Assembly (NCBI RefSeq): GCF_002025255.2
Contig: NZ_CP054587.1
Location: 2,666,001-2,730,000 of the forward strand
DNA: 64,000 nt
Direction of reading: 5' to 3'
DNA from: Halolamina sp. CBA1230
GTDB lineage: Archaea > Halobacteriota > Halobacteria > Halobacteriales > Haloferacaceae
Shown: piece after piece, positions 1-64,000 of the stretch
How positions within the stretch are numbered: position 1 is the first letter of the stretch
Layout of the letters: each line of letters opens with the position of its first letter
Made by a program: the position numbers and the translations under genes
The notes under the pieces: generated by a model
Told to the model about the DNA's origin: nothing
Database searches by the model: none
The model's input: the letters and a program-made list of their open reading frames with translations, nothing else

Positions 1-1368
1 GCCCGCGAGGCCCGGGACGACACCGTGATCATGGCGACGGGGCGCTCGGACTACCCGAACCAGGTGAACAACGTGCTTGGGTTCCCGTTCCTGTTCCGTG
101 GCGCGCTGGACGTGCGCGCGACCAGCATCACCGAGAACATGAAGATGGCCGCCGCCGAGGCGCTGGCCGAACTCGCCCGGAAGGACGTCCCCGACGCGGT
201 CGTGAAGGCGTACGGCGACCAGCCCCTCCAGTACGGGCCGGAGTACGTCATCCCCAAACCGGTCGACCCGCGCGTGCTGTTCGAGGTCGCGCCCGCCGTC
301 GCCGAGGCGGCGATGGACGAGGGCGTCGCCCGCACCGAGATCGACGTCGACGCCTACTCCGAGAAGCTGGAGGCGCGGCTGGGCAAGTCCCGGGAGATGA
401 TGCGGGTCGTGCTCAACAAGGCGAAAAGCACCGACCAGCGCATCGCGCTCGCGGAGGGCACCGACGAGAAGATGGTCCGCGCCGCCGCCCAGATCCAGGA
501 GCAGGGCATCGGTGACCCGGTGCTGCTCGGCAACGGCGACGAGATCCGGACGATCGCCGCCGATCTCGGGCTCGACTTCACCCCGGAGATCGTCGACCCC
601 CGCGTCGACGAGACCGAGGCGTACGCCGACCGGCTGTACGAGCTCCGCCAGCGCAAGGGCGTCACCCGGAGCGAGGCGGGCGAACTGATCCGCCGGGACA
701 CCAACTACCTCGGGAGCGCGATGGTCGAGCAGGGCGACGCCGACGCGCTGCTGACGGGGCTGACCCACCACTACCCGTCGGCGCTGCGCCCGCCGCTCGA
801 GGTGATCGGCACCGCCGACGACGCCGACTACGCCGCCGGCGTGTACATGCTGACGTTCAAGAACCGCGTGGTGTTCATCGCCGACGCGACGGTGAACCAG
901 GACCCAAGCGAGGAAGTGCTCGAGGAGATCACCAAGCACACCGCCGAGCTCGCCCGGAGTTTCAACGTCGAACCGCGGGCGGCGCTGCTGTCGTACTCCA
1001 ACTTCGGCTCCGTCGAGAACGAGGGGACCGCCAAACCCCGCGACGCCGCCGCGACCCTGCGGAACGATCCCGCGGTGGACTTCCCCGTCGACGGCGAGAT
1101 GCAGGCTGACACCGCGGTCGTCGAGGAGATCCTGACGGATACCTACGAGTTCTCCGAACTGGACGAGCCCGCGAACGTGCTCGTCTTCCCCAACCTGGAG
1201 GCCGGCAACATCGCGTACAAACTGCTCCAGCGCCTCGGCGGCGCGGAGGCGATCGGGCCGATGCTCGTGGGCATGGACGAGCCCGTCCACGTGATGCAGC
1301 GCGGCGACGAGGTCAAGGACATCGTCAACCTCGCGGGCGTCGCCGCCGTCGACGCACAGGCGGAGTAG
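1..1368 (+). CDS. maeB: NADP-dependent malic enzyme with C-terminal phosphotransacetylase-like domain, 5' truncated
   Basis: The frame is open from the first base, so the gene starts outside the window; 455 residues are visible. The first ~45 residues carry the end of the malic enzyme NAD(P)-binding domain, with the hallmark [19 protein letters not shown] stretch. From about residue 120 to the end the protein is a phosphotransacetylase (PTA_PTB) domain, beginning near [15 protein letters not shown]. This two-domain layout is that of MaeB-type enzymes, which convert malate to pyruvate and CO2; the PTA-like domain usually serves regulation by acetyl-CoA rather than catalysis. Full-length family members are about 750 residues, so roughly 300 are missing upstream. 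The gene is followed by a 183-bp gap and then an unrelated ABC operon. Confidence 0.93.
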
Positions 1369-1520
1369 AGCGGCCGCCACGTCCCCGCGTCAACCGGCAA
1401 CCGACTCCGTTTCCGCCGGGTTTAGGATAAACAGCCGCTTTTACTTCCGGGTCATCCCGACGGATTCCCGACGTGTTCCACCGCCCGTGGACGGATTGGT
1501 GTATGCGTGCGTGGCACAGG

Positions 1521-1530
1521 GTATAAGTTA
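1521..1530 (+). promoter_or_regulatory. TATA-like box of the first peptide ABC operon
   Basis: GTATAAGTTA lies with its centre about 27 nt before the ATG at 1552. This spacing fits a leaderless haloarchaeal transcript beginning at or next to that ATG. It also argues against the upstream in-frame start at 1507, which would lie before the TATA box. Confidence 0.55.
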
Positions 1531-1551
1531 ATCCGCCTCTTCCGACTGCCT

Positions 1552-3207
1552 ATGTCTGACAAAGACAGCGCGGACGTGAGTCGACGGAAGTTCCTCGGCT
1601 TCGCGGGCGCGGCGACGGCGACTGCCGTCGCCGGCTGTGGTGGCGGTGGCGGCACTGAAACCGGCACCGACGAGCCGGGTGGCGGCACCGACGAGCCGAC
1701 GGACGAACCGACCGAGCCCGGGGAGACGGCGACCGAGCGGCCGGAGCCGGAGACCCGCGACGGCTACCTCCAGCGGGCGAACCGCGTCGCCCACGAGCAG
1801 GCGCCGTGGGTGTTCCTCAACCGCCAGTACTCGGTGTACGGCAAGAGCGACGACATCGAGTGGCAGGCCCGCGCCGACGAGTTCATCGACGCGTACGCGA
1901 TCACGCCGGCGAACGACGACGGCGACGACGTGGTGATCAACCAGTCCCAGATGGACAGCGGGCTCGACCCGCAGGACCACCGCGCGACGCCGACGGACAA
2001 CATCGTGATGCAGGCGTACGAAAAGCTGCTCGACCGCGACCGTGAGGGCGGTATCCTCGAATCGCTGGCCGACGACTACAGCCGGCAGGAGAACGGTCGC
2101 GTCCGGTTCCACATCCGCGACGGCGTCTCGTTCCACTCCGGGGACAACCTCACGCCCGAGGACGTGGCGTACTCGATCAACCGGATCGTCGACCCCGAGG
2201 TCGGCATCGCCAGCCCCCAGCAGGACCAGCTCGCGGGCGTCACCGGCGCCGAAGTCGTCGACGGCGAGCGCGCGGTCGACGTGATGAGCAGCGGGCTCAA
2301 CCCCATCGTGTTCTCGCTGTTCGCGAGCTACGGCCCGATCATGAACAAGTCGTGGGTCCAGTCCAACGAGGGCTCCTACATCAACCAGAACATGGACGGA
2401 ACCGGGCCGTTCGTGCTCGAGACCTACGAGCAGGGTGTCGAAGTGGTGTTCAACCGCAACGACAACTACTGGAAGGAGGCCGCGGAGATCAGCACGCTGA
2501 CGATGCGTGCCTCCAGCGAGTCGAGCACGCGCGTGAACTCGCTGCTCTCCGAGGAGTCGGACATCATCGTCAACGTCCCGCCACAGGAAGTGAGCCGGGT
2601 GGAGCAGAACGACAGCAGTAGCATCGCCGCGGCGCCGTCGACGCGCGTCATCTTCAACGCGATGCGCTACGACGTGGAGCCGTTCGACTCCGCCGAGTTC
2701 CGGCAGGCGGTCAACTACGCGATCGACCTCGAGAGCATCGTCGAGAACGTGCTGAGCACGTTCGGCGACCAGACCGGCCAGCCCACGCTCGACGGCTACT
2801 TCGGCTACAACGGGGATCTCGACCCGTACCCGTACGATCCCGATCAGGCCGAGACGCTGGTCGAGGAGTCGGGGTACGGGGGCGTCGAAGTGGAGCTCCA
2901 CACGCCGGTGGGGCGCTACCTCAACGACGTCCAGATCGCCCAGGCGGTCGCGGGCTACCTCGACGACCTGGAGAACGTCACCGCGAGCGTGAACCAGCGT
3001 GACTTCCAGGCGCTGGCCAGCGAGGTGACCGACGGGGATATCGAGACCAGCCCCCACTGGTACCTGCTCGGCTGGGGGAACACCACGTTCGACGCGAGCC
3101 AGACGCTGATCCCGCTGCTCACCAGCGACGGGAACCTCACCAGCTGGTCCAACGAGGAGTTCGACCGGCTCGTCTCGGAGGCCCAGAGCCTGCCCAGCGA
3201 AGAGTAG
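1552..3207 (+). CDS. Peptide-type ABC transporter substrate-binding lipoprotein with circularly permuted SBP_bac_5 domain
   Basis: This is an extracytoplasmic binding protein of the DppA/OppA family (551 aa) that feeds the permeases encoded immediately downstream. The ATG at 1552 gives a Tat signal (SRRKFLGF, residues 10-17) and a lipobox ending in Cys29, followed by a Gly/Thr/Glu/Pro linker to about residue 68. The domain order is abnormal. Residues ~69-117 (YLQRANRVAHEQAPWVF and onward) match what is normally the extreme C-terminus of the family. The usual mature N-terminus (VINQSQMDSGLDPQDH) follows at about residue 122. The protein then ends at NEEFDRLVSEAQSLPSEE, exactly where the family would continue into the segment found at the front. 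Nothing is duplicated or missing, so a circular permutation is the simplest reading. The stop codon directly abuts the permease start. Confidence 0.9.
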   Translation: MSDKDSADVSRRKFLGFAGAATATAVAGCGGGGGTETGTDEPGGGTDEPTDEPTEPGETATERPEPETRDGYLQRANRVAHEQAPWVFLNRQYSVYGKSDDIEWQARADEFIDAYAITPANDDGDDVVINQSQMDSGLDPQDHRATPTDNIVMQAYEKLLDRDREGGILESLADDYSRQENGRVRFHIRDGVSFHSGDNLTPEDVAYSINRIVDPEVGIASPQQDQLAGVTGAEVVDGERAVDVMSSGLNPIVFSLFASYGPIMNKSWVQSNEGSYINQNMDGTGPFVLETYEQGVEVVFNRNDNYWKEAAEISTLTMRASSESSTRVNSLLSEESDIIVNVPPQEVSRVEQNDSSSIAAAPSTRVIFNAMRYDVEPFDSAEFRQAVNYAIDLESIVENVLSTFGDQTGQPTLDGYFGYNGDLDPYPYDPDQAETLVEESGYGGVEVELHTPVGRYLNDVQIAQAVAGYLDDLENVTASVNQRDFQALASEVTDGDIETSPHWYLLGWGNTTFDASQTLIPLLTSDGNLTSWSNEEFDRLVSEAQSLPSEE

Positions 3208-4206
3208 ATGTCCTACGGTCGGTTCCTGCTGAAGCGGGGGCTGCAGGGCGTCGTGGTGGTCTGGGGTGTGGTCACGATCGTGTTCATGCTCCGGTTCATC
3301 ACGCCGGGGAGCGCCGTCGACGCGGTTGCGCCGCTGGACGCCAGCCCCGAGCTTCGCGAACGGATCGCGGAAGAGCTGGGACTTGACCAGCCGCTGTACG
3401 TCCAGTATCTCGACTACCTCTGGGAGCTGCTCCAGGGCGACATGGGCTACTCCTACATCTCGGGGATCGAGGCGAGCCAGATGGTGTTCTCGAAGCTGCC
3501 CGCGACCCTCGAGCTCGCGGTCGTGAGCAGTATCATCGCCATCGGGCTCTCGATCCCGCTTGGTGTGATCAGCGCGACCCGGCGCCACGAGCCCGCCGAC
3601 TACGCGGCGACGACGTTCTCGCTGGTGGGGATCTCGACGCCGAACTTCTGGCTGGGGATCATGCTGATCCTGCTGCTCTCCGTGCAGTTCGGGATCTTCC
3701 CGACCAGCGGCCGCGCGTTCGGCTTCGCCGAGGCGTTCCGGATCCTGCTCAACCAGGGCCCCGGCCCCGGCGCCAACGCCATGTGGCAGTGGCTCCGGCA
3801 TATCACGCTCCCCGCGGTGACGCTGGGGACGTACTTCACGGCGCTGATCACCCGACTCACCCGCTCGGGGATGCTCGAGGAGCTGGGTCAGTCGTACGTC
3901 CGGGCGACCCGCGCGAAGGGGCTGCCCGAGTCGATGGTCCGCTACAAGCACGCGCTGCGGAACACGCTGATCCCCGTGATCACCGTGCTCGGCCTCCAGC
4001 TGGGCACGCTGATCGGCGGTGCGGTCATCACCGAGTCGGTGTTCGCGTGGCCGGGGCTGGGCACGACGCTGATCAACGCGATCAACGCGCGTGACTGGCC
4101 GATCCTCCAGGCGACGCTCGTGGTGATCGGCTCCGGCTTCGTGATCGTGAACCTCGTCGTCGACGCCATCTACGCGTATCTCGACCCACAGGTGGTCGCC
4201 GAATGA
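3208..4206 (+). CDS. dppB: ABC transporter permease, DppB type
   Basis: This 332-residue membrane protein is the first permease subunit of a peptide-type importer. It has the family N-terminus (FLLKRGLQGVVVVWGVVTIV), several hydrophobic spans and the BPD_transp_1 EAA-type loop that contacts the ATPases (YVRATRAKGLPESMVRYKHA, about residues 230-250). Length is normal for DppB. Its ATG follows the substrate-binding protein stop with no spacer, and its end overlaps dppC by four bases (ATGA), so translation is probably coupled along the operon. The true substrate cannot be told from sequence; DppB names also cover permeases for nickel, oligosaccharides and other solutes. Confidence 0.92.
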   Translation: MSYGRFLLKRGLQGVVVVWGVVTIVFMLRFITPGSAVDAVAPLDASPELRERIAEELGLDQPLYVQYLDYLWELLQGDMGYSYISGIEASQMVFSKLPATLELAVVSSIIAIGLSIPLGVISATRRHEPADYAATTFSLVGISTPNFWLGIMLILLLSVQFGIFPTSGRAFGFAEAFRILLNQGPGPGANAMWQWLRHITLPAVTLGTYFTALITRLTRSGMLEELGQSYVRATRAKGLPESMVRYKHALRNTLIPVITVLGLQLGTLIGGAVITESVFAWPGLGTTLINAINARDWPILQATLVVIGSGFVIVNLVVDAIYAYLDPQVVAE

Positions 4207-5246
4207 TCTCTCCACGAACGCTCCGAAACCTCAAGAAAGAGCTGCGATCGAGCGCGCTCGCGAAGCTGGGTATCGTGCTCGTGCTGGCGATGATCCTGGT
4301 CGCGACGTTCGCACCGTTTATCGCGCTGCACAACCCGACGAACCAGAACCTCGACGAGAACAACCTCCCGCCGCTGGGCTTCAGCCGGACGACTGAGGAG
4401 ACCTCCTCGGAGATGGTCAACGGCTCGCTCCAGATCGTCAACGAGACGGTGGAGATCAACGCTACCGCGAGCCACCCGCTCGGTACGAACTCGCTCGGAC
4501 AGGACGTCTACTCCCGCGCGGTGTACGGCGCCCGCACGTCGATGATGGTCGGCTTGCTTGGCACCGTGCTCGCGGCGTTGCTCGGGGTGAGCGTCGGCCT
4601 CGTCGCGGGGTTCTACCGCGGCCGGGTCGACGACGCGCTGATGCGCTTTGCCGACGTGTCGCTGGCGTTCCCCTCGCTGGTGCTCGCGATCTCGCTGATC
4701 GGTCTCTGGGGCCGGGCAGCCGTCGACGTGCCCGACCCGTTCGTCGCGTTGGGGCTCGTCGACCCCGTCCGGCAAGCCCTGGGCTTACCGACGGGAATGC
4801 CGGACTCCTTCGTGTTGCCGGGGACGGTGATCGTCGTCGTCGGCCTGGTGAACTGGGTGTGGTTCGCCCGGATCGCCCGCGGCGAGGCGCTCTCGATCCG
4901 CGAGGAGGAGTACGTCAAGGCCGCCCGCGCGCTGGGGGCCAGCGACACCCGGATCATCGGCCGGCACGTCCTGCCCAACGCGATCACGCCGATCCTCGTG
5001 CTCGCGACGATCCAGGTCGCGGCGATCATCCTGCTCGAGTCCTCGCTCTCCTTCCTCGGGTTCTCGGGGACGACGCTCTCCTGGGGGTTCGACATCTCCC
5101 AGGGACGCGGCTATCTCTCGACGGCCTGGTGGATCGCGACGGTTCCCGGGCTGGCGATCGTGCTCGCGGTGATCGGCGTCAACCTCGTCGGCGACTGGCT
5201 CAGGGACGCCTTGGACCCCGGTATCGAGGGGGAGGGGGGTGTCTGA
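4203..5246 (+). CDS. dppC: ABC transporter permease, DppC type
   Basis: This second permease subunit has 347 residues. An N-terminal transmembrane span is followed by an extracytoplasmic stretch of ~65 residues (HNPTNQNLDENNLPP to SHPLGTNSLGQDVYSR). The LGTNSLGQDVYSR motif is diagnostic of DppC/OppC, as is the EAA loop YVKAARALGASDTRIIGRHV (about residues 238-257). The start overlaps the dppB stop by four bases. It ends just before the ATG of the first ATPase at 5248. Together with DppB it should form the membrane channel. Confidence 0.93.
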   Translation: MISPRTLRNLKKELRSSALAKLGIVLVLAMILVATFAPFIALHNPTNQNLDENNLPPLGFSRTTEETSSEMVNGSLQIVNETVEINATASHPLGTNSLGQDVYSRAVYGARTSMMVGLLGTVLAALLGVSVGLVAGFYRGRVDDALMRFADVSLAFPSLVLAISLIGLWGRAAVDVPDPFVALGLVDPVRQALGLPTGMPDSFVLPGTVIVVVGLVNWVWFARIARGEALSIREEEYVKAARALGASDTRIIGRHVLPNAITPILVLATIQVAAIILLESSLSFLGFSGTTLSWGFDISQGRGYLSTAWWIATVPGLAIVLAVIGVNLVGDWLRDALDPGIEGEGGV

Positions 5247-5247
5247 G

Positions 5248-6438
5248 ATGGCCGACGAGATCCTGAAGGTGCGGAACCTCACGACCCGCTTCTTCACCGA
5301 GGAGGGGCAGGTCAACGCCGTCGAATCGGTCGACTTCGACGTCCGCGACGGCGAGACGTTCGGCATCGTCGGCGAGTCCGGCTCCGGGAAATCCGTCACC
5401 GCGCTCTCGCTGATCGACCTGGTGGAGACGCCGGGCCGGATCGTCGAGGGCGAGGTGTGGTACCGCGACGCCGAGCTGGCCGAGGAGCACGCCGAGTCCC
5501 ATCCCGAGGCGGTCGACGGCGACTACGTCGACGTCCGACAGCTTCCGGAGGCGACTCGGCGGTGGCTCCGCGGGCCGGCGTTCGCGACGATCTTCCAGGA
5601 CCCGATGAGCAGCCTCAACCCCTCGATCACGGTCGGCGAGCAGATCGCCGAGGCCGTCGAGGTCCAGCGGCGTGCCCGCGCGAACCCGCGGCGCACCCGC
5701 TCGCGCACCCAGGGGTACGGGCTCGCCCGGTTCGCAGCCGACGCGTTGCTCCCCTCACAGAGCTACGTCTCCGAGGAGAGCAGCGAGCGAGCGGTCGAAC
5801 TGCTCGAACGGGTCGGCATCCCCGACCCCGAACAGCGCGCGGAGGAGTACCCTCACGAGTTCTCCGGCGGGATGCTCCAGCGCGCGATGGTCGCGCAGGC
5901 GCTCGCCGGCGAACCCGACGTGCTGATCGCCGACGAGCCGACGACCGCGCTCGACGTGACGATCCAGGCCCAGATCCTGAACCTCCTCCGGGATCTCCAG
6001 GAGGAGGAGGACATGAGCGTGGTGCTGATCACCCACAACCTCGGCGTGATCGCGCGGATGTGCCAGCGCGTCGGCGTGATGTACGCCGGCGAGGTGGTCG
6101 AACGCGGCGCGCTCGAGGACGTGTTCGAGAACCCCGTCCACCCCTACACCGAGGGGCTGCTGGGGTCGATCCCGGACATCGAGGACCCCGCACCGCGGCT
6201 CTCGCCGATCGCGGGGAACGTCCCGAGCCTGCTCGATTCGGAGATGGGCGAGGAGTGTTACTTCGCCGATCGCTGTCCGAAGGCGATGGAGGCCTGCCTC
6301 AACCGCATCGACGAGCGCGAGGCGCCGTCGACGACCGACGACGAGCACCGCGTGCGCTGTGTGCTCGCCGATCGGGAGTACGACGAGTCCGAGGCGCTCG
6401 GACCCGAGGCGAAACAGGAGGTGGTCTCCCATGAGTGA
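5248..6438 (+). CDS. dppD: ABC transporter ATP-binding protein, DppD type, with helical-domain insertions
   Basis: This is an ATPase subunit of 396 residues with Walker A GESGSGKS (residues 42-49), Q-loop [11 protein letters not shown], signature FSGGMLQR, Walker [12 protein letters not shown] and H-loop ITHN. The C-terminus has the peptide-transporter oligopeptide_HPY region with cysteines ([14 protein letters not shown]). A GTG at 5239 is also in frame, but the ATG at 5248, directly after the dppC stop, is the better start. Compared with the second locus (20831-21883) it carries extra segments: about 25 residues before the Q-loop ([20 protein letters not shown] region) and about 35 between Q-loop and signature ([20 protein letters not shown] region). 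These lie in the helical subdomain that touches the permeases. Confidence 0.92.
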
Positions 6439-7915
6439 GGCCGACGACGCGCTCGTGGAGGTGCGCAACCTCCGGAAGTACTACGACGACAGTGGCGGGC
6501 TGATCGACCGCCTGCTCGGTAACGAGCAGACGAGCGTGCGCGCCGTCGACGGCGTCAGCTTCGACGTGCACGAGGGGGAGACCCTCGGACTGGTCGGCGA
6601 GTCCGGCTGTGGGAAGTCCACCACCGGCGAGACCCTCCTCCGACTGCGCGAGGCGACCGACGGCACGGTCGCGTTCGACGGCGAGGAGGTGTTCGACCTG
6701 GACGACGAGTCGCTGTCGACGTTCCGCCGGCGCGCCCAGATCGTGTTCCAGGACCCGTTCTCCAGCCTCGACCCACGGATGACCGTCGGCGCCATCGTCG
6801 CCGAGGGGATGCGGATCCACGGGCTGCCCGAGTCGGATCCGACTGTCGCGACCGACGCCGAACTCACCGTCGAGGGGGTCGACCGCACCGTCGAGATGAC
6901 GGTCGCCGACGATCTGGACCGCGTGGTCGAGCCCGAGGACGGCGTCGCCCGCATCCCGGTGACGGTCCGGACGGGCGACGACGGGCCGGAAGCCGCCGTC
7001 GACGCCCACCAAGCACTGCTCGACGCGACCGTCGAGGAAGAGAACGGCGGCCTCCACGTCGAGGTGACCGTGACGGGGTCGGACACCGAGATCCGGAACG
7101 CCAGAGCCGGCGCCTTACTCGAACGCGTCGGGCTCTCGGCCGACCAGGTGGACCGCTACCCACACGAGTTCTCGGGCGGGCAGCGCCAGCGCGTGGGGAT
7201 CGCCCGAGCGCTCGCGCTCGACCCCGAGTTCATCGTGCTCGACGAACCGGTGTCGGCGCTCGACGTCTCCGTGCAGGCGCAGGTGCTGAACCTGCTCGAC
7301 GACCTGCAGGACGACTTCGGGCTGACGTACCTGTTCATCGCCCACGACCTCTCGGTCGTGCGGCACATCTGCGACCGCGTCGCGGTGATGTACCTCGGCA
7401 AGGTCGCGGAGCTGGGGCCGACCGACCAGATCTTCGAGAACCCCGAGCACCCCTACACCGAGGCGCTGCTGGAGAGCGTCCCGCGCGCCGAGGTCGAGGA
7501 GCAGGGCCGCCGCGTGGCGACGCTTTCCGGCGACGTGCCGTCGCCGCGGGACCCGCCCTCGGGCTGTCGGTTCCGGACACGGTGTCCGAAAGTCATCCCG
7601 CCCGACGAGATCACGATCGAGCAGGACGCGTTCCGCGACGTGATGGATCTCCGCGAGGACGTCGAGGCCGAGCGCCTCGACCCCGAGGAGATCCGGGAGA
7701 CCGAGCCCGCGGCGTACCGCGAGCAGGAGATCCCCGGGATCGCCGGGGAGAACGCCGCGGTCGTCGACGAGGCGCTGGAGGCCGTCGCGAACGGCGAGTT
7801 CGAGGCGGCCGCCGAGACGCTCAGAGAGCGCTTCGAGACGGTGTGTGAGACGACGCCGCCGGACGACGAGCCCGGCGCCGACGGCGAAGTGGTGGCCTGT
7901 CACCTCCACGATTAG
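6431..7915 (+). CDS. dppF: ABC transporter ATP-binding protein, DppF type, with a ~90-residue insertion
   Basis: This is the second ATPase of the operon, 494 residues from the ATG at 6431, which overlaps the dppD stop by eight bases. Walker [11 protein letters not shown]-loop [11 protein letters not shown], signature [10 protein letters not shown], Walker [13 protein letters not shown] and switch His (IAHD) are all present, so it should hydrolyse ATP. Residues ~135-227, between the Q-loop and LLERVGLS, form an acidic, probably beta-rich insertion absent from the paralogue at 19503-20834, where the same interval is about 25 residues. The C-terminal ~95 residues are a charged extension ([20 protein letters not shown]) also seen in the paralogue. 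The insertion is unlikely to be a frame error, because the frame continues cleanly on both sides. Confidence 0.92.
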
Positions 7916-7993
7916 CTCGTCCCCACGACCGCACCCTTCTCGGTTCGGCCGCCGGCAGCAACGTTCACGTAGCCCCCGGCCCTCGGTTCGGGC

Positions 7994-8485
7994 ATGAACG
8001 CATCCGACGTGATGACCGCCGACGTGGAGACGGTCGCGCCCGACGACGAGGTGGGCGAGGTGCTCGCCCGCCTCGCGGACGTGAACTTCAGCGGATTCCC
8101 GGTCGTCGACGAGGGGCGCCTCGTCGGGATCGTCACCGAGGGCGACCTCGTCGACCTGTTCGAGGTCGACGACCGCGTGCTCTGGATCCCGATCGGCATC
8201 CCGCCGATCGTCGACACGCTGACGTACGCGATCGACCTGCCGGGCGACGACGTGGATATCGCCGCCCACGCCGACGACCCGATCAGCTCCGTGATGACGG
8301 AGGACCCCGTGACCGTCGACGCGGACGCGAGCCTCGACGCCCTGCTCGACCTGCTCGCGGACCCCGAACGCGACATCAACCGACTGCCCGTGCTCGACGG
8401 CGACGAACTGGTCGGCATCATCACCCGCCAGGACCTGCTTCGCGGGCTCCGAGCCGAGCGCGATGCCGCCGGCGTCGCGGCCTGA
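7994..8485 (+). CDS. Two-CBS-domain protein
   Basis: This small cytoplasmic protein of 163 residues is made almost entirely of two CBS domains. The first begins MNASDVMTADVETVAPDDEV and contains GFPVVDEGRLVGIVTEGDLV; the second begins ISSVMTEDPVTVDADASLDA and contains RLPVLDGDELVGIITRQDLL. Tandem CBS pairs bind adenine nucleotides or SAM and usually act as energy or ligand sensors, often for a partner protein. Here there is no fused effector domain and neither neighbour suggests a partner, so the target is unknown. It has its own 78-bp upstream gap after dppF. Confidence 0.88.
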   Translation: MNASDVMTADVETVAPDDEVGEVLARLADVNFSGFPVVDEGRLVGIVTEGDLVDLFEVDDRVLWIPIGIPPIVDTLTYAIDLPGDDVDIAAHADDPISSVMTEDPVTVDADASLDALLDLLADPERDINRLPVLDGDELVGIITRQDLLRGLRAERDAAGVAA

Positions 8486-8553
8486 CGGCTCCGGGACCCC
8501 CGCAGTGACCGGAACCGCGAGCCATAAGCCACCCCGAACCCTCCGATGGGGTA

Positions 8554-9474
8554 GTGACTCGTTACCGGAACCTCGCGCTCTTTCTCGTTCTCGCTGCGGT
8601 CTGGGGCTCGGCGTTCATGGCGATCAAAGCCGGGCTTGACGCCGGCTTCCCCCCGGTGCTGTTCGCTGCGGTGCGCTACGACATCGCGGGCGTGCTGATG
8701 CTTTGCTACGCGTGGTGGGTACTCGACGACCCAGTGCCCCGCGGGCGCGACCAGTGGGCGACCGTCGCCGTCGGCGGGGGGCTGCTGATCGCGGCGTACC
8801 ACGCGTTCCTGTTCGTCGGCGAGGCCGACGACGCCGTCACGAGTGCGTCGGCGGCGGTGCTCGTGGGGCTGAGCCCGATCCTGACGACCGGCTTCGCCCG
8901 GCTGTTCCTCCCGGAGGAGCGACTCCGGTTTGCGGGGATCCTGGGGCTGCTACTCGGGCTGACTGGTGCGGTCGTGCTCGCGGATCCCGACCCGTCGAAC
9001 CTGCTCGCGGGCGGGATGGTGGCGAAGCTGCTGATCGTCGCCGCCGCCGGCTCGTTCGCGCTGGGCGCCGTGCTCACCCGCTGGATCGACAGCGACCTCC
9101 CCGTCGAGGCGATGGAGGCGTGGTCGATGCTGCTCGGCGCGCTGTTGATGCACGTCGTGAGCGCCGGGCTCGGTGAGTCGATCGGTGACGTACCGGTGAC
9201 GCTGCCGACGGTCGCGAGCCTGGGCTACCTCTCGGTGCTCGCCAGCGCGCTGGGCTTTCTGATCTACTTCGACCTGCTGGATCGACTCGGGCCGATCGAG
9301 ATCAACCTCGTCTCCTACGTCTCGCCGGTGTTCGCGGCGATCTCGGGCTGGCTGGTGCTCGACGAGGTGGTGACAGTCGGGACGATCGCCGGGTTCCTGC
9401 TGATCATCGTCGGCTTCGCGCTGCTGAAACGCCGCGCGATCGCGACCGAACTCGACCACATCCGCGCCGGCTAG
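8554..9474 (+). CDS. DMT superfamily (EamA) transporter
   Basis: This integral membrane protein of 306 residues has about ten hydrophobic helices arranged as two EamA repeats. The first repeat starts LALFLVLAAVWGSAFMAIKA and the second near AAAGSFALGAVLTRWI; the second ends in the typical ISGWLVLDEVVTVGTIAGFLLI. EamA proteins export or exchange small metabolites such as amino acids, and the substrate cannot be read from the sequence. The start is a GTG at 8554 (MTRYRNLALF). It converges with the amidohydrolase gene, with only one base between the two stop codons. Confidence 0.85.
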   Translation: MTRYRNLALFLVLAAVWGSAFMAIKAGLDAGFPPVLFAAVRYDIAGVLMLCYAWWVLDDPVPRGRDQWATVAVGGGLLIAAYHAFLFVGEADDAVTSASAAVLVGLSPILTTGFARLFLPEERLRFAGILGLLLGLTGAVVLADPDPSNLLAGGMVAKLLIVAAAGSFALGAVLTRWIDSDLPVEAMEAWSMLLGALLMHVVSAGLGESIGDVPVTLPTVASLGYLSVLASALGFLIYFDLLDRLGPIEINLVSYVSPVFAAISGWLVLDEVVTVGTIAGFLLIIVGFALLKRRAIATELDHIRAG

Positions 9475-9475
9475 C

Positions 9476-10690
9476 TCACACCGGTTCGCCGTCCTTGTAC
9501 ACCGTCGTCGGCTCGTAGAGGTTCGTGATGTCCGACAGCGGCGACTCCTCGAACGCGACGAGGTCGGCGTGGTTCCCGACCGTGAGCGTGCCGATATCCG
9601 CCGCGGGCACCGTCTCCGCCGCGGTCCCCGTACCGGCGACGATGGCCTCGTGTTCGCTCATGCCGACTTCTTCGACGAACAGTTCGGCTTCGAGCGCGTT
9701 CTCGCCGTGGGCTACCGGCTCCGGCCCGAGGAAGTCCGTCCCCAGCGCGATCGGGACGCCTGCCTCGTACGCCCGCCGGGTCGCCTCGAAGTGTGCCTCG
9801 TTCGCGTCCCGGGCCTTCCGCATCCCGTACTCGGGGACGCCGAACTCGTCGCCGCGTTCGACGAGCCGGTGGACGATCGACAGCGTCGGGACGAACGTCG
9901 CGCCGGTCTCCGCGAACAGATCGAGACACTCCCCGTCGATGTAGAACCCGTGTTCGATCGTGTCGACGCCGTTCCGGAGCGCGGCCTTGATCCCCGGCGC
10001 CCCCTGTGCGTGGGAAGCAACCGGGATGCCGACGCGATGGGCCTCCTCGGTGAACGCCCGGATCTCGTCGTCGGTGAACTGGCTCTGGCTGGGGGTGTCC
10101 TTCTCGCTCAGCACGCCGCCGGTGGTCATGATCTTGATCAGGTCGGCGCCCTCGCGGATGCGCTCGCGGGCACCCTTCCGGCACTCGTCGGCGCCGTCGA
10201 CGATCTGACTCCCGCCGGCGGCGTCGCTTTTTGCCCACTCGTAGGGGAGGTAGTGGCGGTCGCCGTGGCCCGCGGTCTGGGAGAAGCTGCTGCCGCTGGT
10301 GAACACCCGCGGCCCGGGGATCGTGCCGTCGTCGATCGCCCGACGGACTGGCAGGCCGGCCTCGCTGCCCACGTCCCGGATCGCCGTGAACCCCGCCTCC
10401 AGCAGCGTCCGAACGTCGGCGGTCGCCCGCGCGGTGGCGAGTTCCGTCGATTCCTGAATCCAGTCGAACGGCTCCATCGACCGGCTCCCCTTGAGGTGGA
10501 GGTGGGCGTCGATCAGCCCCGGGGTTACGGTCTCGCTGGAGTGGTCAACCCGATCGGCGTCGTCGGGCACCGAGACCGCCTCTCCGGGGCCGACTTCGAC
10601 GATCCGGTCGTTCTCGACGAGGATCCGCGCGTCGTCGATCGGGTCCTTCCCGGTCCCGTCGACGAGGGTTCCGCAGTCGATGTACTTCAT
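9476..10690 (-). CDS. Metal-dependent amidohydrolase, imidazolonepropionase-like
   Basis: This 404-residue enzyme belongs to the amidohydrolase superfamily. It shows the N-terminal beta-sandwich start (MKYIDCGTLVDGTGKDPIDD), the metal ligands HLHLKGS near residue 62, HAQGAPG, TIEHGFYI and the catalytic Asp in ALGTDFLGPEP, and the closing NHADLVAFEESPL. The family hydrolyses cyclic amides or peptidic substrates such as Xaa-Pro dipeptides; the exact substrate is unknown. The start is set at 10690, where homologous sequence begins; an in-frame start 24 codons upstream would add a basic, non-homologous tail. It stands alone on its strand. Confidence 0.88.
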   Translation of the reverse strand: MKYIDCGTLVDGTGKDPIDDARILVENDRIVEVGPGEAVSVPDDADRVDHSSETVTPGLIDAHLHLKGSRSMEPFDWIQESTELATARATADVRTLLEAGFTAIRDVGSEAGLPVRRAIDDGTIPGPRVFTSGSSFSQTAGHGDRHYLPYEWAKSDAAGGSQIVDGADECRKGARERIREGADLIKIMTTGGVLSEKDTPSQSQFTDDEIRAFTEEAHRVGIPVASHAQGAPGIKAALRNGVDTIEHGFYIDGECLDLFAETGATFVPTLSIVHRLVERGDEFGVPEYGMRKARDANEAHFEATRRAYEAGVPIALGTDFLGPEPVAHGENALEAELFVEEVGMSEHEAIVAGTGTAAETVPAADIGTLTVGNHADLVAFEESPLSDITNLYEPTTVYKDGEPV

Positions 10691-10786
10691 ACTGCACCGG
10701 TAACGAACAGCGCCGATTAGTAGTTCGCCTCGCGGCAGCCGACGGGGGAGCGCCGGACTCATCCCCGCGCGGACCCAACCGCGCCC

Positions 10787-11353
10787 ATGAGCGACTCAGA
10801 GGCCGGGGAGTGGGAGACACAGCTCCGGCAGAACCGCGAGGAGAAAGACCAGTTCTTCGCCGAGCACCCGCAGTCGCCGGTGCCGCCGGAGGAGCGCGAC
10901 GAGTTCGACGGCCTCGACTACTTCGACCCGGCCCCCGAGTTCCGGGTCGACGCCGAGGTGACCGTCCACGACGACCCCGAGCCGGTGGAGATGGAGACCA
11001 CAAACGGCCCGCCGACTCGTTACCTCCGGGTCGCAACGTTCGCGTTCGAACTCCGGGGCGAGGACTGCGAACTCCACGCCTACCGGCAGGAGAACAGCGA
11101 CGACGATACGCTGTTCGTCCCGTTCCGGGACAAGACGACCGGCCAGCAGACGTACTCCGGGGGGCGCTACATGGAGTTCGAACCGGAGGGGGAACTGGAG
11201 ACGGGCGACACGGTGACGCTCGACTTCAACCTCGCGTACTCGCCGTTCTGTGCGTTCAGCGAGACGTTCGCCTGTCCGCTGCCGCCCGAGGAGAACTGGC
11301 TGGAGGTGGTGGTGCCGGCCGGCGAGAAGAAACCCGAACTCGGCGAGGACTGA
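10787..11353 (+). CDS. DUF1684 family protein
   Basis: This soluble protein of 188 residues matches the DUF1684 pattern: an N-terminal EWxxQLxxNREEKDxFF motif (residues 8-25), a central beta-rich part, FVPFRDKTTGQQTYSGGRYM (about residues 111-130), and the closing DFNLAYSPFCAFSETFACPLPP before a short tail. The family is widespread but has no assigned biochemical function. It is very acidic, as expected for a cytoplasmic haloarchaeal protein. It converges with the methyltransferase gene, with two bases between the stops. Confidence 0.85.
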   Translation: MSDSEAGEWETQLRQNREEKDQFFAEHPQSPVPPEERDEFDGLDYFDPAPEFRVDAEVTVHDDPEPVEMETTNGPPTRYLRVATFAFELRGEDCELHAYRQENSDDDTLFVPFRDKTTGQQTYSGGRYMEFEPEGELETGDTVTLDFNLAYSPFCAFSETFACPLPPEENWLEVVVPAGEKKPELGED

Positions 11354-11355
11354 GC

Positions 11356-12843
11356 CTAGGGAACGACCAGATCCACGACCGTCTCGCCGTCGACGACCAG
11401 GTTGTACGCCGCCTCGTCGTCGTTCCACAGCGCGAGCGCGTTCTCCATCGACAGCACCGCGCCGTACTCGGCCTCGCCCAGCGCACGGTTCAGCTCCGTG
11501 TGCTGGGTCACTACCGCGTACTGCTCGACGTCCTCGCTCCCGTCGCCGATCTTGAACACGGGGTTGGGGTCGCTGCCGTACTCCCGTTCGCGCTCGCCCT
11601 GCCGGCTCAGATCCGGACTGAGCTTCACCGTCAGCAGGTCGATCCGGTTGCTGACGTGGCGCTCCATCTCCGCGGCCTTGGCGTGGCGATCCGCGGAGGC
11701 AGCCACCGGACTGCGGCGCTTCCCGTCGGGGCGCAGGAGCGCGTAGGCGAACTGCACCGACGTTTTCGTGAACGTGCCGGGTTCGTTCCCCTCGCCGCCG
11801 CCACCCTCGCCGCGCTCGCTCTGGTCCAACTGCTGCTGCATCCGCGGCGCCTCGATGTCGGACCGGACGTCGAACGACCAGCCGCGATCCGAGGGTGACT
11901 CGTCGGGCCAGAGCCGGAGCGTCGGCGAGTACACCGACGGCCCCGAGTCCGGCCGGGCGAGCGTCCGCTCGACCTCCCGGAGCCCCGTCGCCGTCTCCAG
12001 ATCCGCGGGCGCCATCGCGAGCAGCGTGCCGTCCGCCGCGACCGCGTCGAGGTAGCGGTCCGCCGTCGCCGCGGGGTCCGAGAGCTCCGAGAGCACGTTA
12101 CAGAACGTGAGCAGGTCCACGTCACCCACCGACTCGGGGTCGAAATCCTCCGCCCGCTCGCGGTGGACCGTGGTCCGGACGTTCCGCGGCGTCTCCTCGA
12201 GCAGTGCTTCGAGCAGGTCCGCCGCAGGCGAGGGCTCCAACGCGTGGTACTCGATGAGGGGGGGTTCGTCTTCGTCCTCACCGACCGCGTCATGTAGGTA
12301 GTCGATCAGCGCCAGCGCGGGCCCACCGACGCCGGCGCCCACGTCCAGCACGCGGAGCTTCCGGGGGAGGTCGTCGTTCTCCGCGAGGTCGTCGAGCACG
12401 TACCCCGTCGCGGCGTAGTAGTCCGGCAGGTGGTAGATCGCGTACCCCAGCGCCGCGGTTTCGTCGTACTCGACGGGGTTGCCGTGGTAGTAGTCGGCCT
12501 TGAGCCGGCGGATCGCCTCGCGGAGTTCGTCGCCTGACTCCCCGTCGGACCAGTCGAGGCCGAACTCCTCGACGAGTCGGTCGACGACGACGCGTTCGTA
12601 CTGTTTCGGCAACGTCTCGGGTTCCCAGCCCGGCGGCGCGACGGGCGCGTCGCTGGCCGGGACGAACGTGCCGTCCTCGCGTTCGACGAGGTCGAGGTCG
12701 AACGCCGCGGCCCGGAGCTCCTGCCGGATCACCGCGGGGTGGGGGGTCTCGTCGAAGTACTCTTGGATCTCCGCGGGGTCGATCGGGCGGACCTCCCGAA
12801 GGTAGTTCACGGTGTCCCGGAGGCGCTCGCGGTCGACGCTCAT
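11356..12843 (-). CDS. Rsm22-like small-subunit rRNA methyltransferase family protein
   Basis: This is a SAM-dependent methyltransferase-like protein of 495 residues. An N-terminal helical region (~1-130) precedes a class I Rossmann core whose motif I is LRVLDVGAGVGGPALALIDY (about residues 160-180) and whose later strand reads DLLTFCNVLSEL. The RLKADYYHGNPVEYDETAALGYAIYHLPDYYAA block just before motif I is typical of the Rsm22 family, which acts in mitochondrial small-subunit assembly in eukaryotes and is uncharacterised in archaea. The C-terminal part lacks an obvious four-cysteine cluster found in some members. It overlaps the upstream tyrA stop by four bases, suggesting a two-gene operon. 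Confidence 0.78.
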   Translation of the reverse strand: MSVDRERLRDTVNYLREVRPIDPAEIQEYFDETPHPAVIRQELRAAAFDLDLVEREDGTFVPASDAPVAPPGWEPETLPKQYERVVVDRLVEEFGLDWSDGESGDELREAIRRLKADYYHGNPVEYDETAALGYAIYHLPDYYAATGYVLDDLAENDDLPRKLRVLDVGAGVGGPALALIDYLHDAVGEDEDEPPLIEYHALEPSPAADLLEALLEETPRNVRTTVHRERAEDFDPESVGDVDLLTFCNVLSELSDPAATADRYLDAVAADGTLLAMAPADLETATGLREVERTLARPDSGPSVYSPTLRLWPDESPSDRGWSFDVRSDIEAPRMQQQLDQSERGEGGGGEGNEPGTFTKTSVQFAYALLRPDGKRRSPVAASADRHAKAAEMERHVSNRIDLLTVKLSPDLSRQGEREREYGSDPNPVFKIGDGSEDVEQYAVVTQHTELNRALGEAEYGAVLSMENALALWNDDEAAYNLVVDGETVVDLVVP

Positions 12844-13616
12844 CGCTCACCCCCGTCGACGGCGTCGGCGGCCTCGTCGTACAGCGTTTCGAACCCTTCG
12901 CGGTCGGCGTCGGCGACCCCACGAGCGGCCTCGGCGACGGCCTCAGCGCCGCCGAAGGCGTCCTGGATGTCGGCGTACACCCCGGCGTCGCCGCCGGTTA
13001 CCGTCGCGGCGAGATCGCGGAGGTCGGCCGAGACGGGCGTGTGGAACTCCTCGCGCACGTCGTCGCCGGCGAGCGCCCACGCGAGCACGGCGGCGTGGGT
13101 CTTCGCCTGCACGGTCGACATGGCGTCGTCGTGCTCCGCTGGCGTGGTCTCGAACAGCTCGTTGCCCGCCTCGCGGAGCGCGTCCAGTAGCGGTTCGAGC
13201 GTCGGACCGACGTTGTCGGCGACGAGCGCGACGTTGCCCGGCGCACGCGGGGGAGCGAACAGCGGGTGGAGGCTCGCGCGCTCGCGGTCGGGCAGGTGTT
13301 CGCGCATGGCGGCCATCGGCTCGGCCATCACGCCCGAGAGGTCGAGCATCGCGCTCTCGGCGTACGGTGCCCAGTCCGCGACAGCCGCCTCGACGACGGG
13401 GATGGGGACCGTCAGCGCGACGGTGTCGAACGTCCGGTCCGCCGTCGGCGTCCCGCCCGCCAGCGCGACCGTCTCGGCGTCGAACGTGTCGGAGGCCTCA
13501 GCCGCCGCTGCGGCGTCGATGTCGGCGAACGCGAACTCGACCGCCGGCGAGGCGTCGGCGAGCGTCCCGGCCAGCCAGCGCCCCATCGCGCCGGCGCCGA
13601 CGATACAGAGCGTCAT
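12840..13616 (-). CDS. tyrA: Prephenate dehydrogenase
   Basis: This 258-residue NAD(P)-dependent dehydrogenase should convert prephenate to 4-hydroxyphenylpyruvate for tyrosine synthesis. The nucleotide-binding fold begins immediately (CIVGAGAMGRWLAG, with GAGAMG at residues 7-12). MLDLSGVMAEPMAAM and LHPLFAPPRAPGNVALV are typical of TyrA; the His in the latter is the conserved substrate-region histidine. The helical C-terminal half completes a normal-length archaeal TyrA without chorismate mutase or ACT domains. It is transcribed before the Rsm22-like gene, with a four-base overlap. Confidence 0.85.
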   Translation of the reverse strand: MTLCIVGAGAMGRWLAGTLADASPAVEFAFADIDAAAAAEASDTFDAETVALAGGTPTADRTFDTVALTVPIPVVEAAVADWAPYAESAMLDLSGVMAEPMAAMREHLPDRERASLHPLFAPPRAPGNVALVADNVGPTLEPLLDALREAGNELFETTPAEHDDAMSTVQAKTHAAVLAWALAGDDVREEFHTPVSADLRDLAATVTGGDAGVYADIQDAFGGAEAVAEAARGVADADREGFETLYDEAADAVDGGER

Positions 13617-14093
13617 CTACCCATACGTGGTGGCCGTCGGGTGAAAAGGTGCGCGGATGGCGGTTGTTCGCCGTGGGTAGCGGTGTGGGGAGATTGTCGA
13701 ATGGCGGTGCGGTGGCGCGAAGCGTCGGCAGGGCGAGACCGAAGGTCTCGCTGGCCGTGCGGCGCGCGATCAGGCGCGCCGCACGACGCCTCCGTGCGCC
13801 GACCGAGCGCGAGGGATGAGCGAACGACGTGAGCGAATCGGTTGGGGAGGCTCGGGGGCTGTACGGGCGGGTGGGACTGAAAGGGGCTGTGCGCTCGGGG
13901 AAGCACGGCGTTGACGAGAGCGAAGCTCTCGTCTGCCAACCAGAAATCTCCGATTTCTGGTGACGACGCAAGGCACCGCAACGAAGTGAGGAGCGCAGCG
14001 AGCCGCGCGAGCCGAGCGCACAGGGGCTTTCACGGTGTTCGTCACGACGATCTTCGTCGAAGCGATATCTGCAGTAAGCCAGTCTCTATTTCC
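13617..14093. other. Hairpin-rich non-coding block between tyrA and the M24 peptidase gene
   Basis: No believable gene lies in these 477 bases. Instead there are four perfect short inverted repeats. GCGAGACC at 13733-13740 pairs with 13744-13751 around a GAA loop. A 12-bp stem at 13756-13767 pairs with 13774-13785 around six bases. The other two, at 13914-13932 and 13940-13960, form the double-hairpin element listed separately. Further GC-rich runs such as GGTGGGACTGAAAGGGGC (13870-13887) sit between them. Such blocks resemble dispersed haloarchaeal intergenic repeats, which is an inference from style rather than a database match. Confidence 0.7.
13909..13965 (+). repeat. Double-hairpin repeat element, copy 1
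   Basis: Two perfect stems occur eight bases apart. ACGAGAGC (13914-13921) pairs with GCTCTCGT (13925-13932) around GAA. CCAGAAATC (13940-13948) pairs with GATTTCTGG (13952-13960) around TCC. The segment is flanked by CGTTGACGAG on the left and TTCTGGTGAC on the right. A second copy occurs in reverse orientation at 29420-29475. It has the same spacer core (GCCAAC), the same ends and compensatory changes in both stems. Confidence 0.75.
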
Positions 14094-15263
14094 TCATAGC
14101 TCCAACTGTTCCGGATACTCGTTGAAGTTCTCGTACCCCTCCTCCGTCACCACCGCGATGTCCTCGATCCGCACCCCGCCGTGTTCAGGATGGTACAGCC
14201 CGGGTTCGATCGTCACGATCTGTCCGGCCTCGAGTTCCCCACCCCTCGGCGACAGCGACGGCTTCTCGTGGACGTCCAACCCCACGCCGTGACCGGTGCT
14301 GTGGATGAACCCCGTCTCCGTCGACGGATCGTCCCGGAGCGTCGGGTAGCCGGCGCGCTCGTACACGTCACACACCGCCGCGTGCACGTCCGCGCCGGTC
14401 GCGCCGGCCTCCAGTTCCCGGAACGCCGCGCGTTTGGCCTCCTGGGTGAGCTCGTACCACTCCCGGATCGTCTCGCTTGCCTCGCCCTTGACGAACGTCC
14501 GGGTCATATCCGAGTGGTAGCCCGTCGCCTTGCTCCGCGGGAAGATGTCGACGATGATGGGCTGGCCCGCCTCCAGCGGCCCGCTGCCGCGGTCGTGGGG
14601 GTCCGCGGCGTCGACGCCGCAGGCGACGATCGTCTCGTCCAGCGCACAGCCGTGTTCGAGCAGCGTGACCTCGATCTCGGTTTTCACGCGCTCGCTGGTG
14701 AGCGGTTCGTCCTCGTAGTAGAGCACGCCGCTCCGGACTTCGGCAGCGTCGAGCAGCTCCTCACAGGCCTGCATCGACTTCTCGTTCGCGACCGTGGCCT
14801 CCCGGACGTGCTCGATCTCCTCGTCGGTCTTCACCGCGCGGATGTCGTCCACGACGCCCTCGGAGTCCACCGCGAGCGCGACGCCCTCCTCACGCAGGCC
14901 GTCCGCCGCGCCGACGGGGAACGTGTCGGGTACGGCGACGGAGCCGACGCCGTGGGCGTCCAGAAAGGCGGCCTGCATCTTCGCCCGGGCGACACCCGAA
15001 TCGTGTTCCTCCCGGAGCCCCTGGTAGTCGTACTCTGAGGTGCGGTCGACCGTGCCGCGGGCCTCCTTCGAGGCGCGGCCGTACTCCAGGCCCGAGGTGA
15101 GGAGGGCGGTCTCGTCGGGCGTGTACACCGTGAAGAAGGGGTCCGGCGCGTCGAAGCCGGAGAGGTAGCGCTGCGTCGAGTCGTCGCCGTCGGCGTACAC
15201 CGCGTACCCGTCGAGATCCTGCTCGTCGAGGTAGTCGTCGAGAGCGGTGGTGTCGATCTCCAT
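14094..15263 (-). CDS. M24 family metallopeptidase (Xaa-Pro aminopeptidase-like)
   Basis: This 389-residue protein has the creatinase/prolidase fold. The N-terminal non-catalytic domain starts MEIDTTALDDYLDEQDLDGY. The C-terminal pita-bread domain supplies the dinuclear metal ligands: Asp in IVDIFPRSKATGYHSDMTRT, His in HSTGHGVGLDVHE, Glu in VTIEPGLYHPEHGG and Glu in VRIEDIAVVT. It should cleave Xaa-Pro peptide bonds, probably in recycling of imported peptides. The ATG at 15263 is where homology begins; an in-frame extension upstream of 37 residues is alanine/proline-rich and unlikely to be real. The gene is not in an operon. Confidence 0.9.
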   Translation of the reverse strand: MEIDTTALDDYLDEQDLDGYAVYADGDDSTQRYLSGFDAPDPFFTVYTPDETALLTSGLEYGRASKEARGTVDRTSEYDYQGLREEHDSGVARAKMQAAFLDAHGVGSVAVPDTFPVGAADGLREEGVALAVDSEGVVDDIRAVKTDEEIEHVREATVANEKSMQACEELLDAAEVRSGVLYYEDEPLTSERVKTEIEVTLLEHGCALDETIVACGVDAADPHDRGSGPLEAGQPIIVDIFPRSKATGYHSDMTRTFVKGEASETIREWYELTQEAKRAAFRELEAGATGADVHAAVCDVYERAGYPTLRDDPSTETGFIHSTGHGVGLDVHEKPSLSPRGGELEAGQIVTIEPGLYHPEHGGVRIEDIAVVTEEGYENFNEYPEQLEL

Positions 15264-15368
15264 GGCCGGAGTGGCGGGCGGCGCGGGCAAAGGCGTTGCC
15301 GTCGCGGCCACGCTGGCAGCGAGATGCGCGACACAAAGGATTTGCAGGCGCCGGGACCACCTCCCGCC

Positions 15369-16253
15369 GTGCAACGACGTGCCCTCCTCTCGCTGTCCGC
15401 GCTCGCGCTCGGCGGCTGTCTCGCGCCCAGCGCCGACGAGATCGGCGTCCCGACTACCACGTCCGACTGCCCGCCCGTCGGCGACCGGATCGTCTGTGTC
15501 CCGGAGACCGACCCTGACTCGGTCCCGATCGCGCTGACCGCCGACTCACAGTCCGTCTCGCCGCCCGCAACCGTGACGTTCACCCTCGAGAACGGTGCGG
15601 GTCGGGAGCTGTCGACCAACTTCTACGCGTGGACGCTCTGGAAGCGCGTCGACGGCGACTGGTACCGCGTAGTCCCGGACATCTGGCCCGAGCCGCTAAC
15701 GCCCCTGGAACACGGCGAGGCCCACGAGTGGGCGCTCACTGCCGAACACGACCTCCCGCCGAACCCGGGCCGGTACTACGACGCGTGGCTCGAGGCGGGC
15801 ACCGTTTCCGGCCTCGGCGGCGGCGAGTACGCGTTCACGGCCGACGGCTGGTTCGGCGAGTCGACGGACCCACAGCTCGGGTTCGCAGCCCGATTCAGCG
15901 TCGACGCCCCCGAACTGACCCTCGAACCCACGGAGAAACTCAGCGACGCCTCGCGCGACGGCGCGGTCGTGACCGTTCGAGGCGTGGGAGAGGGCGACGA
16001 CGGCCGCGCCGAACTGATCGTCCGGCGGGTCGAGAGCGCCGCCGACCCGGCGCGAGTCATCCCCGAGCAGGCGGCCCACGACTACCGCCTGCGGAACACG
16101 CTGCCCTTTTTCGAGGACGGCGTCGAACGAGTGCGCTACGTCGAACGGAGCCCCGGCTACCCGGCGTTCGGTATCGACGAGCCGTACACGATCCGCTACG
16201 CGGGCGAACTGTACGAACTGCGCGCGGAAGAACTGGAGAGCGAGACGGGCTGA
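15369..16253 (+). CDS. Secreted lipoprotein of unknown function
   Basis: This 294-residue protein has a very short Tat-like signal (QRRALLSLSALALGGC) ending in a lipobox cysteine. It should therefore be anchored on the outer face of the membrane. I chose the GTG at 15369 because it gives a compact signal peptide; an ATG at 15324 is also possible and adds 15 residues. The mature part is beta-rich (VPIALTADSQSVSPPATVTF, FSVDAPELTLEPTE), suggesting immunoglobulin-like sandwich domains, and has two early cysteines (CPPVGDRIVC) that could form a disulfide. No catalytic motif is recognisable. It converges with dph2. Confidence 0.7.
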   Translation: MQRRALLSLSALALGGCLAPSADEIGVPTTTSDCPPVGDRIVCVPETDPDSVPIALTADSQSVSPPATVTFTLENGAGRELSTNFYAWTLWKRVDGDWYRVVPDIWPEPLTPLEHGEAHEWALTAEHDLPPNPGRYYDAWLEAGTVSGLGGGEYAFTADGWFGESTDPQLGFAARFSVDAPELTLEPTEKLSDASRDGAVVTVRGVGEGDDGRAELIVRRVESAADPARVIPEQAAHDYRLRNTLPFFEDGVERVRYVERSPGYPAFGIDEPYTIRYAGELYELRAEELESETG

Positions 16254-16265
16254 TCGCGGAGCGTC

Positions 16266-17312
16266 TTACCAGGTGCCGTGGAACGTGTCGAAGGAGAGCT
16301 CGTCCAGCGGCTTGTTGCCGATCGCGATCTCGTACTCGCCGGGGGTCAGCATCGGCTTGTGGAACTGCGGGCCGTCGTCGGTGGTGATGCGGGGACAGCC
16401 CGTGTTGACGAAGGCGTCCATGTCGAAGTTGCGCAGGCGGTCCGGCGTCACCTCGTCCATCGTGATCAGGTAGGCGTTCTCGTTCTCGTCGACGATGCGC
16501 TCGGCGGTCTCCCAGCGCCCCTGCCCGATCTTGGTACAGAAGATGACGCCCCACTTCTCGGCGTCCATCGCGCGGTGGACCGCGCCGTAGCGCTGCTTCA
16601 TGAACTTCTCCGTGTCCGCGACGGTGACGACGTTGTTCACCGGGTCACAGATCACGACCTTCTTGTCGGGGTGTTCCATCGCCAGCCCGAGGGGGTGGAA
16701 CTTCCCGCCGCCGACGTACAGCACCTGATCGGCGTCGATGTCCGCGGAGGCGTAGTTGCAGCCGAGCACCTGCCCCTCGTGGGTGAGCCGGTCGTCGCCC
16801 CTCCGAGTGTGGACGTCGTACCCCTCGTCCTCCAGCCACTCCTTCATGTCGTCGAAGAGGTTCATGTGCTGGGCCGTCGTGACGAGGCCGACGTCGTCCT
16901 CGGGGAGCTCCTCCAGTGCCTCCTCCATCATCGGGAACGGGTCGACGTTGGAGAACAGCGGCACGTAGATGATCTTCTCGGAGTTCTTCATCGGCGAGTG
17001 GCCGAAGTGGACGAACACGTCCGTCCGTCGCATCAGGAACGTGTCGAGGTCGCAGGCACCGTAGCAGGGCTGGCCCGACAGCATGAACGTCACGTCGTCG
17101 GGCGCGAGCTCACGCAGGTCGTCGGCGACCGCGGGACCGCGCCGCTTCAGCCCCTCGGGGAACTGCAGCCCCACCTTCTTGGCGTCTTTCTCCTCGATCT
17201 CCTCGATGATGCGCTCCAGCTCGTAGTCCCACTCCCGGTCGTGGCGCAGGGACATCCCCGTGTTCCGGAGATCTCCCTCTGTCGTCGCGTCGCCCGCAGC
17301 GTCCTGACTCAT
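16266..17312 (-). CDS. dph2: Diphthamide biosynthesis enzyme Dph2
   Basis: This 348-residue enzyme carries out the first step of diphthamide formation on elongation factor 2, transferring a 3-amino-3-carboxypropyl group from SAM to a histidine. The three cysteines that hold the [4Fe-4S] cluster are visible in family context: CYGACD (Cys83/Cys87), LGCNYASAD (Cys185) and NTGCPRITTDD (Cys306). The start of the first domain, KVGLQFPEGLKRRGP, is also typical. Archaea use a single Dph2 homodimer, unlike the Dph1/Dph2 pair of eukaryotes. The gene is monocistronic, with a 199-bp gap on its downstream neighbour side. Confidence 0.95.
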   Translation of the reverse strand: MSQDAAGDATTEGDLRNTGMSLRHDREWDYELERIIEEIEEKDAKKVGLQFPEGLKRRGPAVADDLRELAPDDVTFMLSGQPCYGACDLDTFLMRRTDVFVHFGHSPMKNSEKIIYVPLFSNVDPFPMMEEALEELPEDDVGLVTTAQHMNLFDDMKEWLEDEGYDVHTRRGDDRLTHEGQVLGCNYASADIDADQVLYVGGGKFHPLGLAMEHPDKKVVICDPVNNVVTVADTEKFMKQRYGAVHRAMDAEKWGVIFCTKIGQGRWETAERIVDENENAYLITMDEVTPDRLRNFDMDAFVNTGCPRITTDDGPQFHKPMLTPGEYEIAIGNKPLDELSFDTFHGTW

Positions 17313-17511
17313 TAGCGATGCTATCGGGTGTGGACGGATAATCCCCGCGCTTCCGCCGGTCCCGTGCTCCCATCCCCCGTGGTTTCCCGTGACTATCGGG
17401 CGGCGGTGGAGCCAACTATGGGGCGGACGAGCTAGGCCACCGCGAGTGCGTGGGAGCGGGCGAGGGGCGCTTCCTCACGTTGCGGCGTGCTCGACGACGA
17501 ACTCGAGCGAG

Positions 17512-18198
17512 TCAGCGGTCGAACACCAGCCCGAGCAGCTCCCGCTCCGCGGCCGTCAGATGCTCCGACAGCGTCGGCTGGCTGATCCCCAGCCGGTCGG
17601 CCAGCTCCGCGCCGCTGGTCCGGCGGGGCCAGTCGTAGTAGCCGGCCTCGAAGGCGGTTTCGAGCACCTCGTGCTGGCGGTCGGTCAGCCGGCGTTCGAG
17701 CTCGCGGTCCAGCTCGCGGTTGCTGAAAAGCGGCGTGAACGACTCCCGTTCCCGCTTGGCGACGAGCTCGCCGCCGTACTCGCTCTGGAACGCCGCGATC
17801 ACCTCGCCGGCGTCGTACGACGCGGGCAGTTCCGCGACGATCCGCCCCTCCCCACGCTCGCCGACGACCGATCGGGGGAGCGCGCCCAGCTCCGCCAGTC
17901 GGACCGCCGGGCACCCCCCCTCGACGAGGAACTCCAGCAACCCCCCGTCGTCGTAGCGTTCGATCACCGTGACAGTCACGGCGGGGTGGCTCTCGGCGAG
18001 CGCCTCGACGACCGCCAGATCGGTGCCGTGCACGCTGAAGAACTCCGCGTAGGCACCGCCTCGGGGGATCATCTCCTCGAGTTCGAGCCGACAGGACGCG
18101 ACCTCCGACGCCCGCACGAACGGGTACGACGGCTCGTGAAACGCGAACTCCAGTTCGACGGCCGGGCTCCCGTCGCTCCTGCTCGAACTGATTGACAT
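17512..18198 (-). CDS. HTH_10 (bacterio-opsin activator type) transcriptional regulator
   Basis: This 228-residue regulator has an N-terminal Bat-type ligand-sensing region (AVELEFAFHEPSYPFVRASE) without a recognisable cofactor motif. Its C-terminal helix-turn-helix of the HTH_10 family spans about residues 170-225: LTDRQHEVLETAFEAGYYDWPRRTSGAELADRLGIS then QPTLSEHLTAAERELLG. Such proteins are numerous in haloarchaea and typically control nearby or metabolic genes. No operon partner is evident here, so its regulon is unknown. The start ATG at 18198 (MSISSSRSDG) is not contradicted by anything upstream. Confidence 0.88.
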   Translation of the reverse strand: MSISSSRSDGSPAVELEFAFHEPSYPFVRASEVASCRLELEEMIPRGGAYAEFFSVHGTDLAVVEALAESHPAVTVTVIERYDDGGLLEFLVEGGCPAVRLAELGALPRSVVGERGEGRIVAELPASYDAGEVIAAFQSEYGGELVAKRERESFTPLFSNRELDRELERRLTDRQHEVLETAFEAGYYDWPRRTSGAELADRLGISQPTLSEHLTAAERELLGLVFDR

Positions 18199-18487
18199 GT
18201 TGTACGGTAGCGTGTTTGATCGTGAAAAACCCCCTCGGAACCTGCCAACTCGAATACGTTTCCGGGGCGTCGACGGGGGGCACCGTCACCGCCGGCCGGC
18301 CCCGGAGTCACCGAACTCGACGTGGTTCCGGCTCGGACCGCCTCTACGGACCGTGAACTTCACATCCGATATCCCGTCCACTCGGAGGCTCACGCGCCTC
18401 CAGTGACGAGTAACAGTTGCACCCCCCTGAACGGATCGCCTATGCTGTTAGGTGGAGCGGGGCTGTGTGGCGATCGTCCGGACGCGC

Positions 18488-19072
18488 CTACTCCTCCTCG
18501 TCGTCGACTGACCGGGTGTCGGCGGTGAACTCGCCGCCGTAGGAGTAGTACGACTGTGGGTCGGGGAAGAACGCCGACACGTCGTCGTGCTCGACCGAGG
18601 CGATCACGGTGCCGTCGAGCGTCCGGAAGTGGGTGTGCATCTCCCCGCGGTCGGTCGCCGCGCGCACGAGGTCGGTGGCCTCGCGCTTCCGGAACGCGCC
18701 GGCGACGAACACGACGAGCTCCTCGTCGTGGTCGAGACACTCGGTGACGATGAACGTCGTCGGCCCCGAGCCCGCCTGGTACACCGCGGTCTCGTCGAAC
18801 TCGGCGCGCTCGCGCGCGTCGACGACCGACTCCGCAGTGTCGCCGTCGACCAGGTACGTCAGACCCCAGTGCTCGGCGTCTTCGACGTCGGGAGCGACGG
18901 GTGAGGTGTCCTGTGAGAACGCCACGAGCGTCTCGTAGCCCGCCTCTTCGCGGTCGTTGGCCATCGCTCGGGTGTCCTCGATCGTCCGCTGCCAGGCGTC
19001 GCGGATCACGTCGGCGTCGCCGGCGATCCGGTCGAGCTCGTCGGGTACGCCGTCGCCGTCGGGATTGACCAT
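18488..19072 (-). CDS. Haloarchaeal hypothetical protein
   Basis: This acidic soluble protein of 194 residues has no transmembrane span or signal. It begins MVNPDGDGVPDELDRIAGDA and contains YETLVAFSQDTSPVAPDVED and WGLTYLVDGDTAESVVDARE; it ends in a run of acidic residues. The composition, codon use and clean frame argue for a real gene. I do not recognise the family beyond its haloarchaeal style. It lies upstream of and in the same direction as the small membrane protein at 19118-19513, separated from it by 45 bp read downstream of this gene's start. Confidence 0.75.
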   Translation of the reverse strand: MVNPDGDGVPDELDRIAGDADVIRDAWQRTIEDTRAMANDREEAGYETLVAFSQDTSPVAPDVEDAEHWGLTYLVDGDTAESVVDARERAEFDETAVYQAGSGPTTFIVTECLDHDEELVVFVAGAFRKREATDLVRAATDRGEMHTHFRTLDGTVIASVEHDDVSAFFPDPQSYYSYGGEFTADTRSVDDEEE

Positions 19073-19117
19073 ACCGATGAAGGGGTGTCGTCGCTGATAA
19101 ATGGTGTGCGTTCCCGA

Positions 19118-19513
19118 TCAGCCGGGGACGCTGAAGACGAGTTCGAGCGCCGCCGACACCCCGAGCACGGCGACCGCGGTGGCGAACAGTTTCACGTTGC
19201 GGTTCACCCGGTCCGAGAACGGGAGTCGGCGCCCCCGCAGCGGCGGGATCTCCTGGAGCCGGTCCTCGAACCGGTTGGGCTCCCCGGTCTCGAGGTCGAC
19301 GATCTGTCCGTCCCGCTTGGGTCGCTCGGGCTGGATCCCGAAGCTCCCGATCCCGAACAGCAGCCAGCCGACCACGAACAGCAGCAGCTTCAGCGTCGAG
19401 AGGCCGCTCCCGAACAGGAACGCCGGCACCGCACAGACCGCGACGATCAGCGCCGTCGCTGCCACAACCCAGAGGGCGAACTCGGCGTAGCGGAGGAGAC
19501 GTCTACTCGTCAC
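19118..19513 (-). CDS. Small haloarchaeal membrane protein
   Basis: This 131-residue protein has three predicted hydrophobic helices: YAEFALWVVAATALIVAV, LLLFVVGWLLFGIGSFGI and LFATAVAVLGVSAALELV. Between the second and third lies a charged loop with RPKRDGQIVDLETGEPNRFE. The GTG at 19513 (VTSRRLLRYAEFALW) is chosen because the longer frame upstream is the shadow of the ATPase gene and reads as low-complexity basic sequence. The gene then overlaps the 3' end of the second-locus dppF by 11 bases, so it may be the last gene of that operon. The function is unknown. Confidence 0.65.
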   Translation of the reverse strand: MTSRRLLRYAEFALWVVAATALIVAVCAVPAFLFGSGLSTLKLLLFVVGWLLFGIGSFGIQPERPKRDGQIVDLETGEPNRFEDRLQEIPPLRGRRLPFSDRVNRNVKLFATAVAVLGVSAALELVFSVPG

Positions 19514-20834
19514 GGGTCTCGCGACCCAGCACGGCGTCGACGTCCTCGTACTCCGGCGAGTGGCGGTGACAGTAGCTCTCGCGCCCGTTATCGCCGACTT
19601 CGTAGTGTTCCGGACGCTCGGTGTCACAGACCCCGCCGAACTCCTCGCGGAGCAGCTCGCGTGCCTCCTCGGGATGGCCGCTTTTCACCCGCTCGATGGC
19701 CTGCTGGATCGGCTCCTCGACCGAGGCGGGCCGGTCGACCCCGTCGAACAGGTCGTCGACCGCCTCCTCGATGTCGTCGTGTTTCGAGAACCCACCCGTC
19801 CGCCGTTTCACGCGCTCCGTGAGCGAGAGCTCGACACGGGTCCGCTCCCGGACGATCTCCCGAAACCGCTCGACGGCGTCCCACACCTCCTCGTCGAGAT
19901 CGGCGTACTCGTCGGGGCGGATCTTCGCGGGACAGCGCGTCGAGAACTGACAGCCTTTCGGCGGGTCCCGCGGGCTCGGCGGCGTCCCAGGCAGCGTGAT
20001 CCGGTCGATCTCCGCCGTCGGATCCGGCCGCGGAATCGCCGACAGCAGCGACCGTGTGTACGGGTTCGACGGCGACTCGTACAGCTCCTCGGTCTCGCCG
20101 ATCTCCATGATCTTCCCCAGGTACATCACCGCGACGCGGTCACAGATGTGCCGGACGACGCTCAGGTCGTGGGCGATGAACAGGTAGGTCAGATCGAACT
20201 CCTCCTGGAGATCCTCGAGCAGCGTGATGATCTTCGCCTGCACGGAGACGTCGAGCGCGCTCACGGGCTCGTCGAGCACGACGAACTCGGGTTCGAGCGC
20301 GAGCGCGCGGGCGATCCCCACACGCTGGCGCTGCCCGCCCGAGAACTGGTGGGGGTAGCGGAAGTAGTGCTCCTCCTGCAGCCCAACCTTCGACAGCAGC
20401 TCGCGCACGCGCTGGCGTCGGTCGCGGTCGGTCTTCCACTCGTGGGCTTCCAGCGGCTCCCGGACGATCTCGCCGACGGTCATCCGGTCGTTGAGGCTGG
20501 ACTCGGGGTCCTGGAACACCATCTGGGCGTTCCGGCGCCACTGCTTGAGGTCCTCCCCGGTCAGCTCCGTGATATCGGTGCCGTCGAAGGAGACGGTCCC
20601 CTCGGTGGCCTGTTCGAGCCGGATCAGCGTCCGCCCGAGCGTGCTCTTGCCCGAGCCGGACTCGCCGACCAGCCCGAACGTCTCGCCGCGTTTGATTTCG
20701 AAGTCGACGCCGTCGACGGCCTGAACCGGCGGCTGGGCGAACACGCCCTGGCCGCCGTAGTACTTCTTGAGCCCATCGACGTCGATGAGCGTCTCCTCCT
20801 CCGTCGGGTCGTCGCGCTGAAGCTGTTGGCTCAT
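19503..20834 (-). CDS. dppF: ABC transporter ATP-binding protein, DppF type
   Basis: This ATPase has 443 residues with Walker [11 protein letters not shown]-loop VFQDPESSLNDRM, signature [10 protein letters not shown], Walker [13 protein letters not shown] and H-loop [10 protein letters not shown]. The C-terminal oligopeptide_HPY part contains CQFSTRCPAKIRPDEY. A tail of about 130 residues follows, ending with two more cysteines (GGVCDTERPEHYEV, ESYCHRH). It lacks the large insertion of the paralogue at 6431-7915. Its start overlaps the stop of the preceding dppD by four bases, completing a substrate-binding protein-B-C-D-F operon on the minus strand. Confidence 0.92.
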   Translation of the reverse strand: MSQQLQRDDPTEEETLIDVDGLKKYYGGQGVFAQPPVQAVDGVDFEIKRGETFGLVGESGSGKSTLGRTLIRLEQATEGTVSFDGTDITELTGEDLKQWRRNAQMVFQDPESSLNDRMTVGEIVREPLEAHEWKTDRDRRQRVRELLSKVGLQEEHYFRYPHQFSGGQRQRVGIARALALEPEFVVLDEPVSALDVSVQAKIITLLEDLQEEFDLTYLFIAHDLSVVRHICDRVAVMYLGKIMEIGETEELYESPSNPYTRSLLSAIPRPDPTAEIDRITLPGTPPSPRDPPKGCQFSTRCPAKIRPDEYADLDEEVWDAVERFREIVRERTRVELSLTERVKRRTGGFSKHDDIEEAVDDLFDGVDRPASVEEPIQQAIERVKSGHPEEARELLREEFGGVCDTERPEHYEVGDNGRESYCHRHSPEYEDVDAVLGRETRDE

Positions 20835-21883
20835 TCGTTCTCACCTCCGTCGCCCGCGGCGAGCTCCCGGTGGCGCTCCACGCGCCGTTCCTCGGGCTCG
20901 CCGTCGGGGTACAGCAGACAGGCCGCGGTGTGCTCCTCGTTGTCGCCCACGCTCACGTGCTGGGGAGCGACCGCCTCGCAGGCGTCGAACGCCTCGGGAC
21001 ACCGCGGCGCGAAGCGACAGTATGTCGCCTCCTCGTTCGGCGTCGGCACGTCGCCCTCGATCGTCCGGAGCTGGTCGCCGGGGCCCTGTTTGCCGGGGAT
21101 CGCCCCCAGCAGCCCCTGCGTGTAGGGGTGGCGCGGGTTCGCGAACAGCTCCTCCACCGGCGCCTTCTCGACGAACTCGCTGGCGTACATCACGTTGACG
21201 CGGTCGCAGATCTCCGCGATCACGCCCATGTCGTGGGTGATGAACAGGATGGAGAGCCCTCGCTCCTCCTGGAGATCCTGCAGCAGTTCGAGGATCTGGG
21301 CCTGGATCGTCACGTCGAGCGCGGTCGTCGGCTCGTCGCAGATGAGGAACTCGGGGTCGCAGGCGAGCATCATCGCAATCACCGCGCGCTGGCGCATCCC
21401 GCCCGAGAACTCGTGTGGGTACTCGTTCAGCCGGCGCGGGGCGTCGGGGATGGCGACCCGTTCGAGCAGCCTGATCGCCTCCTCGCGGGCCTCCTCCCCG
21501 GTGATACCCTGGTTCACTTCCAAGGCCTCCCTGATCTGGTTCCCGATCGTGTAGACGGGGTTGAGCGACTTCTGGGGGTCCTGGAACACCATCCCGATGC
21601 CGCTGCCCCGCACCTGTTGGTACTGTTTCTCGCTGTACTCGGTCAGCTCCTCGCCGTTGAACTCGATCGACGAGCCGGGCAGCACCTCGCCGGGGCTTTC
21701 GATGAGCCCCATGATCGAGCGGGCGGTCACCGACTTGCCGGAGCCGGACTCGCCGACGATGCCGACCGTCTCGCCCTTCCGGACGTCGAAGTCGATACCG
21801 TCGACGGCCCTGATCGTCTCGCGGTCGGTACGGAACACGGTCTGGAGGTTCCGGACCGAGAGCACCACGTCGTCGTCGGACAT
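20831..21883 (-). CDS. dppD: ABC transporter ATP-binding protein, DppD type
   Basis: This ATPase of 350 residues has Walker [11 protein letters not shown]-loop VFQDPQKSLNP, signature FSGGMRQRAV, Walker [13 protein letters not shown] and the switch histidine in FITHDMGVIAE. The C-terminal region carries the cysteine-containing motif CRFAPRCPEAFDAC common to oligopeptide-type ATPases. Length is normal, so it serves as the reference against which the insertions in 5248-6438 stand out. It overlaps the dppC stop by one base and dppF by four. Confidence 0.92.
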   Translation of the reverse strand: MSDDDVVLSVRNLQTVFRTDRETIRAVDGIDFDVRKGETVGIVGESGSGKSVTARSIMGLIESPGEVLPGSSIEFNGEELTEYSEKQYQQVRGSGIGMVFQDPQKSLNPVYTIGNQIREALEVNQGITGEEAREEAIRLLERVAIPDAPRRLNEYPHEFSGGMRQRAVIAMMLACDPEFLICDEPTTALDVTIQAQILELLQDLQEERGLSILFITHDMGVIAEICDRVNVMYASEFVEKAPVEELFANPRHPYTQGLLGAIPGKQGPGDQLRTIEGDVPTPNEEATYCRFAPRCPEAFDACEAVAPQHVSVGDNEEHTAACLLYPDGEPEERRVERHRELAAGDGGENE

Positions 21884-23436
21884 CAGGCACCACCCCCTGC
21901 GGCGGCCTCCTCACCCTCGTCGCTCTGGCTCTCGGGGTCGATCGCGTCACGGATACCGTCGCCGAGCGCGTTCAGCCCCGTGACGAGCACCACGATCATC
22001 GCGCCGGGGATGAACGAGATGTGCCACGACGGCCCGGCCACGTACGTCTGGCCGAGCGACACGGCACGCCCCCACGCCGGAGTCGGCGGGGTGATCCCCA
22101 GCCCGTTACCGAGGAAGGAGAGCGCGGCGAGCCCGACGATGATCCCGCCGGTAGACATCGACGCGTACACGAGTAGATAGCCAGTGATGTAGGGGAACAT
22201 GTGTTTACGCATGATCGTCCGCGACCCCTGTCCGAAGCTCTCGGCGGCGTCGACCCACTCCTCCTGGGCGACCTGTAGCGCCGGGCCACGCACTGCCCGC
22301 CAGAGGAACGGCCAGCCAGTGAACCCGAAGATCAACGCCAACAGGAACCCCCCGTCGAGCACGTTCGCGATCCAGTGGTTCGCGAACACCGCACTGATCA
22401 TGATCAGCAACAGGAGCCGTGGGACGGAGACGATCCCGTCGGCGGTCGTGAGGATGCTCAGGTCGACCACCCCCGTGTAGTACGCCGACACCATCGCCAG
22501 CGAGCCGGCGATCAGCGAGCTCAGTCCGATCGCGATGCCGGCGACGATCAGCGTGATCCTGGCTCCGCCCATCATGAACGTGAACAGGTCACGGCCGTTC
22601 GGTAGGGTGCCGAACGGGTGGAATCGCTCGAACTTGTCGTACGTCATCGGGCCGACGTTCTGATCGCCGGCGCCCTTGGACTTCGAGTCGAAGTTGGCGG
22701 CGCCGGCGGTGATCGTCACGACCTCGCCGGCCTCCTCGTCGAAGTGTTGGATCTCGTTGCTGTACGGCGACTGGATGTTGCCCGCGACCGTCGTCGGGCC
22801 CAGCGCCGGGCCGAACAGCGCCATGATCAGGAACAGCGCGAGCACGAAGATGCCGAACTGCCCCCAGCGGTGGCCGCGGAGCCGGTCGACGACGTCGTCG
22901 GAGGGCGTCCAGTCGGCCTGGCGGTAGTTGTCACGGAAGACGAGCCAGCCCTGGAACAGCCAGTAGAACGCGAACAGCGAGTACGCGACGATGAGCAGCA
23001 CGCGGATCGCCCACGCCAGCGCCGGCTCCAGGCCGAGGAACGTGTCCACCCACGGCCCGTCGGGGCCGGTCATGTGGCCCTGGTTCGGTATCGTCTCCCG
23101 GCTCAGCAGCGTCGGGAGGCTCTCCGCGGCGTCGCGGACCCCCGTTATCGCGCCGGAGACGCTGGACTGGAAGTTGACGACGCCGGTTGCCAGCCCGCCC
23201 AGCCCGACGAGGCCGAACAGCACGTCGAACAGTGCGGTCACGCCGATGAACGCCGCGTCCAGCACCGTCAGGATCGCGCCGATGAACGCGCCGAGTTCGA
23301 CGGCGATCAGCGCGCCCGCGACCGCGAGCCAGCGCATCGCTGGTCCGGGATCGTCGACGACCCGTGACCATATCGGCCGGTCGTCGTACTCGAACACCGG
23401 ACCGGAGTCGGACTCCGAGGCAGTGTTCGTGCTCAT
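21883..23436 (-). CDS. dppC: ABC transporter permease, DppC type, with long N-terminal membrane extension
   Basis: This permease has 517 residues, whereas DppC proteins are usually about 300. The extra ~200 residues at the N-terminus hold further hydrophobic helices (WLAVAGALIAVELGAFIGAI, GVTALFDVLFGLVGLGGLAT, LAWAIRVLLIVAYSLFAFYW) before the canonical first span (FGIFVLALFLIMALFGPAL). The normal domain follows with FHPFGTLPNGRDLFTFMMGG and the EAA-type loop VDAAESFGQGSRTIMRKHMF. It overlaps the upstream dppB by four bases. The extension could be an additional membrane subdomain specific to haloarchaeal transporters. Confidence 0.9.
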   Translation of the reverse strand: MSTNTASESDSGPVFEYDDRPIWSRVVDDPGPAMRWLAVAGALIAVELGAFIGAILTVLDAAFIGVTALFDVLFGLVGLGGLATGVVNFQSSVSGAITGVRDAAESLPTLLSRETIPNQGHMTGPDGPWVDTFLGLEPALAWAIRVLLIVAYSLFAFYWLFQGWLVFRDNYRQADWTPSDDVVDRLRGHRWGQFGIFVLALFLIMALFGPALGPTTVAGNIQSPYSNEIQHFDEEAGEVVTITAGAANFDSKSKGAGDQNVGPMTYDKFERFHPFGTLPNGRDLFTFMMGGARITLIVAGIAIGLSSLIAGSLAMVSAYYTGVVDLSILTTADGIVSVPRLLLLIMISAVFANHWIANVLDGGFLLALIFGFTGWPFLWRAVRGPALQVAQEEWVDAAESFGQGSRTIMRKHMFPYITGYLLVYASMSTGGIIVGLAALSFLGNGLGITPPTPAWGRAVSLGQTYVAGPSWHISFIPGAMIVVLVTGLNALGDGIRDAIDPESQSDEGEEAAAGGGA

Positions 23437-24524
23437 TCTTGGGTTTCCCCCAGCGTGATACGCGGGTCGATCAGTGTGTAGAGTACGTCCTGAAGGATGT
23501 TCATCAGTACTTGGATGATCACGAAGATGAACACGAGCGCCATCACCACGGGGATGTCCGGACCGAGGATCGCTCGGAAGAAGAGGTTTCCGAGCCCGTT
23601 GATGCTGAACACGCTCTCGACGAGCACCGAGCCGCCGATGAGCAGGTAGAACTCACCCATGATGACGGGGAGCAGCGGGACGATCGCGTTCCGACCGACG
23701 TGTTTGACGACGATCCGCCGCGGGGAGAGCCCCTTGGCCTTGGCCGTCTCCACGTACTTCGAGTTGATGCTCTCAAGCACCGCCGTGCGGCCGATACGGA
23801 TCTCGTTCCCCATCGACGCGGAGCCGAGCACGAGCGCGGCGGGGAGGATCCACTTGAACGCGATCAGCATGTTCCGGAGGTCGGGTATCGGGAGGAACAA
23901 CAGCTCCAGTACCGGCACCCCGTCGAACAGCTCGACCATCGTGAACAGGTTCCCGACCGCGTCGGGCGTCCCGATGACGTCGGTCTCGATACCGAGTCCC
24001 CGGTACCACGAGAGCGCACCGCCCGCGCTGAGGCTCCCGGCGATCATCACGGCGAGCCAGAAGTTGGGCATGGCACGCCAGATGATGCCGCCACCTGAGG
24101 CGAGGTAGTCGCCCCAGGTGTTGGAACGGAGGCCGGCGTAGAGGCCGAGCGGGATCCCGAACACGAGCGCGATCACGACCGACCAGAACCCGAGCCAGAG
24201 CGTCGCAGGCATCCGGTTCGCGATGACCTCGCTCGCGGGCACGCCGCGTTGGATGATCCAGGACTGGCCGAACTCGAGCGTGAACAGGTTGAGCATGGTC
24301 TCGCCGTACTGGCGCCAGACCGGCATGGGCGTTCCGTCGGGCTGGATGTACCCCAGCGCGATCCGGAGCTGCCGGATGTCGGCCGACGTTGCGTCACGGC
24401 CGAGGATCGCCAGCACCGGGTCGAGCGGGCCGAGGTACATGATCAGGAACGACATCGTCAGCCCGAACAGCACGACCGGGATGCCCAGCCCGAGCCGTTT
24501 CAGGATGTACAGTGACTTGTTCAT
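23433..24524 (-). CDS. dppB: ABC transporter permease, DppB type
   Basis: This 363-residue permease starts MNKSLYILKRLGLGIPVVLF, typical of DppB. It keeps the EAA-type loop YVETAKAKGLSPRRIVVKHV (about residues 266-285) and the closing IQVLMNILQDVLYTLIDPRI. It sits 223 bp downstream of the substrate-binding protein gene, a longer gap than elsewhere in the operon. That gap contains a palindromic CGCTCGAGCG run (24719-24738) close to the binding protein stop. A partial terminator or processing site there would let the abundant binding protein be made in excess. Confidence 0.92.
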   Translation of the reverse strand: MNKSLYILKRLGLGIPVVLFGLTMSFLIMYLGPLDPVLAILGRDATSADIRQLRIALGYIQPDGTPMPVWRQYGETMLNLFTLEFGQSWIIQRGVPASEVIANRMPATLWLGFWSVVIALVFGIPLGLYAGLRSNTWGDYLASGGGIIWRAMPNFWLAVMIAGSLSAGGALSWYRGLGIETDVIGTPDAVGNLFTMVELFDGVPVLELLFLPIPDLRNMLIAFKWILPAALVLGSASMGNEIRIGRTAVLESINSKYVETAKAKGLSPRRIVVKHVGRNAIVPLLPVIMGEFYLLIGGSVLVESVFSINGLGNLFFRAILGPDIPVVMALVFIFVIIQVLMNILQDVLYTLIDPRITLGETQE

Positions 24525-24747
24525 GTGTGAGTCTCTCCAGCATGGCTCGGTCGACGAGCGGAGCGGGACGATACGTCAGTGTCGGTACGAACCGGGTACC
24601 GACGTGGTTGGCGACGAGAGGATGGGAGTCTAATCATACCGAATAATCGAAAGTGGCTGTGTTACACCGGCACGACCTACCACGAACGTCGGCCGGCGAG
24701 GTTTTCACCCTGTCGAAACGCTCGAGCGCTCGAGCGCGCGTCGAGGG

Positions 24748-26631
24748 TTACTCGCCCTGCCAGTGGCTGTCGTAGGCGTCGGCGCCGCCGGGGAACACCT
24801 GCGTCGGCGTGAGGTGGTACGCCGGCGCACCGCGGCCCTTGAACACGCTCTCGACGAACTGCGGCCGGTTGATGACGTACGCCATCGCCTCACGAACCGG
24901 CTTGGGCACTTCCTGCATGTTGAACGCCACGTAGTAGGTGTTGATCGTGGCGGACTGGGCCATGTTGACCGTCTGGTCGTTCTCCAGCGGCCCGTAGGTG
25001 CCGCGCTCGATCCCGTCGACCGTCTCCTCGATGCTGACCTTGTTCGGGTCGTACTTCGAGGTCGGGATGCCGGCGACGTCGGCGTTCCCGTTCAGGAAGT
25101 AGTTGTACGACGCCGTGGTGTCGGTGATGATCGCGGCGTCGATGCCGTCGATCACGGGCTCCTGGCCGTGGTAGTCGTCGAACGCGTCGGCGGAGAACTC
25201 CCCACCGTTGCCGGACTCCCAGTTGCCGAACTCGAACGGCCCACAGCCGATCGGGTTGCTGGTGGAGAACTCCTCCCAGCTCATGTCGCCCTCGTACCCC
25301 TCGATGTCGCCCACGACGCCCTCGGGGACGACCGAGAACGCGGAGTAGGCGAGCACGGACAGCGCGAACGGGAAGCTGTCCTGCAGCGTGATCGTGAACG
25401 TGTAGTCGCCGGTGGCCTCGACGCCGGTCGAGCCGGGGACCACGTTCCCGTCCTCGTCGGTCTCGCGCACGATGTTGAGCACCGAGTTCGGGAAGTACGT
25501 GTTGCTGGAGTTGGAGGACTCCACGAGGCGGCGGATCGAGTACACCATGTCGTCGGCGGTGACCTCGCCGTAGTCGCCGTGGAACTGGATCCCCTCCTTG
25601 AGCGTGAACTCGTACTCGGTGAGGTCGTCGCTGACGCTGTAGTCGTCGACGATGAGGTTCCGGACCTCGGTGGTCCCGTTGTGGTAGTTCATCGGCGCGT
25701 CGAACATGTTCATGATCTTCCCGCCCGAGGCCGTGTTCCCCGAGGCGATCGGATCGAGCGCGCTGAACGTCGCCGAGATCTTGTCGAGGCGGTCCTTCCC
25801 TTCGAGCCCCTCGACCGAGATGTTCTCCTTCGTACGCGAGCCGCCCATCCCGCCGGGTGGGCTGTAGTCGAGGCGGTCGTACCAGAAGCTCTGGCCCACC
25901 TGGTGGTACACCGGCACCAGCGCGGCGGACTCCCAGAGCCCCTCCTCCATCTTGACGGCGGCGTCGTCACGGGTCTGCTGGGCCTCTTCGGACTGCTGCG
26001 GGTTGTTCTGGATCCGGTCGAACTGCTCGGTCATGTAGTCCCGGATGGCCGTCTCGGTCTCGGAGTCCTCCGTCCAGAACAGGTACGCGCCGTTGGGCGC
26101 CGCCCCCTCACCGTCGTAGATGGTGTTCTCGGGGTCGACCAGCTGGAGGAAGTTCTGCGGCGCCGGGTAGTCGGCGATCCACCCGAGCGTGTACGCCTGG
26201 GTGTCCCCCGTCTCGGCGTTCTCCAGGAGGCCGCTGAAGTCGGCCTCGGAGATGCTCATGTCGACGTAGGCGCTCTCGAGGCGGGAACGGATGGTGTTAG
26301 CCATCTCCTTCCACGCCGGGCTGGTGTACTGGAGCCAGTCGAGCTCGAACCGGTTGTCCGGCCCGTAGCCCGCCTCCTCCATCACCTGGCGCGCGCTCTC
26401 GACGTCGGTTTCACCGGGCGAGTACGGGTAGGAGTCGTGACCGGTGAACTCCCCGTCACCGCCCCCGCCTTCGGTCCCGGTGTCGGTGTCGGTCCCGTCG
26501 CCGCCTCCCTCGTCGGTTTCGGTCGGCGACTCGCCGCCGCCGTCGGTACAGCCGGCGACGCTGGCAGTCAGCGCGGCCGCACCAGTTGCCTGGAGGAACT
26601 TGCGTCGATCGAAATCACTTTCTTCGGGCAT
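24748..26631 (-). CDS. Peptide-type ABC transporter substrate-binding lipoprotein, circularly permuted at a second position
   Basis: This binding protein of 627 residues feeds the permeases at 21883-24524. It has a Tat signal (FDRRKFLQATG), lipobox VAGC and an Asp/Gly/Thr linker. The domain is permuted. After the linker it begins with what is normally the second half of SBP_bac_5 (YPYSPGETDVESARQVMEEA, then YTLGWIADYPAPQNFLQLVD) and runs to the usual C-terminal end (LVPVYHQVGQSFWYDRL). Only then comes the usual N-terminal half (DRLDKISATFSALDPIASGN, YEFTLKEGIQFHGDYGEVT). It stops at AMAYVINRPQFVESVF...VFPGGADAYDSHWQGE, just before the point where the family continues into the front segment. 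The start at 26631 fits a TATA-like box at 26659-26666. Confidence 0.9.
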   Translation of the reverse strand: MPEESDFDRRKFLQATGAAALTASVAGCTDGGGESPTETDEGGGDGTDTDTGTEGGGGDGEFTGHDSYPYSPGETDVESARQVMEEAGYGPDNRFELDWLQYTSPAWKEMANTIRSRLESAYVDMSISEADFSGLLENAETGDTQAYTLGWIADYPAPQNFLQLVDPENTIYDGEGAAPNGAYLFWTEDSETETAIRDYMTEQFDRIQNNPQQSEEAQQTRDDAAVKMEEGLWESAALVPVYHQVGQSFWYDRLDYSPPGGMGGSRTKENISVEGLEGKDRLDKISATFSALDPIASGNTASGGKIMNMFDAPMNYHNGTTEVRNLIVDDYSVSDDLTEYEFTLKEGIQFHGDYGEVTADDMVYSIRRLVESSNSSNTYFPNSVLNIVRETDEDGNVVPGSTGVEATGDYTFTITLQDSFPFALSVLAYSAFSVVPEGVVGDIEGYEGDMSWEEFSTSNPIGCGPFEFGNWESGNGGEFSADAFDDYHGQEPVIDGIDAAIITDTTASYNYFLNGNADVAGIPTSKYDPNKVSIEETVDGIERGTYGPLENDQTVNMAQSATINTYYVAFNMQEVPKPVREAMAYVINRPQFVESVFKGRGAPAYHLTPTQVFPGGADAYDSHWQGE

Positions 26632-26658
26632 CCTGCCAACGTATCCCATCGTGTCGAA

Positions 26659-26666
26659 CTTAAACG
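26659..26666 (-). promoter_or_regulatory. TATA-like box of the second peptide ABC operon
   Basis: Read on the minus strand this is CGTTTAAG, about 28-35 nt before the ATG at 26631. That spacing predicts a leaderless transcript for the binding protein. It makes the in-frame ATG at 26649, only about 15 nt from the box, an unlikely start. Confidence 0.5.
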
Positions 26667-26771
26667 TTTTGTAGTGATAGTTAGATGGGGCGTGGTAACA
26701 AGGAACAAGAACTTCGAACACGGGAAACGCGCCAACCCAACCGGTTTACTCGTCGCTCCCTGAACCCGCGT

Positions 26772-27809
26772 ATGGATCGTTCCCGTCGTCAGTTTCTCGC
26801 CGCCGCGGGCGCCGGGGTCGCCGCGCTCGCGGGCTGTACCGCTCCTGCCGGCGACGCCGATGCGCCGGGCGAGCAGCCGTTCGTCGACCTCTACGAGGAC
26901 GTCTCGCCGTCGATCGTCAGACTCCGCGTGTACGACGGCGTCGGCGTCCTCGGCGAAGGGTCGGGCTGGCTCTACGACGACGGCGTGCTGGTCACCAACG
27001 ACCACGTCGTCGCGGGCGCGGAGACGGTCCGGGCGGAGTTCGCGAACGGCGACTGGGCGGCAGTCGAGCTGCTGGGGAACGACCCGTACAGCGACCTCGC
27101 GGCGCTCTCGGTCGACCCGCCCCTCGACGCGGAGCCGCTCGCGCTGCTCGACGAACAGCCGCCGGTCGGGACCCGCGTCGCCGCGGTCGGCGCGCCGCTG
27201 GGGCTCCCGGGATCGCTCACCTCCGGGGTGGTCTCCGGGCAGGACCGCAGTATCTCCTCGGTCCGGAACTTCACGATCTCCGACGCCGTCCAGACCGACG
27301 CCGCGGTCAACCCCGGCAACAGCGGCGGCCCGCTGCTCACGCTCGACGGCGACGTGGCGGGCGTGATCACCCAGGCCGGCGCGGAGAACGTCGGGTTCGC
27401 GATCAGCGCTGCGCTCACCGAGCGCGTGGTCCCGGAGCTGATCGACACCGGCGGGTACGAGCACTCCTACCTCGGCGTGCGTATCCGTCCAGTCACGCCG
27501 CTGCTGGCGGACGCCAACGACCTCGAGGAGGCCCGCGGCGTCTACGTCTCTGCGGTCCCCAGCGGCAGTCCAGCTGACGGCGTACTGCAGGGCGGGAGCG
27601 GCACGACGACCGTCGAGGGGTCGCCCCAGCCGACCGGCGGCGACGTGATCGTCGCGCTCGACGGCAACCGGATCGACACGACCGGGCAGCTCGGCACGTA
27701 CCTCGCGCTGGAGACCAGCCCCGGCGACGCCGTCGCGGTGACGGTGCTCCGCGACGGCGAGCGCTCGACCGTCGACGTGACGCTCGGGACGCGGCCCGAT
27801 CCGCGCTGA
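26772..27809 (+). CDS. HtrA/DegP-type serine protease lipoprotein with PDZ domain
   Basis: This 345-residue secreted protease should act in quality control outside the membrane. It starts at the ATG at 26772, giving a Tat signal (RSRRQFLAAAG) and lipobox ALAGC (Cys22). The trypsin-like triad is complete: His78 in VTNDHVV, Asp108 in DPYSDLAALS, Ser184 in NPGNSGGPL. A PDZ domain occupies about residues 230-340, with YLGVRIRPVTPLL at its start and GGDVIVALDGNRIDTTGQLG near its middle. Its upstream region is shared head-to-head with the second peptide ABC operon. The longer in-frame start at 26685 would place basic, non-signal sequence before the Tat motif. Confidence 0.92.
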   Translation: MDRSRRQFLAAAGAGVAALAGCTAPAGDADAPGEQPFVDLYEDVSPSIVRLRVYDGVGVLGEGSGWLYDDGVLVTNDHVVAGAETVRAEFANGDWAAVELLGNDPYSDLAALSVDPPLDAEPLALLDEQPPVGTRVAAVGAPLGLPGSLTSGVVSGQDRSISSVRNFTISDAVQTDAAVNPGNSGGPLLTLDGDVAGVITQAGAENVGFAISAALTERVVPELIDTGGYEHSYLGVRIRPVTPLLADANDLEEARGVYVSAVPSGSPADGVLQGGSGTTTVEGSPQPTGGDVIVALDGNRIDTTGQLGTYLALETSPGDAVAVTVLRDGERSTVDVTLGTRPDPR

Positions 27810-27840
27810 TCGGGCGGCCCCGATCGTCGATCGCTGGCCC

Positions 27841-28326
27841 TTACTCTCCCTCCATCCGCTCGACCAGATCCTCGAACTGCGTCTTCCGTCCCTCGACGGC
27901 CTCCTCGCGCAGCGCCGCCTCGTCCTCGGTCGGACACGCGAGGTCGGGCACCGTGGTCGGCTTCCCGTCCTCGTCGAGCGCGACGAACGTGAAGAAGGAG
28001 GCCGTCGTCTTGCGCTCCTCGCCCTCGCGGGGGTCCTCGGCGCGCACGTCGACTTTCACGTCGACACTCGTGCGGCCGGTGTTGAACACGTACGCCTGCA
28101 CCACCGCCACCTCGCCGAGGTCGATGGGCGAGATGAAGTCGACGTGGTCCATCGACGCCGTCACCACCTGCTTGTTCGCGAAGCGCATCCCCGCGATGGC
28201 GCCGCAGATGTCCATCCAGTGGAGGACAGCGCCCCCGAGCGCCCGCCCGAGGTTGTTGGTGTCGTTCGGGAGGAGGAGTTCGGTCATCTCGGTGTACGAC
28301 TCCGCGAGCGTCGCCGTCTCGGTCAT
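27841..28326 (-). CDS. Acyl-CoA thioesterase, hotdog fold
   Basis: This 161-residue protein of the YciA/BFIT thioesterase group hydrolyses acyl-CoA to free acid and CoA. The core reads LPNDTNNLGRALGGAVLHWMD followed by DICGAIAGMRFANKQVVTAS and MDHVDFISPIDLGEVAVVQA. The Asn-Asn-Leu-Gly-Arg...Gly-Gly pattern and the MDxVxFxxPIxxG motif are diagnostic. It starts at the ATG at 28326, where homology begins. An acidic C-terminal tail of about 30 residues follows the fold. It shares direction with the nuclease gene upstream but is separated by 72 bp. Confidence 0.9.
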   Translation of the reverse strand: MTETATLAESYTEMTELLLPNDTNNLGRALGGAVLHWMDICGAIAGMRFANKQVVTASMDHVDFISPIDLGEVAVVQAYVFNTGRTSVDVKVDVRAEDPREGEERKTTASFFTFVALDEDGKPTTVPDLACPTEDEAALREEAVEGRKTQFEDLVERMEGE

Positions 28327-28398
28327 GCGTGACGCTCCGACCGGGGCGCACTCAAACCCGCCGGTCACGTCGACGGCGGAAAGGTCGCCTGTCGCGGG

Positions 28399-28851
28399 CT
28401 ACTCGTCGCTCTCGGGGCCGTCGACGCCGAGTTCCTCGCCGCTGCGGCCGGCGACGTCGAGCACGTCGTCGTCGATCTCGATCGGGCAGTCCGCCCGCAC
28501 CGCGATCGCGACGGCGTCGCTCGGGCGGGCATCGAACGTCAGCGATTCGGGCTCGCCGTCCTCGTAGCGCTGGGCGTCGATCTTGGCGTAGAACGTCCCC
28601 TCCCGGAGGTCGTCGATCCGTACGCGGTCGAACGCGCCGCCGAACTCCGCGACCATGTCGACCAGCAGGTCGTGGGTCAGCGGCCGCTCGAACTGGTCGC
28701 CCGCCAGCCCGCGGCGGATCGCGTCGGCCTGATCGTCGGTGACGAAGACCGGGAGGTACTCCCCCCGCGCACGCAGCAGCGCGGCCGGGACCTCATCTCC
28801 CGACGGTGTGTCCCCCGTCGCGATGCCCGTGAGTTCGGCGACGTGGCTCAT
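28399..28851 (-). CDS. Bifunctional nuclease (DUF151/BFN) family protein
   Basis: This 150-residue protein has the BFN domain pattern LPVFVTDDQADAIRRGL, then THDLLVDMVAEFGGAFDRVR, TFYAKIDAQRYEDGEPESL and DARPSDAVAIAVRADCPI. Plant and bacterial members show nuclease activity on DNA and RNA, though the archaeal role is untested. The start is placed at 28851; the longer frame adds 18 basic residues with no homology. An acidic tail ends the protein. It is divergent from the DUF555 gene. Confidence 0.85.
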   Translation of the reverse strand: MSHVAELTGIATGDTPSGDEVPAALLRARGEYLPVFVTDDQADAIRRGLAGDQFERPLTHDLLVDMVAEFGGAFDRVRIDDLREGTFYAKIDAQRYEDGEPESLTFDARPSDAVAIAVRADCPIEIDDDVLDVAGRSGEELGVDGPESDE

Positions 28852-28931
28852 GGTGAACCGATCGGTTCGAACCCGCAAATAGCTGTCGCGGGACCGAACG
28901 TTCATGCCGCCGGCCGGCGAACGTCGAGGGG

Positions 28932-29381
28932 ATGGACTGTCGTGTGGTGTTGGAGGCGGCGGTGCCCGTCTACGACGTGGCGACGCCCGAGGCAGCGGTG
29001 GGGGCGGCGATCTCGAAGCTAGGGAAACAGCTCAACCCCGATCTCTCCTACGTGGATATCGAGCCTCGCAGCCGTCGGTCGCCCCGCGGCGCCGACCTCC
29101 CGCCGGCGACCGTCGCCGCCGGTGAGGGGCTGGTCGCGCTGGAGCTCGGGATGACGGTGTACGACGTCGAGAGCGAGGACCACGCCGTCCGGATCGCGCG
29201 CTCGGAGATCGGCAGTCGGCTGGAGGGGATCCCGCTCGAACGCCTCTCCTGTGGGCCGGTCGAGGAGGAGGAGAGCGAGTCGGCGGACGAGGAGTCGGCG
29301 GCGGAATCCGAGCCCGAGGACGGGGACGAGGAGACGCTGCTCCCCGAGTTCGAGGAGATGGTCGAACAGCATCGGGAGTAG
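28932..29381 (+). CDS. UPF0212 (DUF555) family protein
   Basis: This archaea-specific protein of 149 residues has the family opening CRVVLEAAVPVYDVATPEAA, then AISKLGKQLNPDLSYVDIEP and VALELGMTVYDVESEDHAVR. The two AVPVYDV/GMTVYDV repeats suggest an internal duplication of a small alpha/beta unit. The last ~40 residues are almost entirely acidic (EEEESESADEESAAESEPED). No function is known. It stands divergent from the nuclease gene, with 80 bp between the starts. Confidence 0.85.
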   Translation: MDCRVVLEAAVPVYDVATPEAAVGAAISKLGKQLNPDLSYVDIEPRSRRSPRGADLPPATVAAGEGLVALELGMTVYDVESEDHAVRIARSEIGSRLEGIPLERLSCGPVEEEESESADEESAAESEPEDGDEETLLPEFEEMVEQHRE

Positions 29382-29383
29382 CC

Positions 29384-29605
29384 GATCACGGCGCGTGACC
29401 TGTCGCGACCGCCGTGTCGTCACCAGAACGCGAAGCGTTCTGGTTGGCGAACGAGAACGGCAGTTCTCGTTAACGCGACCACGGAGCCCATGCCGTGATC
29501 GTGTCGTAACCGATCGCGGCGGGCGACCTGTCGCGACCTCCGTGTCGCGACTGCGGAACCTATGCCGTGATCGTGTCGTACCCCAACGGCGAGCGACCTG
29601 TCGTC
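29384..29605. repeat. Imperfect tandem repeat of about 69-72 bp, one unit interrupted
   Basis: Unit 1 is split into 29384-29419 and 29476-29508 by a 56-bp insert. Unit 2 is continuous at 29512-29580. The front halves differ at 4 of 36 positions and the back halves at few of 33. A partial third unit (GGCGAGCGACCTGTCG) ends at about 29602. Typical shared words are GACCTGTCGCGACC and ATGCCGTGATCGTGTCGTA. No gene is evident between 29382 and 29668. This is not a CRISPR array: there are too few units and no regular unique spacers. Confidence 0.8.
29420..29475 (-). repeat. Double-hairpin repeat element, copy 2, inserted in a tandem repeat unit
   Basis: The 56 bases hold CCAGAACGC/GCGTTCTGG (29423-29431 and 29435-29443, loop GAA) and ACGAGAAC/GTTCTCGT (29451-29458 and 29463-29470, loop GGCA). 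Read on the minus strand it aligns with copy 1 at 13909-13965, including the outer CGTTRACGAG and TTCTGGTGA ends. Stem bases differ between the copies but stay paired. The neighbouring repeat unit lacks these 56 bases, so the site appears in occupied and empty form side by side. Confidence 0.75.
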
Positions 29606-29668
29606 GACGCTCGGCTAACCAGTGCTGCCGCTAGCGAGTTGGGGATCGCAGGAGACTGCGTCGGCGGT

Positions 29669-29899
29669 TCAGTCGGCCGCCGCGGGGACCGTCTCCGGCT
29701 CGTCGAGGGAGTCGGTCAGCCCGTCGACCAGTTCGAAGACGGCGCGCTTGTGATCGGTTTTCGAGCGGTGGATCGACGTCGGCTGGACCCCGAACTCCTC
29801 GTACCCGCTCAGGTCGAGGTCCGGCTCCTCCTCGCCCTCGTACTCGGACCGTACCTCCGACAGAAGACCGTGGAGGTGGATGAGCTCCTGTTTCTTCAT
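29669..29899 (-). CDS. UPF0058 family protein
   Basis: This small archaeal protein of 76 residues matches UPF0058: MKKQELIHLHGLLSEVRSEY at the start and PTSIHRSKTDHKRAVFELVD in the middle. The conserved histidines (HLH, HRSKTDH) suggest metal binding or a nucleic acid role, but no function is established. Start ATG 29899 is preceded by a TATA-like box at 29925-29932. It is divergent from the cytidine deaminase gene. Confidence 0.88.
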   Translation of the reverse strand: MKKQELIHLHGLLSEVRSEYEGEEEPDLDLSGYEEFGVQPTSIHRSKTDHKRAVFELVDGLTDSLDEPETVPAAAD

Positions 29900-29924
29900 T
29901 CCCGGGCATATCTATCGTCCGGAG

Positions 29925-29932
29925 GGTTATAT
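29925..29932 (-). promoter_or_regulatory. TATA-like box of the UPF0058 gene
   Basis: On the minus strand this reads ATATAACC, about 27-33 nt before the start at 29899, as expected for a leaderless haloarchaeal transcript. The surrounding stretch 29920-29960 is unusually AT-rich for this window. Confidence 0.5.
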
Positions 29933-30142
29933 GGTTACTTTGAGTATTGTTAACAAGCTATGGCTACAGAGCGGCTGGATCGGCCGAAATCGGCCGAATC
30001 GCGGGAATTTTTGACATACCGATCGGGGTCAAGACGACGAAGTCGACGCGGCGCCGACGCCCTCGGGCAGGTCGCGGTCACGGGGGACGCGGTCGCCGAC
30101 CGGTTTCAGTCGTTTCAAGTCGGTTCGCGGAGAGGTTGGCGT

Positions 30143-30568
30143 ATGGAGACTACCGATCCGGCGTCGTTGATCGAACGGGCCCGTGAGGCTCTCGACGCCG
30201 CGTACGTCCCCTACTCGGAGTACCGCGTCGGCGCCGCCGTGTTGACCGACGACGGCGAGGTGTTCACCGGCTGCAACATCGAGAACGCCAACTACAGCAA
30301 CGCGCTGCACGCCGAGGAGGTCGCGGTCGGCGCGGCGGTCCGGGCGGGCCACCGCTCGATCGCGGCGGTCGCGGTCACCTCCGCGGCGCGGGACGGCGTC
30401 ACCCCCTGCGGGATGTGCCGCCAGACGCTCGCGGAGTTCGGCGACGAGGACGTGCCGGTGTACTGCGACACCGGCGACGGCGAGTGGACCGAGTACTCGC
30501 TGGGCGAACTCATCCCCGACACGATCACCCCCGGGACCCTCGGGATCGACCCCGACGCCGAGGAGTGA
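30143..30568 (+). CDS. cdd: Cytidine deaminase
   Basis: This 141-residue enzyme deaminates cytidine or deoxycytidine to the uridine form in pyrimidine salvage. Motifs are the substrate-binding GCNIENANYSNALHAEE, with the catalytic Glu58, and the zinc site PCGMCRQTLAEF with Cys89 and Cys92. The third zinc ligand is His56 (HAE), as in large dimeric E. coli-type enzymes, although the length is that of the short tetrameric class, which normally uses Cys (CAE). The start is the ATG at 30143; the frame stays open for 61 further codons upstream, but that stretch is basic and not homologous. It is followed 49 bp later by an acetyltransferase gene. Confidence 0.93.
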   Translation: METTDPASLIERAREALDAAYVPYSEYRVGAAVLTDDGEVFTGCNIENANYSNALHAEEVAVGAAVRAGHRSIAAVAVTSAARDGVTPCGMCRQTLAEFGDEDVPVYCDTGDGEWTEYSLGELIPDTITPGTLGIDPDAEE

Positions 30569-30617
30569 GCCACGGGGGCGCGACAGTCCTTTCTCCCCCG
30601 GGTCCGTACGGCCGTCC

Positions 30618-31199
30618 ATGTACGTCCGCGACGCACGAAACCGGGACGAGGCGTGGTTGCTCGACCGGATCGAGGAGATGGGGCTCGACAGCGCCGCCTT
30701 CCGCTCGCGGGACTACGTGATCGCGGTCGACGAGCGCACGAACGAGCGCGCGGGCTTCGGCCGCTACCGGATCCACAAGACCGACGAGGGGGAGGTCTGT
30801 GAGCTCACCGGGATCGGCGTCGTCGACGGCTGGCGCGGGCAGGGAGTCGGGGCTCACGTCGTCGAGCGGCTGATCGACCTCGCGGCCGACAACGAGTTCG
30901 AGACGGTGTACTCGATCACCGACAGCGACGACTACCTCCGGCAGTTCGGCTTCGGGACCGTCGACGCCGAGGATCGTCCGCCAGTGATCGAGGACCGCCT
31001 CGAACAGAAGCGGGAGGAGGTCGACGAGGACGTGACCGCCGTCGCGCTCGACACTGACGCCTTCGAGATGCCCGCCGAGCTCCGCGAACGGTTCAAGAAC
31101 GCCGAGAAAGGCGGCGTCGAGGCCGAGGAGCCCGAGGAGAGCGCCGAGGACTTCGGCATCGACGAGGAGGAGGCGACGTACAAGTACGACACCGGGTAA
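30618..31199 (+). CDS. GNAT family N-acetyltransferase
   Basis: This protein of 193 residues carries a GNAT domain in residues ~1-115. The acetyl-CoA loop reads VVDGWRGQGVGAHVVERLID (about residues 74-93), preceded by the beta-strand CELTGIGVVD. The fold's last strand is YSITDSDDYLRQFGFGTVD, as in acetyltransferases related to amino acid N-acetylation. The last ~70 residues are a charged, partly helical acidic extension (EEVDEDVTAVALDTDAFEMP and onward). The substrate is unknown. It may be cotranscribed with cdd. Confidence 0.85.
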   Translation: MYVRDARNRDEAWLLDRIEEMGLDSAAFRSRDYVIAVDERTNERAGFGRYRIHKTDEGEVCELTGIGVVDGWRGQGVGAHVVERLIDLAADNEFETVYSITDSDDYLRQFGFGTVDAEDRPPVIEDRLEQKREEVDEDVTAVALDTDAFEMPAELRERFKNAEKGGVEAEEPEESAEDFGIDEEEATYKYDTG

Positions 31200-31214
31200 T
31201 CCGCACCCGGGTTC

Positions 31215-32735
31215 CTACTCCTCTGGCTCCTCCCCGCGAGCCCGTTTGAACATCGCGAGCGCCTGCTCCTGGCGCTCGCTGTGGTCCACGATCGGGTCGG
31301 AGTAGTCGACGCCGAGCTCCTGGCGTTCCGTGTCGGTCATCCCCACCCAGCCGTGGATTTCGTTGGCGTCGAGCCCCCGGAGTTCCGGCACGTACTCCCG
31401 GACGTACTCGGCGTCGGGGTCGTACTTTTCCCCTTGCGTGACGGGGTTGAAGATCCGGAAGTACGGCTGGGCGTCGGTGCCAGTCGAGGCCATCGACTGC
31501 CACCCGCCGACGTCGTTCGCGGTGTCGTGGTCCGCGAGGCGCTCCCGGAAGTGGTCGTAGCCCGCGCGCCAGTCCCACAGCAGGTCCTTGGTGAGGAAGG
31601 AGGCGACGATCATCCGCACGCGGTTGTGCATCCACGCTTCGTCGCGGAGCTGGCGCATCCCGGCGTCGACGATGGGGTAGCCCGTCTCGCCAGCCTTCCA
31701 GGCCGCCAGCTCCGCGCCGTCGTTCCGCCAGTCGATCGGCGCCTCGTAGGATTTGTAGTTCGCCGTCACGACCTCGGGGTTGAAGTAGAGCACCTGGGTG
31801 TAGAACTCCCGCCACGCGAGCTGTGACTGGAACGTCCGGACGCTCTCCTGTGCGGGCCCCAGGTCGTCGCCGTCCTCAGGGTCGTACTCGTCGTTCCGTT
31901 CGTCACGTGCCGCGGCTTCGTCCATCGCCGCTTCGGTCGCCTCGTACACCTCGCGGGGGCCGAGCGTCCCGAACCGGAGATGCGGCGAGAGCCGTGAACT
32001 CCCCTCCCGCGCGGGGTACTCGCGACCCTCCTCGTACTCGAAGATCGCGTCCTCGCAGAACGACTCGAGCCGTTCGCGGGCCTGCTCGGTTCCGGCGTCC
32101 GGCACGTCCGCGTCGGGCGCCGCGAACCCCAACTGCTCGATCGACGGGAGCTTCCCGTGGAGCGCGTCGTCGAGGTCGAACTCGCCATCGAACGACGCCG
32201 CGAGGTCGTCGACCGCCAACTCCTCCGCGTCCGCGAGGTCGTCGCCCTTCGGTACCGGGAACGGATCCGCCTTCTCGCGGTCGCGCCACTTCCTCCAGAA
32301 GTAGGTGTACACCGAGTACGGCTCGCCGGCGTTGGTCCGGATCGTCCCTGGCTCGTGCAGCACCGCGTCGTGGTGGGTCTCGCTGTCGACACCCGCCGCG
32401 TCGAGCGCCGCCTCGACACGGCTGTCGCGCTCCTGGGCGAGCCCCGAGTAGTCGGCGTTCCAGTGGACCGCCTCGGCGTCGACGGCCGTCGCGAGCGCGG
32501 GCAGCAGCTCGGCGGGGTCGCCGCGGGCCAGCACGAGGTCGCTCCCCCGTTCGCGGTAGGCCTCTCGGAGCTCGGCGAGGGCGTCGAGCACGAACCGGAC
32601 ACGGACGTCGCTGGCGTGTTCGAGCACCGCGTCGTCGAACACGAACACCGGAACCGCGTCGCCGGCGTCCGTGGCCGCCGCGAGCCCGCGGTTGTCGCTG
32701 ACCCGCAGGTCCCGACGGTGCCAGAAGATCGTCAT
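31215..32735 (-). CDS. phr: Deoxyribodipyrimidine photolyase (cryptochrome/photolyase family)
   Basis: This 506-residue light-driven repair enzyme has an N-terminal alpha/beta antenna domain (IFWHRRDLRVSDNRGLAAAT). Its C-terminal FAD-binding domain includes FQSQLAWREFYTQVLYFNPE, KAGETGYPIVDAGMRQLRDE and AWMHNRVRMIVASFLTKDLL, then DTANDVGGWQSMAS. These are class I CPD-photolyase motifs, and the tryptophan-rich FAD region is intact. It should reverse UV cyclobutane dimers, as expected in a sun-exposed halophile. An acidic region of ~20 residues (DERNDEYDPEDGDDLGPAQE) interrupts the domain. The start is the ATG at 32735. Confidence 0.93.
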   Translation of the reverse strand: MTIFWHRRDLRVSDNRGLAAATDAGDAVPVFVFDDAVLEHASDVRVRFVLDALAELREAYRERGSDLVLARGDPAELLPALATAVDAEAVHWNADYSGLAQERDSRVEAALDAAGVDSETHHDAVLHEPGTIRTNAGEPYSVYTYFWRKWRDREKADPFPVPKGDDLADAEELAVDDLAASFDGEFDLDDALHGKLPSIEQLGFAAPDADVPDAGTEQARERLESFCEDAIFEYEEGREYPAREGSSRLSPHLRFGTLGPREVYEATEAAMDEAAARDERNDEYDPEDGDDLGPAQESVRTFQSQLAWREFYTQVLYFNPEVVTANYKSYEAPIDWRNDGAELAAWKAGETGYPIVDAGMRQLRDEAWMHNRVRMIVASFLTKDLLWDWRAGYDHFRERLADHDTANDVGGWQSMASTGTDAQPYFRIFNPVTQGEKYDPDAEYVREYVPELRGLDANEIHGWVGMTDTERQELGVDYSDPIVDHSERQEQALAMFKRARGEEPEE

Positions 32736-32844
32736 GGATGCGGGTCGGCCGGCGCGGCCGTGAAACTACCGGACCGGCAAAAGTTTCCGATACAGATGAG
32801 CCAACAACTACCAGACAGCGTCCAGAAGCGAACGGTTTAGTTCG

Positions 32845-32920
32845 CTGAATGCAGGCGGTAAGCCCCCTTCCTCAAGGAGCAACGCAGGCCGAAGGCCGAG
32901 TAGCGCAGTAGGGAGGGGAT
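32845..32920 (+). repeat. Left copy of the IS605-type end/omegaRNA-like structure
   Basis: This stretch parallels the 3' end of tnpB at about 34360-34424: TCGCTGAATGCAGG against TCGTTGAAGCAGG, AAGCCCC, CCTCAAGGAGC and GAGTAG. A 9-bp outer stem pairs 32864-32872 with 32910-32918 (one G-U), and GGCC-GAA-GGCC forms an inner hairpin (32887-32897). The stem bases differ from the right copy but remain paired. It may be the left end of the element, or the right end of an older one. Confidence 0.6.
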
Positions 32921-33016
32921 ACACCGCCGTCATCATCGTCAATACACTGTTCTATTCCCAACCCACAGGCCAACGCACCGACACACTTATGTTGAAACAA
33001 AGTTTAAACGCGGGTG

Positions 33017-33157
33017 ATGGATAGGCACGAAATCGAAGGCCACGAAGTCATCGAGGGCGAGGTAAAAGCCACTGGCAACGGCGCACACGTCCTCGTCCCA
33101 AAACGGTGGCGTGGAGCAGACGTGAAAATCGTCAGAACCTCTGAGCCTGACGAGTAA
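33017..33157 (+). CDS. DUF2080 family transposase-associated protein
   Basis: This 46-residue protein begins MDRHEIEGHEVIEGEVKATG and continues with NGAHVLVPKRWRGADVKIVR. It is an AbrB/SpoVT-like swapped-hairpin fragment of the kind found directly upstream of tnpB in haloarchaeal IS200/IS605 elements. The stop codon is three bases before the tnpB ATG, so the two are probably cotranscribed. Its role is not established; regulation of the element is a guess. Confidence 0.8.
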   Translation: MDRHEIEGHEVIEGEVKATGNGAHVLVPKRWRGADVKIVRTSEPDE

Positions 33158-33160
33158 CCG

Positions 33161-34423
33161 ATGAACTACAACTACAGGTATCGCCTCAAGCCGACAGAAG
33201 ACCAGCGCGAGACGCTGGACTACCACCGCGATACCTGTAGACAACTCTATAACCACGCCCTGTACCGCTTCAACCAAATCCCCGAAGACGAGGGCACCGT
33301 CAAACAGCGTGTCCGCAAAATCCGTGACGAGATCCCCAATCTCAAAGACTGGTGGGATGCACTCACTGAGGTCTACTCGAAGGTACTCCAGCCCACCGTC
33401 ATGCGGGTCGCCAAGAACATCAAAGCTCTCGGAAACCTCAAAGAGCAGGGCTACAAAGTTGGTGAACTTCGGTGGAAGTCACCTCGGGAGTTCCGCAGTT
33501 TCACCTACAACCAGTCTGGCTTCGAACTCGACAAGAAGAGTGGGCAGACTGTGTTGTCGCTGTCGAAACTCGCAACCATCCCCATCGAACTCCACCGACC
33601 GCTGCCTGACGACGCCACGGTCAAGGAAGTCACGCTCAAAAAGGAGAAAACTGGCGAGTGGTTCGCCATTTTCGGTATCGAGATGGACACAGAACCGCCA
33701 GCCAAGCCACCGCTGGAGGATATTGACACTGACGAGATGGTCGGGATTGACGTGGGTATTCTGAAGTATGCCCACGACACCGACGGCACAGCGGTCGAAT
33801 CACTCGACCTCTCCGAAGAACGTGACAGGCTCGAACGGGAGCAACGGAAACTCTCCCGGAAAGAGCATGGGTCGAACAATTGGGAGAACCAACGTCGGCG
33901 TGTCGCTGAGTGCCATCTCGACATCAAGCGCAAGCGGCGTGATTTCCTGCACAAACTCTCGAACTACTACGCTCGGGAGTACGAACTGGTGGCCGTCGAA
34001 GACCTCGACGTGAAAGGGATGCTCGAATCACCGCGAAACAGCCGCAACACGGCGTCAGCTGCGTGGAATACCTTCACCGACATGCTCGAAACGAAGTGTG
34101 AACGGGAAGGCACGCACTTCGTGGAAGTTGATCCAGATGGCACCACCAAAGAGTGCGCTCAGTGTGGCGTCGAAACCGACAAACCGCTGTGGGTTCGAGA
34201 ACATTCCTGTCCTGCCTGTGGCTTCGAGGCAGACAGAGACGCAAACGCAGCGTGGAACATTCTTTCTCGCGGACTCACCGAACTAGGAGTGGGTCACTCC
34301 GAAGCAACGCCTGTGGAGACTGCGCTCCCTGTGGACACTGCGGTTGTGTCTGCAAAGCGCGTCGTTGAAGCAGGAAGCCCCTGCCTCAAGGAGCCGCCAA
34401 CGGCGGCGAGTAGGCAGGGGTAG
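33161..34423 (+). CDS. tnpB: TnpB RNA-guided endonuclease of an IS200/IS605-type element
   Basis: This 420-residue protein has the TnpB order: an N-terminal helix-turn-helix/WED-like part (MNYNYRYRLKPTEDQRETLD), then a split RuvC nuclease with Asp197 (GIDVGIL), Glu280 (VAVEDLDVKGM) and Asp360 (ADRDANAAWNI). A zinc finger (Cys332, Cys335, Cys350, Cys353) sits between the second and third RuvC motifs. All catalytic residues are present, so it may be active. TnpB cuts DNA under guidance of an RNA made from the element's right end, helping the element persist. The last 25 codons overlap the folded right-end structure. The gene looks intact. Confidence 0.95.
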   Translation: MNYNYRYRLKPTEDQRETLDYHRDTCRQLYNHALYRFNQIPEDEGTVKQRVRKIRDEIPNLKDWWDALTEVYSKVLQPTVMRVAKNIKALGNLKEQGYKVGELRWKSPREFRSFTYNQSGFELDKKSGQTVLSLSKLATIPIELHRPLPDDATVKEVTLKKEKTGEWFAIFGIEMDTEPPAKPPLEDIDTDEMVGIDVGILKYAHDTDGTAVESLDLSEERDRLEREQRKLSRKEHGSNNWENQRRRVAECHLDIKRKRRDFLHKLSNYYAREYELVAVEDLDVKGMLESPRNSRNTASAAWNTFTDMLETKCEREGTHFVEVDPDGTTKECAQCGVETDKPLWVREHSCPACGFEADRDANAAWNILSRGLTELGVGHSEATPVETALPVDTAVVSAKRVVEAGSPCLKEPPTAASRQG

Positions 34424-34424
34424 T
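34365..34424 (+). ncRNA. Predicted 3' scaffold of the TnpB guide RNA (omegaRNA/reRNA) at the element's right end
   Basis: CCCCTGCC (34378-34385) pairs perfectly with GGCAGGGG (34413-34420), enclosing a second stem GCCGCC-AAC-GGCGGC (34393-34407). The structure covers the last codons and stop of tnpB. In characterised systems the scaffold ends at the transposon boundary and the guide is the adjoining host sequence, here from about 34425 onward. Transcript ends are not visible from sequence. Confidence 0.55.
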
Positions 34425-34563
34425 TCACTTCGTTCACAAGAGCCAACAGACAGCGGCCGGTTCGCCCGGTCGATCCCCGCCCGAACGCCCTCCGTGCGGA
34501 GTCACCGCCCCAGCGTCGGCTGCCGGCGAACGGCCCGTGACGGCGGACGGGCACCCACTGATC

Positions 34564-35544
34564 ATGAACACACGACACACCGCGTTCTCGCTCGCAGTCG
34601 TACTGCTCGTCGCCGCCGTCGCGCCCGCGGCGGCCGCGACCGCACCGATCGAACCCGACGCCGTCGGTGATCTCACCGTCACCACCGCGCCGGCGTCGGT
34701 CAGCGCCGACGCCGCCGTCGAAGCGGCCACCACTTCGGACTCGACCGACAGCCTCGTCGCCCGGAGCGACGTGGCCGTGTTCCGGCTCGACGTCGCCGGC
34801 GTGCCCGCCGAGGCCGACGACGACGGGACGCTGCTCGGCGACGAACTGGCGCTTGCCCTCCAGCAAACGTCCAGCAGTGTCGACACGAACGCGACCGCGA
34901 AGACGCTCGACGCCGGCGCGGACAGCGAGGGCGTCGCGGTCCGGGCGACCGAGGACGCCGTCTACGTCGCCGTGGACCTGGCGACCACGACGTTCCAGCA
35001 GGGCAACGACACCGCCACCGCGGCTGTCGGTGACAGCTTCACCGCCACGGCGACGGTGACCGACGAAGTCACCGACGGCGAGAACTACACCCGAACCGCC
35101 ACGTTCGGCGTCGTCGAGCCGTCGGTCAACTTCGCCGACGGCGTCTCCGAGGCGACCGCCGGCGAAACCGTCGAGTTCACCGCCGCGACGCTGCTCGCGC
35201 CCGGCACCGCGCTGACGTTCTCGCTCGCGCCGAGCGACGGCGGCGAAGCCCGGACCACGACGGCGACGGTCGGCGCCGACGGCCGCGCGACCGGCGAACT
35301 CGCGTTCACCGGCTTCGACGCCGACGAGGAGTACACCATCGACGTCACCGCCGAGGAGACCGACCTGAACACGACGGTAACGGGGACGACGCAGGCGGCA
35401 GCGACCGAGACGCCCGCGTCGACCGACACCGCGACCGCGACCCAGGAGCCGTCCGAGACCAGGACCTCCGGGCCCGGCTTCGGCGTCGTCGCCGCACTGC
35501 TCGCGCTGCTGGGTGCCGGCGCCGTCGTCGGCCGACGCGAGTAG
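34564..35544 (+). CDS. Secreted surface protein with PGF-CTERM anchor
   Basis: This 326-residue cell-surface protein starts with a Sec signal peptide (MNTRHTAFSLAVVLLVAAVA...AAAATA). The mature part is Thr/Ala/Asp-rich and beta-structured, with several N-glycosylation sequons (DTNATA, GENYTR, LNTTVTG), and a Thr/Ser-rich spacer (ATETPASTDTATATQEPSET). It ends in PGFGVVAALLALLGAGAVVG plus RRE, the PGF-CTERM sorting signal processed by archaeosortase A. I chose the ATG at 34564 because it gives the cleanest signal. The glycan sites connect it functionally, though not genetically, to AglB at the end of the window. Confidence 0.88.
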   Translation: MNTRHTAFSLAVVLLVAAVAPAAAATAPIEPDAVGDLTVTTAPASVSADAAVEAATTSDSTDSLVARSDVAVFRLDVAGVPAEADDDGTLLGDELALALQQTSSSVDTNATAKTLDAGADSEGVAVRATEDAVYVAVDLATTTFQQGNDTATAAVGDSFTATATVTDEVTDGENYTRTATFGVVEPSVNFADGVSEATAGETVEFTAATLLAPGTALTFSLAPSDGGEARTTTATVGADGRATGELAFTGFDADEEYTIDVTAEETDLNTTVTGTTQAAATETPASTDTATATQEPSETRTSGPGFGVVAALLALLGAGAVVGRRE

Positions 35545-35607
35545 CTCCCGTCCGCCGTCCGAGTATCGAAGCGAAACCCCTTTTCGCGGTTCACTCGCAG
35601 TCGGCGT

Positions 35608-36969
35608 GTGAACGAGGAACGCCTGCAGTTCTGGTCGCTCTATCTCTCGCGGTTCGCGACGGGGTTCGGCTACGCGACGCTGGCGGTGTTGATTCCGACC
35701 TATATCGACGTGCTGCAGGCCTCGGACTTCATGGCGGGGCTGTTCATCACCGGGTTCACGCTGGCCCAGACGATCGCGGTTGTCCCCCTCGCGTGGGCAG
35801 GCGACAGCCGCGACAAGAAGAAGGTGTTACTCGGCGTGTTGACCGCCAGCACGGTCTCCTACGTCGCGTTCGCCAACGTCGGCGCCATCGGCGACGCGGT
35901 GAGGGCCGTGGCGGCGGTCCTCGGCGTGACCGTCTCGACGAGCTTCGCCGACAGCACGGGGTTCATCGGGGTCCGTGCCCTTCAGGGCGCCGCCGTTACC
36001 GGCTCCGGGCTGATGACGCTGGCGCTGGTGGGCGAACTCGCCGATCACGGCGAACGGGCCAACAGCATCGGGAAGGCAAACTCCGTCCGCTTTCTCGCCT
36101 CCATCGTCGGCGCGCTCGCCGCCGGCGGGCTGTATCAGGTGCTCGGGTTCACGCCGATCTACACCCTCATCGTCGTCGTCCTCGCGCTCGCGGTCGCGGG
36201 TACCTGGCTCTACCTCCCGCCCGACGAGACACGGTCGAGGGGGAACCCGTTCGCCGATCTGGCGTTCAACAAGCGCATCGTCACGCTCACCACCTTCCGT
36301 GCGCAGTACGCCGTCGCCGTTACGCTGGTCCGGTCGTGGGCGACGATCTACGCCGGCGTCGCGGTCGCCCGCGGCGGGCTGGACGTGATCTCGTTGGCCG
36401 TCTCGGTCGTCTACGTCGCCGAGAAGCTGACGAACATGCTCTGTCAGCCGTTCACCGGCCGGCTTTCGGACCGCTACGGCCGCTCGCTGTTCGTCTTCGC
36501 CGGCGGGGGTGGCTACGGGCTGATCGCGGTACTGGTCCCGTTCAGTCCCGCCATCGGCGGTGCGCTCGGCCTGCCGACGTTCGAACTGATCGTGCCGGCC
36601 GCGCTGACGGGGATGGTGGGGGTCGCCGAGGGGTACTCGCTGCTCGGCGAACTCCCGCCCGCCTTCTTCGTGCTGGTCGGACTCAACGGCCTGCTCGGCG
36701 TCGTCGACGCGTTCCGCGAGCCCGCGAGCATGGCGCTGTTCGCCGACGAGGGCGCCGACGAGGGCGGGATCGCGGCCAGTTTCGGCATCCGCGAACTCGT
36801 TTGGCGCCCCGGCAGCGTGCTCGGGCCGGTGATGGCCGGCTGGCTCTGGAGCCAGTACGGGATCGAGACGGTGTTCTACGTCGGCGGCGCGTTCGCGGTC
36901 ACGGGCGCGCTCACGTTCGCGGTCGTGCTCACGCGGTTCCACGGCCGCGACGCGCTGACGGAGTGGTGA
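35608..36969 (+). CDS. Major facilitator superfamily transporter
   Basis: This 453-residue membrane protein has about 12 hydrophobic helices, starting LQFWSLYLSRFATGFGYATL. The MFS loop motif between helices 2 and 3 reads AWAGDSRDKKKVLLG, and its counterpart in the second half reads PFTGRLSDRYGRSLFVFAGG. The start is a GTG at 35608. The substrate cannot be predicted. The 3' end, from about 36837, has a decayed partial copy at 38669-38776. It follows the surface protein gene after 63 bp. Confidence 0.88.
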   Translation: MNEERLQFWSLYLSRFATGFGYATLAVLIPTYIDVLQASDFMAGLFITGFTLAQTIAVVPLAWAGDSRDKKKVLLGVLTASTVSYVAFANVGAIGDAVRAVAAVLGVTVSTSFADSTGFIGVRALQGAAVTGSGLMTLALVGELADHGERANSIGKANSVRFLASIVGALAAGGLYQVLGFTPIYTLIVVVLALAVAGTWLYLPPDETRSRGNPFADLAFNKRIVTLTTFRAQYAVAVTLVRSWATIYAGVAVARGGLDVISLAVSVVYVAEKLTNMLCQPFTGRLSDRYGRSLFVFAGGGGYGLIAVLVPFSPAIGGALGLPTFELIVPAALTGMVGVAEGYSLLGELPPAFFVLVGLNGLLGVVDAFREPASMALFADEGADEGGIAASFGIRELVWRPGSVLGPVMAGWLWSQYGIETVFYVGGAFAVTGALTFAVVLTRFHGRDALTEW

Positions 36970-37167
36970 CTGGCGAGGTCCGGAGAGCGGCGTCGCCATG
37001 AATGGTGTTGACACGAGTGCCACCCATGTCGCCGCGGAAAACCACCGTGTCGGCCCGGAGAGACGCTCGTGTCGCCATCTGGGGAGCTCAGCGGCCCCCC
37101 GATAAGCAACCCCCAAACCGTGGTTTAGGCTCCCGATTAGAAAGTGTCCCCCGGTGAGATAGGATGT

Positions 37168-38469
37168 ATGGACGGGTCAACCTCCAGACGAGCGTTCCTC
37201 GCGACCGCCACCGCCATGACGACCGCCCTGGCCGGCTGCTCGACCGGTGGCGACGGGACTCCCACGACCACGTCGACGTCGACCGACACCGAAACCGCGA
37301 CCGCCACCCAGACACAGTCGCAGACGGACACCGAGACGGGGACCGACGGCGGCGACGAGATCGTGGCGCCAGCGATCGACTACGGCGAGGTCCTGACCGA
37401 CTTCAGCGGGGACAACTGGTACCCGAAACGCGGCGAAACGCTCTCGCGTGACGAGGAGGCCGCCATCTCCGGGAAGCACGCGCTCCACGTGAAGAACCCC
37501 GGCAACAACCTCTCGACGCTGGCGTTCGAGCCGTTCGTGCCGTTCTCGCTCGAGGGGAAGAACCTCTCGATGGCGGTCAAGGTCGACGCCCCAGTCGGCG
37601 GCCGGATGGAGCTCCGGTTCCGGGCGCCCAACGGCAATAACCGCTACGTCGCGACCCGACAGCTCCCGCGCGGGCGCAGCGACTGGATGCGGATCGACTT
37701 CGGGTTCACCCGCGGCTGGAACGACCCGAACGTCGCCAACATCCAGGAGCTCCGCGTGGCGATGCAGGGGGCGAAAGGGACCGAGGTCAACTACTGGATC
37801 GACGACATCCGGATCACCGAATCTGCGGGCAAGCCCAACGCGATCCTCGCCTTCTACGGCGGCCGGGACTCCCACTACGAGACCGTCCTCCCGAAGCTCG
37901 AGGAGCGGGGCTGGAAGGCAGCGGTGCCGGTCCGGCCGTCCGACATCGGCGCGGCGGGGCGGATGGATATGGATCAGCTCCGGGAGGTCAGCGACGCCGG
38001 CTGGGACGTCTGTTCGTTCCCGCTCCGGCCCGAGCCACTGCCGGAGATGTCCGCCGAGCGCCAGCGGAAGGTGATCACCGAGGACAAGGAGTACCTGGAG
38101 TCCAAGGGGTTCGAGGACGGCGCCCAGCACTTCTTCGCCCCGGGCAACCAGATCGGCGGCCGGACGGCCGAGATCCTCCGGGACGTCCACGAGACGGGGT
38201 TCCTCTACGGCGGCAGCTCCGTCGGCGTCCCGCCGACGGCCCCCTACACGCTGCCGACCATCAACGGGAACGCCTACGACAGCAGCCGGGACGTCATCCT
38301 CCGGGCCAACAAACACAATCAGCTCGTCACACTCGCCTTCTCCGAAATCGGTGAGGACGGGATGTCCGTCGAGAACTTCGAGAAGCAGCTCGACCGGATC
38401 GAGAACAACGCGTACGCCGGCGGCTTCAACGTCATCACTCCCTCCGAACTCGACCAGCAGTACCTCTGA
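37168..38469 (+). CDS. Polysaccharide deacetylase-like lipoprotein lacking the usual metal site
   Basis: This 433-residue secreted protein has a Tat signal (TSRRAFLATATAM), lipobox ALAGC (Cys24) and a Thr-rich linker to about residue 65. Residues ~70-215 look like a beta-sandwich carbohydrate-binding module (SLEGKNLSMAVKVDAPVGGR, then VNYWIDDIRITES). Residues ~220-433 resemble the NodB deacetylase barrel (NAILAFYGGRDSHYETVLPK through GGFNVITPSELDQQYL). The catalytic Asp-Asp start motif and the metal-binding His-x3-His pair of active enzymes are not visible, so it may bind rather than deacetylate polysaccharide. The ATG at 37168 is preferred over an earlier GTG at 37144. Confidence 0.75.
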   Translation: MDGSTSRRAFLATATAMTTALAGCSTGGDGTPTTTSTSTDTETATATQTQSQTDTETGTDGGDEIVAPAIDYGEVLTDFSGDNWYPKRGETLSRDEEAAISGKHALHVKNPGNNLSTLAFEPFVPFSLEGKNLSMAVKVDAPVGGRMELRFRAPNGNNRYVATRQLPRGRSDWMRIDFGFTRGWNDPNVANIQELRVAMQGAKGTEVNYWIDDIRITESAGKPNAILAFYGGRDSHYETVLPKLEERGWKAAVPVRPSDIGAAGRMDMDQLREVSDAGWDVCSFPLRPEPLPEMSAERQRKVITEDKEYLESKGFEDGAQHFFAPGNQIGGRTAEILRDVHETGFLYGGSSVGVPPTAPYTLPTINGNAYDSSRDVILRANKHNQLVTLAFSEIGEDGMSVENFEKQLDRIENNAYAGGFNVITPSELDQQYL

Positions 38470-38550
38470 GGCCGGCGGCGCAGCGCTCCAGAGCACTCGC
38501 GACGGGCGTGCAGTGACCGCTCGCCCGTCACGAGGCCCCTCCAGCGACGT

Positions 38551-38623
38551 CTACTCCTCGAGTTCCCGCGCGGTCGCCTCGACGCCCGCGCCGACGTCGA
38601 CGTCGATGCCCTGTCGGGACAGT
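38551..38623 (-). pseudogene. Fragment of a class V aminotransferase 3' end
   Basis: These 73 bases match the last codons of the aminotransferase gene at 53350-54540 with about seven mismatches, including its stop codon. On the minus strand they would encode DVGAGVEATARELEE before a stop. Nothing of the rest of that gene is present. It abuts a second gene fragment on the opposite strand. Confidence 0.75.
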
Positions 38624-38668
38624 GACCTCCCCAACGACGAGATGCGCTCCCACGGCAACCCATTCGGG

Positions 38669-38776
38669 GGGTGGCTCTGAAGCCAGTACAGGATAGAGAC
38701 GGCGTTCTACATCGGCGGCGTGTTCGCGGTTGTGCTCACGCGGTTCCACGGCCGCGACGTGCTGACGGCGTGGTGA
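38669..38776 (+). pseudogene. Decayed fragment of the MFS transporter 3' end
   Basis: This piece matches the last ~130 bases of the MFS gene at 35608-36969, ending in the same GACGTGCTGACGG-type codons and TGA. It has a 24-base deletion between two GTTCGCGGT direct repeats and a TGG to TGA change (38677-38679), so it is not functional. The remaining bases of 38470-38776 hold no recognisable gene. Confidence 0.8.
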
Positions 38777-40045
38777 TCAGCCTCGATCGCCGGTCTCGAA
38801 CTTCGCCAGTCGGTTCAGCGCCAGCGTCGTTCGCAGCGGCGTGCCGGCGTCGCCGCGGTCGAACAGCAGGCCGTCGGTGTCGCGGACGTGCTCCAGCACC
38901 ACCGCGGAGGCGTGCTTCGGCGCGCCCGCGACGCCGGCGTCGGTGCGCTCGACCCACTCCATCACCCGCAGGTCCGACTTCGAGTCGCCGAGCACCAGCG
39001 CGAACGGGTCCTCGATGCCGAGCACGTCGAAGGCGGCCTCCACGCCCGCGACCTTGTCGAGTTCGAGCGACGTGATCTCCGCGGCGTCGGCCTCGTAGTA
39101 CCCCACGTCGATGCGCTCGAACAGCTCCTGAACCGGCTCCGGGATCTCGACAGCGGGGACGGTTGCATCGACTCGATCGAGGACCGCGGCGATCTCGTCG
39201 TCCGCGGCCGCGTAGTACGCTCGGGCCTCGTCTTCCGCGCTCCCCTCGATCCCCGTCTCCGCGGCGACCGCCCGCCCCAACGAGTCGATCTGGTGGCGCA
39301 GCGCCTCGTCGATCACCGCCCGCGCGTCGTCGCTGCCGGTCTCGTGGTTGGGTTTGAGAGTGACGCTGAACTCGTTGCCCTGCAGGTGACAGCCCCGTGC
39401 GACCGATGAGGGGGCGTCCCCGAGCGCGCTCGACCGCACCTGCTCGAACACGCGCCTGACCGACGGCGCGAGATCCTCGTACAGCAGTTGCTTGGTGTCG
39501 GAGCCGTGGCCGGGCGTGAACACGCCGTTGCCGGCCTCGTACACCACCGACAGGTCGCCCGAGTGGACGAGTTCGCTGCCGAGCCCCTGGATGAGGAAGC
39601 CCTTCACGTTCTCCAGCGTCTGGCCGGTACAGATCACGATCGGGACGCCGTCGTCGTGGAGCTCCGTCAGCAGGTGCAGCGTTTCGCGGGGGATCTCGTT
39701 GTCCGTGCTCCCCGCCGAACGCAGCGTCTCGTCCACGTCGAGCACGAGCACGTTGATCGCCCGCCCCTCGCGCGCCCACAGGTCCGCGGCCGTCGTCGCC
39801 GTCTCCCGGGTCGCCCGGCTGGCGATGTCGGCGTACGCCCCGCCGAAGGCGTCGACGACGCGGCCGTTCCGGCTCTCGAAGTCCGCACGGGCGGTCTCCC
39901 ACCGTTCGAGCGCCGCCGTCGAGTCCACCGGCGGGAACAGCTCGACGAAATCCCGCAGGGAACGGATCGACGCGGTGTCGAACTCGTCGTACAGCCGGTC
40001 GAGCCGTTCGTGGTGGTCGACGCCCGGACGGTCGGCGTTTCGCAT
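38777..40045 (-). CDS. HAD superfamily hydrolase
   Basis: This 422-residue HAD phosphatase-like protein has an N-terminal helical extension (residues 1-95). Motif I is VLVLDVDETLRS (about residues 98-110), motif II is IVICTGQT, and the C-terminal metal motif is FALVLGDSKSDLRVMEWVER. Between motif II and the C-terminal motif lies a large cap domain of about 180 residues. It resembles sugar or nucleotide phosphatases (Cof/MPGP-like), but the substrate is unknown. It is divergent from gdh with a 61-bp shared promoter, so a role in sugar metabolism is likely. A TATA-like TTTATCCTA lies about 30 nt before its ATG. Confidence 0.85.
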   Translation of the reverse strand: MRNADRPGVDHHERLDRLYDEFDTASIRSLRDFVELFPPVDSTAALERWETARADFESRNGRVVDAFGGAYADIASRATRETATTAADLWAREGRAINVLVLDVDETLRSAGSTDNEIPRETLHLLTELHDDGVPIVICTGQTLENVKGFLIQGLGSELVHSGDLSVVYEAGNGVFTPGHGSDTKQLLYEDLAPSVRRVFEQVRSSALGDAPSSVARGCHLQGNEFSVTLKPNHETGSDDARAVIDEALRHQIDSLGRAVAAETGIEGSAEDEARAYYAAADDEIAAVLDRVDATVPAVEIPEPVQELFERIDVGYYEADAAEITSLELDKVAGVEAAFDVLGIEDPFALVLGDSKSDLRVMEWVERTDAGVAGAPKHASAVVLEHVRDTDGLLFDRGDAGTPLRTTLALNRLAKFETGDRG

Positions 40046-40106
40046 GGCTCGAAAGTTAACTCATAATAGGATAAACGTTTTGTGCAGGTGTGTGATACTG
40101 TGGGGC
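40046..40106. promoter_or_regulatory. Divergent promoter between the HAD hydrolase and glucose dehydrogenase genes
   Basis: This 61-bp spacer is strikingly AT-rich (AGTTAACTCATAATAGGATA and onward). On the minus strand TTTATCC lies ~30 nt before the HAD start; on the plus strand ATAAACG lies ~37 nt before the gdh ATG. The short distance implies that the two promoters overlap and that a bound regulator would affect both genes. GfcR, encoded just downstream of gdh, is a natural candidate. Confidence 0.5.
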
Positions 40107-41147
40107 ATGGATGCAGTCGTCCTGCGCGAGAACGGGACGCCGCGGCTCGTCGACCGGCCACGCCCCGACCCCGGGCCCGGCGAGGCGCTGGTCCGGATCG
40201 ACCGCGTCGGTATCGACGGCACCGACCGCGAGGTGCTCGACGGCGCCCACGGCGACGTGGAGGAGTCGATGGTGCTCGGCCACGAGGCGGTCGGCACCGT
40301 CGCGGAGCCGAACGGGACGGGGCTCGAGACGGACGAGACGGTCGTGCCGACCGTCCGCCGACCGCCCGGCGCGTACAACGAGTACTTCCGGCGGGGGGAG
40401 CCGGACATGGCGCCGATGGACGCGACCGTCGAGTGCGGCATCGACGGCGCCGACGGGTTCATGGCCGAGTACGTCGCCGTCCCGAGCGAGTACCTCGTCC
40501 CGCTGCCGGACCGCCTCGCGCCGTACGGGTTTCTCGTCGAACCGCTGTCGATCACCGCGAAGGCGCTGGAACTGGCGTCCGCCTCCCGCGAGCCGTTCAC
40601 GTGGGACCGCGACCGGGCGCTCGTGTTGGGCACGGGATCACTCGGGCTACTGACGGTTCCAGTGCTCGCCGAGCAGTTCGATGCAGTGTACTGTCTCGGC
40701 CGCCGTGACCGCGACGACCCTGGGGTCGAACTCGCGATAGAGGCGGGCGCGACGTACGTGGACTCCCGCGAGACGCCCGTCGACGAGATCCCCGAGGCGC
40801 ACGCGCCGATGGATCTCGTCGTCGAGGCGACCGGCCACCCGCCGCACGCGGTGGAGTCGGTCGCGGCGCTCGCTCCCAACGGGGTCGCCGCGCTGCTGGG
40901 CGTTCCGGAAGCCCAGACGACCGAGGTTGATCTTGGGGCGTTCCACCGCGAGCTCGTGCTCGGCAACCGCGCGATGGTGGGGTCGGTCAACGCCGGCTAC
41001 ACCCACTTCGAGCGGGCGATCGAGTGGCTCGACGCGATGCCCGCGTCGGTCCGTTCGGCGTTCACCGAGCACGTCTACCCGGTCGAACAGTTCGAGGCGG
41101 CGCTGGACAGCGACGTTATCAAGGCGGCGGTCGAAATCGGCCCATGA
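40107..41147 (+). CDS. gdh: Glucose 1-dehydrogenase
   Basis: This 346-residue zinc-dependent medium-chain dehydrogenase oxidises glucose to gluconolactone, the first step of the semi-phosphorylative Entner-Doudoroff route. The N-terminal catalytic domain contains Asp37 (VGIDGTDREV), His59-Glu60 (VLGHEAVG) and Glu145 (FLVEPLS), matching the zinc ligand pattern of haloarchaeal glucose dehydrogenase. The nucleotide-binding fold has VLGTGSLGLL and then CLGRRDRDD, suggesting preference for a phosphorylated cofactor (NADP). The ATG at 40107 is chosen; the frame is open far upstream only because it shadows the HAD gene. Its stop overlaps the gfcR start by four bases (ATGA), so the enzyme and its likely regulator are cotranscribed. 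Confidence 0.9.
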   Translation: MDAVVLRENGTPRLVDRPRPDPGPGEALVRIDRVGIDGTDREVLDGAHGDVEESMVLGHEAVGTVAEPNGTGLETDETVVPTVRRPPGAYNEYFRRGEPDMAPMDATVECGIDGADGFMAEYVAVPSEYLVPLPDRLAPYGFLVEPLSITAKALELASASREPFTWDRDRALVLGTGSLGLLTVPVLAEQFDAVYCLGRRDRDDPGVELAIEAGATYVDSRETPVDEIPEAHAPMDLVVEATGHPPHAVESVAALAPNGVAALLGVPEAQTTEVDLGAFHRELVLGNRAMVGSVNAGYTHFERAIEWLDAMPASVRSAFTEHVYPVEQFEAALDSDVIKAAVEIGP

Positions 41148-41764
41148 AGAACGTCGACGACCTGATCGAGGAGGCGCGCTCGCTCGCCGACCGGGGGTTC
41201 TCGAAGGGAGAGATCGCGGACGAACTCAACGTCTCCCGGGAGACCGCCTCCTGGCTGGTCGAGCGGGCCGGCGCGACGCCCGCCCAGAGCGGTGGCCCGG
41301 GCGACATCCACGTCGACTGGTCGGCGGTCGGCCGGGACTCCTCCCGACTGAACCACGTCGCGGCGGCGATGGCGGACCTGCTCTCGAAGAAGGGCGAGGA
41401 CGTGGATCTGACGGTCGGCGTCGAGAAGGCCGGGGGGCCGCTCGCCACGACGGTCGCCACGGAACTGGACACGGATCTCGCGACCTACACGCCCCGCAAG
41501 CACCAGTGGGAGGAGGGGAGCATCGAGAACCTGGAGGGCGGCTTCTCCCGCAACTTCGCGGAGGTCCGCGAGCGGGAGTGTTACATCGTCGACGACACCA
41601 TCACCTCCGGCACCACGATGCAGGAGACCATCGACGCCGTGCGGGCCCGCGGGGGCGAGCCCGTCGCCTGCGGCGTGCTCGCGGACAAGCGCGGCCTCGA
41701 CGAGGTCGACGGCGTGCCGGTGTACTCGCTGTTGCAGGTGATCCGGGTCGGCGACGGCGCCTGA
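41144..41764 (+). CDS. gfcR: GfcR, orotate phosphoribosyltransferase-like transcriptional regulator of sugar catabolism
   Basis: This 206-residue protein combines an N-terminal helix-turn-helix (FSKGEIADELNVSRETASWL, about residues 19-38) with a PRTase fold. The latter has VEKAGGPLATTVATELDTD and the PRPP-loop ECYIVDDTITSGTTMQ. In Haloferax the orthologue GfcR activates glucose and fructose degradation genes in the presence of those sugars, probably by sensing a phosphorylated intermediate through the PRTase-like pocket. Overlap with gdh is consistent with that job here. It converges with kdgK. Confidence 0.88.
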   Translation: MKNVDDLIEEARSLADRGFSKGEIADELNVSRETASWLVERAGATPAQSGGPGDIHVDWSAVGRDSSRLNHVAAAMADLLSKKGEDVDLTVGVEKAGGPLATTVATELDTDLATYTPRKHQWEEGSIENLEGGFSRNFAEVRERECYIVDDTITSGTTMQETIDAVRARGGEPVACGVLADKRGLDEVDGVPVYSLLQVIRVGDGA

Positions 41765-41785
41765 ACTGGGACAGCCCCGCCCCAG

Positions 41786-42766
41786 TCAGCGGTCGATCCC
41801 GTCCGCGCCACCCTCGATCACCGCCGCCACTTCTTCCGGCGTCACCACCGCCGCGTCGCCCGCCACAGTCCGCTTCAGCGCCGCGGTCGCGGTCGCGGCG
41901 TCGAGCGCCTCGGGGACCGAGCCGTCGGCCAGCAGCCCCGCGAGCAGGCCGCCGACGAACGCGTCGCCGGTCCCGACCGGGTCGACGGTGTCGGTCTCCA
42001 GCGCTCCGCACTCGTGGATCTCGCCGTCGTGGGCCGCCACCGCGCCGGCGTCGCCCCGAGTGACGACGACCGTCTCGCAGTCGTGTTCGACCGCGAGACT
42101 GTGGGCGATCGTCCGCGCCTCTCCCTCCCGGTCCAGCACTCGCTCGGCGTCGCGCTCGGCGACGATCAACACGTCGATGTGCTCGAACAGCGGGCGGAGC
42201 CGCGCGGCCGCCTCGGCGGGCGTCCAGAGCTTCGATCGGTAGTTCAGGTCGAACGCGCGGGCAGTACCGGCCTCCCCGGCGGCGCGGAGCAGCGCCGCGG
42301 TCGTCTCCGCCAGCGTCTCCGAGAGCGCGGGGGTGATACCGCTGGTGTAGAACGCGTCCGCGCTCCGAACGCGGTCGACCGCGAGTTCGTCGGGCGTCGC
42401 CGTCCGGATCGCCGCGTCCTCGCGGTCGTACAGGACCGACGTACCGCGCGGCTCGCCGGCGGCGTCGAGGTAGTACGTGCCGACGCGGCCGCTCCCACGT
42501 GCGACGATCGGCTCGACGCCGTGTTCGCGGATCCCGCGTTCGACCCGGCGGGCCAGCGCGGAGTCGGGGAGTTTCGACAGCCACGCCGCCTCGCAGCCGA
42601 GTCGGGCCGCGGCGACGGCGACGTTGCTCTCGGCGCCGCCGACGTGGACCGCGAGTTCGTCGGCGGTTTCGAGGCGCTCGCCGGCCGGGGGACTGTACCG
42701 CAGCATGCTCTCGCCGAACGTGGCGAGCGTCGGTCGCGGGCCGTCGTCGAACGCGGGGAGGCTCAT
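41786..42766 (-). CDS. kdgK: 2-keto-3-deoxygluconate kinase
   Basis: This 326-residue PfkB-family sugar kinase should phosphorylate 2-keto-3-deoxygluconate (KDG) to KDPG. The N-terminal signature is VHVGGAESNVAVAAARLGCE, and the C-terminal anion-hole/catalytic motif is VDPVGTGDAFVGGLLAG (GTGDAF at residues 265-270, catalytic Asp268). The substrate-typical STR of the lid region appears as GTYYLDAAGEPRGTSVLYDR. I set the start at 42766 (MSLPAFDDGPRPTLATFGES); the frame is open upstream only as a shadow of gad. Its start overlaps the gad stop by four bases. Gene context makes KDG the likely substrate. Confidence 0.9.
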   Translation of the reverse strand: MSLPAFDDGPRPTLATFGESMLRYSPPAGERLETADELAVHVGGAESNVAVAAARLGCEAAWLSKLPDSALARRVERGIREHGVEPIVARGSGRVGTYYLDAAGEPRGTSVLYDREDAAIRTATPDELAVDRVRSADAFYTSGITPALSETLAETTAALLRAAGEAGTARAFDLNYRSKLWTPAEAAARLRPLFEHIDVLIVAERDAERVLDREGEARTIAHSLAVEHDCETVVVTRGDAGAVAAHDGEIHECGALETDTVDPVGTGDAFVGGLLAGLLADGSVPEALDAATATAALKRTVAGDAAVVTPEEVAAVIEGGADGIDR

Positions 42767-43998
42767 ACCGGGTCGAACAGTTCCTCGCCGTCGACTAAGT
42801 GTTTCGCCACGGCGTCGCGGTCGAGCGTGACGCCGAGCCCCGGCTCCTCGGGAACCTCGATGGAACCGTCGACGATCACGTCCTCCTCCACCAGGTCCTC
42901 CCACCAGCCGAGTTCGTAGGAGTGATACTCGACCGCCAGCGAGTTCGGCACCGCGGCGCCGACGTGGGCCGCGGCGACGGTGGCGACCGGCGACGCGACG
43001 TTGTGCATCGCGACGGGGACGTAGTACTGGTTCGCCACGTCGGCGATCTTCCGGGTCTCGCGCATCCCGCCCACTTTGGGCAGGTCGGGCGCGACGATGT
43101 CGACGGCCTGGTCCTCGATCAGCCGCCGGAGTTCCGTCACGCGGTAGCGGTTCTCGCCCACCGTGATCGGCGTCGTCGTCGACTTCGTGACCTCCTCCTG
43201 TACGTCCAGGTTCTCCGGCGGCACGGGGTCCTCGAGCCACCACACGTCGTACGGTTCCAGCTTCTCGGCGAGGCGCTTGGCGCTACCGCCGGAGAACGTC
43301 CAGTGGCAGTCGAACGCCACGTCCGCGCGGTCCTTCACGCGCTCGGTGACCGCCTCGACGATGTCGACCTTGTGCCGGATCTCGCCCGGGCGGAGGTGGC
43401 GGTTCGCGCGGTCCTTCTCGTGGCCGCTCGGCACGTCGAGGTCGAACTTCAGCGCGTCGTACCCCAGCTCCTCGACGACGCGCTCGGCCTCGTCCGCGCA
43501 GGCCGCCGGGTCGGCCTCCTCCTCGGTGTGGCAGTCACAGTACACCCGCACCTCGTCGCGGTACTTCCCGCCCAGTAGCTGGTAGGCCGGCAGGTCGAGG
43601 ATCTTCCCCGCGAGGTCGTGGAGCGCGACCTCGATCCCGGAGATGGCGGTGACCGTCACTCCCTCGACGGAGCCCTCGCCGGACATCTTCTGGATCAGAT
43701 GCTCGTAGAGGCGGTCGATGTCGAGCGGGTTCTCGCCGAGCAGGAACGGCTTCATCCGCTCGATCAGTTCCGGCACGCCCGCGCCCCAGTACGCCTCGCC
43801 CGTACCGGCCACGCCGGCGTCGGTGTAGATCCGGACCAGCGTCCACGGGAAGTTCCCGTCGACCATCGCGGTCTGGACGTCCGTGATCTCCACGTCGCGC
43901 CCGTCGCCGCGCTCGCTCGTGACGCCCATCGTCTCCGCCGAGAGCTCCCGCATCGTGTACTCCGCGTTCGGATCGTGGAGCTCCGAGTAGTCGACCAT
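42763..43998 (-). CDS. gad: D-gluconate (sugar acid) dehydratase, enolase superfamily
   Basis: This 411-residue enzyme removes water from gluconate to yield KDG. Enolase-superfamily features are the capping domain (residues ~40-150), the metal ligands Asp in VAFDCHWTF, Glu in WWLEDPVPPE and Glu in ITVGENRYR, and the general base His in PVAMHNVASPVATVA. Length and the DVEITDVQTAMVDGNFPWTL start fit haloarchaeal gluconate dehydratase; galactonate activity is possible. The ATG at 43998 is preceded by a candidate TrmB operator at 44009-44024 that lies between the TATA-like box and the start. It forms a unit with kdgK. Confidence 0.88.
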   Translation of the reverse strand: MVDYSELHDPNAEYTMRELSAETMGVTSERGDGRDVEITDVQTAMVDGNFPWTLVRIYTDAGVAGTGEAYWGAGVPELIERMKPFLLGENPLDIDRLYEHLIQKMSGEGSVEGVTVTAISGIEVALHDLAGKILDLPAYQLLGGKYRDEVRVYCDCHTEEEADPAACADEAERVVEELGYDALKFDLDVPSGHEKDRANRHLRPGEIRHKVDIVEAVTERVKDRADVAFDCHWTFSGGSAKRLAEKLEPYDVWWLEDPVPPENLDVQEEVTKSTTTPITVGENRYRVTELRRLIEDQAVDIVAPDLPKVGGMRETRKIADVANQYYVPVAMHNVASPVATVAAAHVGAAVPNSLAVEYHSYELGWWEDLVEEDVIVDGSIEVPEEPGLGVTLDRDAVAKHLVDGEELFDPV

Positions 43999-44008
43999 GC
44001 GAATCGGT

Positions 44009-44024
44009 TACTACACGCGTAGTA
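44009..44024. promoter_or_regulatory. Candidate TrmB operator in front of gad
   Basis: TACT-N7-TAGTA at 44009-44024, within the wider palindrome TTACTAC-ACGC-GTAGTAA (44008-44025), resembles the published haloarchaeal TrmB motif TACT-N7/8-GAGTA. It lies 11-26 nt before the gad start and downstream of an AT-rich TATA-like stretch (about 44024-44033). That position would suit repression. Confidence 0.6.
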
Positions 44025-44029
44025 AAAAA

Positions 44030-44941
44030 TTACTCCACCAGCCCCAGCGACGCCAGATCCGCCCGCAGTGCCTCGCCAGCCTCGTCGTCCATCCGGCGGA
44101 GCGGCGAGCGCAGCGGCCCGGCGTCGAACCCGCGGATCGAGAGCGCCTCCTTCACGCCGGCCATGTACGGCCCGCGTTTGATCGCGGAGCGAACCTCGTA
44201 CACCTGTTCCTGGAGGTCCGCTGCCCGCTCCGTCTTGCCGGCGTCGTAGGCGTCGTACAGGTCGACCACGAGTTCGGGGAAGACGTTCGCGACGGCGGAG
44301 ACCATCCCGGTACAGCCGAGGTCGAGCCCCGGTTTGAGCAGCGAGTCCGACCCCGCGAGGAACGTGAGGTCGTCGTGGGCGGCGACGGCCTGGCCCAGCC
44401 ACGGGACGTCCTTCGAGGAGTCCTTCAGGCCGGCGAGGTTGTCGATGGCGGCGATGTCGTCGAGCGTCTCCAGCGAGAGGTCGTTGCCCGTCTTCGAGGG
44501 GATGTGGTAGACGTACACCGGGCAGTCGACGGCGGCACAGACCGTGCGGTAGTGTTCGACCGCCGCGTCGCCGTCGAGCGGGTAGTAGTACGGCGTGACG
44601 ACGACGACGCCGTCGGCGCCCGCCGCCTCGGCCGCCGTCGCGCGCTCGACGGTCTGGTGGGTCGCTGGCTCACCCACGCCGGCGATGACGGGCACCTCGT
44701 CGCCCACCTCGTCGACGACGGCGCGGACGACCGCGTCGCGCTCCTCGGGACCCAGCAGCGCGAACTCGCCGTTCGTGCCGAGGGGGAACACGCCGTGGAC
44801 GCCGCGGTCGACGACGAAGCGGGCGTGGGCGGCGGTCGTCTCGGCGTCGAGCACGCCGTCGTCGTCGAACGCCGTCACGGTCGGCGGGACGACGCCGCGA
44901 AGCGAGAGCGGGTCGGCCGCGCCGGGGGTGGGTGCGGACAT
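44030..44941 (-). CDS. kdgA: 2-keto-3-deoxy(phospho)gluconate aldolase, DHDPS family
   Basis: This 303-residue class I aldolase cleaves KDG or KDPG to pyruvate and glyceraldehyde (3-phosphate). Family landmarks are FPLGTNGEFALL (GTNGE at 55-59), the tyrosine of VYVYHIPSKTGN (Tyr145), and the Schiff-base lysine of AGLKDSSKD (Lys173). The start is at 44941, where the conserved ATxxGVVPPTVTAFDDDG region is close behind. Transcription runs toward gad and kdgK, but gad has its own putative promoter in the 31-bp gap. Which of KDG and KDPG is preferred cannot be told; N-acetylneuraminate lyase-type relatives exist but the neighbours favour KDG. Confidence 0.87.
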   Translation of the reverse strand: MSAPTPGAADPLSLRGVVPPTVTAFDDDGVLDAETTAAHARFVVDRGVHGVFPLGTNGEFALLGPEERDAVVRAVVDEVGDEVPVIAGVGEPATHQTVERATAAEAAGADGVVVVTPYYYPLDGDAAVEHYRTVCAAVDCPVYVYHIPSKTGNDLSLETLDDIAAIDNLAGLKDSSKDVPWLGQAVAAHDDLTFLAGSDSLLKPGLDLGCTGMVSAVANVFPELVVDLYDAYDAGKTERAADLQEQVYEVRSAIKRGPYMAGVKEALSIRGFDAGPLRSPLRRMDDEAGEALRADLASLGLVE

Positions 44942-44985
44942 GGCCGACGGGAGGCGCGGCGCGCCCTTGGAACTACCGACACGGG

Positions 44986-45001
44986 TACTCGATACCGAGT
45001 G
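44986..45001. promoter_or_regulatory. Candidate TrmB operator between kdgA and trmB
   Basis: TACT-CGATACC-GAGTG matches TACT-N7-GAGTA except for the last base. It lies in the 106-bp divergent spacer, 45-60 nt before kdgA and 47-62 nt before trmB. For trmB it lies upstream of a TATA-like GTGTTTATGG near 45016. A single bound dimer could control both genes, including trmB itself. Confidence 0.6.
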
Positions 45002-45047
45002 AACGGGACGGCGGGTGTTTATGGTCCGGGGGGAGTTCCCACCGAGT

Positions 45048-46079
45048 ATGCACGACGACCTGCGCGGGGCGCTGGAGCGGGTCGGGGAGACGTTCGACTT
45101 CGGCGAGTACGAGATCGAGGCGTACCTGGCCGTGCTCGAACACGGTCGGCTGACCGCCACCGAGATCGCCGAGCGGACCGAAATCCCCCAGCCCCGCGTG
45201 TACGACACGGTGCGGAGCCTCGCGGACCACGGGTTCGTGGAACTGCAGGAGTCCCGCCCGATGCAGGTGCTCGCCATCGAACCCGAGGAGGCGTTCGGCG
45301 ACGTCCGGTCCTCGCTGGACGAACTGGTCAGCGGGCTCGAACAGCGCTACACCGCGCCGGCACGGGACGCCGAGGCGGTCACGCTGATCAAATCGCCCGT
45401 GACGATCGAGCGCTACCTGGGGGAGGTGATCGAGTCCGCGGAGTTCGAACTCCTGCTGTCGCTGACGCCGGACCTGCTGGCGAAGTTCGAGTCCGAACTC
45501 GAGGCCAAGCGCGACGCCGGCGTCACCATCGAACTGCTTGTCTCCCCGGCCGCGGAGGTACCCGATCCCGACGAGTACGACTACACCGAAGTGGCGACCA
45601 CGGCTCGTTCGCGTCGCGGCGTCACCACGCCCGTCGCGGCGGTCGGCGACGGGGAGTTCTCGCTGTACGCGACCCGCGAGGCGGTCAGCCGCGGCGAGGA
45701 GCGCTACGGCGTGGTGTTCAACCGCTCCGAACTCGGCTTCCTCGTCTCGGGGTTCACGTCGACGGTGCTGTGGGCCTCCGGCGAGACGCTGGCGGCGACG
45801 CCGGACCGGAGCCTCCCGCGGCGGTACGCGTCGCTCCGACGCTGTGTCGAGGAGATCGAGGCGCTCGACGGGACGCTCCGAGCGAGCGTCGAGGGCCGGG
45901 ACGTGCTGACGGGCGAATCGAGAAATGTGGCTGGTGAAGTGGTCGACACGACCCGCAACGACGAGGAATCGATCGTCTCGCTCACGCTCGACACCGAGGA
46001 CGGGCAGATCCGGGTCGGCGGCCGGGTCGCGGCGCTGGAGGACGTCGAGGCCCACGAGATCACGATCGAGCGTGCCTAA
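45048..46079 (+). CDS. trmB: TrmB family sugar-sensing transcriptional regulator
   Basis: This 343-residue regulator has an N-terminal winged helix in residues ~15-80 (FGEYEIEAYLAVLEHGRLTA, EIAERTEIPQPRVYDTVRSL). A middle PLD-like/TrmB C-terminal part follows, with AVTLIKSPVTIERYLGEVIE and YATREAVSRGEERYGVVFN, ending in a small beta domain (SIVSLTLDTEDGQIRVGGRV). Haloarchaeal TrmB controls the switch between sugar breakdown and gluconeogenesis and loses DNA affinity when glucose binds. I use the ATG at 45048, about 30 nt after a TATA-like TTTATG. It lies divergent from kdgA and convergent with the ROK gene, which overlaps its stop. Confidence 0.85.
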   Translation: MHDDLRGALERVGETFDFGEYEIEAYLAVLEHGRLTATEIAERTEIPQPRVYDTVRSLADHGFVELQESRPMQVLAIEPEEAFGDVRSSLDELVSGLEQRYTAPARDAEAVTLIKSPVTIERYLGEVIESAEFELLLSLTPDLLAKFESELEAKRDAGVTIELLVSPAAEVPDPDEYDYTEVATTARSRRGVTTPVAAVGDGEFSLYATREAVSRGEERYGVVFNRSELGFLVSGFTSTVLWASGETLAATPDRSLPRRYASLRRCVEEIEALDGTLRASVEGRDVLTGESRNVAGEVVDTTRNDEESIVSLTLDTEDGQIRVGGRVAALEDVEAHEITIERA

Positions 46080-47032
46080 CGGCGTCGTGAGGAGTCGCTC
46101 GCGGTAATCGCGGCCGCGAGCGCGCCGCGGACGACCGCCTCGTCGCCCAGCGTGGTGAGTCGGACCTCCGGCACGTTCGTCATCACCAGTTCGGGGAGCC
46201 GTTCCCGGACTGGCTCGACGACCTGCTCGGGGTTGTTCCGGGCGACCGCGCCACCGACGTACACCACGAGCGGGGCGTAGGCGTGGACCAGATCCGCGAC
46301 GCCGGCGGCGTTGTACGCCTGCACGCGCTCGATCACCCGCCCGGCGAGAGGGTCCTCGTCGTCGGCGGCGAACACGTCCTTCGCGTCGATCTCGTCGAGC
46401 GGGAGCCCCGTCGGCACGTCCTCTGTCTCGTGGACGTACCGCGCGTGCTGTGGAATGTTCGTCCCCGAGCAGTACGCCTCCCAGTGGCCGTCGGCGCCAC
46501 AGCCACAGGTGAGCCCGCCGGCGTCGACGGTGAAGTGGCCGACCTCCGCGGCGTTGCCGTCCCACCCCGAGAGCACGCGGCCGTCGACCGCGACGCCCGC
46601 GCCGATCCCCGAGGAGATGGTGAGGTACGCCATGTCGTCGGGGCTCCGGTCGGCGTAGAAGCGCTCGCCGATCACGCCCGCGTTGGCGTCGTTGACCACA
46701 GTCACGTCGGCGTCGAGCAGGTCCGCCAGCGGATCCGCCAGCGGGACGCGATCGACGTTCGGGCCGAGGTTCGCCGAGCGGCCCAGTTCGCCGGCCGCCT
46801 TGTCCAGCGGGCCGATCGAGCCGACACCACAGCGGACGATCTCCTCGGCCGTGACGTCGGCGTCGGAGAGCGCTTCCTGCGTGGCGGCGACCATCGCGTC
46901 GACGACCGCGTCGCCGTCCGGCCCGTGCGGAGTTCGCCGGCCCGCGCGACTGACGACGGTGCCGTCGCTGTCACCGATGACGGCTTTGACGTTGCTCGCA
47001 CCGAGATCGACCGCCGCGTACCACGCGGTCAT
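46076..47032 (-). CDS. ROK family sugar kinase (glucokinase-like)
   Basis: This 318-residue ROK kinase starts with the phosphate-binding WYAAVDLGASNVKAVIGDSD, followed by the catalytic region VTVVNDANAGVIGE and YLTISSGIGAGVAVDGR. The zinc site is EVGHFTVDAGGLTCGCGADG HWEAYCSG in two parts, with a C-x-C-x8-C pattern. It should phosphorylate glucose or a related hexose with ATP. Its role beside a non-phosphorylating glucose dehydrogenase is unclear; it may serve anabolism or another sugar. The start is the ATG at 47032, upstream of which a perfect GTAAG-N7-CTTAC repeat (47100-47116) sits in an AT-rich promoter. Its stop overlaps the trmB stop by four bases. Confidence 0.87.
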   Translation of the reverse strand: MTAWYAAVDLGASNVKAVIGDSDGTVVSRAGRRTPHGPDGDAVVDAMVAATQEALSDADVTAEEIVRCGVGSIGPLDKAAGELGRSANLGPNVDRVPLADPLADLLDADVTVVNDANAGVIGERFYADRSPDDMAYLTISSGIGAGVAVDGRVLSGWDGNAAEVGHFTVDAGGLTCGCGADGHWEAYCSGTNIPQHARYVHETEDVPTGLPLDEIDAKDVFAADDEDPLAGRVIERVQAYNAAGVADLVHAYAPLVVYVGGAVARNNPEQVVEPVRERLPELVMTNVPEVRLTTLGDEAVVRGALAAAITASDSSRRR

Positions 47033-47250
47033 CTGCGGGGCGCTCGCCTCCCCAGCGTCCGGACTCGGTGCCAGCGCATCCTGTGAACTATTGATTCGAA
47101 GGTAAGTAAATTTCTTACGCGTCGCTCGCAACCGTGTGGTGTGACAGTCATGACCAGTTCCGCAGCGAGTGCCGGGCAGTCGACGGCCGCCGGCTGGTTG
47201 TCGGCCGTACCGGACCGCGAAGCGGCGACGACGCCGGGAGGGATCGTACC

Positions 47251-48357
47251 ATGAGCGACCCGCTCTCGGTCGGGATGCTCGGGTACGGGTTCATGGGGAA
47301 GGCTCATGCGAACGCGCTCGCGCGGCTACCGATGTTCGTCCCGGATGCGCCGGCGGTCGAACGCGACGTGCTCGTGGGGCGGGACGAGGCCGCGCTCGCC
47401 GAGGCGGCCGACCGACTCGGCTTCGCCCGGACGGCGACGGACTGGCGAGACGTCGTCGACGAGGTGGACGTCTTCTACAACCTCGGCCCGAACCACGTCC
47501 ATCCCGAGCCAACGATCGCGGCGCTCGAGGCGGGGACGGCGGTACTCTGTGAGAAACCCATGGCACCGACGCTCGAAGACGCCGAGCGGATGGCCGCGGC
47601 CGCGAGCGACACGGATTCCCCCGCGGCGGTCGGCTTCAACTATCGATACGTCCCGGCGATCCAGTACGCGAAGCGGTTGATCGACGCGGGCGAACTGGGC
47701 GATATCCGGCAGTTCCGAGGGCGATACCTGCAAGATTGGCTGGTCGATTCCGAGGCGCCGGCGAGCTGGCGAACCGACGCCGAGCGCGCGGGCAGCGGCG
47801 CACTCGGGGATCTCGGCGCGCACACGGTCGATCTCGTTCGGTACCTCGTCGGCGATATCGAGCGCGTGAGCGGGCAGACCACCACGTTCGTCGACGAGCG
47901 CCCCGCAGCCGACGGCGAGGGGTCCGAGCCGGTGACCGTCGACGACGCCTTCAGCGCGCAGGTGCGGTTCGAGAGCGGCGCCGCCGGCACGCTCGAAGCC
48001 TCCCGGGTCGCCGTCGGCCGGAAGAACGACCACACGATCGAGATCGAGGGGACCGAAGGAGCGCTCCGGTTCTCGCTCGAACGCCTGAACGAACTCGAAC
48101 TGTACCGCCCGGGCAACCGCGGGTTCGAGACGGTGCTCGTGACCGAGGAAGACGACCCGTTCCTCGAGAACTGGTGGCCGCCGGGGCACGTCCTCGGCTG
48201 GGAGCACACGTTCGTCCACGAGAACCAGGCGTTCCTCGCGGCGGTCGACGACGGGGAGCCGTACGCGCCGGCGTTCGTCGACGGTCTCGCGGTCCAGCGG
48301 GTGCTGGATGCGGTCGAACGGAGCGCCGACGCCGGCGAGGAGGTGGGTGTCCGATGA
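47251..48357 (+). CDS. Gfo/Idh/MocA family oxidoreductase
   Basis: This 368-residue NAD(P)-dependent sugar oxidoreductase begins with the Rossmann motif GMLGYGFMGKAHANALARLP. It has the family CEKPMAPTLEDAERM (catalytic Lys of the EKP motif) at about residues 99-113, and a C-terminal alpha/beta domain including SWRTDAERAGSGALGDLGAH and HTVDLVRYLVG. Substrates of the family include glucose, inositol and sugar acids. The ATG at 47251 is preferred; the open frame before it is not conserved. The stop overlaps the following UspA start by four bases. Confidence 0.88.
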   Translation: MSDPLSVGMLGYGFMGKAHANALARLPMFVPDAPAVERDVLVGRDEAALAEAADRLGFARTATDWRDVVDEVDVFYNLGPNHVHPEPTIAALEAGTAVLCEKPMAPTLEDAERMAAAASDTDSPAAVGFNYRYVPAIQYAKRLIDAGELGDIRQFRGRYLQDWLVDSEAPASWRTDAERAGSGALGDLGAHTVDLVRYLVGDIERVSGQTTTFVDERPAADGEGSEPVTVDDAFSAQVRFESGAAGTLEASRVAVGRKNDHTIEIEGTEGALRFSLERLNELELYRPGNRGFETVLVTEEDDPFLENWWPPGHVLGWEHTFVHENQAFLAAVDDGEPYAPAFVDGLAVQRVLDAVERSADAGEEVGVR

Positions 48358-48800
48358 GTCTGGAGACGATACTGGTCGCAGTCAGCGGCGAAGCTGATCG
48401 GACGAAGTCGGTCGCACAGACCGCCGTCGACGTGGCCGGGCCGGCGGGCGCGACCGTCCGGCTCCTCCACGTCTTCTCCGAGGAGGGGTACGAGACGGTA
48501 AAAGACCAACTCGAGCTCGACCCCGACGCCGAGGTGACGCCCGGCGACGTCGCCGCACGGCACGCGACGATCAGGGAGGTCGGGTCGCTGTTGGACGACG
48601 CCGGCGTCGAGTACGAGGCTCACGGCGCCGTCGGTGAGACGAGCGAGAAGGTGCTCGAACTCGCAGAAGAAGCGGACGCCGACATGGTGGTCGTCGGCGG
48701 GCGGGGGCGATCGGCCGCCGGGAAGACGGTGTTCGGCTCGACCGCCCAGAAAATCCTCTCGAACGCGCCCTGTCCGGTGACGTACGTCAGGGCGCCCTAG
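48354..48800 (+). CDS. Universal stress protein (UspA family)
   Basis: This 148-residue UspA protein has the first strand ETILVAVSGEADRTKSVAQT. Its ATP-binding signature is MVVVGGRGRSAAGKTVFGST followed by AQKILSNAPCPVTYVR (G-2x-G-9x-G-S/T pattern). It probably binds ATP and works as a homodimer. Cotranscription with the Gfo/Idh oxidoreductase (ATGA overlap) is seen; the functional link is unknown. Its stop overlaps the stop of the convergent ABC ATPase gene by four bases. Confidence 0.9.
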   Translation: MSLETILVAVSGEADRTKSVAQTAVDVAGPAGATVRLLHVFSEEGYETVKDQLELDPDAEVTPGDVAARHATIREVGSLLDDAGVEYEAHGAVGETSEKVLELAEEADADMVVVGGRGRSAAGKTVFGSTAQKILSNAPCPVTYVRAP

Positions 48801-49945
48801 GTCGGCGTCACACCCTCGACGTCGTCGAGCGAGCGGTTCTTCAGTGCCTCGCCGGTGCGGTCGTCGAACAGGTGGATCGCGTCCGGCGGGATGGCGGCGA
48901 CCACGCGGTCGCCCGAGGAGACGGTGCGCATCCCACTGATCGTGGCGATGAACGTCTCCCCCTCCGGCGCGTCCGCGAAGCGGAGGTAGACGTTGTTCGA
49001 CTCGCCGACGGGTTCGACCACATCGACGACACACTCGAACTCGTAGTCGCCGGTCGCGTCGGCGTCGGCCGCGAACTCGACGTCCTCCGGGCGGATACCG
49101 ACGGTCACGTCGGTCGCGTCGCCGAGTTCGGCGGCGACGCCCTCGGGCAACGAGTAGCTGAACCGCTCGCCCGAGAGCTCGTCGCCGTTCCGCGTCGTCG
49201 GGAAGAAGTTCATCGACGGCTCGCCGATAAAGCCCGCGACGAAGCGGTTGCTGGGTGTGTGGTAGCACTCGAGCGGCGTGCCGACCTGCTGGAGCACGCC
49301 GTCGTCGAGCACGGCGATGCGGTCGCCCATCGTCATCGCCTCGGTCTGGTCGTGGGTGACGTACACCGTCGTCACGCCCAGATCGTCCTGGATACGCTGG
49401 AGTTCGGTGCGCATCGTCGCCCGGAGCTTCGCGTCGAGGTTCGACAGCGGTTCGTCCATCAGGAACGCCGCCGGGTCGCGCACGATCGCGCGGCCGAGCG
49501 CGACGCGCTGCTGCTGGCCGCCGGAGAGCTCCGAGGGTTTGCGGTCGAGCAGTTCCTCGATGTCCATCATCGCGGCCGCGTCCTCGACCGTGGACTGGAT
49601 CTCGTCGTCGGGCATCTCGGTGGACTCCTCCAGCCCGAAGCTCATGTTTTCCCGGACGGTCATGTGGGGGTAGAGCGCGTAGGACTGGAACACCATCGCG
49701 ATGTCCCGATCCGCGGGGGGCATATCGTTGATCGTCCGCTCGCCCAGGCGGATATCGCCCGCCGTCACCGTCTCCAGCCCGGCGATCATCCGGAGGGTGG
49801 TCGACTTCCCGCAGCCGGAGGGGCCGACGAGCACGAGGAACTCGCCGTCCTCGATCGCCATCGACACGTCGTCGACGGCGACGACCTCGTCGCTTCCCCC
49901 TTCGTTGAACAGTTTCGTTACCGAGTCGAGCGTTAGTTCTGCCAT
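48797..49945 (-). CDS. Sugar ABC transporter ATP-binding protein (MalK/UgpC type)
   Basis: This 382-residue ATPase has Walker A GPSGCGKST (about residues 40-48), Q-loop VFQSYALYPHMTVREN, signature LSGGQQQRVALGRA, Walker B FLMDEPLSNLDAKLR and H-loop VTHDQTEAM. The C-terminal ~130 residues form the TOBE/OB regulatory domain (VGIRPEDVEFAADADATGDY). This C-terminal domain is typical of CUT1 carbohydrate importers. It is the last gene of a binding protein-permease-permease-ATPase operon and should energise uptake of a sugar used by the neighbouring catabolic genes. Confidence 0.93.
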   Translation of the reverse strand: MAELTLDSVTKLFNEGGSDEVVAVDDVSMAIEDGEFLVLVGPSGCGKSTTLRMIAGLETVTAGDIRLGERTINDMPPADRDIAMVFQSYALYPHMTVRENMSFGLEESTEMPDDEIQSTVEDAAAMMDIEELLDRKPSELSGGQQQRVALGRAIVRDPAAFLMDEPLSNLDAKLRATMRTELQRIQDDLGVTTVYVTHDQTEAMTMGDRIAVLDDGVLQQVGTPLECYHTPSNRFVAGFIGEPSMNFFPTTRNGDELSGERFSYSLPEGVAAELGDATDVTVGIRPEDVEFAADADATGDYEFECVVDVVEPVGESNNVYLRFADAPEGETFIATISGMRTVSSGDRVVAAIPPDAIHLFDDRTGEALKNRSLDDVEGVTPT

Positions 49946-49967
49946 CGTGAATCACCTCTGAACAGCC

Positions 49968-50870
49968 TCATGTGGTGACCCCCTCGGCGAACTTGTCGCC
50001 GAACAGGATGTACACCACGAGCGTCGGAAGCGCCGCCAGCAACGCGGCCGCCATCCGCAGCGGGAAGTTCGTGCCCGCCTGCGACACCCCGATCCCGACC
50101 AGCTCCTGTGTCACCACCGACGCGTCGCCGAACTGGACGATCGTCAGGGCAAAGAGGAGGTCGTTCCAGACCTGGGTGAACTGGTAGATGAACACCACCG
50201 CGAACATCGGCACCGACAGCGGCAGCACGATCCGGCGGTAGATCGTCGACACCGAGGCGCCGTCGAGCCTGGCGGCCTCGATCATCTCGTCGGAGAGCTT
50301 CTTGTAGTGGGCTCGGAACAGCAGCGTACAGATCGGGATGCCGTAGGCCGTGTGGGTGACGATCAGCGCCACCAGCTTCCAGTGGTACGCCTGGACCAGC
50401 GGCAGCGCCGCGAACGGGGCAAAGAGCGCCTGGAGCGGCACGACGTTGTACCAGAACTGCGTCAGCGGCACCAGTACCGCCTGGTACGGGATGAAGATCC
50501 CCGCCACGAACAGCGCGTAGACGCCGACTTGGCCGCGCCAGTCGACGTTGGTCAGCCCGTAGGCGGCCATGCTGCCGAACAGCCCCGAGAGGATCGTCGC
50601 GGGGATCACGAGGATGAAGCTGTTCGCGAGCCCGCGGGCGAGCCCGTCGAACGCGTTCCCCCACGGCTGGAGCGAGAACGAGCCGGTCTCGGGGAGCAGC
50701 GGCTCCAGCGGCGGGAGGAACGGCGCCTGCCCCGTGTAGCTCGCGGGACTCTTGATCGAGGTGAACAGCCCCGTCAGGATCGGCAACAGGTAGAACGCCG
50801 CCATCCCGACGAGCACGGCGTAGAGGGTGATCCGCTTCAGCCGGGCGGACCGCTCGTCGCTCGTGCTCAT
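49968..50870 (-). CDS. Sugar ABC transporter permease (MalG type)
   Basis: This 300-residue CUT1 permease has six hydrophobic spans and the EAA loop MIEAARLDGASVSTIYRRIV (about residues 195-214), the contact with the ATPase. It starts MSTSDERSARLKRITLYAVL, and the ATG overlaps the stop of the partner permease by four bases. Family length is normal. It pairs with the product of 50867-51916 to form the channel. Confidence 0.92.
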   Translation of the reverse strand: MSTSDERSARLKRITLYAVLVGMAAFYLLPILTGLFTSIKSPASYTGQAPFLPPLEPLLPETGSFSLQPWGNAFDGLARGLANSFILVIPATILSGLFGSMAAYGLTNVDWRGQVGVYALFVAGIFIPYQAVLVPLTQFWYNVVPLQALFAPFAALPLVQAYHWKLVALIVTHTAYGIPICTLLFRAHYKKLSDEMIEAARLDGASVSTIYRRIVLPLSVPMFAVVFIYQFTQVWNDLLFALTIVQFGDASVVTQELVGIGVSQAGTNFPLRMAAALLAALPTLVVYILFGDKFAEGVTT

Positions 50871-51916
50871 AGCTCACCCCGTCGGTACTGCGAGTAGACG
50901 TACGGTGCGACGATGCACAGCGCCATCACGAACAGGATCACCGCGATCGTCGAGCCGTACGCCCAGTTCTGGTTGGCGTACGCCTCCCGGACCATCCGCG
51001 TCGCGAGGATGTCCGCCGACGGACCGGGCTGGTAGCCGCCGTACATCGAGAACAGGAAGTCGAACGCCTTGAGCGCGAACACCATGATCACGACCAGCGC
51101 GCTCACGGTCGCGGTCCGGAGCTGGGGGACGATCACCCGCCAGTACATCTTCACGGTGCTCGCGCCGTCGACGCGGGCGGCCTCGAAGTGGCTCGTCGGG
51201 ATGCCACGCAGCGCGGCGAGGTAGACGATCATCGCGTAGCCGCTGAACTGCCAGATCAGCGCGAACGCGACCGCCGCCAGCTTCAGATCGGGGTTCTGGA
51301 CGATCGCGATCGGGCCGATCCCGAACGCCCCGAGGACGACGTTGATCAGTCCCGTGTCGGGGTTGTACATGTAGAGCCAGAACTTCGCCGTGACGACAAA
51401 GGAGAGGCTCATCGGCAGCAGGTAGATCGTTCGGAACGTGTTCTCGAACCGGACCCCGCGGTCGACCAGGATCGCGAGCAGCAGGCCCACCGCGAGACAG
51501 ACCGCCGCGAACCCGACCATCAGCGCGATCGTGTTCCCCAGCGAGTTCCACACCGGTTCGACGGTGAGGTCGGACCACGTCGGCGTCGCCCCGTTCACCT
51601 CGCCCCCCATCCCGAACATCGAGAGGAACCCGTCGACGGGATCGGCGAACGCGACGACGTAGTTCTCGACGTCCAGATCCGTGTAGTCGGGCTCGCCGAT
51701 GCCGGAGAAGTCGGTCAGCGAGAGCAGGACGTTCCAGACGACGGCGCCGTACACGAACAGTCCGACGAGCAGGAACGGCGGCAGCCAGAACGGGGCCGAC
51801 CGCACCGAGTCCCGCGAGAGCAGCGACCGCTCCGACTCGGAGGCGGTCGATCCCCCGTCGGCGCGGGCGTCGCTGTCGGACCAGCGGTCGCGGAGTGTGG
51901 CTATCGGATCACGCAT
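50867..51916 (-). CDS. Sugar ABC transporter permease (MalF type)
   Basis: This 349-residue permease has a charged ~35-residue N-terminal cytoplasmic part. Hydrophobic helices follow, starting APFWLPPFLLVGLFVYGAVV. The EAA loop FEAARVDGASTVKMYWRVIV lies at about residues 240-260. The FALIWQFSGYAMIVYLAAL segment just before it is typical of CUT1 MalF/UgpA subunits. A gap of 21 bp separates it from the upstream binding-protein gene, so they form one operon. Confidence 0.92.
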   Translation of the reverse strand: MRDPIATLRDRWSDSDARADGGSTASESERSLLSRDSVRSAPFWLPPFLLVGLFVYGAVVWNVLLSLTDFSGIGEPDYTDLDVENYVVAFADPVDGFLSMFGMGGEVNGATPTWSDLTVEPVWNSLGNTIALMVGFAAVCLAVGLLLAILVDRGVRFENTFRTIYLLPMSLSFVVTAKFWLYMYNPDTGLINVVLGAFGIGPIAIVQNPDLKLAAVAFALIWQFSGYAMIVYLAALRGIPTSHFEAARVDGASTVKMYWRVIVPQLRTATVSALVVIMVFALKAFDFLFSMYGGYQPGPSADILATRMVREAYANQNWAYGSTIAVILFVMALCIVAPYVYSQYRRGEL

Positions 51917-51937
51917 ACCTGTGCTTCCAGTTGGCCG

Positions 51938-53224
51938 TTACTCGAACGCGCCGACGAGCGCCTCCGCGGTGGCGTCGGCGTCGTAGTCTTCGAGGAAGCC
52001 GCTGAAAGCACTGGTGATGTTCGTCTTGATCTCGGGGGAGACCGCCAGCCCGTGCTGGATCGACGGGGGCTGGCTGTCCGCGCCCGTGAAGTCCTCGTAC
52101 TGGTCCTGCTGGAACTCGTTGAGCTCCGAGACGTCCGCGTCCTCGCGGGGCGGGATCGACCCCTTCTCGCGGTTGAACAGCACCTGCCCCTCCGCGCTGC
52201 CGCAGTAGTTGAGGAACGTCTTCGTCGCCTCCGGCGAGGGGTTGTTGTCGAAGTACGGGAACGAGTCCATGTTGAGCAGGTAGCTCCCCTCGGAGCCGGG
52301 GTACGTGACCTGCCCCCAGTCCTCGCCGTAGTTGAACCCGTCGTCGCCGCTGTAGGCGCCGGCGGCCCAGTCGCCCTGGTGGATGAACGCGGCGTCACCC
52401 TCCATCACCATCGTGTTCGCCTCGGTGAAGCTGATCGAGGAGTCGTCGCTGGGGTAGTACTCACTGAGTTCGACGACGTGTTCCAGCGCCGCGCGGACCT
52501 GATCGACGTCGCCCTCGCCCTCGGTGAACGCCGTGTAGCCGTCGACGCCGGCCTGGGCGAGCAGCGCCGTCTCCCAGAGCTGGATCGTCGACCACGGGCT
52601 GCTGGTCTGCTGAGCGAACGGCACCGCGTCGGTGTTCTCCGCGACCGCCGCGCACGCCTCGACCACGTCGGCGGGTGCCGACAGCGACTCGGGGTCGACG
52701 CCGGCCTCCTCGAGCACCGCCGTGTTGTAGAACAGGTTGTTGATGCGGTGGATGTTGAGCGGCACCGTCACGTACGTCCCGTCGAGTTTGGCCTGCCTCT
52801 TGGGCCCCTCGAGGTAGTTCTCCTCCATATCGTCGGTCCAGACGTCCTCCTCGATGCCCGCGTAGGCGTCGCCGAACTTCGTCAGCGTCGCACCGGGCCA
52901 CGTCTGGAACGTGCTCGGCGGGTCGTTCGCCTGCAGGCGGTTGGCGACGACCTGATCGAGGTTGCCCCGCGCGGCGCCGTTGACCGGCTCCTCCGCGAAC
53001 TCCACGTCGGGGTGGGCCTCCTGGAACCCCTCGATGAGCGCGGCGATCGCCGCGTTCCCGTCGCCCGAGGACCAGGCGTGCAGCAGTTCGATCGGGTTCT
53101 GCCCGCCGCCGCCACCGCCGCCGGTGAGGCTGCTACAGCCGGCCAGTCCCGTCGCACCCACCGCCGCGGCGGACGCGAGCACGCTCCGCCGCGAGCGTCC
53201 CGCCTCGTTCGTGTCTGAGGACAT
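51938..53224 (-). CDS. Sugar ABC transporter substrate-binding lipoprotein
   Basis: This 428-residue extracytoplasmic sugar-binding protein belongs to family 1 (SBP_bac_1). It starts at the ATG at 53224, giving a Tat signal (SRRSVLASAAAVG) and lipobox LAGC. Domain order is normal here, unlike the two peptide-type binding proteins of this window: IELLHAWSSGDGNAAIAALI first, VPLNIHRINNLFYNTAVLEE in the middle, and FLNYCGSAEGQVLFNREKGS near the end. It probably binds glucose or another hexose. A candidate TrmB operator lies 15-30 nt upstream of the start. Confidence 0.92.
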   Translation of the reverse strand: MSSDTNEAGRSRRSVLASAAAVGATGLAGCSSLTGGGGGGGQNPIELLHAWSSGDGNAAIAALIEGFQEAHPDVEFAEEPVNGAARGNLDQVVANRLQANDPPSTFQTWPGATLTKFGDAYAGIEEDVWTDDMEENYLEGPKRQAKLDGTYVTVPLNIHRINNLFYNTAVLEEAGVDPESLSAPADVVEACAAVAENTDAVPFAQQTSSPWSTIQLWETALLAQAGVDGYTAFTEGEGDVDQVRAALEHVVELSEYYPSDDSSISFTEANTMVMEGDAAFIHQGDWAAGAYSGDDGFNYGEDWGQVTYPGSEGSYLLNMDSFPYFDNNPSPEATKTFLNYCGSAEGQVLFNREKGSIPPREDADVSELNEFQQDQYEDFTGADSQPPSIQHGLAVSPEIKTNITSAFSGFLEDYDADATAEALVGAFE

Positions 53225-53238
53225 ATGTGACGAACGTA

Positions 53239-53254
53239 TACACACTTACGAGTA
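53239..53254. promoter_or_regulatory. Candidate TrmB operator in front of the sugar ABC operon
   Basis: TACA-CACTTAC-GAGTA differs from TACT-N7-GAGTA at one position. It sits 15-30 nt before the start of the sugar-binding protein gene and overlaps the likely TATA region (TTTACT on the minus strand), a position expected to block transcription. Confidence 0.5.
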
Positions 53255-53349
53255 AATCTTGTGGTACTGCCTCACGGATCGGTCATCCCCGAGACAGCAT
53301 GCGCTGTTCGGGCGTTCTTCCGGGAGAAATCAGGGGGATGGGACGCTCG

Positions 53350-54540
53350 CTACTCTTCCAGTTCCCGCGCGGTCGCCTCGACGGCCGCGCCGACGTCCAC
53401 GTCGGCGCCCTGTCGGCTCAGCGCGTCGCCGAGCGCGCTCACCACGAGCGTGACGTTCTTGGGGTTCGCGGAGTGGCCCATGCAGCCGATCCGCCAGATG
53501 TCGCCCTCCAGATCGCCGAGGCCGGCGGCGATCTCGAGGTCGTAGGCGTCGAGCAGGTAGTCGATCACCTCGCCGTCGTCGACGCCGTCGGGCACGCGCA
53601 CGGCGTTGAGGCTCGGCAGCCAGTACTCGTCGGGGGCGTTCATCTCCAGCCCCATCGCCTCGACGCCGGCCTTGAGTGCGCCCGCGACGCGGCGGTGGCG
53701 CGCCCAGCGCTCCTCGATCCCTTCCTCGGCGACGAGGCGGAGCGCCTCCCGCAGCGCGTACACGTTCGTGATCGGCGCGGTGTGGTGGTACGCGCGCTCG
53801 TCGCCCCAGTACCCCTCCAGCAGCGAGAGGTCGAGGTACCACGAGCGGGCGTCCTCCTCGCGGGCGAGCACCTTCTCCATCGCCGCGTCGTTCAGCGTGA
53901 GCGGCGACGCGCCCGGCGGACAGGAGAGACACTTCTGCGGGCCGGCGTACGCCACGTCGATCCCCCACTCGTCGACGCGGAGTTCGACGCCGCCGATCGA
54001 GGTGACGGTGTCGGCGATGACCAGCGCGTCGTGCTCGTGGGCGATGCTGGTGAGTTCGGGCACGTCCGGCTGGAGTACGCCCGTCGACGTCTCGGCGTGG
54101 ACGAACCCGAACACGTCGATATCGCCGTGCTCGTCGAACGCCGCCGCCACGTCCTCCGGATCGAGTGGCTCACCCCACGGCGCGTCGACCTCGACCACCT
54201 CGCCGCCCGCGCGTTGGGCCATCTCGGCCATCCGGCCGCCGAAGTAGCCGTTCGTCGGGACGAGCATCCGGTCGCCGGGCTCGACGACGTTGCCGATGGC
54301 GGCCTCCATCGCCGCCGACCCCGTGCCGGAGACGGGGATCGTCCACTCGTTGTCGGTGCGGAACGTGTAGCGCAGCAGCTCCTGCACCTCGTCCATCAGT
54401 TCGACGAACGACGGGTCGAGGTGGCCGACGAGTGGGGTGGACATCGCCCGCAGGACGCGCGGGTGGACGTCGCTGGGGCCGGGGCCCATCAGCGTGCGGT
54501 TCGGCGGCGAGAGCTCTCCGACGTCGGGTTTGTCGGGCAT
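53350..54540 (-). CDS. Class V aminotransferase (alanine-glyoxylate / serine-pyruvate type)
   Basis: This 396-residue PLP enzyme has NRTLMGPGPSDVHPRVLRAM at its start and the PLP lysine in YAGPQKCLSCPPGASPLTLN (about residue 190). The aspartate that holds the pyridine ring lies in ALVIADTVTSIGGVELRVDE. It should transfer an amino group between alanine or serine and glyoxylate or a related keto acid. The gene stands alone between the sugar transporter and thrS. Its last ~73 bases occur again as a fragment at 38551-38623. Confidence 0.88.
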   Translation of the reverse strand: MPDKPDVGELSPPNRTLMGPGPSDVHPRVLRAMSTPLVGHLDPSFVELMDEVQELLRYTFRTDNEWTIPVSGTGSAAMEAAIGNVVEPGDRMLVPTNGYFGGRMAEMAQRAGGEVVEVDAPWGEPLDPEDVAAAFDEHGDIDVFGFVHAETSTGVLQPDVPELTSIAHEHDALVIADTVTSIGGVELRVDEWGIDVAYAGPQKCLSCPPGASPLTLNDAAMEKVLAREEDARSWYLDLSLLEGYWGDERAYHHTAPITNVYALREALRLVAEEGIEERWARHRRVAGALKAGVEAMGLEMNAPDEYWLPSLNAVRVPDGVDDGEVIDYLLDAYDLEIAAGLGDLEGDIWRIGCMGHSANPKNVTLVVSALGDALSRQGADVDVGAAVEATARELEE

Positions 54541-54626
54541 GCGCGGGGGTTTCGCCTGAGACGGCTAAAAATCGAGGGTAGGGGAAACGGCGAGGGTTGA
54601 TGGCGCTCCGGCGCGAAGAAGGGGGT

Positions 54627-54782
54627 ATGGACGACGAATCAAGAGGCGCGCTCTCGCCGTTCTACCCCTCGGAGACGCCCACGCTCCGCGGCAACGGCCG
54701 GAAGTGGGCGGCGATCCTCGTCGCCGTCCTCCTCCTCGTCGGCTCGCTCGTCGGGTTCGTGATGGCGTTCCTCCCGCCCTGA
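54627..54782 (+). CDS. Small single-span membrane protein
   Basis: This 51-residue protein has a hydrophilic front half (MDDESRGALSPFYPSETPTL) and one strong transmembrane helix (WAAILVAVLLLVGSLVGFVM), ending in AFLPP. The ATG at 54627 is preferred to an earlier one at 54597. It ends one base before the convergent thrS stop. The clear transmembrane helix and the acidic, proline-containing head suggest a genuine gene; its function is unknown. Confidence 0.6.
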   Translation: MDDESRGALSPFYPSETPTLRGNGRKWAAILVAVLLLVGSLVGFVMAFLPP

Positions 54783-56708
54783 TTACTCGTCGAGGAAGTC
54801 GGGTTCGACGCGCTTCTCGTCGTACTCGGCTTCGAGATGCTCGCGGAACGCGTCGGGGTCGACGCCGTCTTCCTCGCGCTCGAAGCGGTCCCGGACCGAG
54901 ATGGTGCCGCTCTCCTCCTCGTCGCTGCCGACGATGATCATGTACGGCAGTCGGTCGTCGTGAGCCTGCCGGATCTTCCGGCCGACCGTCCAGTCCCGAT
55001 CCTCGACCTCGACGCGGAACTCCGAGAGCTCGTTTTTCACGCGGTGGGCGTACCCCAGCGCGTCGTCGGAGACGGGGAGGATGCGCACCTGCTCGGGCGC
55101 GAGCCAGAGCGGGAACTGGCCGTCGAAGTGTTCGATCAGCACCATGAAGATGCGCTCGTAGGAGCCGTACAGCGCGCGGTGGATCATCACCGGGCGGTGG
55201 TCCTCGTTGTCCTCGCCCGTGTAGGTCAGGTCGAACCGCTCGGGCATGTTGAAGTCGAGCTGGACCGTCGGGCCGTCCCAGGAGCGCCCGAGCGCGTCGC
55301 GGAACGAGAAGTCGATCTTCGGGCCGTAGAACGCGCCGTCGCCCGGCTCGATCCCGTAGTCGTACCCCTCGGAGTCGAGCACCTCCCGGAGCTGCTCCTC
55401 GGCGGTCTCCCAGATTTCGTCGCTGCCGACGGACTTCTCGGGGCGGGTCGCGAGGTCGACGTCGACTTCGAGATCGAACTGGCCGATCAGCGTGAAGATC
55501 ATCTCCATGATCTCCCGGACCTCGGCCTCGATGTCCTCGGGCTTGACGAACAGGTGGCCGTCGTCGATGGTGAACGCCCACGTCCGGGAGAGCCCGGAGA
55601 GCTCGCCGCGCTGCTCCTTGCGGTACACTTTGCCGTTCTCGAAGTAGCGCTCGGGCAGGTCGCGGTAGGACCAGGACGACTGATCGAAGATGGTCGCGTG
55701 GCCCGGGCAGTTCATCGGCTTCAGCCCGTACTCCTCGTCGTTCACCTCGAGGAGGAACATGTCGTCGCGGTAGTTGTCGTAGTGGCCCGACTGCTTCCAG
55801 AGTTCGGTGCGGAACAGGTGGGGGGTCTCGACCTGTTCGTACCCCGCCTCGCGGTTGAGTTCGTTGACGTAGTCCTCCAGCTCCTGTAGGATCGTCTTCC
55901 CCGCGGGGTGGTAGAGGGGGAGCCCCGGCCCCGTCACGTCGGGGACGGAGAACAGGTCCATCTCCTGGCCGATGCGGCGGTGGTCGCGCTCCTTGGCCTC
56001 CTCGCGCATCCGGAGGAACTCCTCCAGATCGTCCTCGGACTCGAACGCCGTCCCGTACACCCGGGTCAGCGTCGCGTTCTCCTCGTCGCCGCGCCAGTAC
56101 GCCGAGGAGATGTTGAGCAGCTCCGTCGCGCCGATCTCGCCGGTCGACTCGACGTGGGGGCCCTGACAGAGATCCTCCCAGCCGTCCTGGCGGTAGAAGC
56201 TGACCGTCTCGGCGTCGGCGGCCTCCTCTTCGAGGATCTCCCGCTTGAAGCGGTTGTCCTCGTACTTCTCGAACGCTTCCTCGCGGGAGCGTTCGACCCG
56301 CTCGATGTCGTAGTCGGCCTCGACGATCGCGTCCATCTCCTCCTCGATCGCGTCGAGATCCTCCTCCTCCAGGTCGACCGCCGTCACGTCGTAGTAGAAG
56401 CCGTCCTCCGTGGGCGGGCCGATAGTGAGCTTCGCCTCGGGGTGGAGCCGCTGGAGCGCCTGCGCGAACACGTGGGCCGCGGAGTGGCGCAGCACGTCCA
56501 GGTACTCGTCGGACTGGTCGGTGACGATCTCGAGGCGGGCGCCGTCGTGAAGCGTCTCCTCCTTCGCGACGAGTTCGCCGTCGACGACCCCCGCGACGGT
56601 GTCCGCCCCCAGTCCGGGGCCGATCTCGTAGGCCGCGTCCTCGACCGTGGCGTCGTCCGGGACGGAGAGTTCGGATCCGTCCGGGAGTACGACCGTGATC
56701 TGGCTCAT
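54783..56708 (-). CDS. thrS: Threonyl-tRNA synthetase
   Basis: This 641-residue enzyme charges tRNA-Thr. It has an N-terminal TGS domain (residues 1-62, [20 protein letters not shown]), the second additional editing domain with the zinc-like motif [15 protein letters not shown] (about residues 73-87), and a class II catalytic core with [30 protein letters not shown] and [20 protein letters not shown]. The anticodon domain follows [20 protein letters not shown]. This is the bacterial-like ThrRS, common in haloarchaea, not the archaeal form with the D-aminoacyl deacylase-like editing domain. Upstream lies a 1.6-kb stretch with no intact gene. Confidence 0.96.
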
Positions 56709-56779
56709 ACGCCACGCAACTCCCCACGGGGATTAAGGCTTGTTGAGACGCGTTGGCGGAGCTCCGCAACGCTTTCCAC

Positions 56780-56971
56780 TCAGATCTCGACCGCCTCGCC
56801 GCCCGCCGCGCGCTCGATGCCGATCACGGCCGCGGCGCCGACGGCCAGCGCGACGAGGGACGTCATCGTCGCCGCCCGGCGACGCGCGAGTGCCCACTTC
56901 ACGCCGTGGGAGACGGTGAACAGCCCGAAGACATCGCCCACAAGGAAGGTGACGATAGTCGGCGTCTGGGG
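56780..56971 (-). pseudogene. Truncated, internally deleted copy of the DUF368 gene 3' end
   Basis: On the minus strand the frame reads TPTIVTFLVGDVFGLFTVSH, then GVKWALARRRAATMTSLVAL and AVGAAAVIGIERAAGGEAVE before a stop. It matches the C-terminal part of the DUF368 protein at 58329-59273 but lacks about 33 residues between two VVGA-coding repeats (GCGCCSACGACC-type words on the plus strand). The front two thirds of the gene are absent, so it cannot be functional as DUF368. Confidence 0.85.
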
Positions 56972-57487
56972 AACAGTGACGCCGGTTCGCCGAATACGAT
57001 CGCGATGAGGCTGGACCGACAGTCACCGGGTTCCTCGTCGACCCTGAACCGGCCGTCCCACGTTGTCGCGCTCTCGTTGGGGGGGTAAAGAAACTACAGA
57101 CGGTTATCAGTCCGGAAAGCCATCGTTCGAGACAGCTGTAGGCAGTCTGACTCACGCTGGTGAATACCGGAGCAGCGAGTGAGCAGAGTGAACCACTCCA
57201 GCGGCGAGACTGAAAGCCAACCGCCGGGCCGCGTAGCAACCAGTCAACGGGGCAGCGATCACGATCGAGCCACAATCGGCCGACACGGCGCCCCGTCGAC
57301 GAGTGCGACACTGGGTGAACTACAGACCCGTGACGGCTGGCGATTCGTCGCCGTGTGCCGGGCACAGCGAGACTGAAACAGCGTGGATCATCTTCGGCCT
57401 CCTACGCGTCGATGGGCATGCGTGGCTCAAGCGGTGCTCGGTCGTCGACGCCCAGTCCTGACTCGCTGAATCGCCAGTGCGAGAGCA
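56972..57487. other. Gene-free stretch
   Basis: I see no credible coding sequence or RNA gene here. Open frames on both strands lack start signals, the acidic haloarchaeal composition and any family motif. The GC content is lower and the codon bias absent compared with flanking genes, consistent with decayed sequence. A short AT-rich run with a GGGGGGGTAAAGAAACTA word occurs at 57079-57097. Confidence 0.6.
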
Positions 57488-57982
57488 TTGACCTCCTCCC
57501 ACGGCTTCAGCCGTGGGATTCCACGCGCGGTAGGCATCCTGGTGATACCGCACCCGGTGGCAAATTTCCCCTTGCGGGTACTCCGGTTCGCGGGGGTCTG
57601 GTTTGGCCCCATCCGGGGTTTGGCGTGTTCGCCCTCGCGGGCCGTATCCACTCCCAGCGACCGTCGTCCCCGGTTGCTCACCGGGCCGCGGGCCGGGCCA
57701 TCGACCCGACGCACCGCCACCGATGGCGGTGCGTCCCAAGCCGGCGCAGGGTTGCTTTTTGATTGCCCTTGCGGGCCACGTGGACGCCCTCGCTGGAACG
57801 GTGTGGTAGCCTTTCGTCCGCCGGGCAGACCCCAACCCAACTGCCACGTTTTCGCCGTCTTGCCTACCGCTGTATACGGCTGCCGGCAGATTAAGGATTG
57901 GGGATGCAGACAGCCATCGACGGCGGAACGGTCGGCCGTGGTGTCGCTCACACCCACCCCTGAAGAGGTGGGCTTCCGCTCG
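57488..57982 (-). mobile_element. IS200/IS605-derived non-coding element (PATE-like)
   Basis: On the minus strand this ~490-bp unit ends with TCCCACGGC-TGAA-GCCGTGGGA (57497-57518) followed by GGAGGTCAA, a hairpin style typical of the right end of haloarchaeal IS200/IS605 elements. It begins with GGAAGCCC and a second CCCACC/GGTGGG hairpin (57953-57972). Between them are GC-rich palindromes (GCACCGCCA-TCGG-TGGCGGTGC-like, 57707-57732) but no tnpA or tnpB. An open frame of 188 codons crosses it but shows no transposase motif. The layout resembles palindrome-associated elements described in Haloquadratum. Confidence 0.55.
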
Positions 57983-58328
57983 CTATGTGTCACACGACGA
58001 CAGCATCACCATCCAGCGGGGGTAGCCAGTGTGCCGGGCTACAGTCGGGCGGAGCGCGACGTCGGCTGACCAGTTCCTTCACACCGTGATTCTCACGGGG
58101 CCCCACGGCATCGCTGGAGCGGCGCTGCGCGTGGCTTGTACGCTGTGCCGCCAAGGCGGTTGTTGCGGATGTGCCCAGCTCTGTAGTTCGCTGCAGCAGC
58201 CACCGTCACCGCTGCGTGGCGCACAGGCCACACTCGGCGGGACGGTGGCCGTTGCTGTGGCGGTAAGCACCGAGACGTCCGCACCAGCAATCGCTTGGGG
58301 CAGTCACTGCTCCGCGACGCTGGGCGGC
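57983..58328. other. Gene-free stretch upstream of the DUF368 gene's 3' end
   Basis: No supported gene or RNA is visible in these 346 bases. Open frames here are cysteine- and serine-rich, unlike haloarchaeal proteins. It contains short palindromic words (GGGGCCCC at 58097-58104, CTGCAG near 58192) but nothing that I can assign. Confidence 0.6.
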
Positions 58329-59273
58329 CTACGCGTCTGGCGTCACCATCTCCCCGCTCGCCGCGCGCTCGATCGCGATGACGACGGCGGCGCCGACGAC
58401 CGCTGCGACGGCGAACAGGCCGATCGCTGCCGGAGACCATCCGGCCTCAAGTCGCTGGCCAGTCTGGACGACCGGCGCCCGGAGCGCGCCCACGACCAGC
58501 GCGACGAGGAACGTCATCGTCGCCGTCTGCCAGTGGTCGAGCGCCCACCGGACCGCGTGTGCGACGGTGAACAGGCCGACGACGCCGCCCGCGAGGAACG
58601 TGACGATCGTCGGTGTCCCCCGCGGGAGCGCAACTGTGCCGCCACGTGCGACTGCGAGGAGCGCATCGATGAACGCATTCAGGTGATCGATCATGTAGGC
58701 GTACTGCCCCAGCAGGAGCAGGAGTAGGGATCCCGAGACCCCCGGGAGAATCATCGCACTCACCGCCACCGTCCCGGCGAGAAACGTCACGACGGGGCCG
58801 TGGCCCAGCGCGCCCTCGGCCTGCCCCGAGAGCAGGAACGCGATCGCGAACCCTGCCAGCGCGGCGGCCTGTCGCCCGCGGGTGTCGAACTGCATCTCGC
58901 GGCGCAGCAGCCACGCCGAGGCGCCGATCAGGCCGAAAAAGCCGCCGAACGTCGCCGCGGGGTACGCCGCCATCGCGTGCTCGAGGACGCGGGAGACCGT
59001 CACCACGGCGGTGGCGATCCCCAGCCCCAGCACCGCGAGGAAGATCCCGTCGATCTCCCGGAACGCGTCGATCCCGTCGGCGCGGCGGTCGGGCAGCGGC
59101 GTGGCGACGATGTCGAGCAGTCGGTCGGGTTCGACGGCGGTGATCGCGTCGATCAGCCGGGTGTAGATCCCCGTCAGCAGCGCGATCGTCCCGCCGGAGA
59201 CGCCGGGCACCGCGTCGGCGGCGCCCATCGCGATCCCGCGAAGGTAGACGCCGAGCGACTCCCGTCCGACCAT
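58329..59273 (-). CDS. DUF368 family membrane protein, probable polyprenyl (dolichyl) phosphate translocase
   Basis: This 314-residue membrane protein has about eight hydrophobic segments and the DUF368 hallmarks GAADAVPGVSGGTIALLTGI (about residues 17-36) and its second-half counterpart SAMILPGVSGSLLLLLLGQY. These PGVSG repeats indicate an inverted-repeat transporter. Bacterial DUF368 proteins (PopT) return undecaprenyl phosphate across the membrane. Here the gene's start overlaps the aglB stop by one base (TAATG), so the two are translationally coupled. Recycling of dolichyl phosphate released by AglB is therefore a strong inference, not yet shown in archaea to my knowledge. A decayed partial copy lies at 56780-56971. 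Confidence 0.85.
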   Translation of the reverse strand: MVGRESLGVYLRGIAMGAADAVPGVSGGTIALLTGIYTRLIDAITAVEPDRLLDIVATPLPDRRADGIDAFREIDGIFLAVLGLGIATAVVTVSRVLEHAMAAYPAATFGGFFGLIGASAWLLRREMQFDTRGRQAAALAGFAIAFLLSGQAEGALGHGPVVTFLAGTVAVSAMILPGVSGSLLLLLLGQYAYMIDHLNAFIDALLAVARGGTVALPRGTPTIVTFLAGGVVGLFTVAHAVRWALDHWQTATMTFLVALVVGALRAPVVQTGQRLEAGWSPAAIGLFAVAAVVGAAVVIAIERAASGEMVTPDA

Positions 59274-62200
59274 TAGTTCGTTGGGCGTGCGGCGGGGGCG
59301 AGCGTGTCGACCGCGACGCCGATCGTGTTCGGGGCGTCGACGCTCCCGGTGGTCGTCGAGCCGTCCGCCGACTCAGCCGTCACGGGGCGGTCGGGCGCGG
59401 CGACGCTGCTGGCGTTCCCGCTCGTGGTGTCGTTCTCGCTCCCGTTCTCGGCACCCTCGGGCGCCTGCGTCCGGCGTTCGAGCGTGATCTGCTTGGGCTC
59501 CTCGTCGACGCCCAGCACCTTCCCCTCGGCGACGTCGAACTGCTGACCGTACTGGATCCGGTAGCCGCTCTCGTTGATCGTCGCCGGCGACGAGACGGTG
59601 TAGTTCGAGACCGCGCGCACGCTCACGTTCGTGTAGCCGTCCTCGGGGCCGAACTCGTCGTACCCCGTCGTCGAGTACGGCAGCGTCAGCGTGAACTCAC
59701 CGTCTTCGTCGGTCTGGGCGTGCTGAGTGTAGGTGAACGTCTCGTTCGAGGCGGGCATCCGCATCTGGACGGAGGCGGTCACCTCGGTGTTGGCGGGCGC
59801 GTTCGACCCCTCGATCGTCGCGCCGGGCACCTTCTCGAACGTCTTCACCCACGAGGGCGTGGTGGACGCCTGCTGGTAGATCAGCCCGTAGAGCTGGGGG
59901 GCGCCCAGCCGGGCCTGCCGGATGTCGTTGCTCTGGAAGTTGCGGTTCTGGGCCTGGCTCGCCTTCGCCAGCCGGTAGTGTTCCAGCGCGGGGATGTCCT
60001 CCTGCGGGAACGGGCCGACGCCGCCGATCTGTGCGCTGCCGTCCTCCTCGACGTACGCACGGGCGGCGCTCATGTTGGGGAAGCGCTGGATCAGCTGTTC
60101 GTCCGACATCACGGTCCGTGCATCGAACGTCTCGCCGTTCTGGTTGGTCAGCTCGGTCATCTCCCAGTCGACCACGAACGGTTGGACGTCCTGCGCGGAG
60201 CCGTGGTAGCGGTACAGTCGGACCATCATGCTCTCGTAGTACCGCTGCTCGTACGTCCGGGCGGAGCCGCTGACGAACGCGCCCTGCTCGGTCTCGTTGA
60301 GCTGGTACACCGGCGGCGCGAAGTCGCTGAAGGAGACGTTCGCGTCGTCGTAGAACGTCACCGGCGCGCTGAACTTCGAGGTGACCGAGGCCATCTGGTA
60401 GTCGATCATCACGTAGCGGGTCTGTTCACCCGGCTGGGCGCGGCGGTCGAGCACGTCCTGGGCCTGGCTCTCGTTGGGCGCGAGCAGGTAGTTCGCGGCG
60501 TTGGTCGCGCCCTGCTGGAACGGGTTGGCGTTCGGGATGCGTTGGCTCTGGGTGGTGATCCAGTGGCCGTAGTCCCACCACGACATCACGCCGTACGCGC
60601 CGTCGGGGTACTCGAAGTCGTCCGTCTTCTCGTAAGCGCCGTAGTAGTCCATGTCCTCGGCGTTCCCAGCGCCACCGAGGTTCCCCTCCTCGGGGGTGTT
60701 GTTCTGCATCCAGTCGAACGTGCCCTGCCACGCGAGGATGGCGCCGGGGCCGGTGCTGTTGCCGGCCTGGACCGACGTCGACGTCTGTATGCCGGGGCTA
60801 CCGGGCGTCCCGCCGAGCGTGACCGGCACCGCGAGCACGGGGGCAGCGACGAGTAGTAGGACGGCGGCGATGGTGAGCACCTGGTGGCCCTCCAGCTCCT
60901 CGACGAACATGATCGCGCCGACGAGGGTGGCAGCCGCGACGGTCACCGCCGCGAGGCGGTAGTCGAGCAGCAGCAGGCCGAACACGACCGGCACCGTCGC
61001 GAGCCCGATCGTGCGGACCTCGATATCGGCCGCCCGCAGCGCGCTGTCGACGTCGATGTAGTCGAGCACGCGCCCGAACAGGTACGCGTTCGCGACGACG
61101 ACGACGACGGCGAGGTAGTAGTTGAACCGAACCTGGGTGAACGCCATCGAGGTGATGAACGCGGCCCAGGTCACGAACAGCAGGTCGGTCGCCTCGTACT
61201 CGGCGATGAGTGGGGCTCCGGCGAGGAGCGCAGCGACGATCAGCAGGCCGAGCACCTGGTGGTCGACGCCGAGGACGTTACCGATCATGGTCGGCAGCGG
61301 CGTCAGGAAGATCAGCGCGGCGACGCCCAGGCTGCCGACGAGGTAGGTGTACGCGCGCTGGGTCCCCTTGCGGATCAGCGGGCGGGCGTGGAGGAGGATG
61401 ACCGCGAGGATCGCGGTGAACAGCGTGATCCCGTACTCCATGATGATCCGCTCGGCGCCGGTGTTGAGGCCGTACTGCTGGATGGAGGTGGGGCTGAGGA
61501 ACGGCATGGCCTCCGAGATGGTTCGCGTGGCGGCGTCGGCGCTGAAGCCGACGATACTCAGAAGGTTTCCAGTGATGCCGCTGAACAGCCCCTCCGCGAC
61601 GACCGAAACTACGATCGTCCCAACCGCGCCGATCCCGAGGATCGCGACGGGGAAGTAGGTCGCGTTGAGGTCCTCGCGCTCCCAGTACCGAGCGAGTGCG
61701 GCGAAGAACACTGCCGCCGCGGCGACGGAGAACGCGGCGAGCGGCTGGAGGAGGGAGTGAGCAGTCGTTCCGGTCCCAATCGTGTCGATCAGGAGGACGC
61801 TCATCACGCCGGTGACGCCCATCGAGACGGCTACTGCGAAGGCGACCGGCTCGGGAGTGTTACCGTGAACGACATCGGCGATCACGTTCACTGTGAGGAA
61901 CAGGCCGACGATCCCGATCAGGAACACGGCAGGCGGCCACGCCCAGAGAAACAGGCCGACCAGGACGCCGGCAGCGACGGACCACAGGAGCGGTTCCTTG
62001 GTCGTATCGAGTTCGCGAGACTCGAACTCCTCACGGACAACCTCCCAGACGGGCATGGTTCGCTCCGCGACGGCCACGGCGCCGAACAGGCCGACCATCG
62101 CCATTCCCATGAAGAACGGCTCGACCGCGTTGTGGTCAGCAGCGCCGACGAGCGTTCGCCGGAGGAACAGGCCGGGAAGGAGCGCAAGGAGGAACACGCC

Positions 62201-62656
62201 GAACAGGCCGCCGATGCGGTTGCTGAACCGTTTCCCGATGAAGTAGACGGGGACCACGGCGAGGGCACCGAAGACGGCCGGCGAGACGAGGAGGACTTTG
62301 GCGATGAGAGTCTCGCTCGGGGAACCGAGGCCGATGATCAGGGCGACGAGGGCGATCAGCTGGTCGTAGAGCGTCCCGAACTGTCCCGCGAACACGCCAA
62401 CTGGGAACCCTGTCCAGGGGTCGTACGGCATGACGCCGGGGAAGTTCAGCGTGCTGTACGTGCTCTGTCGCAGGTGGTACCAGGCGTCGTTCCCGGAGAA
62501 GTACACCTCGTTGTTTTGGAGGAACCGGGAGTAGCTCTGCATTCGGACCCAGAACATCCACGCCATCGCGAGGAGGAGCGCGGGGACGTGATACCAGTCA
62601 GTTGCCGTATGGCGGAGTGACTGGAGTAAGTCGTCATGTTCGCTGCGCGAACTCAT
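59273..62656 (-). CDS. aglB: Oligosaccharyltransferase AglB (STT3 family)
   Basis: This 1127-residue enzyme transfers the dolichol-linked glycan to asparagine in Asn-X-Ser/Thr on the outer face of the membrane. About 13 transmembrane spans fill residues ~1-620, with the first external loop FSGNDAWYHLRQSTYSTLNF carrying the catalytic acidic residue region. The soluble domain begins near residue 640, and the invariant WWDYGH motif lies at about residues 693-698 (VMSWWDYGHWITTQSQRIPN). The tail is Ser/Thr/Asp-rich (GSENDTTSGNASS) and itself contains sequons. The start at 62656 (MSSRSEHDDLLQSLRHTATD) is supported by an upstream TATA-like CCTTATCC. It is divergent from aglG and coupled to the DUF368 gene. 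Confidence 0.95.
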   Translation of the reverse strand: MSSRSEHDDLLQSLRHTATDWYHVPALLLAMAWMFWVRMQSYSRFLQNNEVYFSGNDAWYHLRQSTYSTLNFPGVMPYDPWTGFPVGVFAGQFGTLYDQLIALVALIIGLGSPSETLIAKVLLVSPAVFGALAVVPVYFIGKRFSNRIGGLFGVFLLALLPGLFLRRTLVGAADHNAVEPFFMGMAMVGLFGAVAVAERTMPVWEVVREEFESRELDTTKEPLLWSVAAGVLVGLFLWAWPPAVFLIGIVGLFLTVNVIADVVHGNTPEPVAFAVAVSMGVTGVMSVLLIDTIGTGTTAHSLLQPLAAFSVAAAAVFFAALARYWEREDLNATYFPVAILGIGAVGTIVVSVVAEGLFSGITGNLLSIVGFSADAATRTISEAMPFLSPTSIQQYGLNTGAERIIMEYGITLFTAILAVILLHARPLIRKGTQRAYTYLVGSLGVAALIFLTPLPTMIGNVLGVDHQVLGLLIVAALLAGAPLIAEYEATDLLFVTWAAFITSMAFTQVRFNYYLAVVVVVANAYLFGRVLDYIDVDSALRAADIEVRTIGLATVPVVFGLLLLDYRLAAVTVAAATLVGAIMFVEELEGHQVLTIAAVLLLVAAPVLAVPVTLGGTPGSPGIQTSTSVQAGNSTGPGAILAWQGTFDWMQNNTPEEGNLGGAGNAEDMDYYGAYEKTDDFEYPDGAYGVMSWWDYGHWITTQSQRIPNANPFQQGATNAANYLLAPNESQAQDVLDRRAQPGEQTRYVMIDYQMASVTSKFSAPVTFYDDANVSFSDFAPPVYQLNETEQGAFVSGSARTYEQRYYESMMVRLYRYHGSAQDVQPFVVDWEMTELTNQNGETFDARTVMSDEQLIQRFPNMSAARAYVEEDGSAQIGGVGPFPQEDIPALEHYRLAKASQAQNRNFQSNDIRQARLGAPQLYGLIYQQASTTPSWVKTFEKVPGATIEGSNAPANTEVTASVQMRMPASNETFTYTQHAQTDEDGEFTLTLPYSTTGYDEFGPEDGYTNVSVRAVSNYTVSSPATINESGYRIQYGQQFDVAEGKVLGVDEEPKQITLERRTQAPEGAENGSENDTTSGNASSVAAPDRPVTAESADGSTTTGSVDAPNTIGVAVDTLAPAARPTN

Positions 62657-62814
62657 TGGCGTGAATCGTAGCAAAAAGGGGATAAGGTTTGTGTATCGCT
62701 CTGAGCGAGGCGTCGTCGTCGGTGAGTCCTCGGGTGCAGGGAGCGAGCCCGTCCGATATCGCTGCGATGGAGGAGTCGAACGCTTTTTGCGGGTGTCACG
62801 AGTAGCCGCCGCCA
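62657..62814. promoter_or_regulatory. Divergent aglB/aglG promoter region
   Basis: The 158-bp spacer serves two divergent glycosylation genes. On the minus strand CCTTATCC lies about 30 nt before the aglB ATG; on the plus strand ACGCTTTTTGCG lies about 30 nt before the aglG ATG at 62815. Both distances fit leaderless transcripts. Shared placement would allow coordinated expression. Confidence 0.5.
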
Positions 62815-63753
62815 ATGAAGGTCTCCGTCGTCATCTGCACGTACTCGATGGATCGGTACGAGGTGTTCTGCGACGCGGTCGACAGTGTGCTCGAGCAGAC
62901 GTACGAGCCGGTCGAGATCGTGCTGGTCGTCGACGGTAACGAAACCGTGTTCGAACGCGTGCGCGAGGCGTACGGGGGTATCGAGAACGTCGTCTGCCAC
63001 AACAACGACGAGAACCGCGGGATTTCCTACAGTCGGACGAAGGGCGCGGAGCTCGCGTCGGGGGAGATCGTCGCGTTCATCGACGACGACGCCGCCGCCG
63101 AACCGGACTGGGTGGAACAGCTGGTCGAGGTGTACGAGGAGACGGACGCCATCGCCGTCGGCGGCGACGTGAGGCCCAACTGGCAGACCGAGAAACCGGA
63201 GTTCTTCCCGGAGGAGTTCTACTGGCTCGTTGGCTGTGTGGAACCGGGGTTCGCAGAAGACGGCGAGGAGGTCCGGAACACGTACGGCTCGAACATCTCC
63301 TACCGGCGCGAGAACTTTCTGGAGGTCGGCGGCTACGACCCGAACACGGGGCGGAAGGGGGACAAACATCTGCAGGCCCACGAAGCACCCGTGGGAGTCC
63401 GACTGCTCGAGGAGTACGGGCGGGGGATGGTGTTCACCGAGGACGCGGTGGTCAATCACACGCTGTTCGACTACCGCGGGGAGTTCGACTGGCTGGTGTC
63501 GCGCTCGTTCTGGCAGGGGTACTCCAAACGCGTGATGGATCTGCTGTATCCGGACGCGCCCGACGACAAGAGCGCGTATCTGGAGCAGTTGATGACGGAG
63601 CGCGTTCCGGGGCGGCTGAAGGGGCTGGTGCGGTCGCCGTCGGCGGCGGCGGTGAAGCAGTTGCTCGCGATCTTCGTGTTCACTGGTGCGGTGGGGCTGG
63701 GGTATCTGTACGCGATCCTGACGCCGGACGTGGTGGAGAAGGCTAACTCGTAG
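62815..63753 (+). CDS. aglG: Glycosyltransferase family 2, AglG-type glucuronosyltransferase
   Basis: This 312-residue enzyme should add a sugar (glucuronic acid in Haloferax AglG) to dolichyl-phosphate-linked glycan on the cytoplasmic face. The GT2 fold starts SVVICTYSMDRYEVFCDAVD, with the DDD metal site at residues 90-92 (IVAFIDDDAAAEPDWVEQLV) and a C-terminal acceptor region (GSNISYRRENFLEVGGYDPN). A single membrane helix at about 282-302 (LLAIFVFTGAVGLGYLYAIL) anchors it. Its exact sugar is inferred from family resemblance only. Its stop overlaps a convergent truncated gene by 11 bases. Confidence 0.9.
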   Translation: MKVSVVICTYSMDRYEVFCDAVDSVLEQTYEPVEIVLVVDGNETVFERVREAYGGIENVVCHNNDENRGISYSRTKGAELASGEIVAFIDDDAAAEPDWVEQLVEVYEETDAIAVGGDVRPNWQTEKPEFFPEEFYWLVGCVEPGFAEDGEEVRNTYGSNISYRRENFLEVGGYDPNTGRKGDKHLQAHEAPVGVRLLEEYGRGMVFTEDAVVNHTLFDYRGEFDWLVSRSFWQGYSKRVMDLLYPDAPDDKSAYLEQLMTERVPGRLKGLVRSPSAAAVKQLLAIFVFTGAVGLGYLYAILTPDVVEKANS

Positions 63754-64000
63754 GCGCCGGGACGTCGTCGCGTTTCTCGCCGAGGAGGAACTCGTAGTAG
63801 TAGCCCAGGCCACGGCAGGCGAGCATGGCGATCGAGAGGAACACGAACGCCAGGCGAGTGAAGGTGGAGTCGGGGTCGTTTTCGTCGCCGTCGCCGATGT
63901 CGTCCCCACTGGGCGTCGGTGGAATACCGGGATTGCCGAATCGGTCCGGGTAGTAGCGCTGTTTCTGACAGAACCCTCGGCCGACACGGAAGTTCTTCTT
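63743..64000 (-). CDS. C-terminal part of a probable glycosyltransferase, 5' truncated by the window edge
   Basis: The minus-strand frame is open to the last base of the window and gives 85 residues, with the gene starting beyond the window. It reads KKNFRVGRGFCQKQRYYPDR and continues, with a membrane helix near its end (TRLAFVFLSIAMLACRGLGY) and the tail EFLLGEKRDDVPAPTS. The GRGFCQKQ-xYYPD element resembles FWQGYSKRVMDLLYPD in AglG at the same distance from a C-terminal helix, so another family 2 glycosyltransferase is likely. The identification is tentative. Confidence 0.6.
   Translation of the reverse strand, partial: KKNFRVGRGFCQKQRYYPDRFGNPGIPPTPSGDDIGDGDENDPDSTFTRLAFVFLSIAMLACRGLGYYYEFLLGEKRDDVPAPTS

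Follow-up and report, generated by a model that had tools for sequence, protein, structure and literature searches.

A natural circular permutant among the SBP_bac_5 substrate-binding lipoproteins of haloarchaea

P0001, a substrate-binding protein of Halolamina sp. CBA1230, is almost certainly a natural circular permutant of the SBP_bac_5 (cluster C) family, judged from a sequence in which the segment that closes the chain of ordinary members stands at the front. Its gene lies in a window of 64,000 nucleotides (the whole stretch of DNA analysed; NZ_CP054587.1, positions 2,666,001–2,730,000). We have high confidence in an overall account in which P0001 is a working lipoprotein, permuted in a haloarchaeal ancestor, probably via duplication and trimming.

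Chain order and predicted fold of P0001

The gene and the parts of its product are as follows.

1552–3207, plus strand: P0001, circularly permuted SBP_bac_5 protein, predicted substrate-binding lipoprotein, site C, 551 aa
1552–1638, plus strand: Tat signal peptide and lipobox, residues 1–29, with Cys29 the predicted lipid anchor (sequence motif)
1639–1749, plus strand: linker, acidic and of low complexity, residues 30–66 (sequence; fast-evolving)
1750–1905, plus strand: moved segment, residues 67–118 (59–65% identity to orthologue tails; HMM positions)
1906–1923, plus strand: joint from the old C-terminus to the old mature N-terminus, residues ~119–124 (alignment)
1924–3204, plus strand: old mature N-terminus and core, residues 125–551

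The signal motif (SRRKFLG...AGC) holds both a twin-arginine motif and a lipobox cysteine, making P0001 a predicted haloarchaeal Tat lipoprotein; across an alignment of 25 permuted orthologues, R11, R12, A27, G28 and C29 are invariant. In ordinary-order orthologues the moved segment is the C-terminal 52 residues, comprising the end of lobe 2, the hinge strand and the domain I tail, and the P0001 chain ends at the point where an ordinary chain would enter it. Searching with blastp, residues 67–120 match only the C-terminal end of ordinary orthologues L029–L039 (59–65% identity, E 1e-18 to 1e-20), and the core matches the region preceding that end (60–64% identity). Mature P0001 falls on a full-length SBP_bac_5 HMM (463 positions, built from ordinary haloarchaeal members) as two reversed pieces, h426–463 then h1–423, which are complementary almost without gap or overlap, no part being absent or duplicated. 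Writing the mature sequence twice and scoring it for one linear HMM match yields a single such match for P0001 with a gain of 39.7 bits (about −3 bits for ordinary proteins), and among the 68 proteins assigned to the ordinary class not one gave reversed HMM pieces. Rotation of P0001 likewise raises its phmmer score against AccA (4zec) from 89.2 to 106.7 bits, lengthening the matched chain from 22–350 to 22–480, and against DppA (1dpp) from 95.0 to 105.5 bits, from residues 23–447 to 23–475; the rotated match extends through the moved segment in both and so counts for permutation.

An earlier note on this DNA had proposed that P0001 is a circular permutant from which nothing was lost or duplicated. 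The first point is backed by the ordinary orthologues, the HMM rotation, the phylogeny described below and the extent of the structural match; the second agrees with the complementary HMM pieces and the gain on doubling. The note had placed the front segment at residues ~69–117; its identity as the family tail stands, with bounds better drawn at ~67–118. The alignment to PF00496 that it suggested as a check turned out to be uninformative. Pfam SBP_bac_5 matches P0001 strongly (E 7.2e-67, 226.5 bits, cut-off 32.4), the native order aligning in one piece with positions 5–366 of 368. This model is confined to the family's middle part and is therefore blind to rearrangement of the ends; it was rejected as a test of permutation, and routine annotation misses the changed order of P0001 for the same reason.

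An AlphaFold model of P0001 (39 orthologues, pLDDT 76.1) predicts the three-domain, two-lobed fold of DppA and OppA, superposed up to DppA residue 453. VIA-align places model residues 125–551 on residues 1–453 of the 507 in DppA (1dpe; Z 25.2, rmsd 3.3, 420 residues), and Foldseek matches the model to a DppA-type fold with E 9.9e-27. The match leaves 54 DppA residues uncovered, against a moved segment of ~52 residues, modelled as a helix (69–83) and a strand (87–99), which should supply them. In ordinary members, as seen in AliD, the two termini both belong to domain I, in lobe 1, and lobe 2 is formed by a single uninterrupted stretch (PMC11192437); the AlphaFold2 model of P0001 and the AliD termini are each consistent with old termini that would be adjacent and new ends that would be at the surface. 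The chain would close on the usual two-lobed fold with the predicted ligand site intact. The Trp-x-x-Asp motif described in DppA (PMC6751184) is incomplete in P0001 (GWGNTT), so the motif gives no support for a dipeptide ligand.

Conserved order, operon position and origin of the P0001 type

Directly behind P0001 the window encodes an importer of Opp/Dpp type.

3208–4206, plus strand: DppB-like permease, beginning right after the P0001 stop codon
4203–5246, plus strand: DppC-like permease (ORF list and sequence reading only)
5239–6438, plus strand: DppD-like ATPase (ORF list and sequence reading only)
6431–7915, plus strand: DppF-like ATPase (ORF list and sequence reading only; start at the second in-frame Met)

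Chain order, operon position and purifying selection are all conserved for the P0001 type. The survey of homologues that the earlier note had advised finds the P0001 order in 24 further genes from independent genomes, among them Halolamina, Halobaculum and Halorubrum species. The same DppB-like permease stands next to all 25 permuted orthologues (0–111 nt away) and to 20 of 21 ordinary ones, a common neighbour from which it follows that the two forms fill the same slot of the same operon. Within the genus, dN/dS of the P0001 front segment (0.06–0.27) resembles that of the core (0.19–0.26), with dN of the linker far above that of either. P0001 is very probably a functional binding protein, predicted to serve the ABC importer encoded behind it.

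These orthologues bear on two explanations that would do away with the permutation. The junctions of P0001 sit in a stretch for which the genome holds paralogues, and an assembly or sequencing artefact could have fused two binding-protein genes, the tail of the one to the front of the other. The identical order, however, is repeated in independent Halolamina, Halobaculum, Halorubrum and other genomes at 57–91% identity, with the same permease adjacent, which leaves an artefact with practically no probability; the assembly error that the earlier note had named as fatal to its reading is excluded for this gene. Alternatively, the front segment could once have been the tail of a paralogous binding protein, with P0001 losing its own tail, which would mimic circular permutation. 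Such a fusion of paralogues was weighed by the authors of the TpMglB-2 study for that protein, the permuted part of which shows poor conservation (PMC4990184). For P0001 it is very unlikely: front segment and core are equally close to the tails (59–65%) and cores (60–64%) of the protein's own orthologues, and at E 1e-3 the front matches no other SBP_bac_5 group of the genome.

Circular permutation of P0001 itself has a direction on the orthologue tree. With sequences rotated into register, 24 of the 25 permuted orthologues form one clade (95/93) nested in the ordinary ones, the remaining one (L028) lying loosely outside, and the data do not reject a single origin of the order (p-AU 0.48). The tree of the permeases agrees in broad terms, although less clearly (p-AU 0.20 for a single clade). 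The orthologue tree makes the P0001 order a derived one, with probably a single origin.

Permutation across the SBP_bac_5 family

The earlier note treated P0001 as a single case; a second permuted protein in the window (P0002) and repeated, independent permutation within the family require that view to be given up.

24748–26631, minus strand: P0002, a second lipoprotein of the SBP_bac_5 family in the window, circularly permuted, site A
25819–26445, minus strand: moved C-terminal part of P0002, residues ~66–274, now behind signal and linker
24751–25818, minus strand: old N-terminal part of P0002, residues ~275–630, now at the end

The Pfam pieces of P0002 are reversed and its doubling gain is 110 bits; it has 11 further colinear orthologues in three families, and its own genome also encodes a homologue of ordinary order (L004). 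Its AlphaFold model (12 sequences, pLDDT 35.5) is unusable. Two more loci of the genome, L005 (P0003; 1405–3315, minus strand) and L007 (724–2508, plus strand), are permuted at site B, the P0003 type being classed by its reversed HMM pieces; doubling did not raise its score, owing to long additional segments where the pieces join. Elsewhere in the window, 33161–34423 (plus strand) is an ORF resembling a TnpB / IS605 OrfB-type protein.

Classing nearly all PF00496 hits from 15 haloarchaeal genomes by HMM order gave 42 ordinary proteins, 2 that are ordinary by Pfam only (the G100 fused pair) and 30 permuted ones, with at least one permuted protein in 10 of the 15 genomes. About 41% of the sample is thus permuted, a count to which four loci duplicating earlier ones were added by hand and from which one unclassed locus was left out, and which is indicative since 5 of the 15 genomes come from one genus. 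Over all loci the breakpoints cluster at site A (h~291–302), site B (h~316–327) and site C (h~408–428), the pieces being complementary, and most permuted haloarchaeal proteins are broken at these three sites of lobe 2. The sample of other Halobacteriota held 34 ordinary proteins and 2 rearranged ones out of 36, both from non-halophilic members of one genus: L215 (G238) clearly, and L213 (G230) weakly, the latter having weak HMM pieces and a PGF-CTERM-like tail at its end. Among the best 60 solved chains listed, all 60 are linear on the ordinary profile and none is a permuted SBP_bac_5 protein.

Site-B permutants also occur on alphaproteobacterial plasmids (L223–L228, from Nitratireductor, Roseomonas, Microvirga, Ketogulonicigenium, Neorhizobium and Maritalea). 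They lack a lipobox and carry the plain annotation of ABC transporter substrate-binding proteins, with transporter genes adjacent where annotated; these six were chosen for colinearity with P0003 and are therefore uninformative on frequency in bacteria. Together with L213 and L215 they rule out a restriction to haloarchaea. Two further candidates were rejected: Rhodococcus L211, suggested by its tblastn range, is ordinary by HMM, and L129, whose large doubling gain does not span the joint, is an ordinary protein with a split domain.

A tree of 91 representatives needs 8 changes of the order label (shuffled mean 40.8), at least 6 of them, between ordinary and the rest, forced by well-supported branches alone; with non-halophilic archaea and bacteria included the count is 10, once more with at least 6 forced, and each change may be a gain or a reversal, the two being indistinguishable on such trees. 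On this sequence-derived reckoning, permutation in the SBP_bac_5 family is a matter of several independent events at several sites. The site-B clade unites haloarchaea with the alphaproteobacterial cases, so that one event is either old or was passed between domains. L159, which has ordinary order, is placed with good support inside the site-C permutant group (L055, L062), reflecting either two independent permutations at nearly one place or a return to ordinary order.

In the established model of permutation, a gene is duplicated in frame and in tandem, the copies fuse, and both ends are then trimmed. By this route, the P0001 gene would have been permuted in the ancestor of a haloarchaeal clade: after duplication and fusion, copy one would have lost its front and copy two its tail. 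We regard duplication as the likely path. Genome G100 has a single ORF (L143/L184) in which a short linker connects two complete SBP_bac_5 domains of ordinary order, behind one Tat-like signal peptide without lipobox; this fused double is the expected first step of the duplication route, but in another lineage of the family, and no intermediate form was found in the lineage of P0001.

Anchor position and relation to known systems

Lobe 2 was placed at h~240–448 by analogy with AliD, and sites A, B and C (h~291–428) fall within it, as do all the clear breakpoints. Ordinary termini lie in lobe 1; with the new ends at these sites, anchor and linker would lead into lobe 2, in P0001 as in the other permuted lipoproteins. 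The new anchor face and altered docking suggested for P0001 in the earlier note are putative, although reasonable on geometric grounds.

Whether such a shift was selected is doubtful. An adaptive account, in which permutation was favoured for taking the anchor off lobe 1 and onto lobe 2, thereby altering receptor opening or docking, can point to clear breakpoints that all lie in lobe 2 across several independent events, to the heavy dependence of haloarchaea on Tat-exported lipoproteins (PMC2945643) and to the suggestion of the TpMglB-2 authors that a permuted topology might be suitable for binding proteins on a tether (PMC4990184). However, lobe 2 also forms the longest uninterrupted stretch and could merely be tolerant of breaks, ordinary lipoprotein orthologues work with the same permease gene, and the alphaproteobacterial site-B permutants, being without lipobox, show that anchoring is not the general cause of permutation. 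A benefit of the anchor shift in P0001 is something we would put forward only tentatively, and the wider proposition, that lobe-2 permutation was repeated and, in haloarchaea, selected for this shift, with many cases hidden under ordinary annotation, strikes us as rather improbable. Neutral fixation, given frequent tandem duplications, neighbouring termini and permuted forms that are tolerated and drift to fixation, has a somewhat better than even chance of being correct. It draws on the repeated origin at few sites, the permuted and ordinary orthologues in one operon slot, the fused tandem double of G100 and the bacterial permutants without lipobox; neutrality alone, however, leaves unexplained the ~41% seen in haloarchaea against 2 of 36 in other Halobacteriota. 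With adjacent ends and permissive lobe-2 loops, it fits the data at least as well as the adaptive reading.

Natural circular permutations are usually isolated cases of old and obscure origin. The SBP_bac_5 family offers several events and sites, a recent event at ~60% identity, ordinary orthologues that share the permease and an intermediate-like fused double, making it testable how permutations arise and also whether a folded, Tat-exported receptor is affected by the order of its chain or the position of its anchor. Changes of order escape domain models confined to the middle part of a family, and for about four in ten of the sampled haloarchaeal SBP_bac_5 proteins the altered order goes unreported in routine annotation.

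Engineered circular permutants of binding proteins, made as biosensors, indicate that bilobed proteins can tolerate new termini; these are laboratory-made and belong to other families, whereas the P0001 type is natural and conserved across genera. P0001 resembles ordinary SBP_bac_5 (cluster C) proteins such as DppA, OppA, GsiB/YliB, AccA and AliD in family, predicted fold and role, and the Opp/Dpp-type permeases and ATPases of their operons likewise stand beside it; unlike them, it starts with the last ~50 residues, placing the new N-terminus and anchor in lobe 2. In the open-access literature, which leaves most subscription journals outside its cover, we found no paper on permuted SBP_bac_5 proteins. 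A precedent is TpMglB-2 (Tp0684) of Treponema pallidum, assigned to 'cluster Bc' and likewise a natural permutant; this membrane-tethered ABC binding protein has relatives across many species (PMC4990184). TpMglB-2, however, belongs to the cluster B (type I sugar-binding) family and has another fold, whereas the profile and structure matches place P0001 in SBP_bac_5; we therefore rejected P0001 as a 'cluster Bc' protein, the likeness being confined to permutation. The permuted part of TpMglB-2 is poorly conserved and carries a large insertion, whereas that of P0001 is conserved and has close ordinary-order orthologues. TpMglB-2 thus already shows that a binding protein can be permuted in nature; P0001 and its relatives extend this to the SBP_bac_5 family, at an unexpected frequency and with several origins.

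Follow-up and report, generated by a model that had tools for sequence, protein, structure and literature searches.

The double-hairpin elements of fungal and other mitochondria consist of two adjacent hairpins and are mobile by comparative evidence. We know of no enzyme for these organellar elements, and in-frame coding use is, to our knowledge, not their hallmark. Two hairpins, a one-sided target, the lack of a long target duplication, and a target-like right end are traits of the IS200/IS605 transposons. The Rickettsia palindromic elements (RPEs) are bacterial mobile palindromic repeats of approximately 150 bp, which are found in frame in many unrelated genes and encode a conserved peptide (PMC10969869). 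The CGTC-tagged REPs, which include RPE-4 and RPE-6 and have been reported from bacterial phyla only, carry a CGTC (or TGTC/CCTC) outer tag, form mostly tag-outside dimers, are in some cases intragenic, and have no dedicated transposase; their stem measures 8-9 bp and begins with two A-T pairs, and they have a 4-5-nt loop and a CCA tail (Di Nocera et al. 2013, PMC3733652). The PATEs and short mobile repeats of the haloarchaeon Haloquadratum are transposase-free palindromic mobile repeats; the short mobile repeats are 80-110 bp in length, mostly target other mobile elements, and are stated there to be of unknown mobilisation (PMC3119063).

In this study, a stretch of 64,000 nucleotides from Halolamina sp. 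CBA1230 (NZ_CP054587.1, positions 2,666,001 to 2,730,000), hereafter the window, was analysed. As judged from sequence comparison, the double-hairpin element found in it is very probably a non-autonomous mobile palindromic element of haloarchaea, which inserts beside a CG, leaves CG on both sides, and resides in frame in genes.

Occupied and empty units in the window

An array of ~70-bp units was found between an upstream gene and a small convergent ORF (Table 1). The spacing from one unit start to the next was 128 and 70-72 bp, and the extra 56 bp corresponded to the double hairpin. In unit 1, the word CCGTGTCG at 29412-29419 was followed by the element, [TCACC...GTTAA]CG, and then by CGACC from 29476; in unit 2, the same word was directly joined to CGACT. 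When unit 1 (29378-29419 plus 29474-29516) was compared with unit 2 (29506-29547 plus 29546-29588), the two parts were 88% and 84% in alignment, which bears out the sequence-only reading of a ~70-bp tandem repeat with a 56-bp double hairpin in unit 1 and none in unit 2. The repeat that hosts the element is likewise palindromic (CGATCACGGC...GCCGTGATCG around GTCGCGAC palindromes) and tandem (window 29378-29605, L044-L046), and its sequence is locus-specific in each species.

Table 1. Features of the window (positions counted from its first nucleotide)
Feature	Position	Strand	Remarks
Double-hairpin element with flanking CG	29418..29475	+	CG[TCACCAGAACGC GAA GCGTTCTGG TTGGCG AACGAGAAC GGCA GTTCTCGTTAA]CG; net insert 56 bp
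Hairpin 1	29422..29444	+	arms ACCAGAACGC / GCGTTCTGGT, loop 3 nt
Hairpin 2	29450..29471	+	arms AACGAGAAC / GTTCTCGTT, loop 4 nt
Unit 1 (occupied) of the ~70-bp tandem palindromic intergenic repeat	29378..29505	+	approximate boundaries
Unit 2 (empty)	29506..29577	+	CCGTGTCG joined to CGACT at 29540-29552; approximate boundaries
Third unit, partial	29578..29605	+	ACGGCGAGCGACCTGTCG
Upstream gene, orthology anchor	28932..29381	+	81% identity to Halolamina pelagica; stops just 5' of the array
Second double-hairpin copy of the window	13909..13965	-	within a longer palindromic repeat, GTGAAAGCCCCTG ... CAGCCCCTTTCAGTCCCAC

The orthologous intergenic region was compared in the relatives. H. pelagica (two strains) and H. 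rubra carried 3-4 complete or partial tandem units, every one of which was element-free. In G006, the nearest genome by flanking protein (87%), the orthologous unit was also empty, with CG between the flanks. The array was absent from the corresponding region of H. salifodinae. Since the relatives were empty at this locus, a gain at 29418 is favoured, and the element entered the CBA1230 lineage either by itself or as part of a composite unit.

It is improbable that every unit was once occupied and that the element was then lost stepwise. The sequence-only reading had regarded relatives with all units occupied by partially deleted elements as the sign of such a history; the units of H. pelagica, H. 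rubra, and G006 were cleanly empty instead. Furthermore, five genomes were empty at the dapA site, with an intact CG and no footprint, and two were occupied. Stepwise loss does occur elsewhere, because the Gly_transporter site of genome G005 (L199) retained a 30-bp in-frame remnant with a deletion between the hairpins. Moreover, a single simple series of gains does not account for the sites held in common (dapA, between G005 and G006; Gly_transporter, between the CBA1230 genome and G005), so loss or recombination also acts.

The chance is close to even that there was no separate insertion at 29418, and that recombination or gene conversion carried a composite repeat unit, with the element inside, from one tandem array to another. 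Five arrays of the CBA1230 genome hold the element at one and the same point of the unit. A hairpin-2 subtype, GAGAAC/GTTCTC, was common to four of the five composites and was absent from the other copies inspected; thus, the window copy may have come within a composite unit. However, each composite unit resembled the neighbours in its own array, and in a second composite type (L020, L234, and L235) the element lay reversed at the mirror point, between GTCG and CGAC, which means that units were hit more than once. Some copies travel within longer repeats, a point against the reading as a mobile element. Concerning the earlier proposal that the element can insert into, or be cleanly lost from, a defined point, the clean and defined point held; a fresh insertion in the window is uncertain, as arrival in a ready-made composite of unit plus element is about as likely.

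Anatomy, target, and putative movement of the element

The core of the element was TCA-hairpin1-TTGGC-hairpin2-CGTNRA, with 51-60 bp per unit and a commonest length of 55-57 bp. The stems were 9-10 bp, hairpin 1 opened with A-T and C-G, and the loops were mostly 3-5 nt. Folding of the element strand of the window gave two hairpins at -21.4 kcal/mol, compared with -8.7 in shuffles (z -6.6, 0/200). The left end was CGTC in most copies, and the left dinucleotide was CG in 89 of 120. The terminal match between the element ends was limited to CGTC/GACG, the remainder being two internal hairpins, in a MITE test that sought the autonomous partner via PF01797 only. Chains were found as tandem doubles and as four-hairpin versions (731364, 585045, and 1410582). 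The dapA copies of G005 (L243) and G006 (L258), located at one site, had identical arms and an inverted, flip-like hairpin loop (TTC vs GAA), and comparable loop flips were seen between other copies.

Among related copies, the paired arms changed on both sides in 19 of 20 pairs, and 251 double-changed cells were observed compared to 60 in shuffles; the alignment behind these counts was fitted to the structure, and an independent alignment agreed. This strong covariation, as well as the location of some copies directly downstream of genes, is what a structured RNA, terminator, or regulatory hairpin maintained for its function, and not mobile, would display. Nevertheless, we consider this explanation very improbable: a search of Rfam with the element gave zero matches, the sister species differed in their sites, and unrelated core genes hosted copies with open reading frames through them.

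To define the junctions, the other Halolamina genomes were searched for the flanks of the CBA1230 copies. At VOC, Gly_transporter, Nudix, 514524, 731364, 585045, 1410582, and the window locus (compared with G006), the empty allele had exactly 2 bases between the flanks, mostly CG. The occupied allele had, with few exceptions, CG on either side of the core ("CG[element]CG"). Sites 225966, 1410983, and 2823713 of the CBA1230 genome were left out of this set because of further indels near the junction. The clean junction with a two-base CG duplication at most, as read from the window, was confirmed there and found again at every other resolvable locus. The defined insertion point was matched by orthologous empty sites in the sister genomes at the window locus and eight others (dapA among them), which resolved to the same junction. 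A target duplication of 5-8 bp, suggested by single loci, was dropped once these loci were resolved to CG.

At the non-coding sites, G was present at -2 in 14 of 16 (p 2e-4) and C was enriched at -3 (p 0.009), the p values being uncorrected across positions. The right side gave weak T and A signals, which came in part from repeated flanking context. Therefore, the target looks one-sided, with the left context CGN-CG, and no signal of palindromic symmetry was found in it. The second CG may be 2 bp of duplicated target or may belong to the element as its end; a hint at duplication comes from the CA/CA flanking pairs in seven copies, some of them related, and a hint at an element-borne CG from the VOC gene, which has a GG/CG pair.

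The element very probably inserts next to a CG dinucleotide in the left context CGN-CG, with CG left on both sides. We infer that it would move as single-stranded hairpin DNA via an enzyme supplied in trans. An HUH/Y1-type transposase acting in trans is an unproven first guess for this enzyme, plausible by anatomy but unsupported. Transposases of PF01797 were present in five of seven Halolamina genomes, with ten matches in the CBA1230 genome. It is conceivable, if rather unlikely, that an IS200/IS605 transposon left the element behind as a terminal-only remnant (PATE), and that the TnpA of that family moves it 3' of a CGNCG target. The two hairpins, the one-sided context with G at -2, the lack of a long target duplication, and the right end (CGACG/TAACG), which looks like the target, are consistent with this assumption. 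However, the element was found at the ends of none of the IS200-type tnpA loci of the genus (PF01797, n=19), and genome G001 had 20 model matches with zero PF01797 match; both results also count against the main reading as a mobile element. One decayed IS200-type tnpA (L219, G000:C1:2270598-2270972) had a double-hairpin copy inside.

Copies inside protein-coding genes

A larger phenomenon, overlooked by the sequence-only reading, was the in-frame insertion of many copies into protein-coding genes.

Genic copies were located in truA, aroE, dapA, FtsJ, Nudix, HAD, and GH3 genes, among others. In an unbiased codon-usage scan of 120 copies, nine were read through, stop-free and with both flanks coding in one frame. 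All nine were antisense to the element and in one identical frame, and this bias in orientation and phase was significant versus the open alternatives (p about 2e-5). When copies with a second flank too short or too weak for the scan were counted, there were ~20 genic sites in all. The net inserts in intact ORFs that had orthologous empty genes were 51, 51, 57, 57, 108, 108, and 114 bp, all multiples of three; the two genic copies in the opposite orientation, of 53 bp (VOC) and about 157 bp (225966), were both in broken frames. The peptide insert was 19 aa (range 17-38 aa), with the consensus VDESRRLSSANQNAxRSGD and the wider form (G)(V)DES/DET..S-SANQNA-xRSGD(V). It was unmatched among solved structures and phages.

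The hosts confirmed by Pfam were Gly_transporter, PseudoU_synth_1, HAD, NUDIX, shikimate dehydrogenase, DHDPS, GH3, FtsJ, antiporter, and FAA hydrolase. In DHDPS, GH3, FtsJ, HAD, and the two-domain Gly_transporter, the Pfam match extended to either side of the insert; proteins that could be recognised as aroE, truA, Nudix, and FAH also enclosed it. Further hosts, named by sequence reading only, were S9-type peptidase, DnaG-like, shikimate kinase-like, DUF58, helicase, and 2-hydroxyacid dehydrogenase genes. The dapA insert was located between two segments that align to helices of solved DHDPS, at a turn in the secondary structure of that fold. In one HAD-family gene (L154, G000:C1:1410000-1411700), a double hairpin of 57 bp and a four-hairpin chain of 108 bp were each inserted in frame, separately from one another.

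In the CBA1230 genome, the CG lay at codon position 3|1 in 57% of cases, which explains part of the frame bias; orientation and phase still deviated. Among the six consensus frames, the one in use was polar and slightly acidic, and most others were basic, more hydrophobic, or with stops. We infer that genic copies would survive through selection on the protein product, because the antisense frame, with CG at the codon boundary, encodes a loop that is polar, slightly acidic, and free of stops. We tentatively suggest, as a possibility somewhat short of probable, that a mobile hairpin shaped for harmless translation, with CG at the codon boundary and a stop-free polar antisense loop, spreads through essential genes (dapA, aroE, truA, DnaG-like, and FtsJ) and has repeatedly lengthened core proteins class-wide, with an enzyme not yet recognised.

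Dispersal and comparison with known systems

A covariance model built on 24 copies was used for the genome, family, and phylum scans. The CBA1230 genome had ~50 distinct copies, almost all of which were chromosomal, and related copies were spread through this genome and the genus Halolamina. Within the family, 109 of 119 genomes gave matches. In a phylum-wide sample of 148 genomes, 19 were matched, that of CBA1230 included; all 19 were within the order (10 in other families), and there were zero matches outside it. Plasmid matches of the encoded peptide were all haloarchaeal. Since plasmids of model haloarchaea carry copies (Halobacterium salinarum NRC-1 pNRC200, Natronomonas pharaonis PL131, and Haloferax mediterranei pHME132), laboratory tests are feasible.

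A tnpB-like gene contained one plasmid peptide match in its 3' part, where it formed an insert and not the end of the gene. The longer palindromic repeat with an embedded element (GTGAAAGCCCCTG...CAGCCCCTTTCAGTCCCAC) occurred in several haloarchaeal genera (L262-L268, L276, and L278), mostly with the 55-bp form. Another dispersed repeat of the CBA1230 genome (CCACTTGTGACCGCAG...GAGTCCCCACCCCTCCCCCCGCG), with ~15 copies (L133-L150), bore the CATCATCAGAA subtype of the element.

In-frame gene-invading palindromes were previously reported from Rickettsia and some bacterial REPs, and can now be extended to archaea, across a whole order with model genera included; no report of an archaeal one was found in the open-access literature. 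Several occupied and empty pairs define the insertion site to the base, and the conserved peptide is searchable in proteomes. The mover of CGTC-type palindromes, the translation of the inserts, and the way in which new loops join core enzymes are thereby made testable.

Compared with the PATEs of IS200/IS605, which share their ends with a TnpA-bearing element, no such sharing was seen at the 19 PF01797 loci. The element resembled the CGTC-tagged REPs in the CGTC tag at one end of most copies, the tag-outside dimers, the intragenic copies, and the lack of a dedicated transposase (PF01797 alone tested). However, its stems were 9-10 bp with A-T in the first pair of hairpin 1 only, a CCA tail appeared only when the shared TTGGC linker was read in reverse, and the CG of the tag was the duplicated dinucleotide. 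The two-hairpin architecture and the insertion polymorphism were like those of the mitochondrial double-hairpin elements, a likeness in the way of working. By description, the archaeal repeats that come closest are the PATEs and short mobile repeats of Haloquadratum (PMC3119063); the in-frame gene insertion seen here is not mentioned in the passages on these repeats, of which the short mobile ones are 80-110 bp long. In habit, the element is like the RPEs, with which it shares the in-frame insertion in functional genes and a conserved encoded peptide; unlike these ~150-bp bacterial repeats, it is archaeal, 51-60 bp per unit, composed of two separate hairpins, and inserted at a single-CG target.
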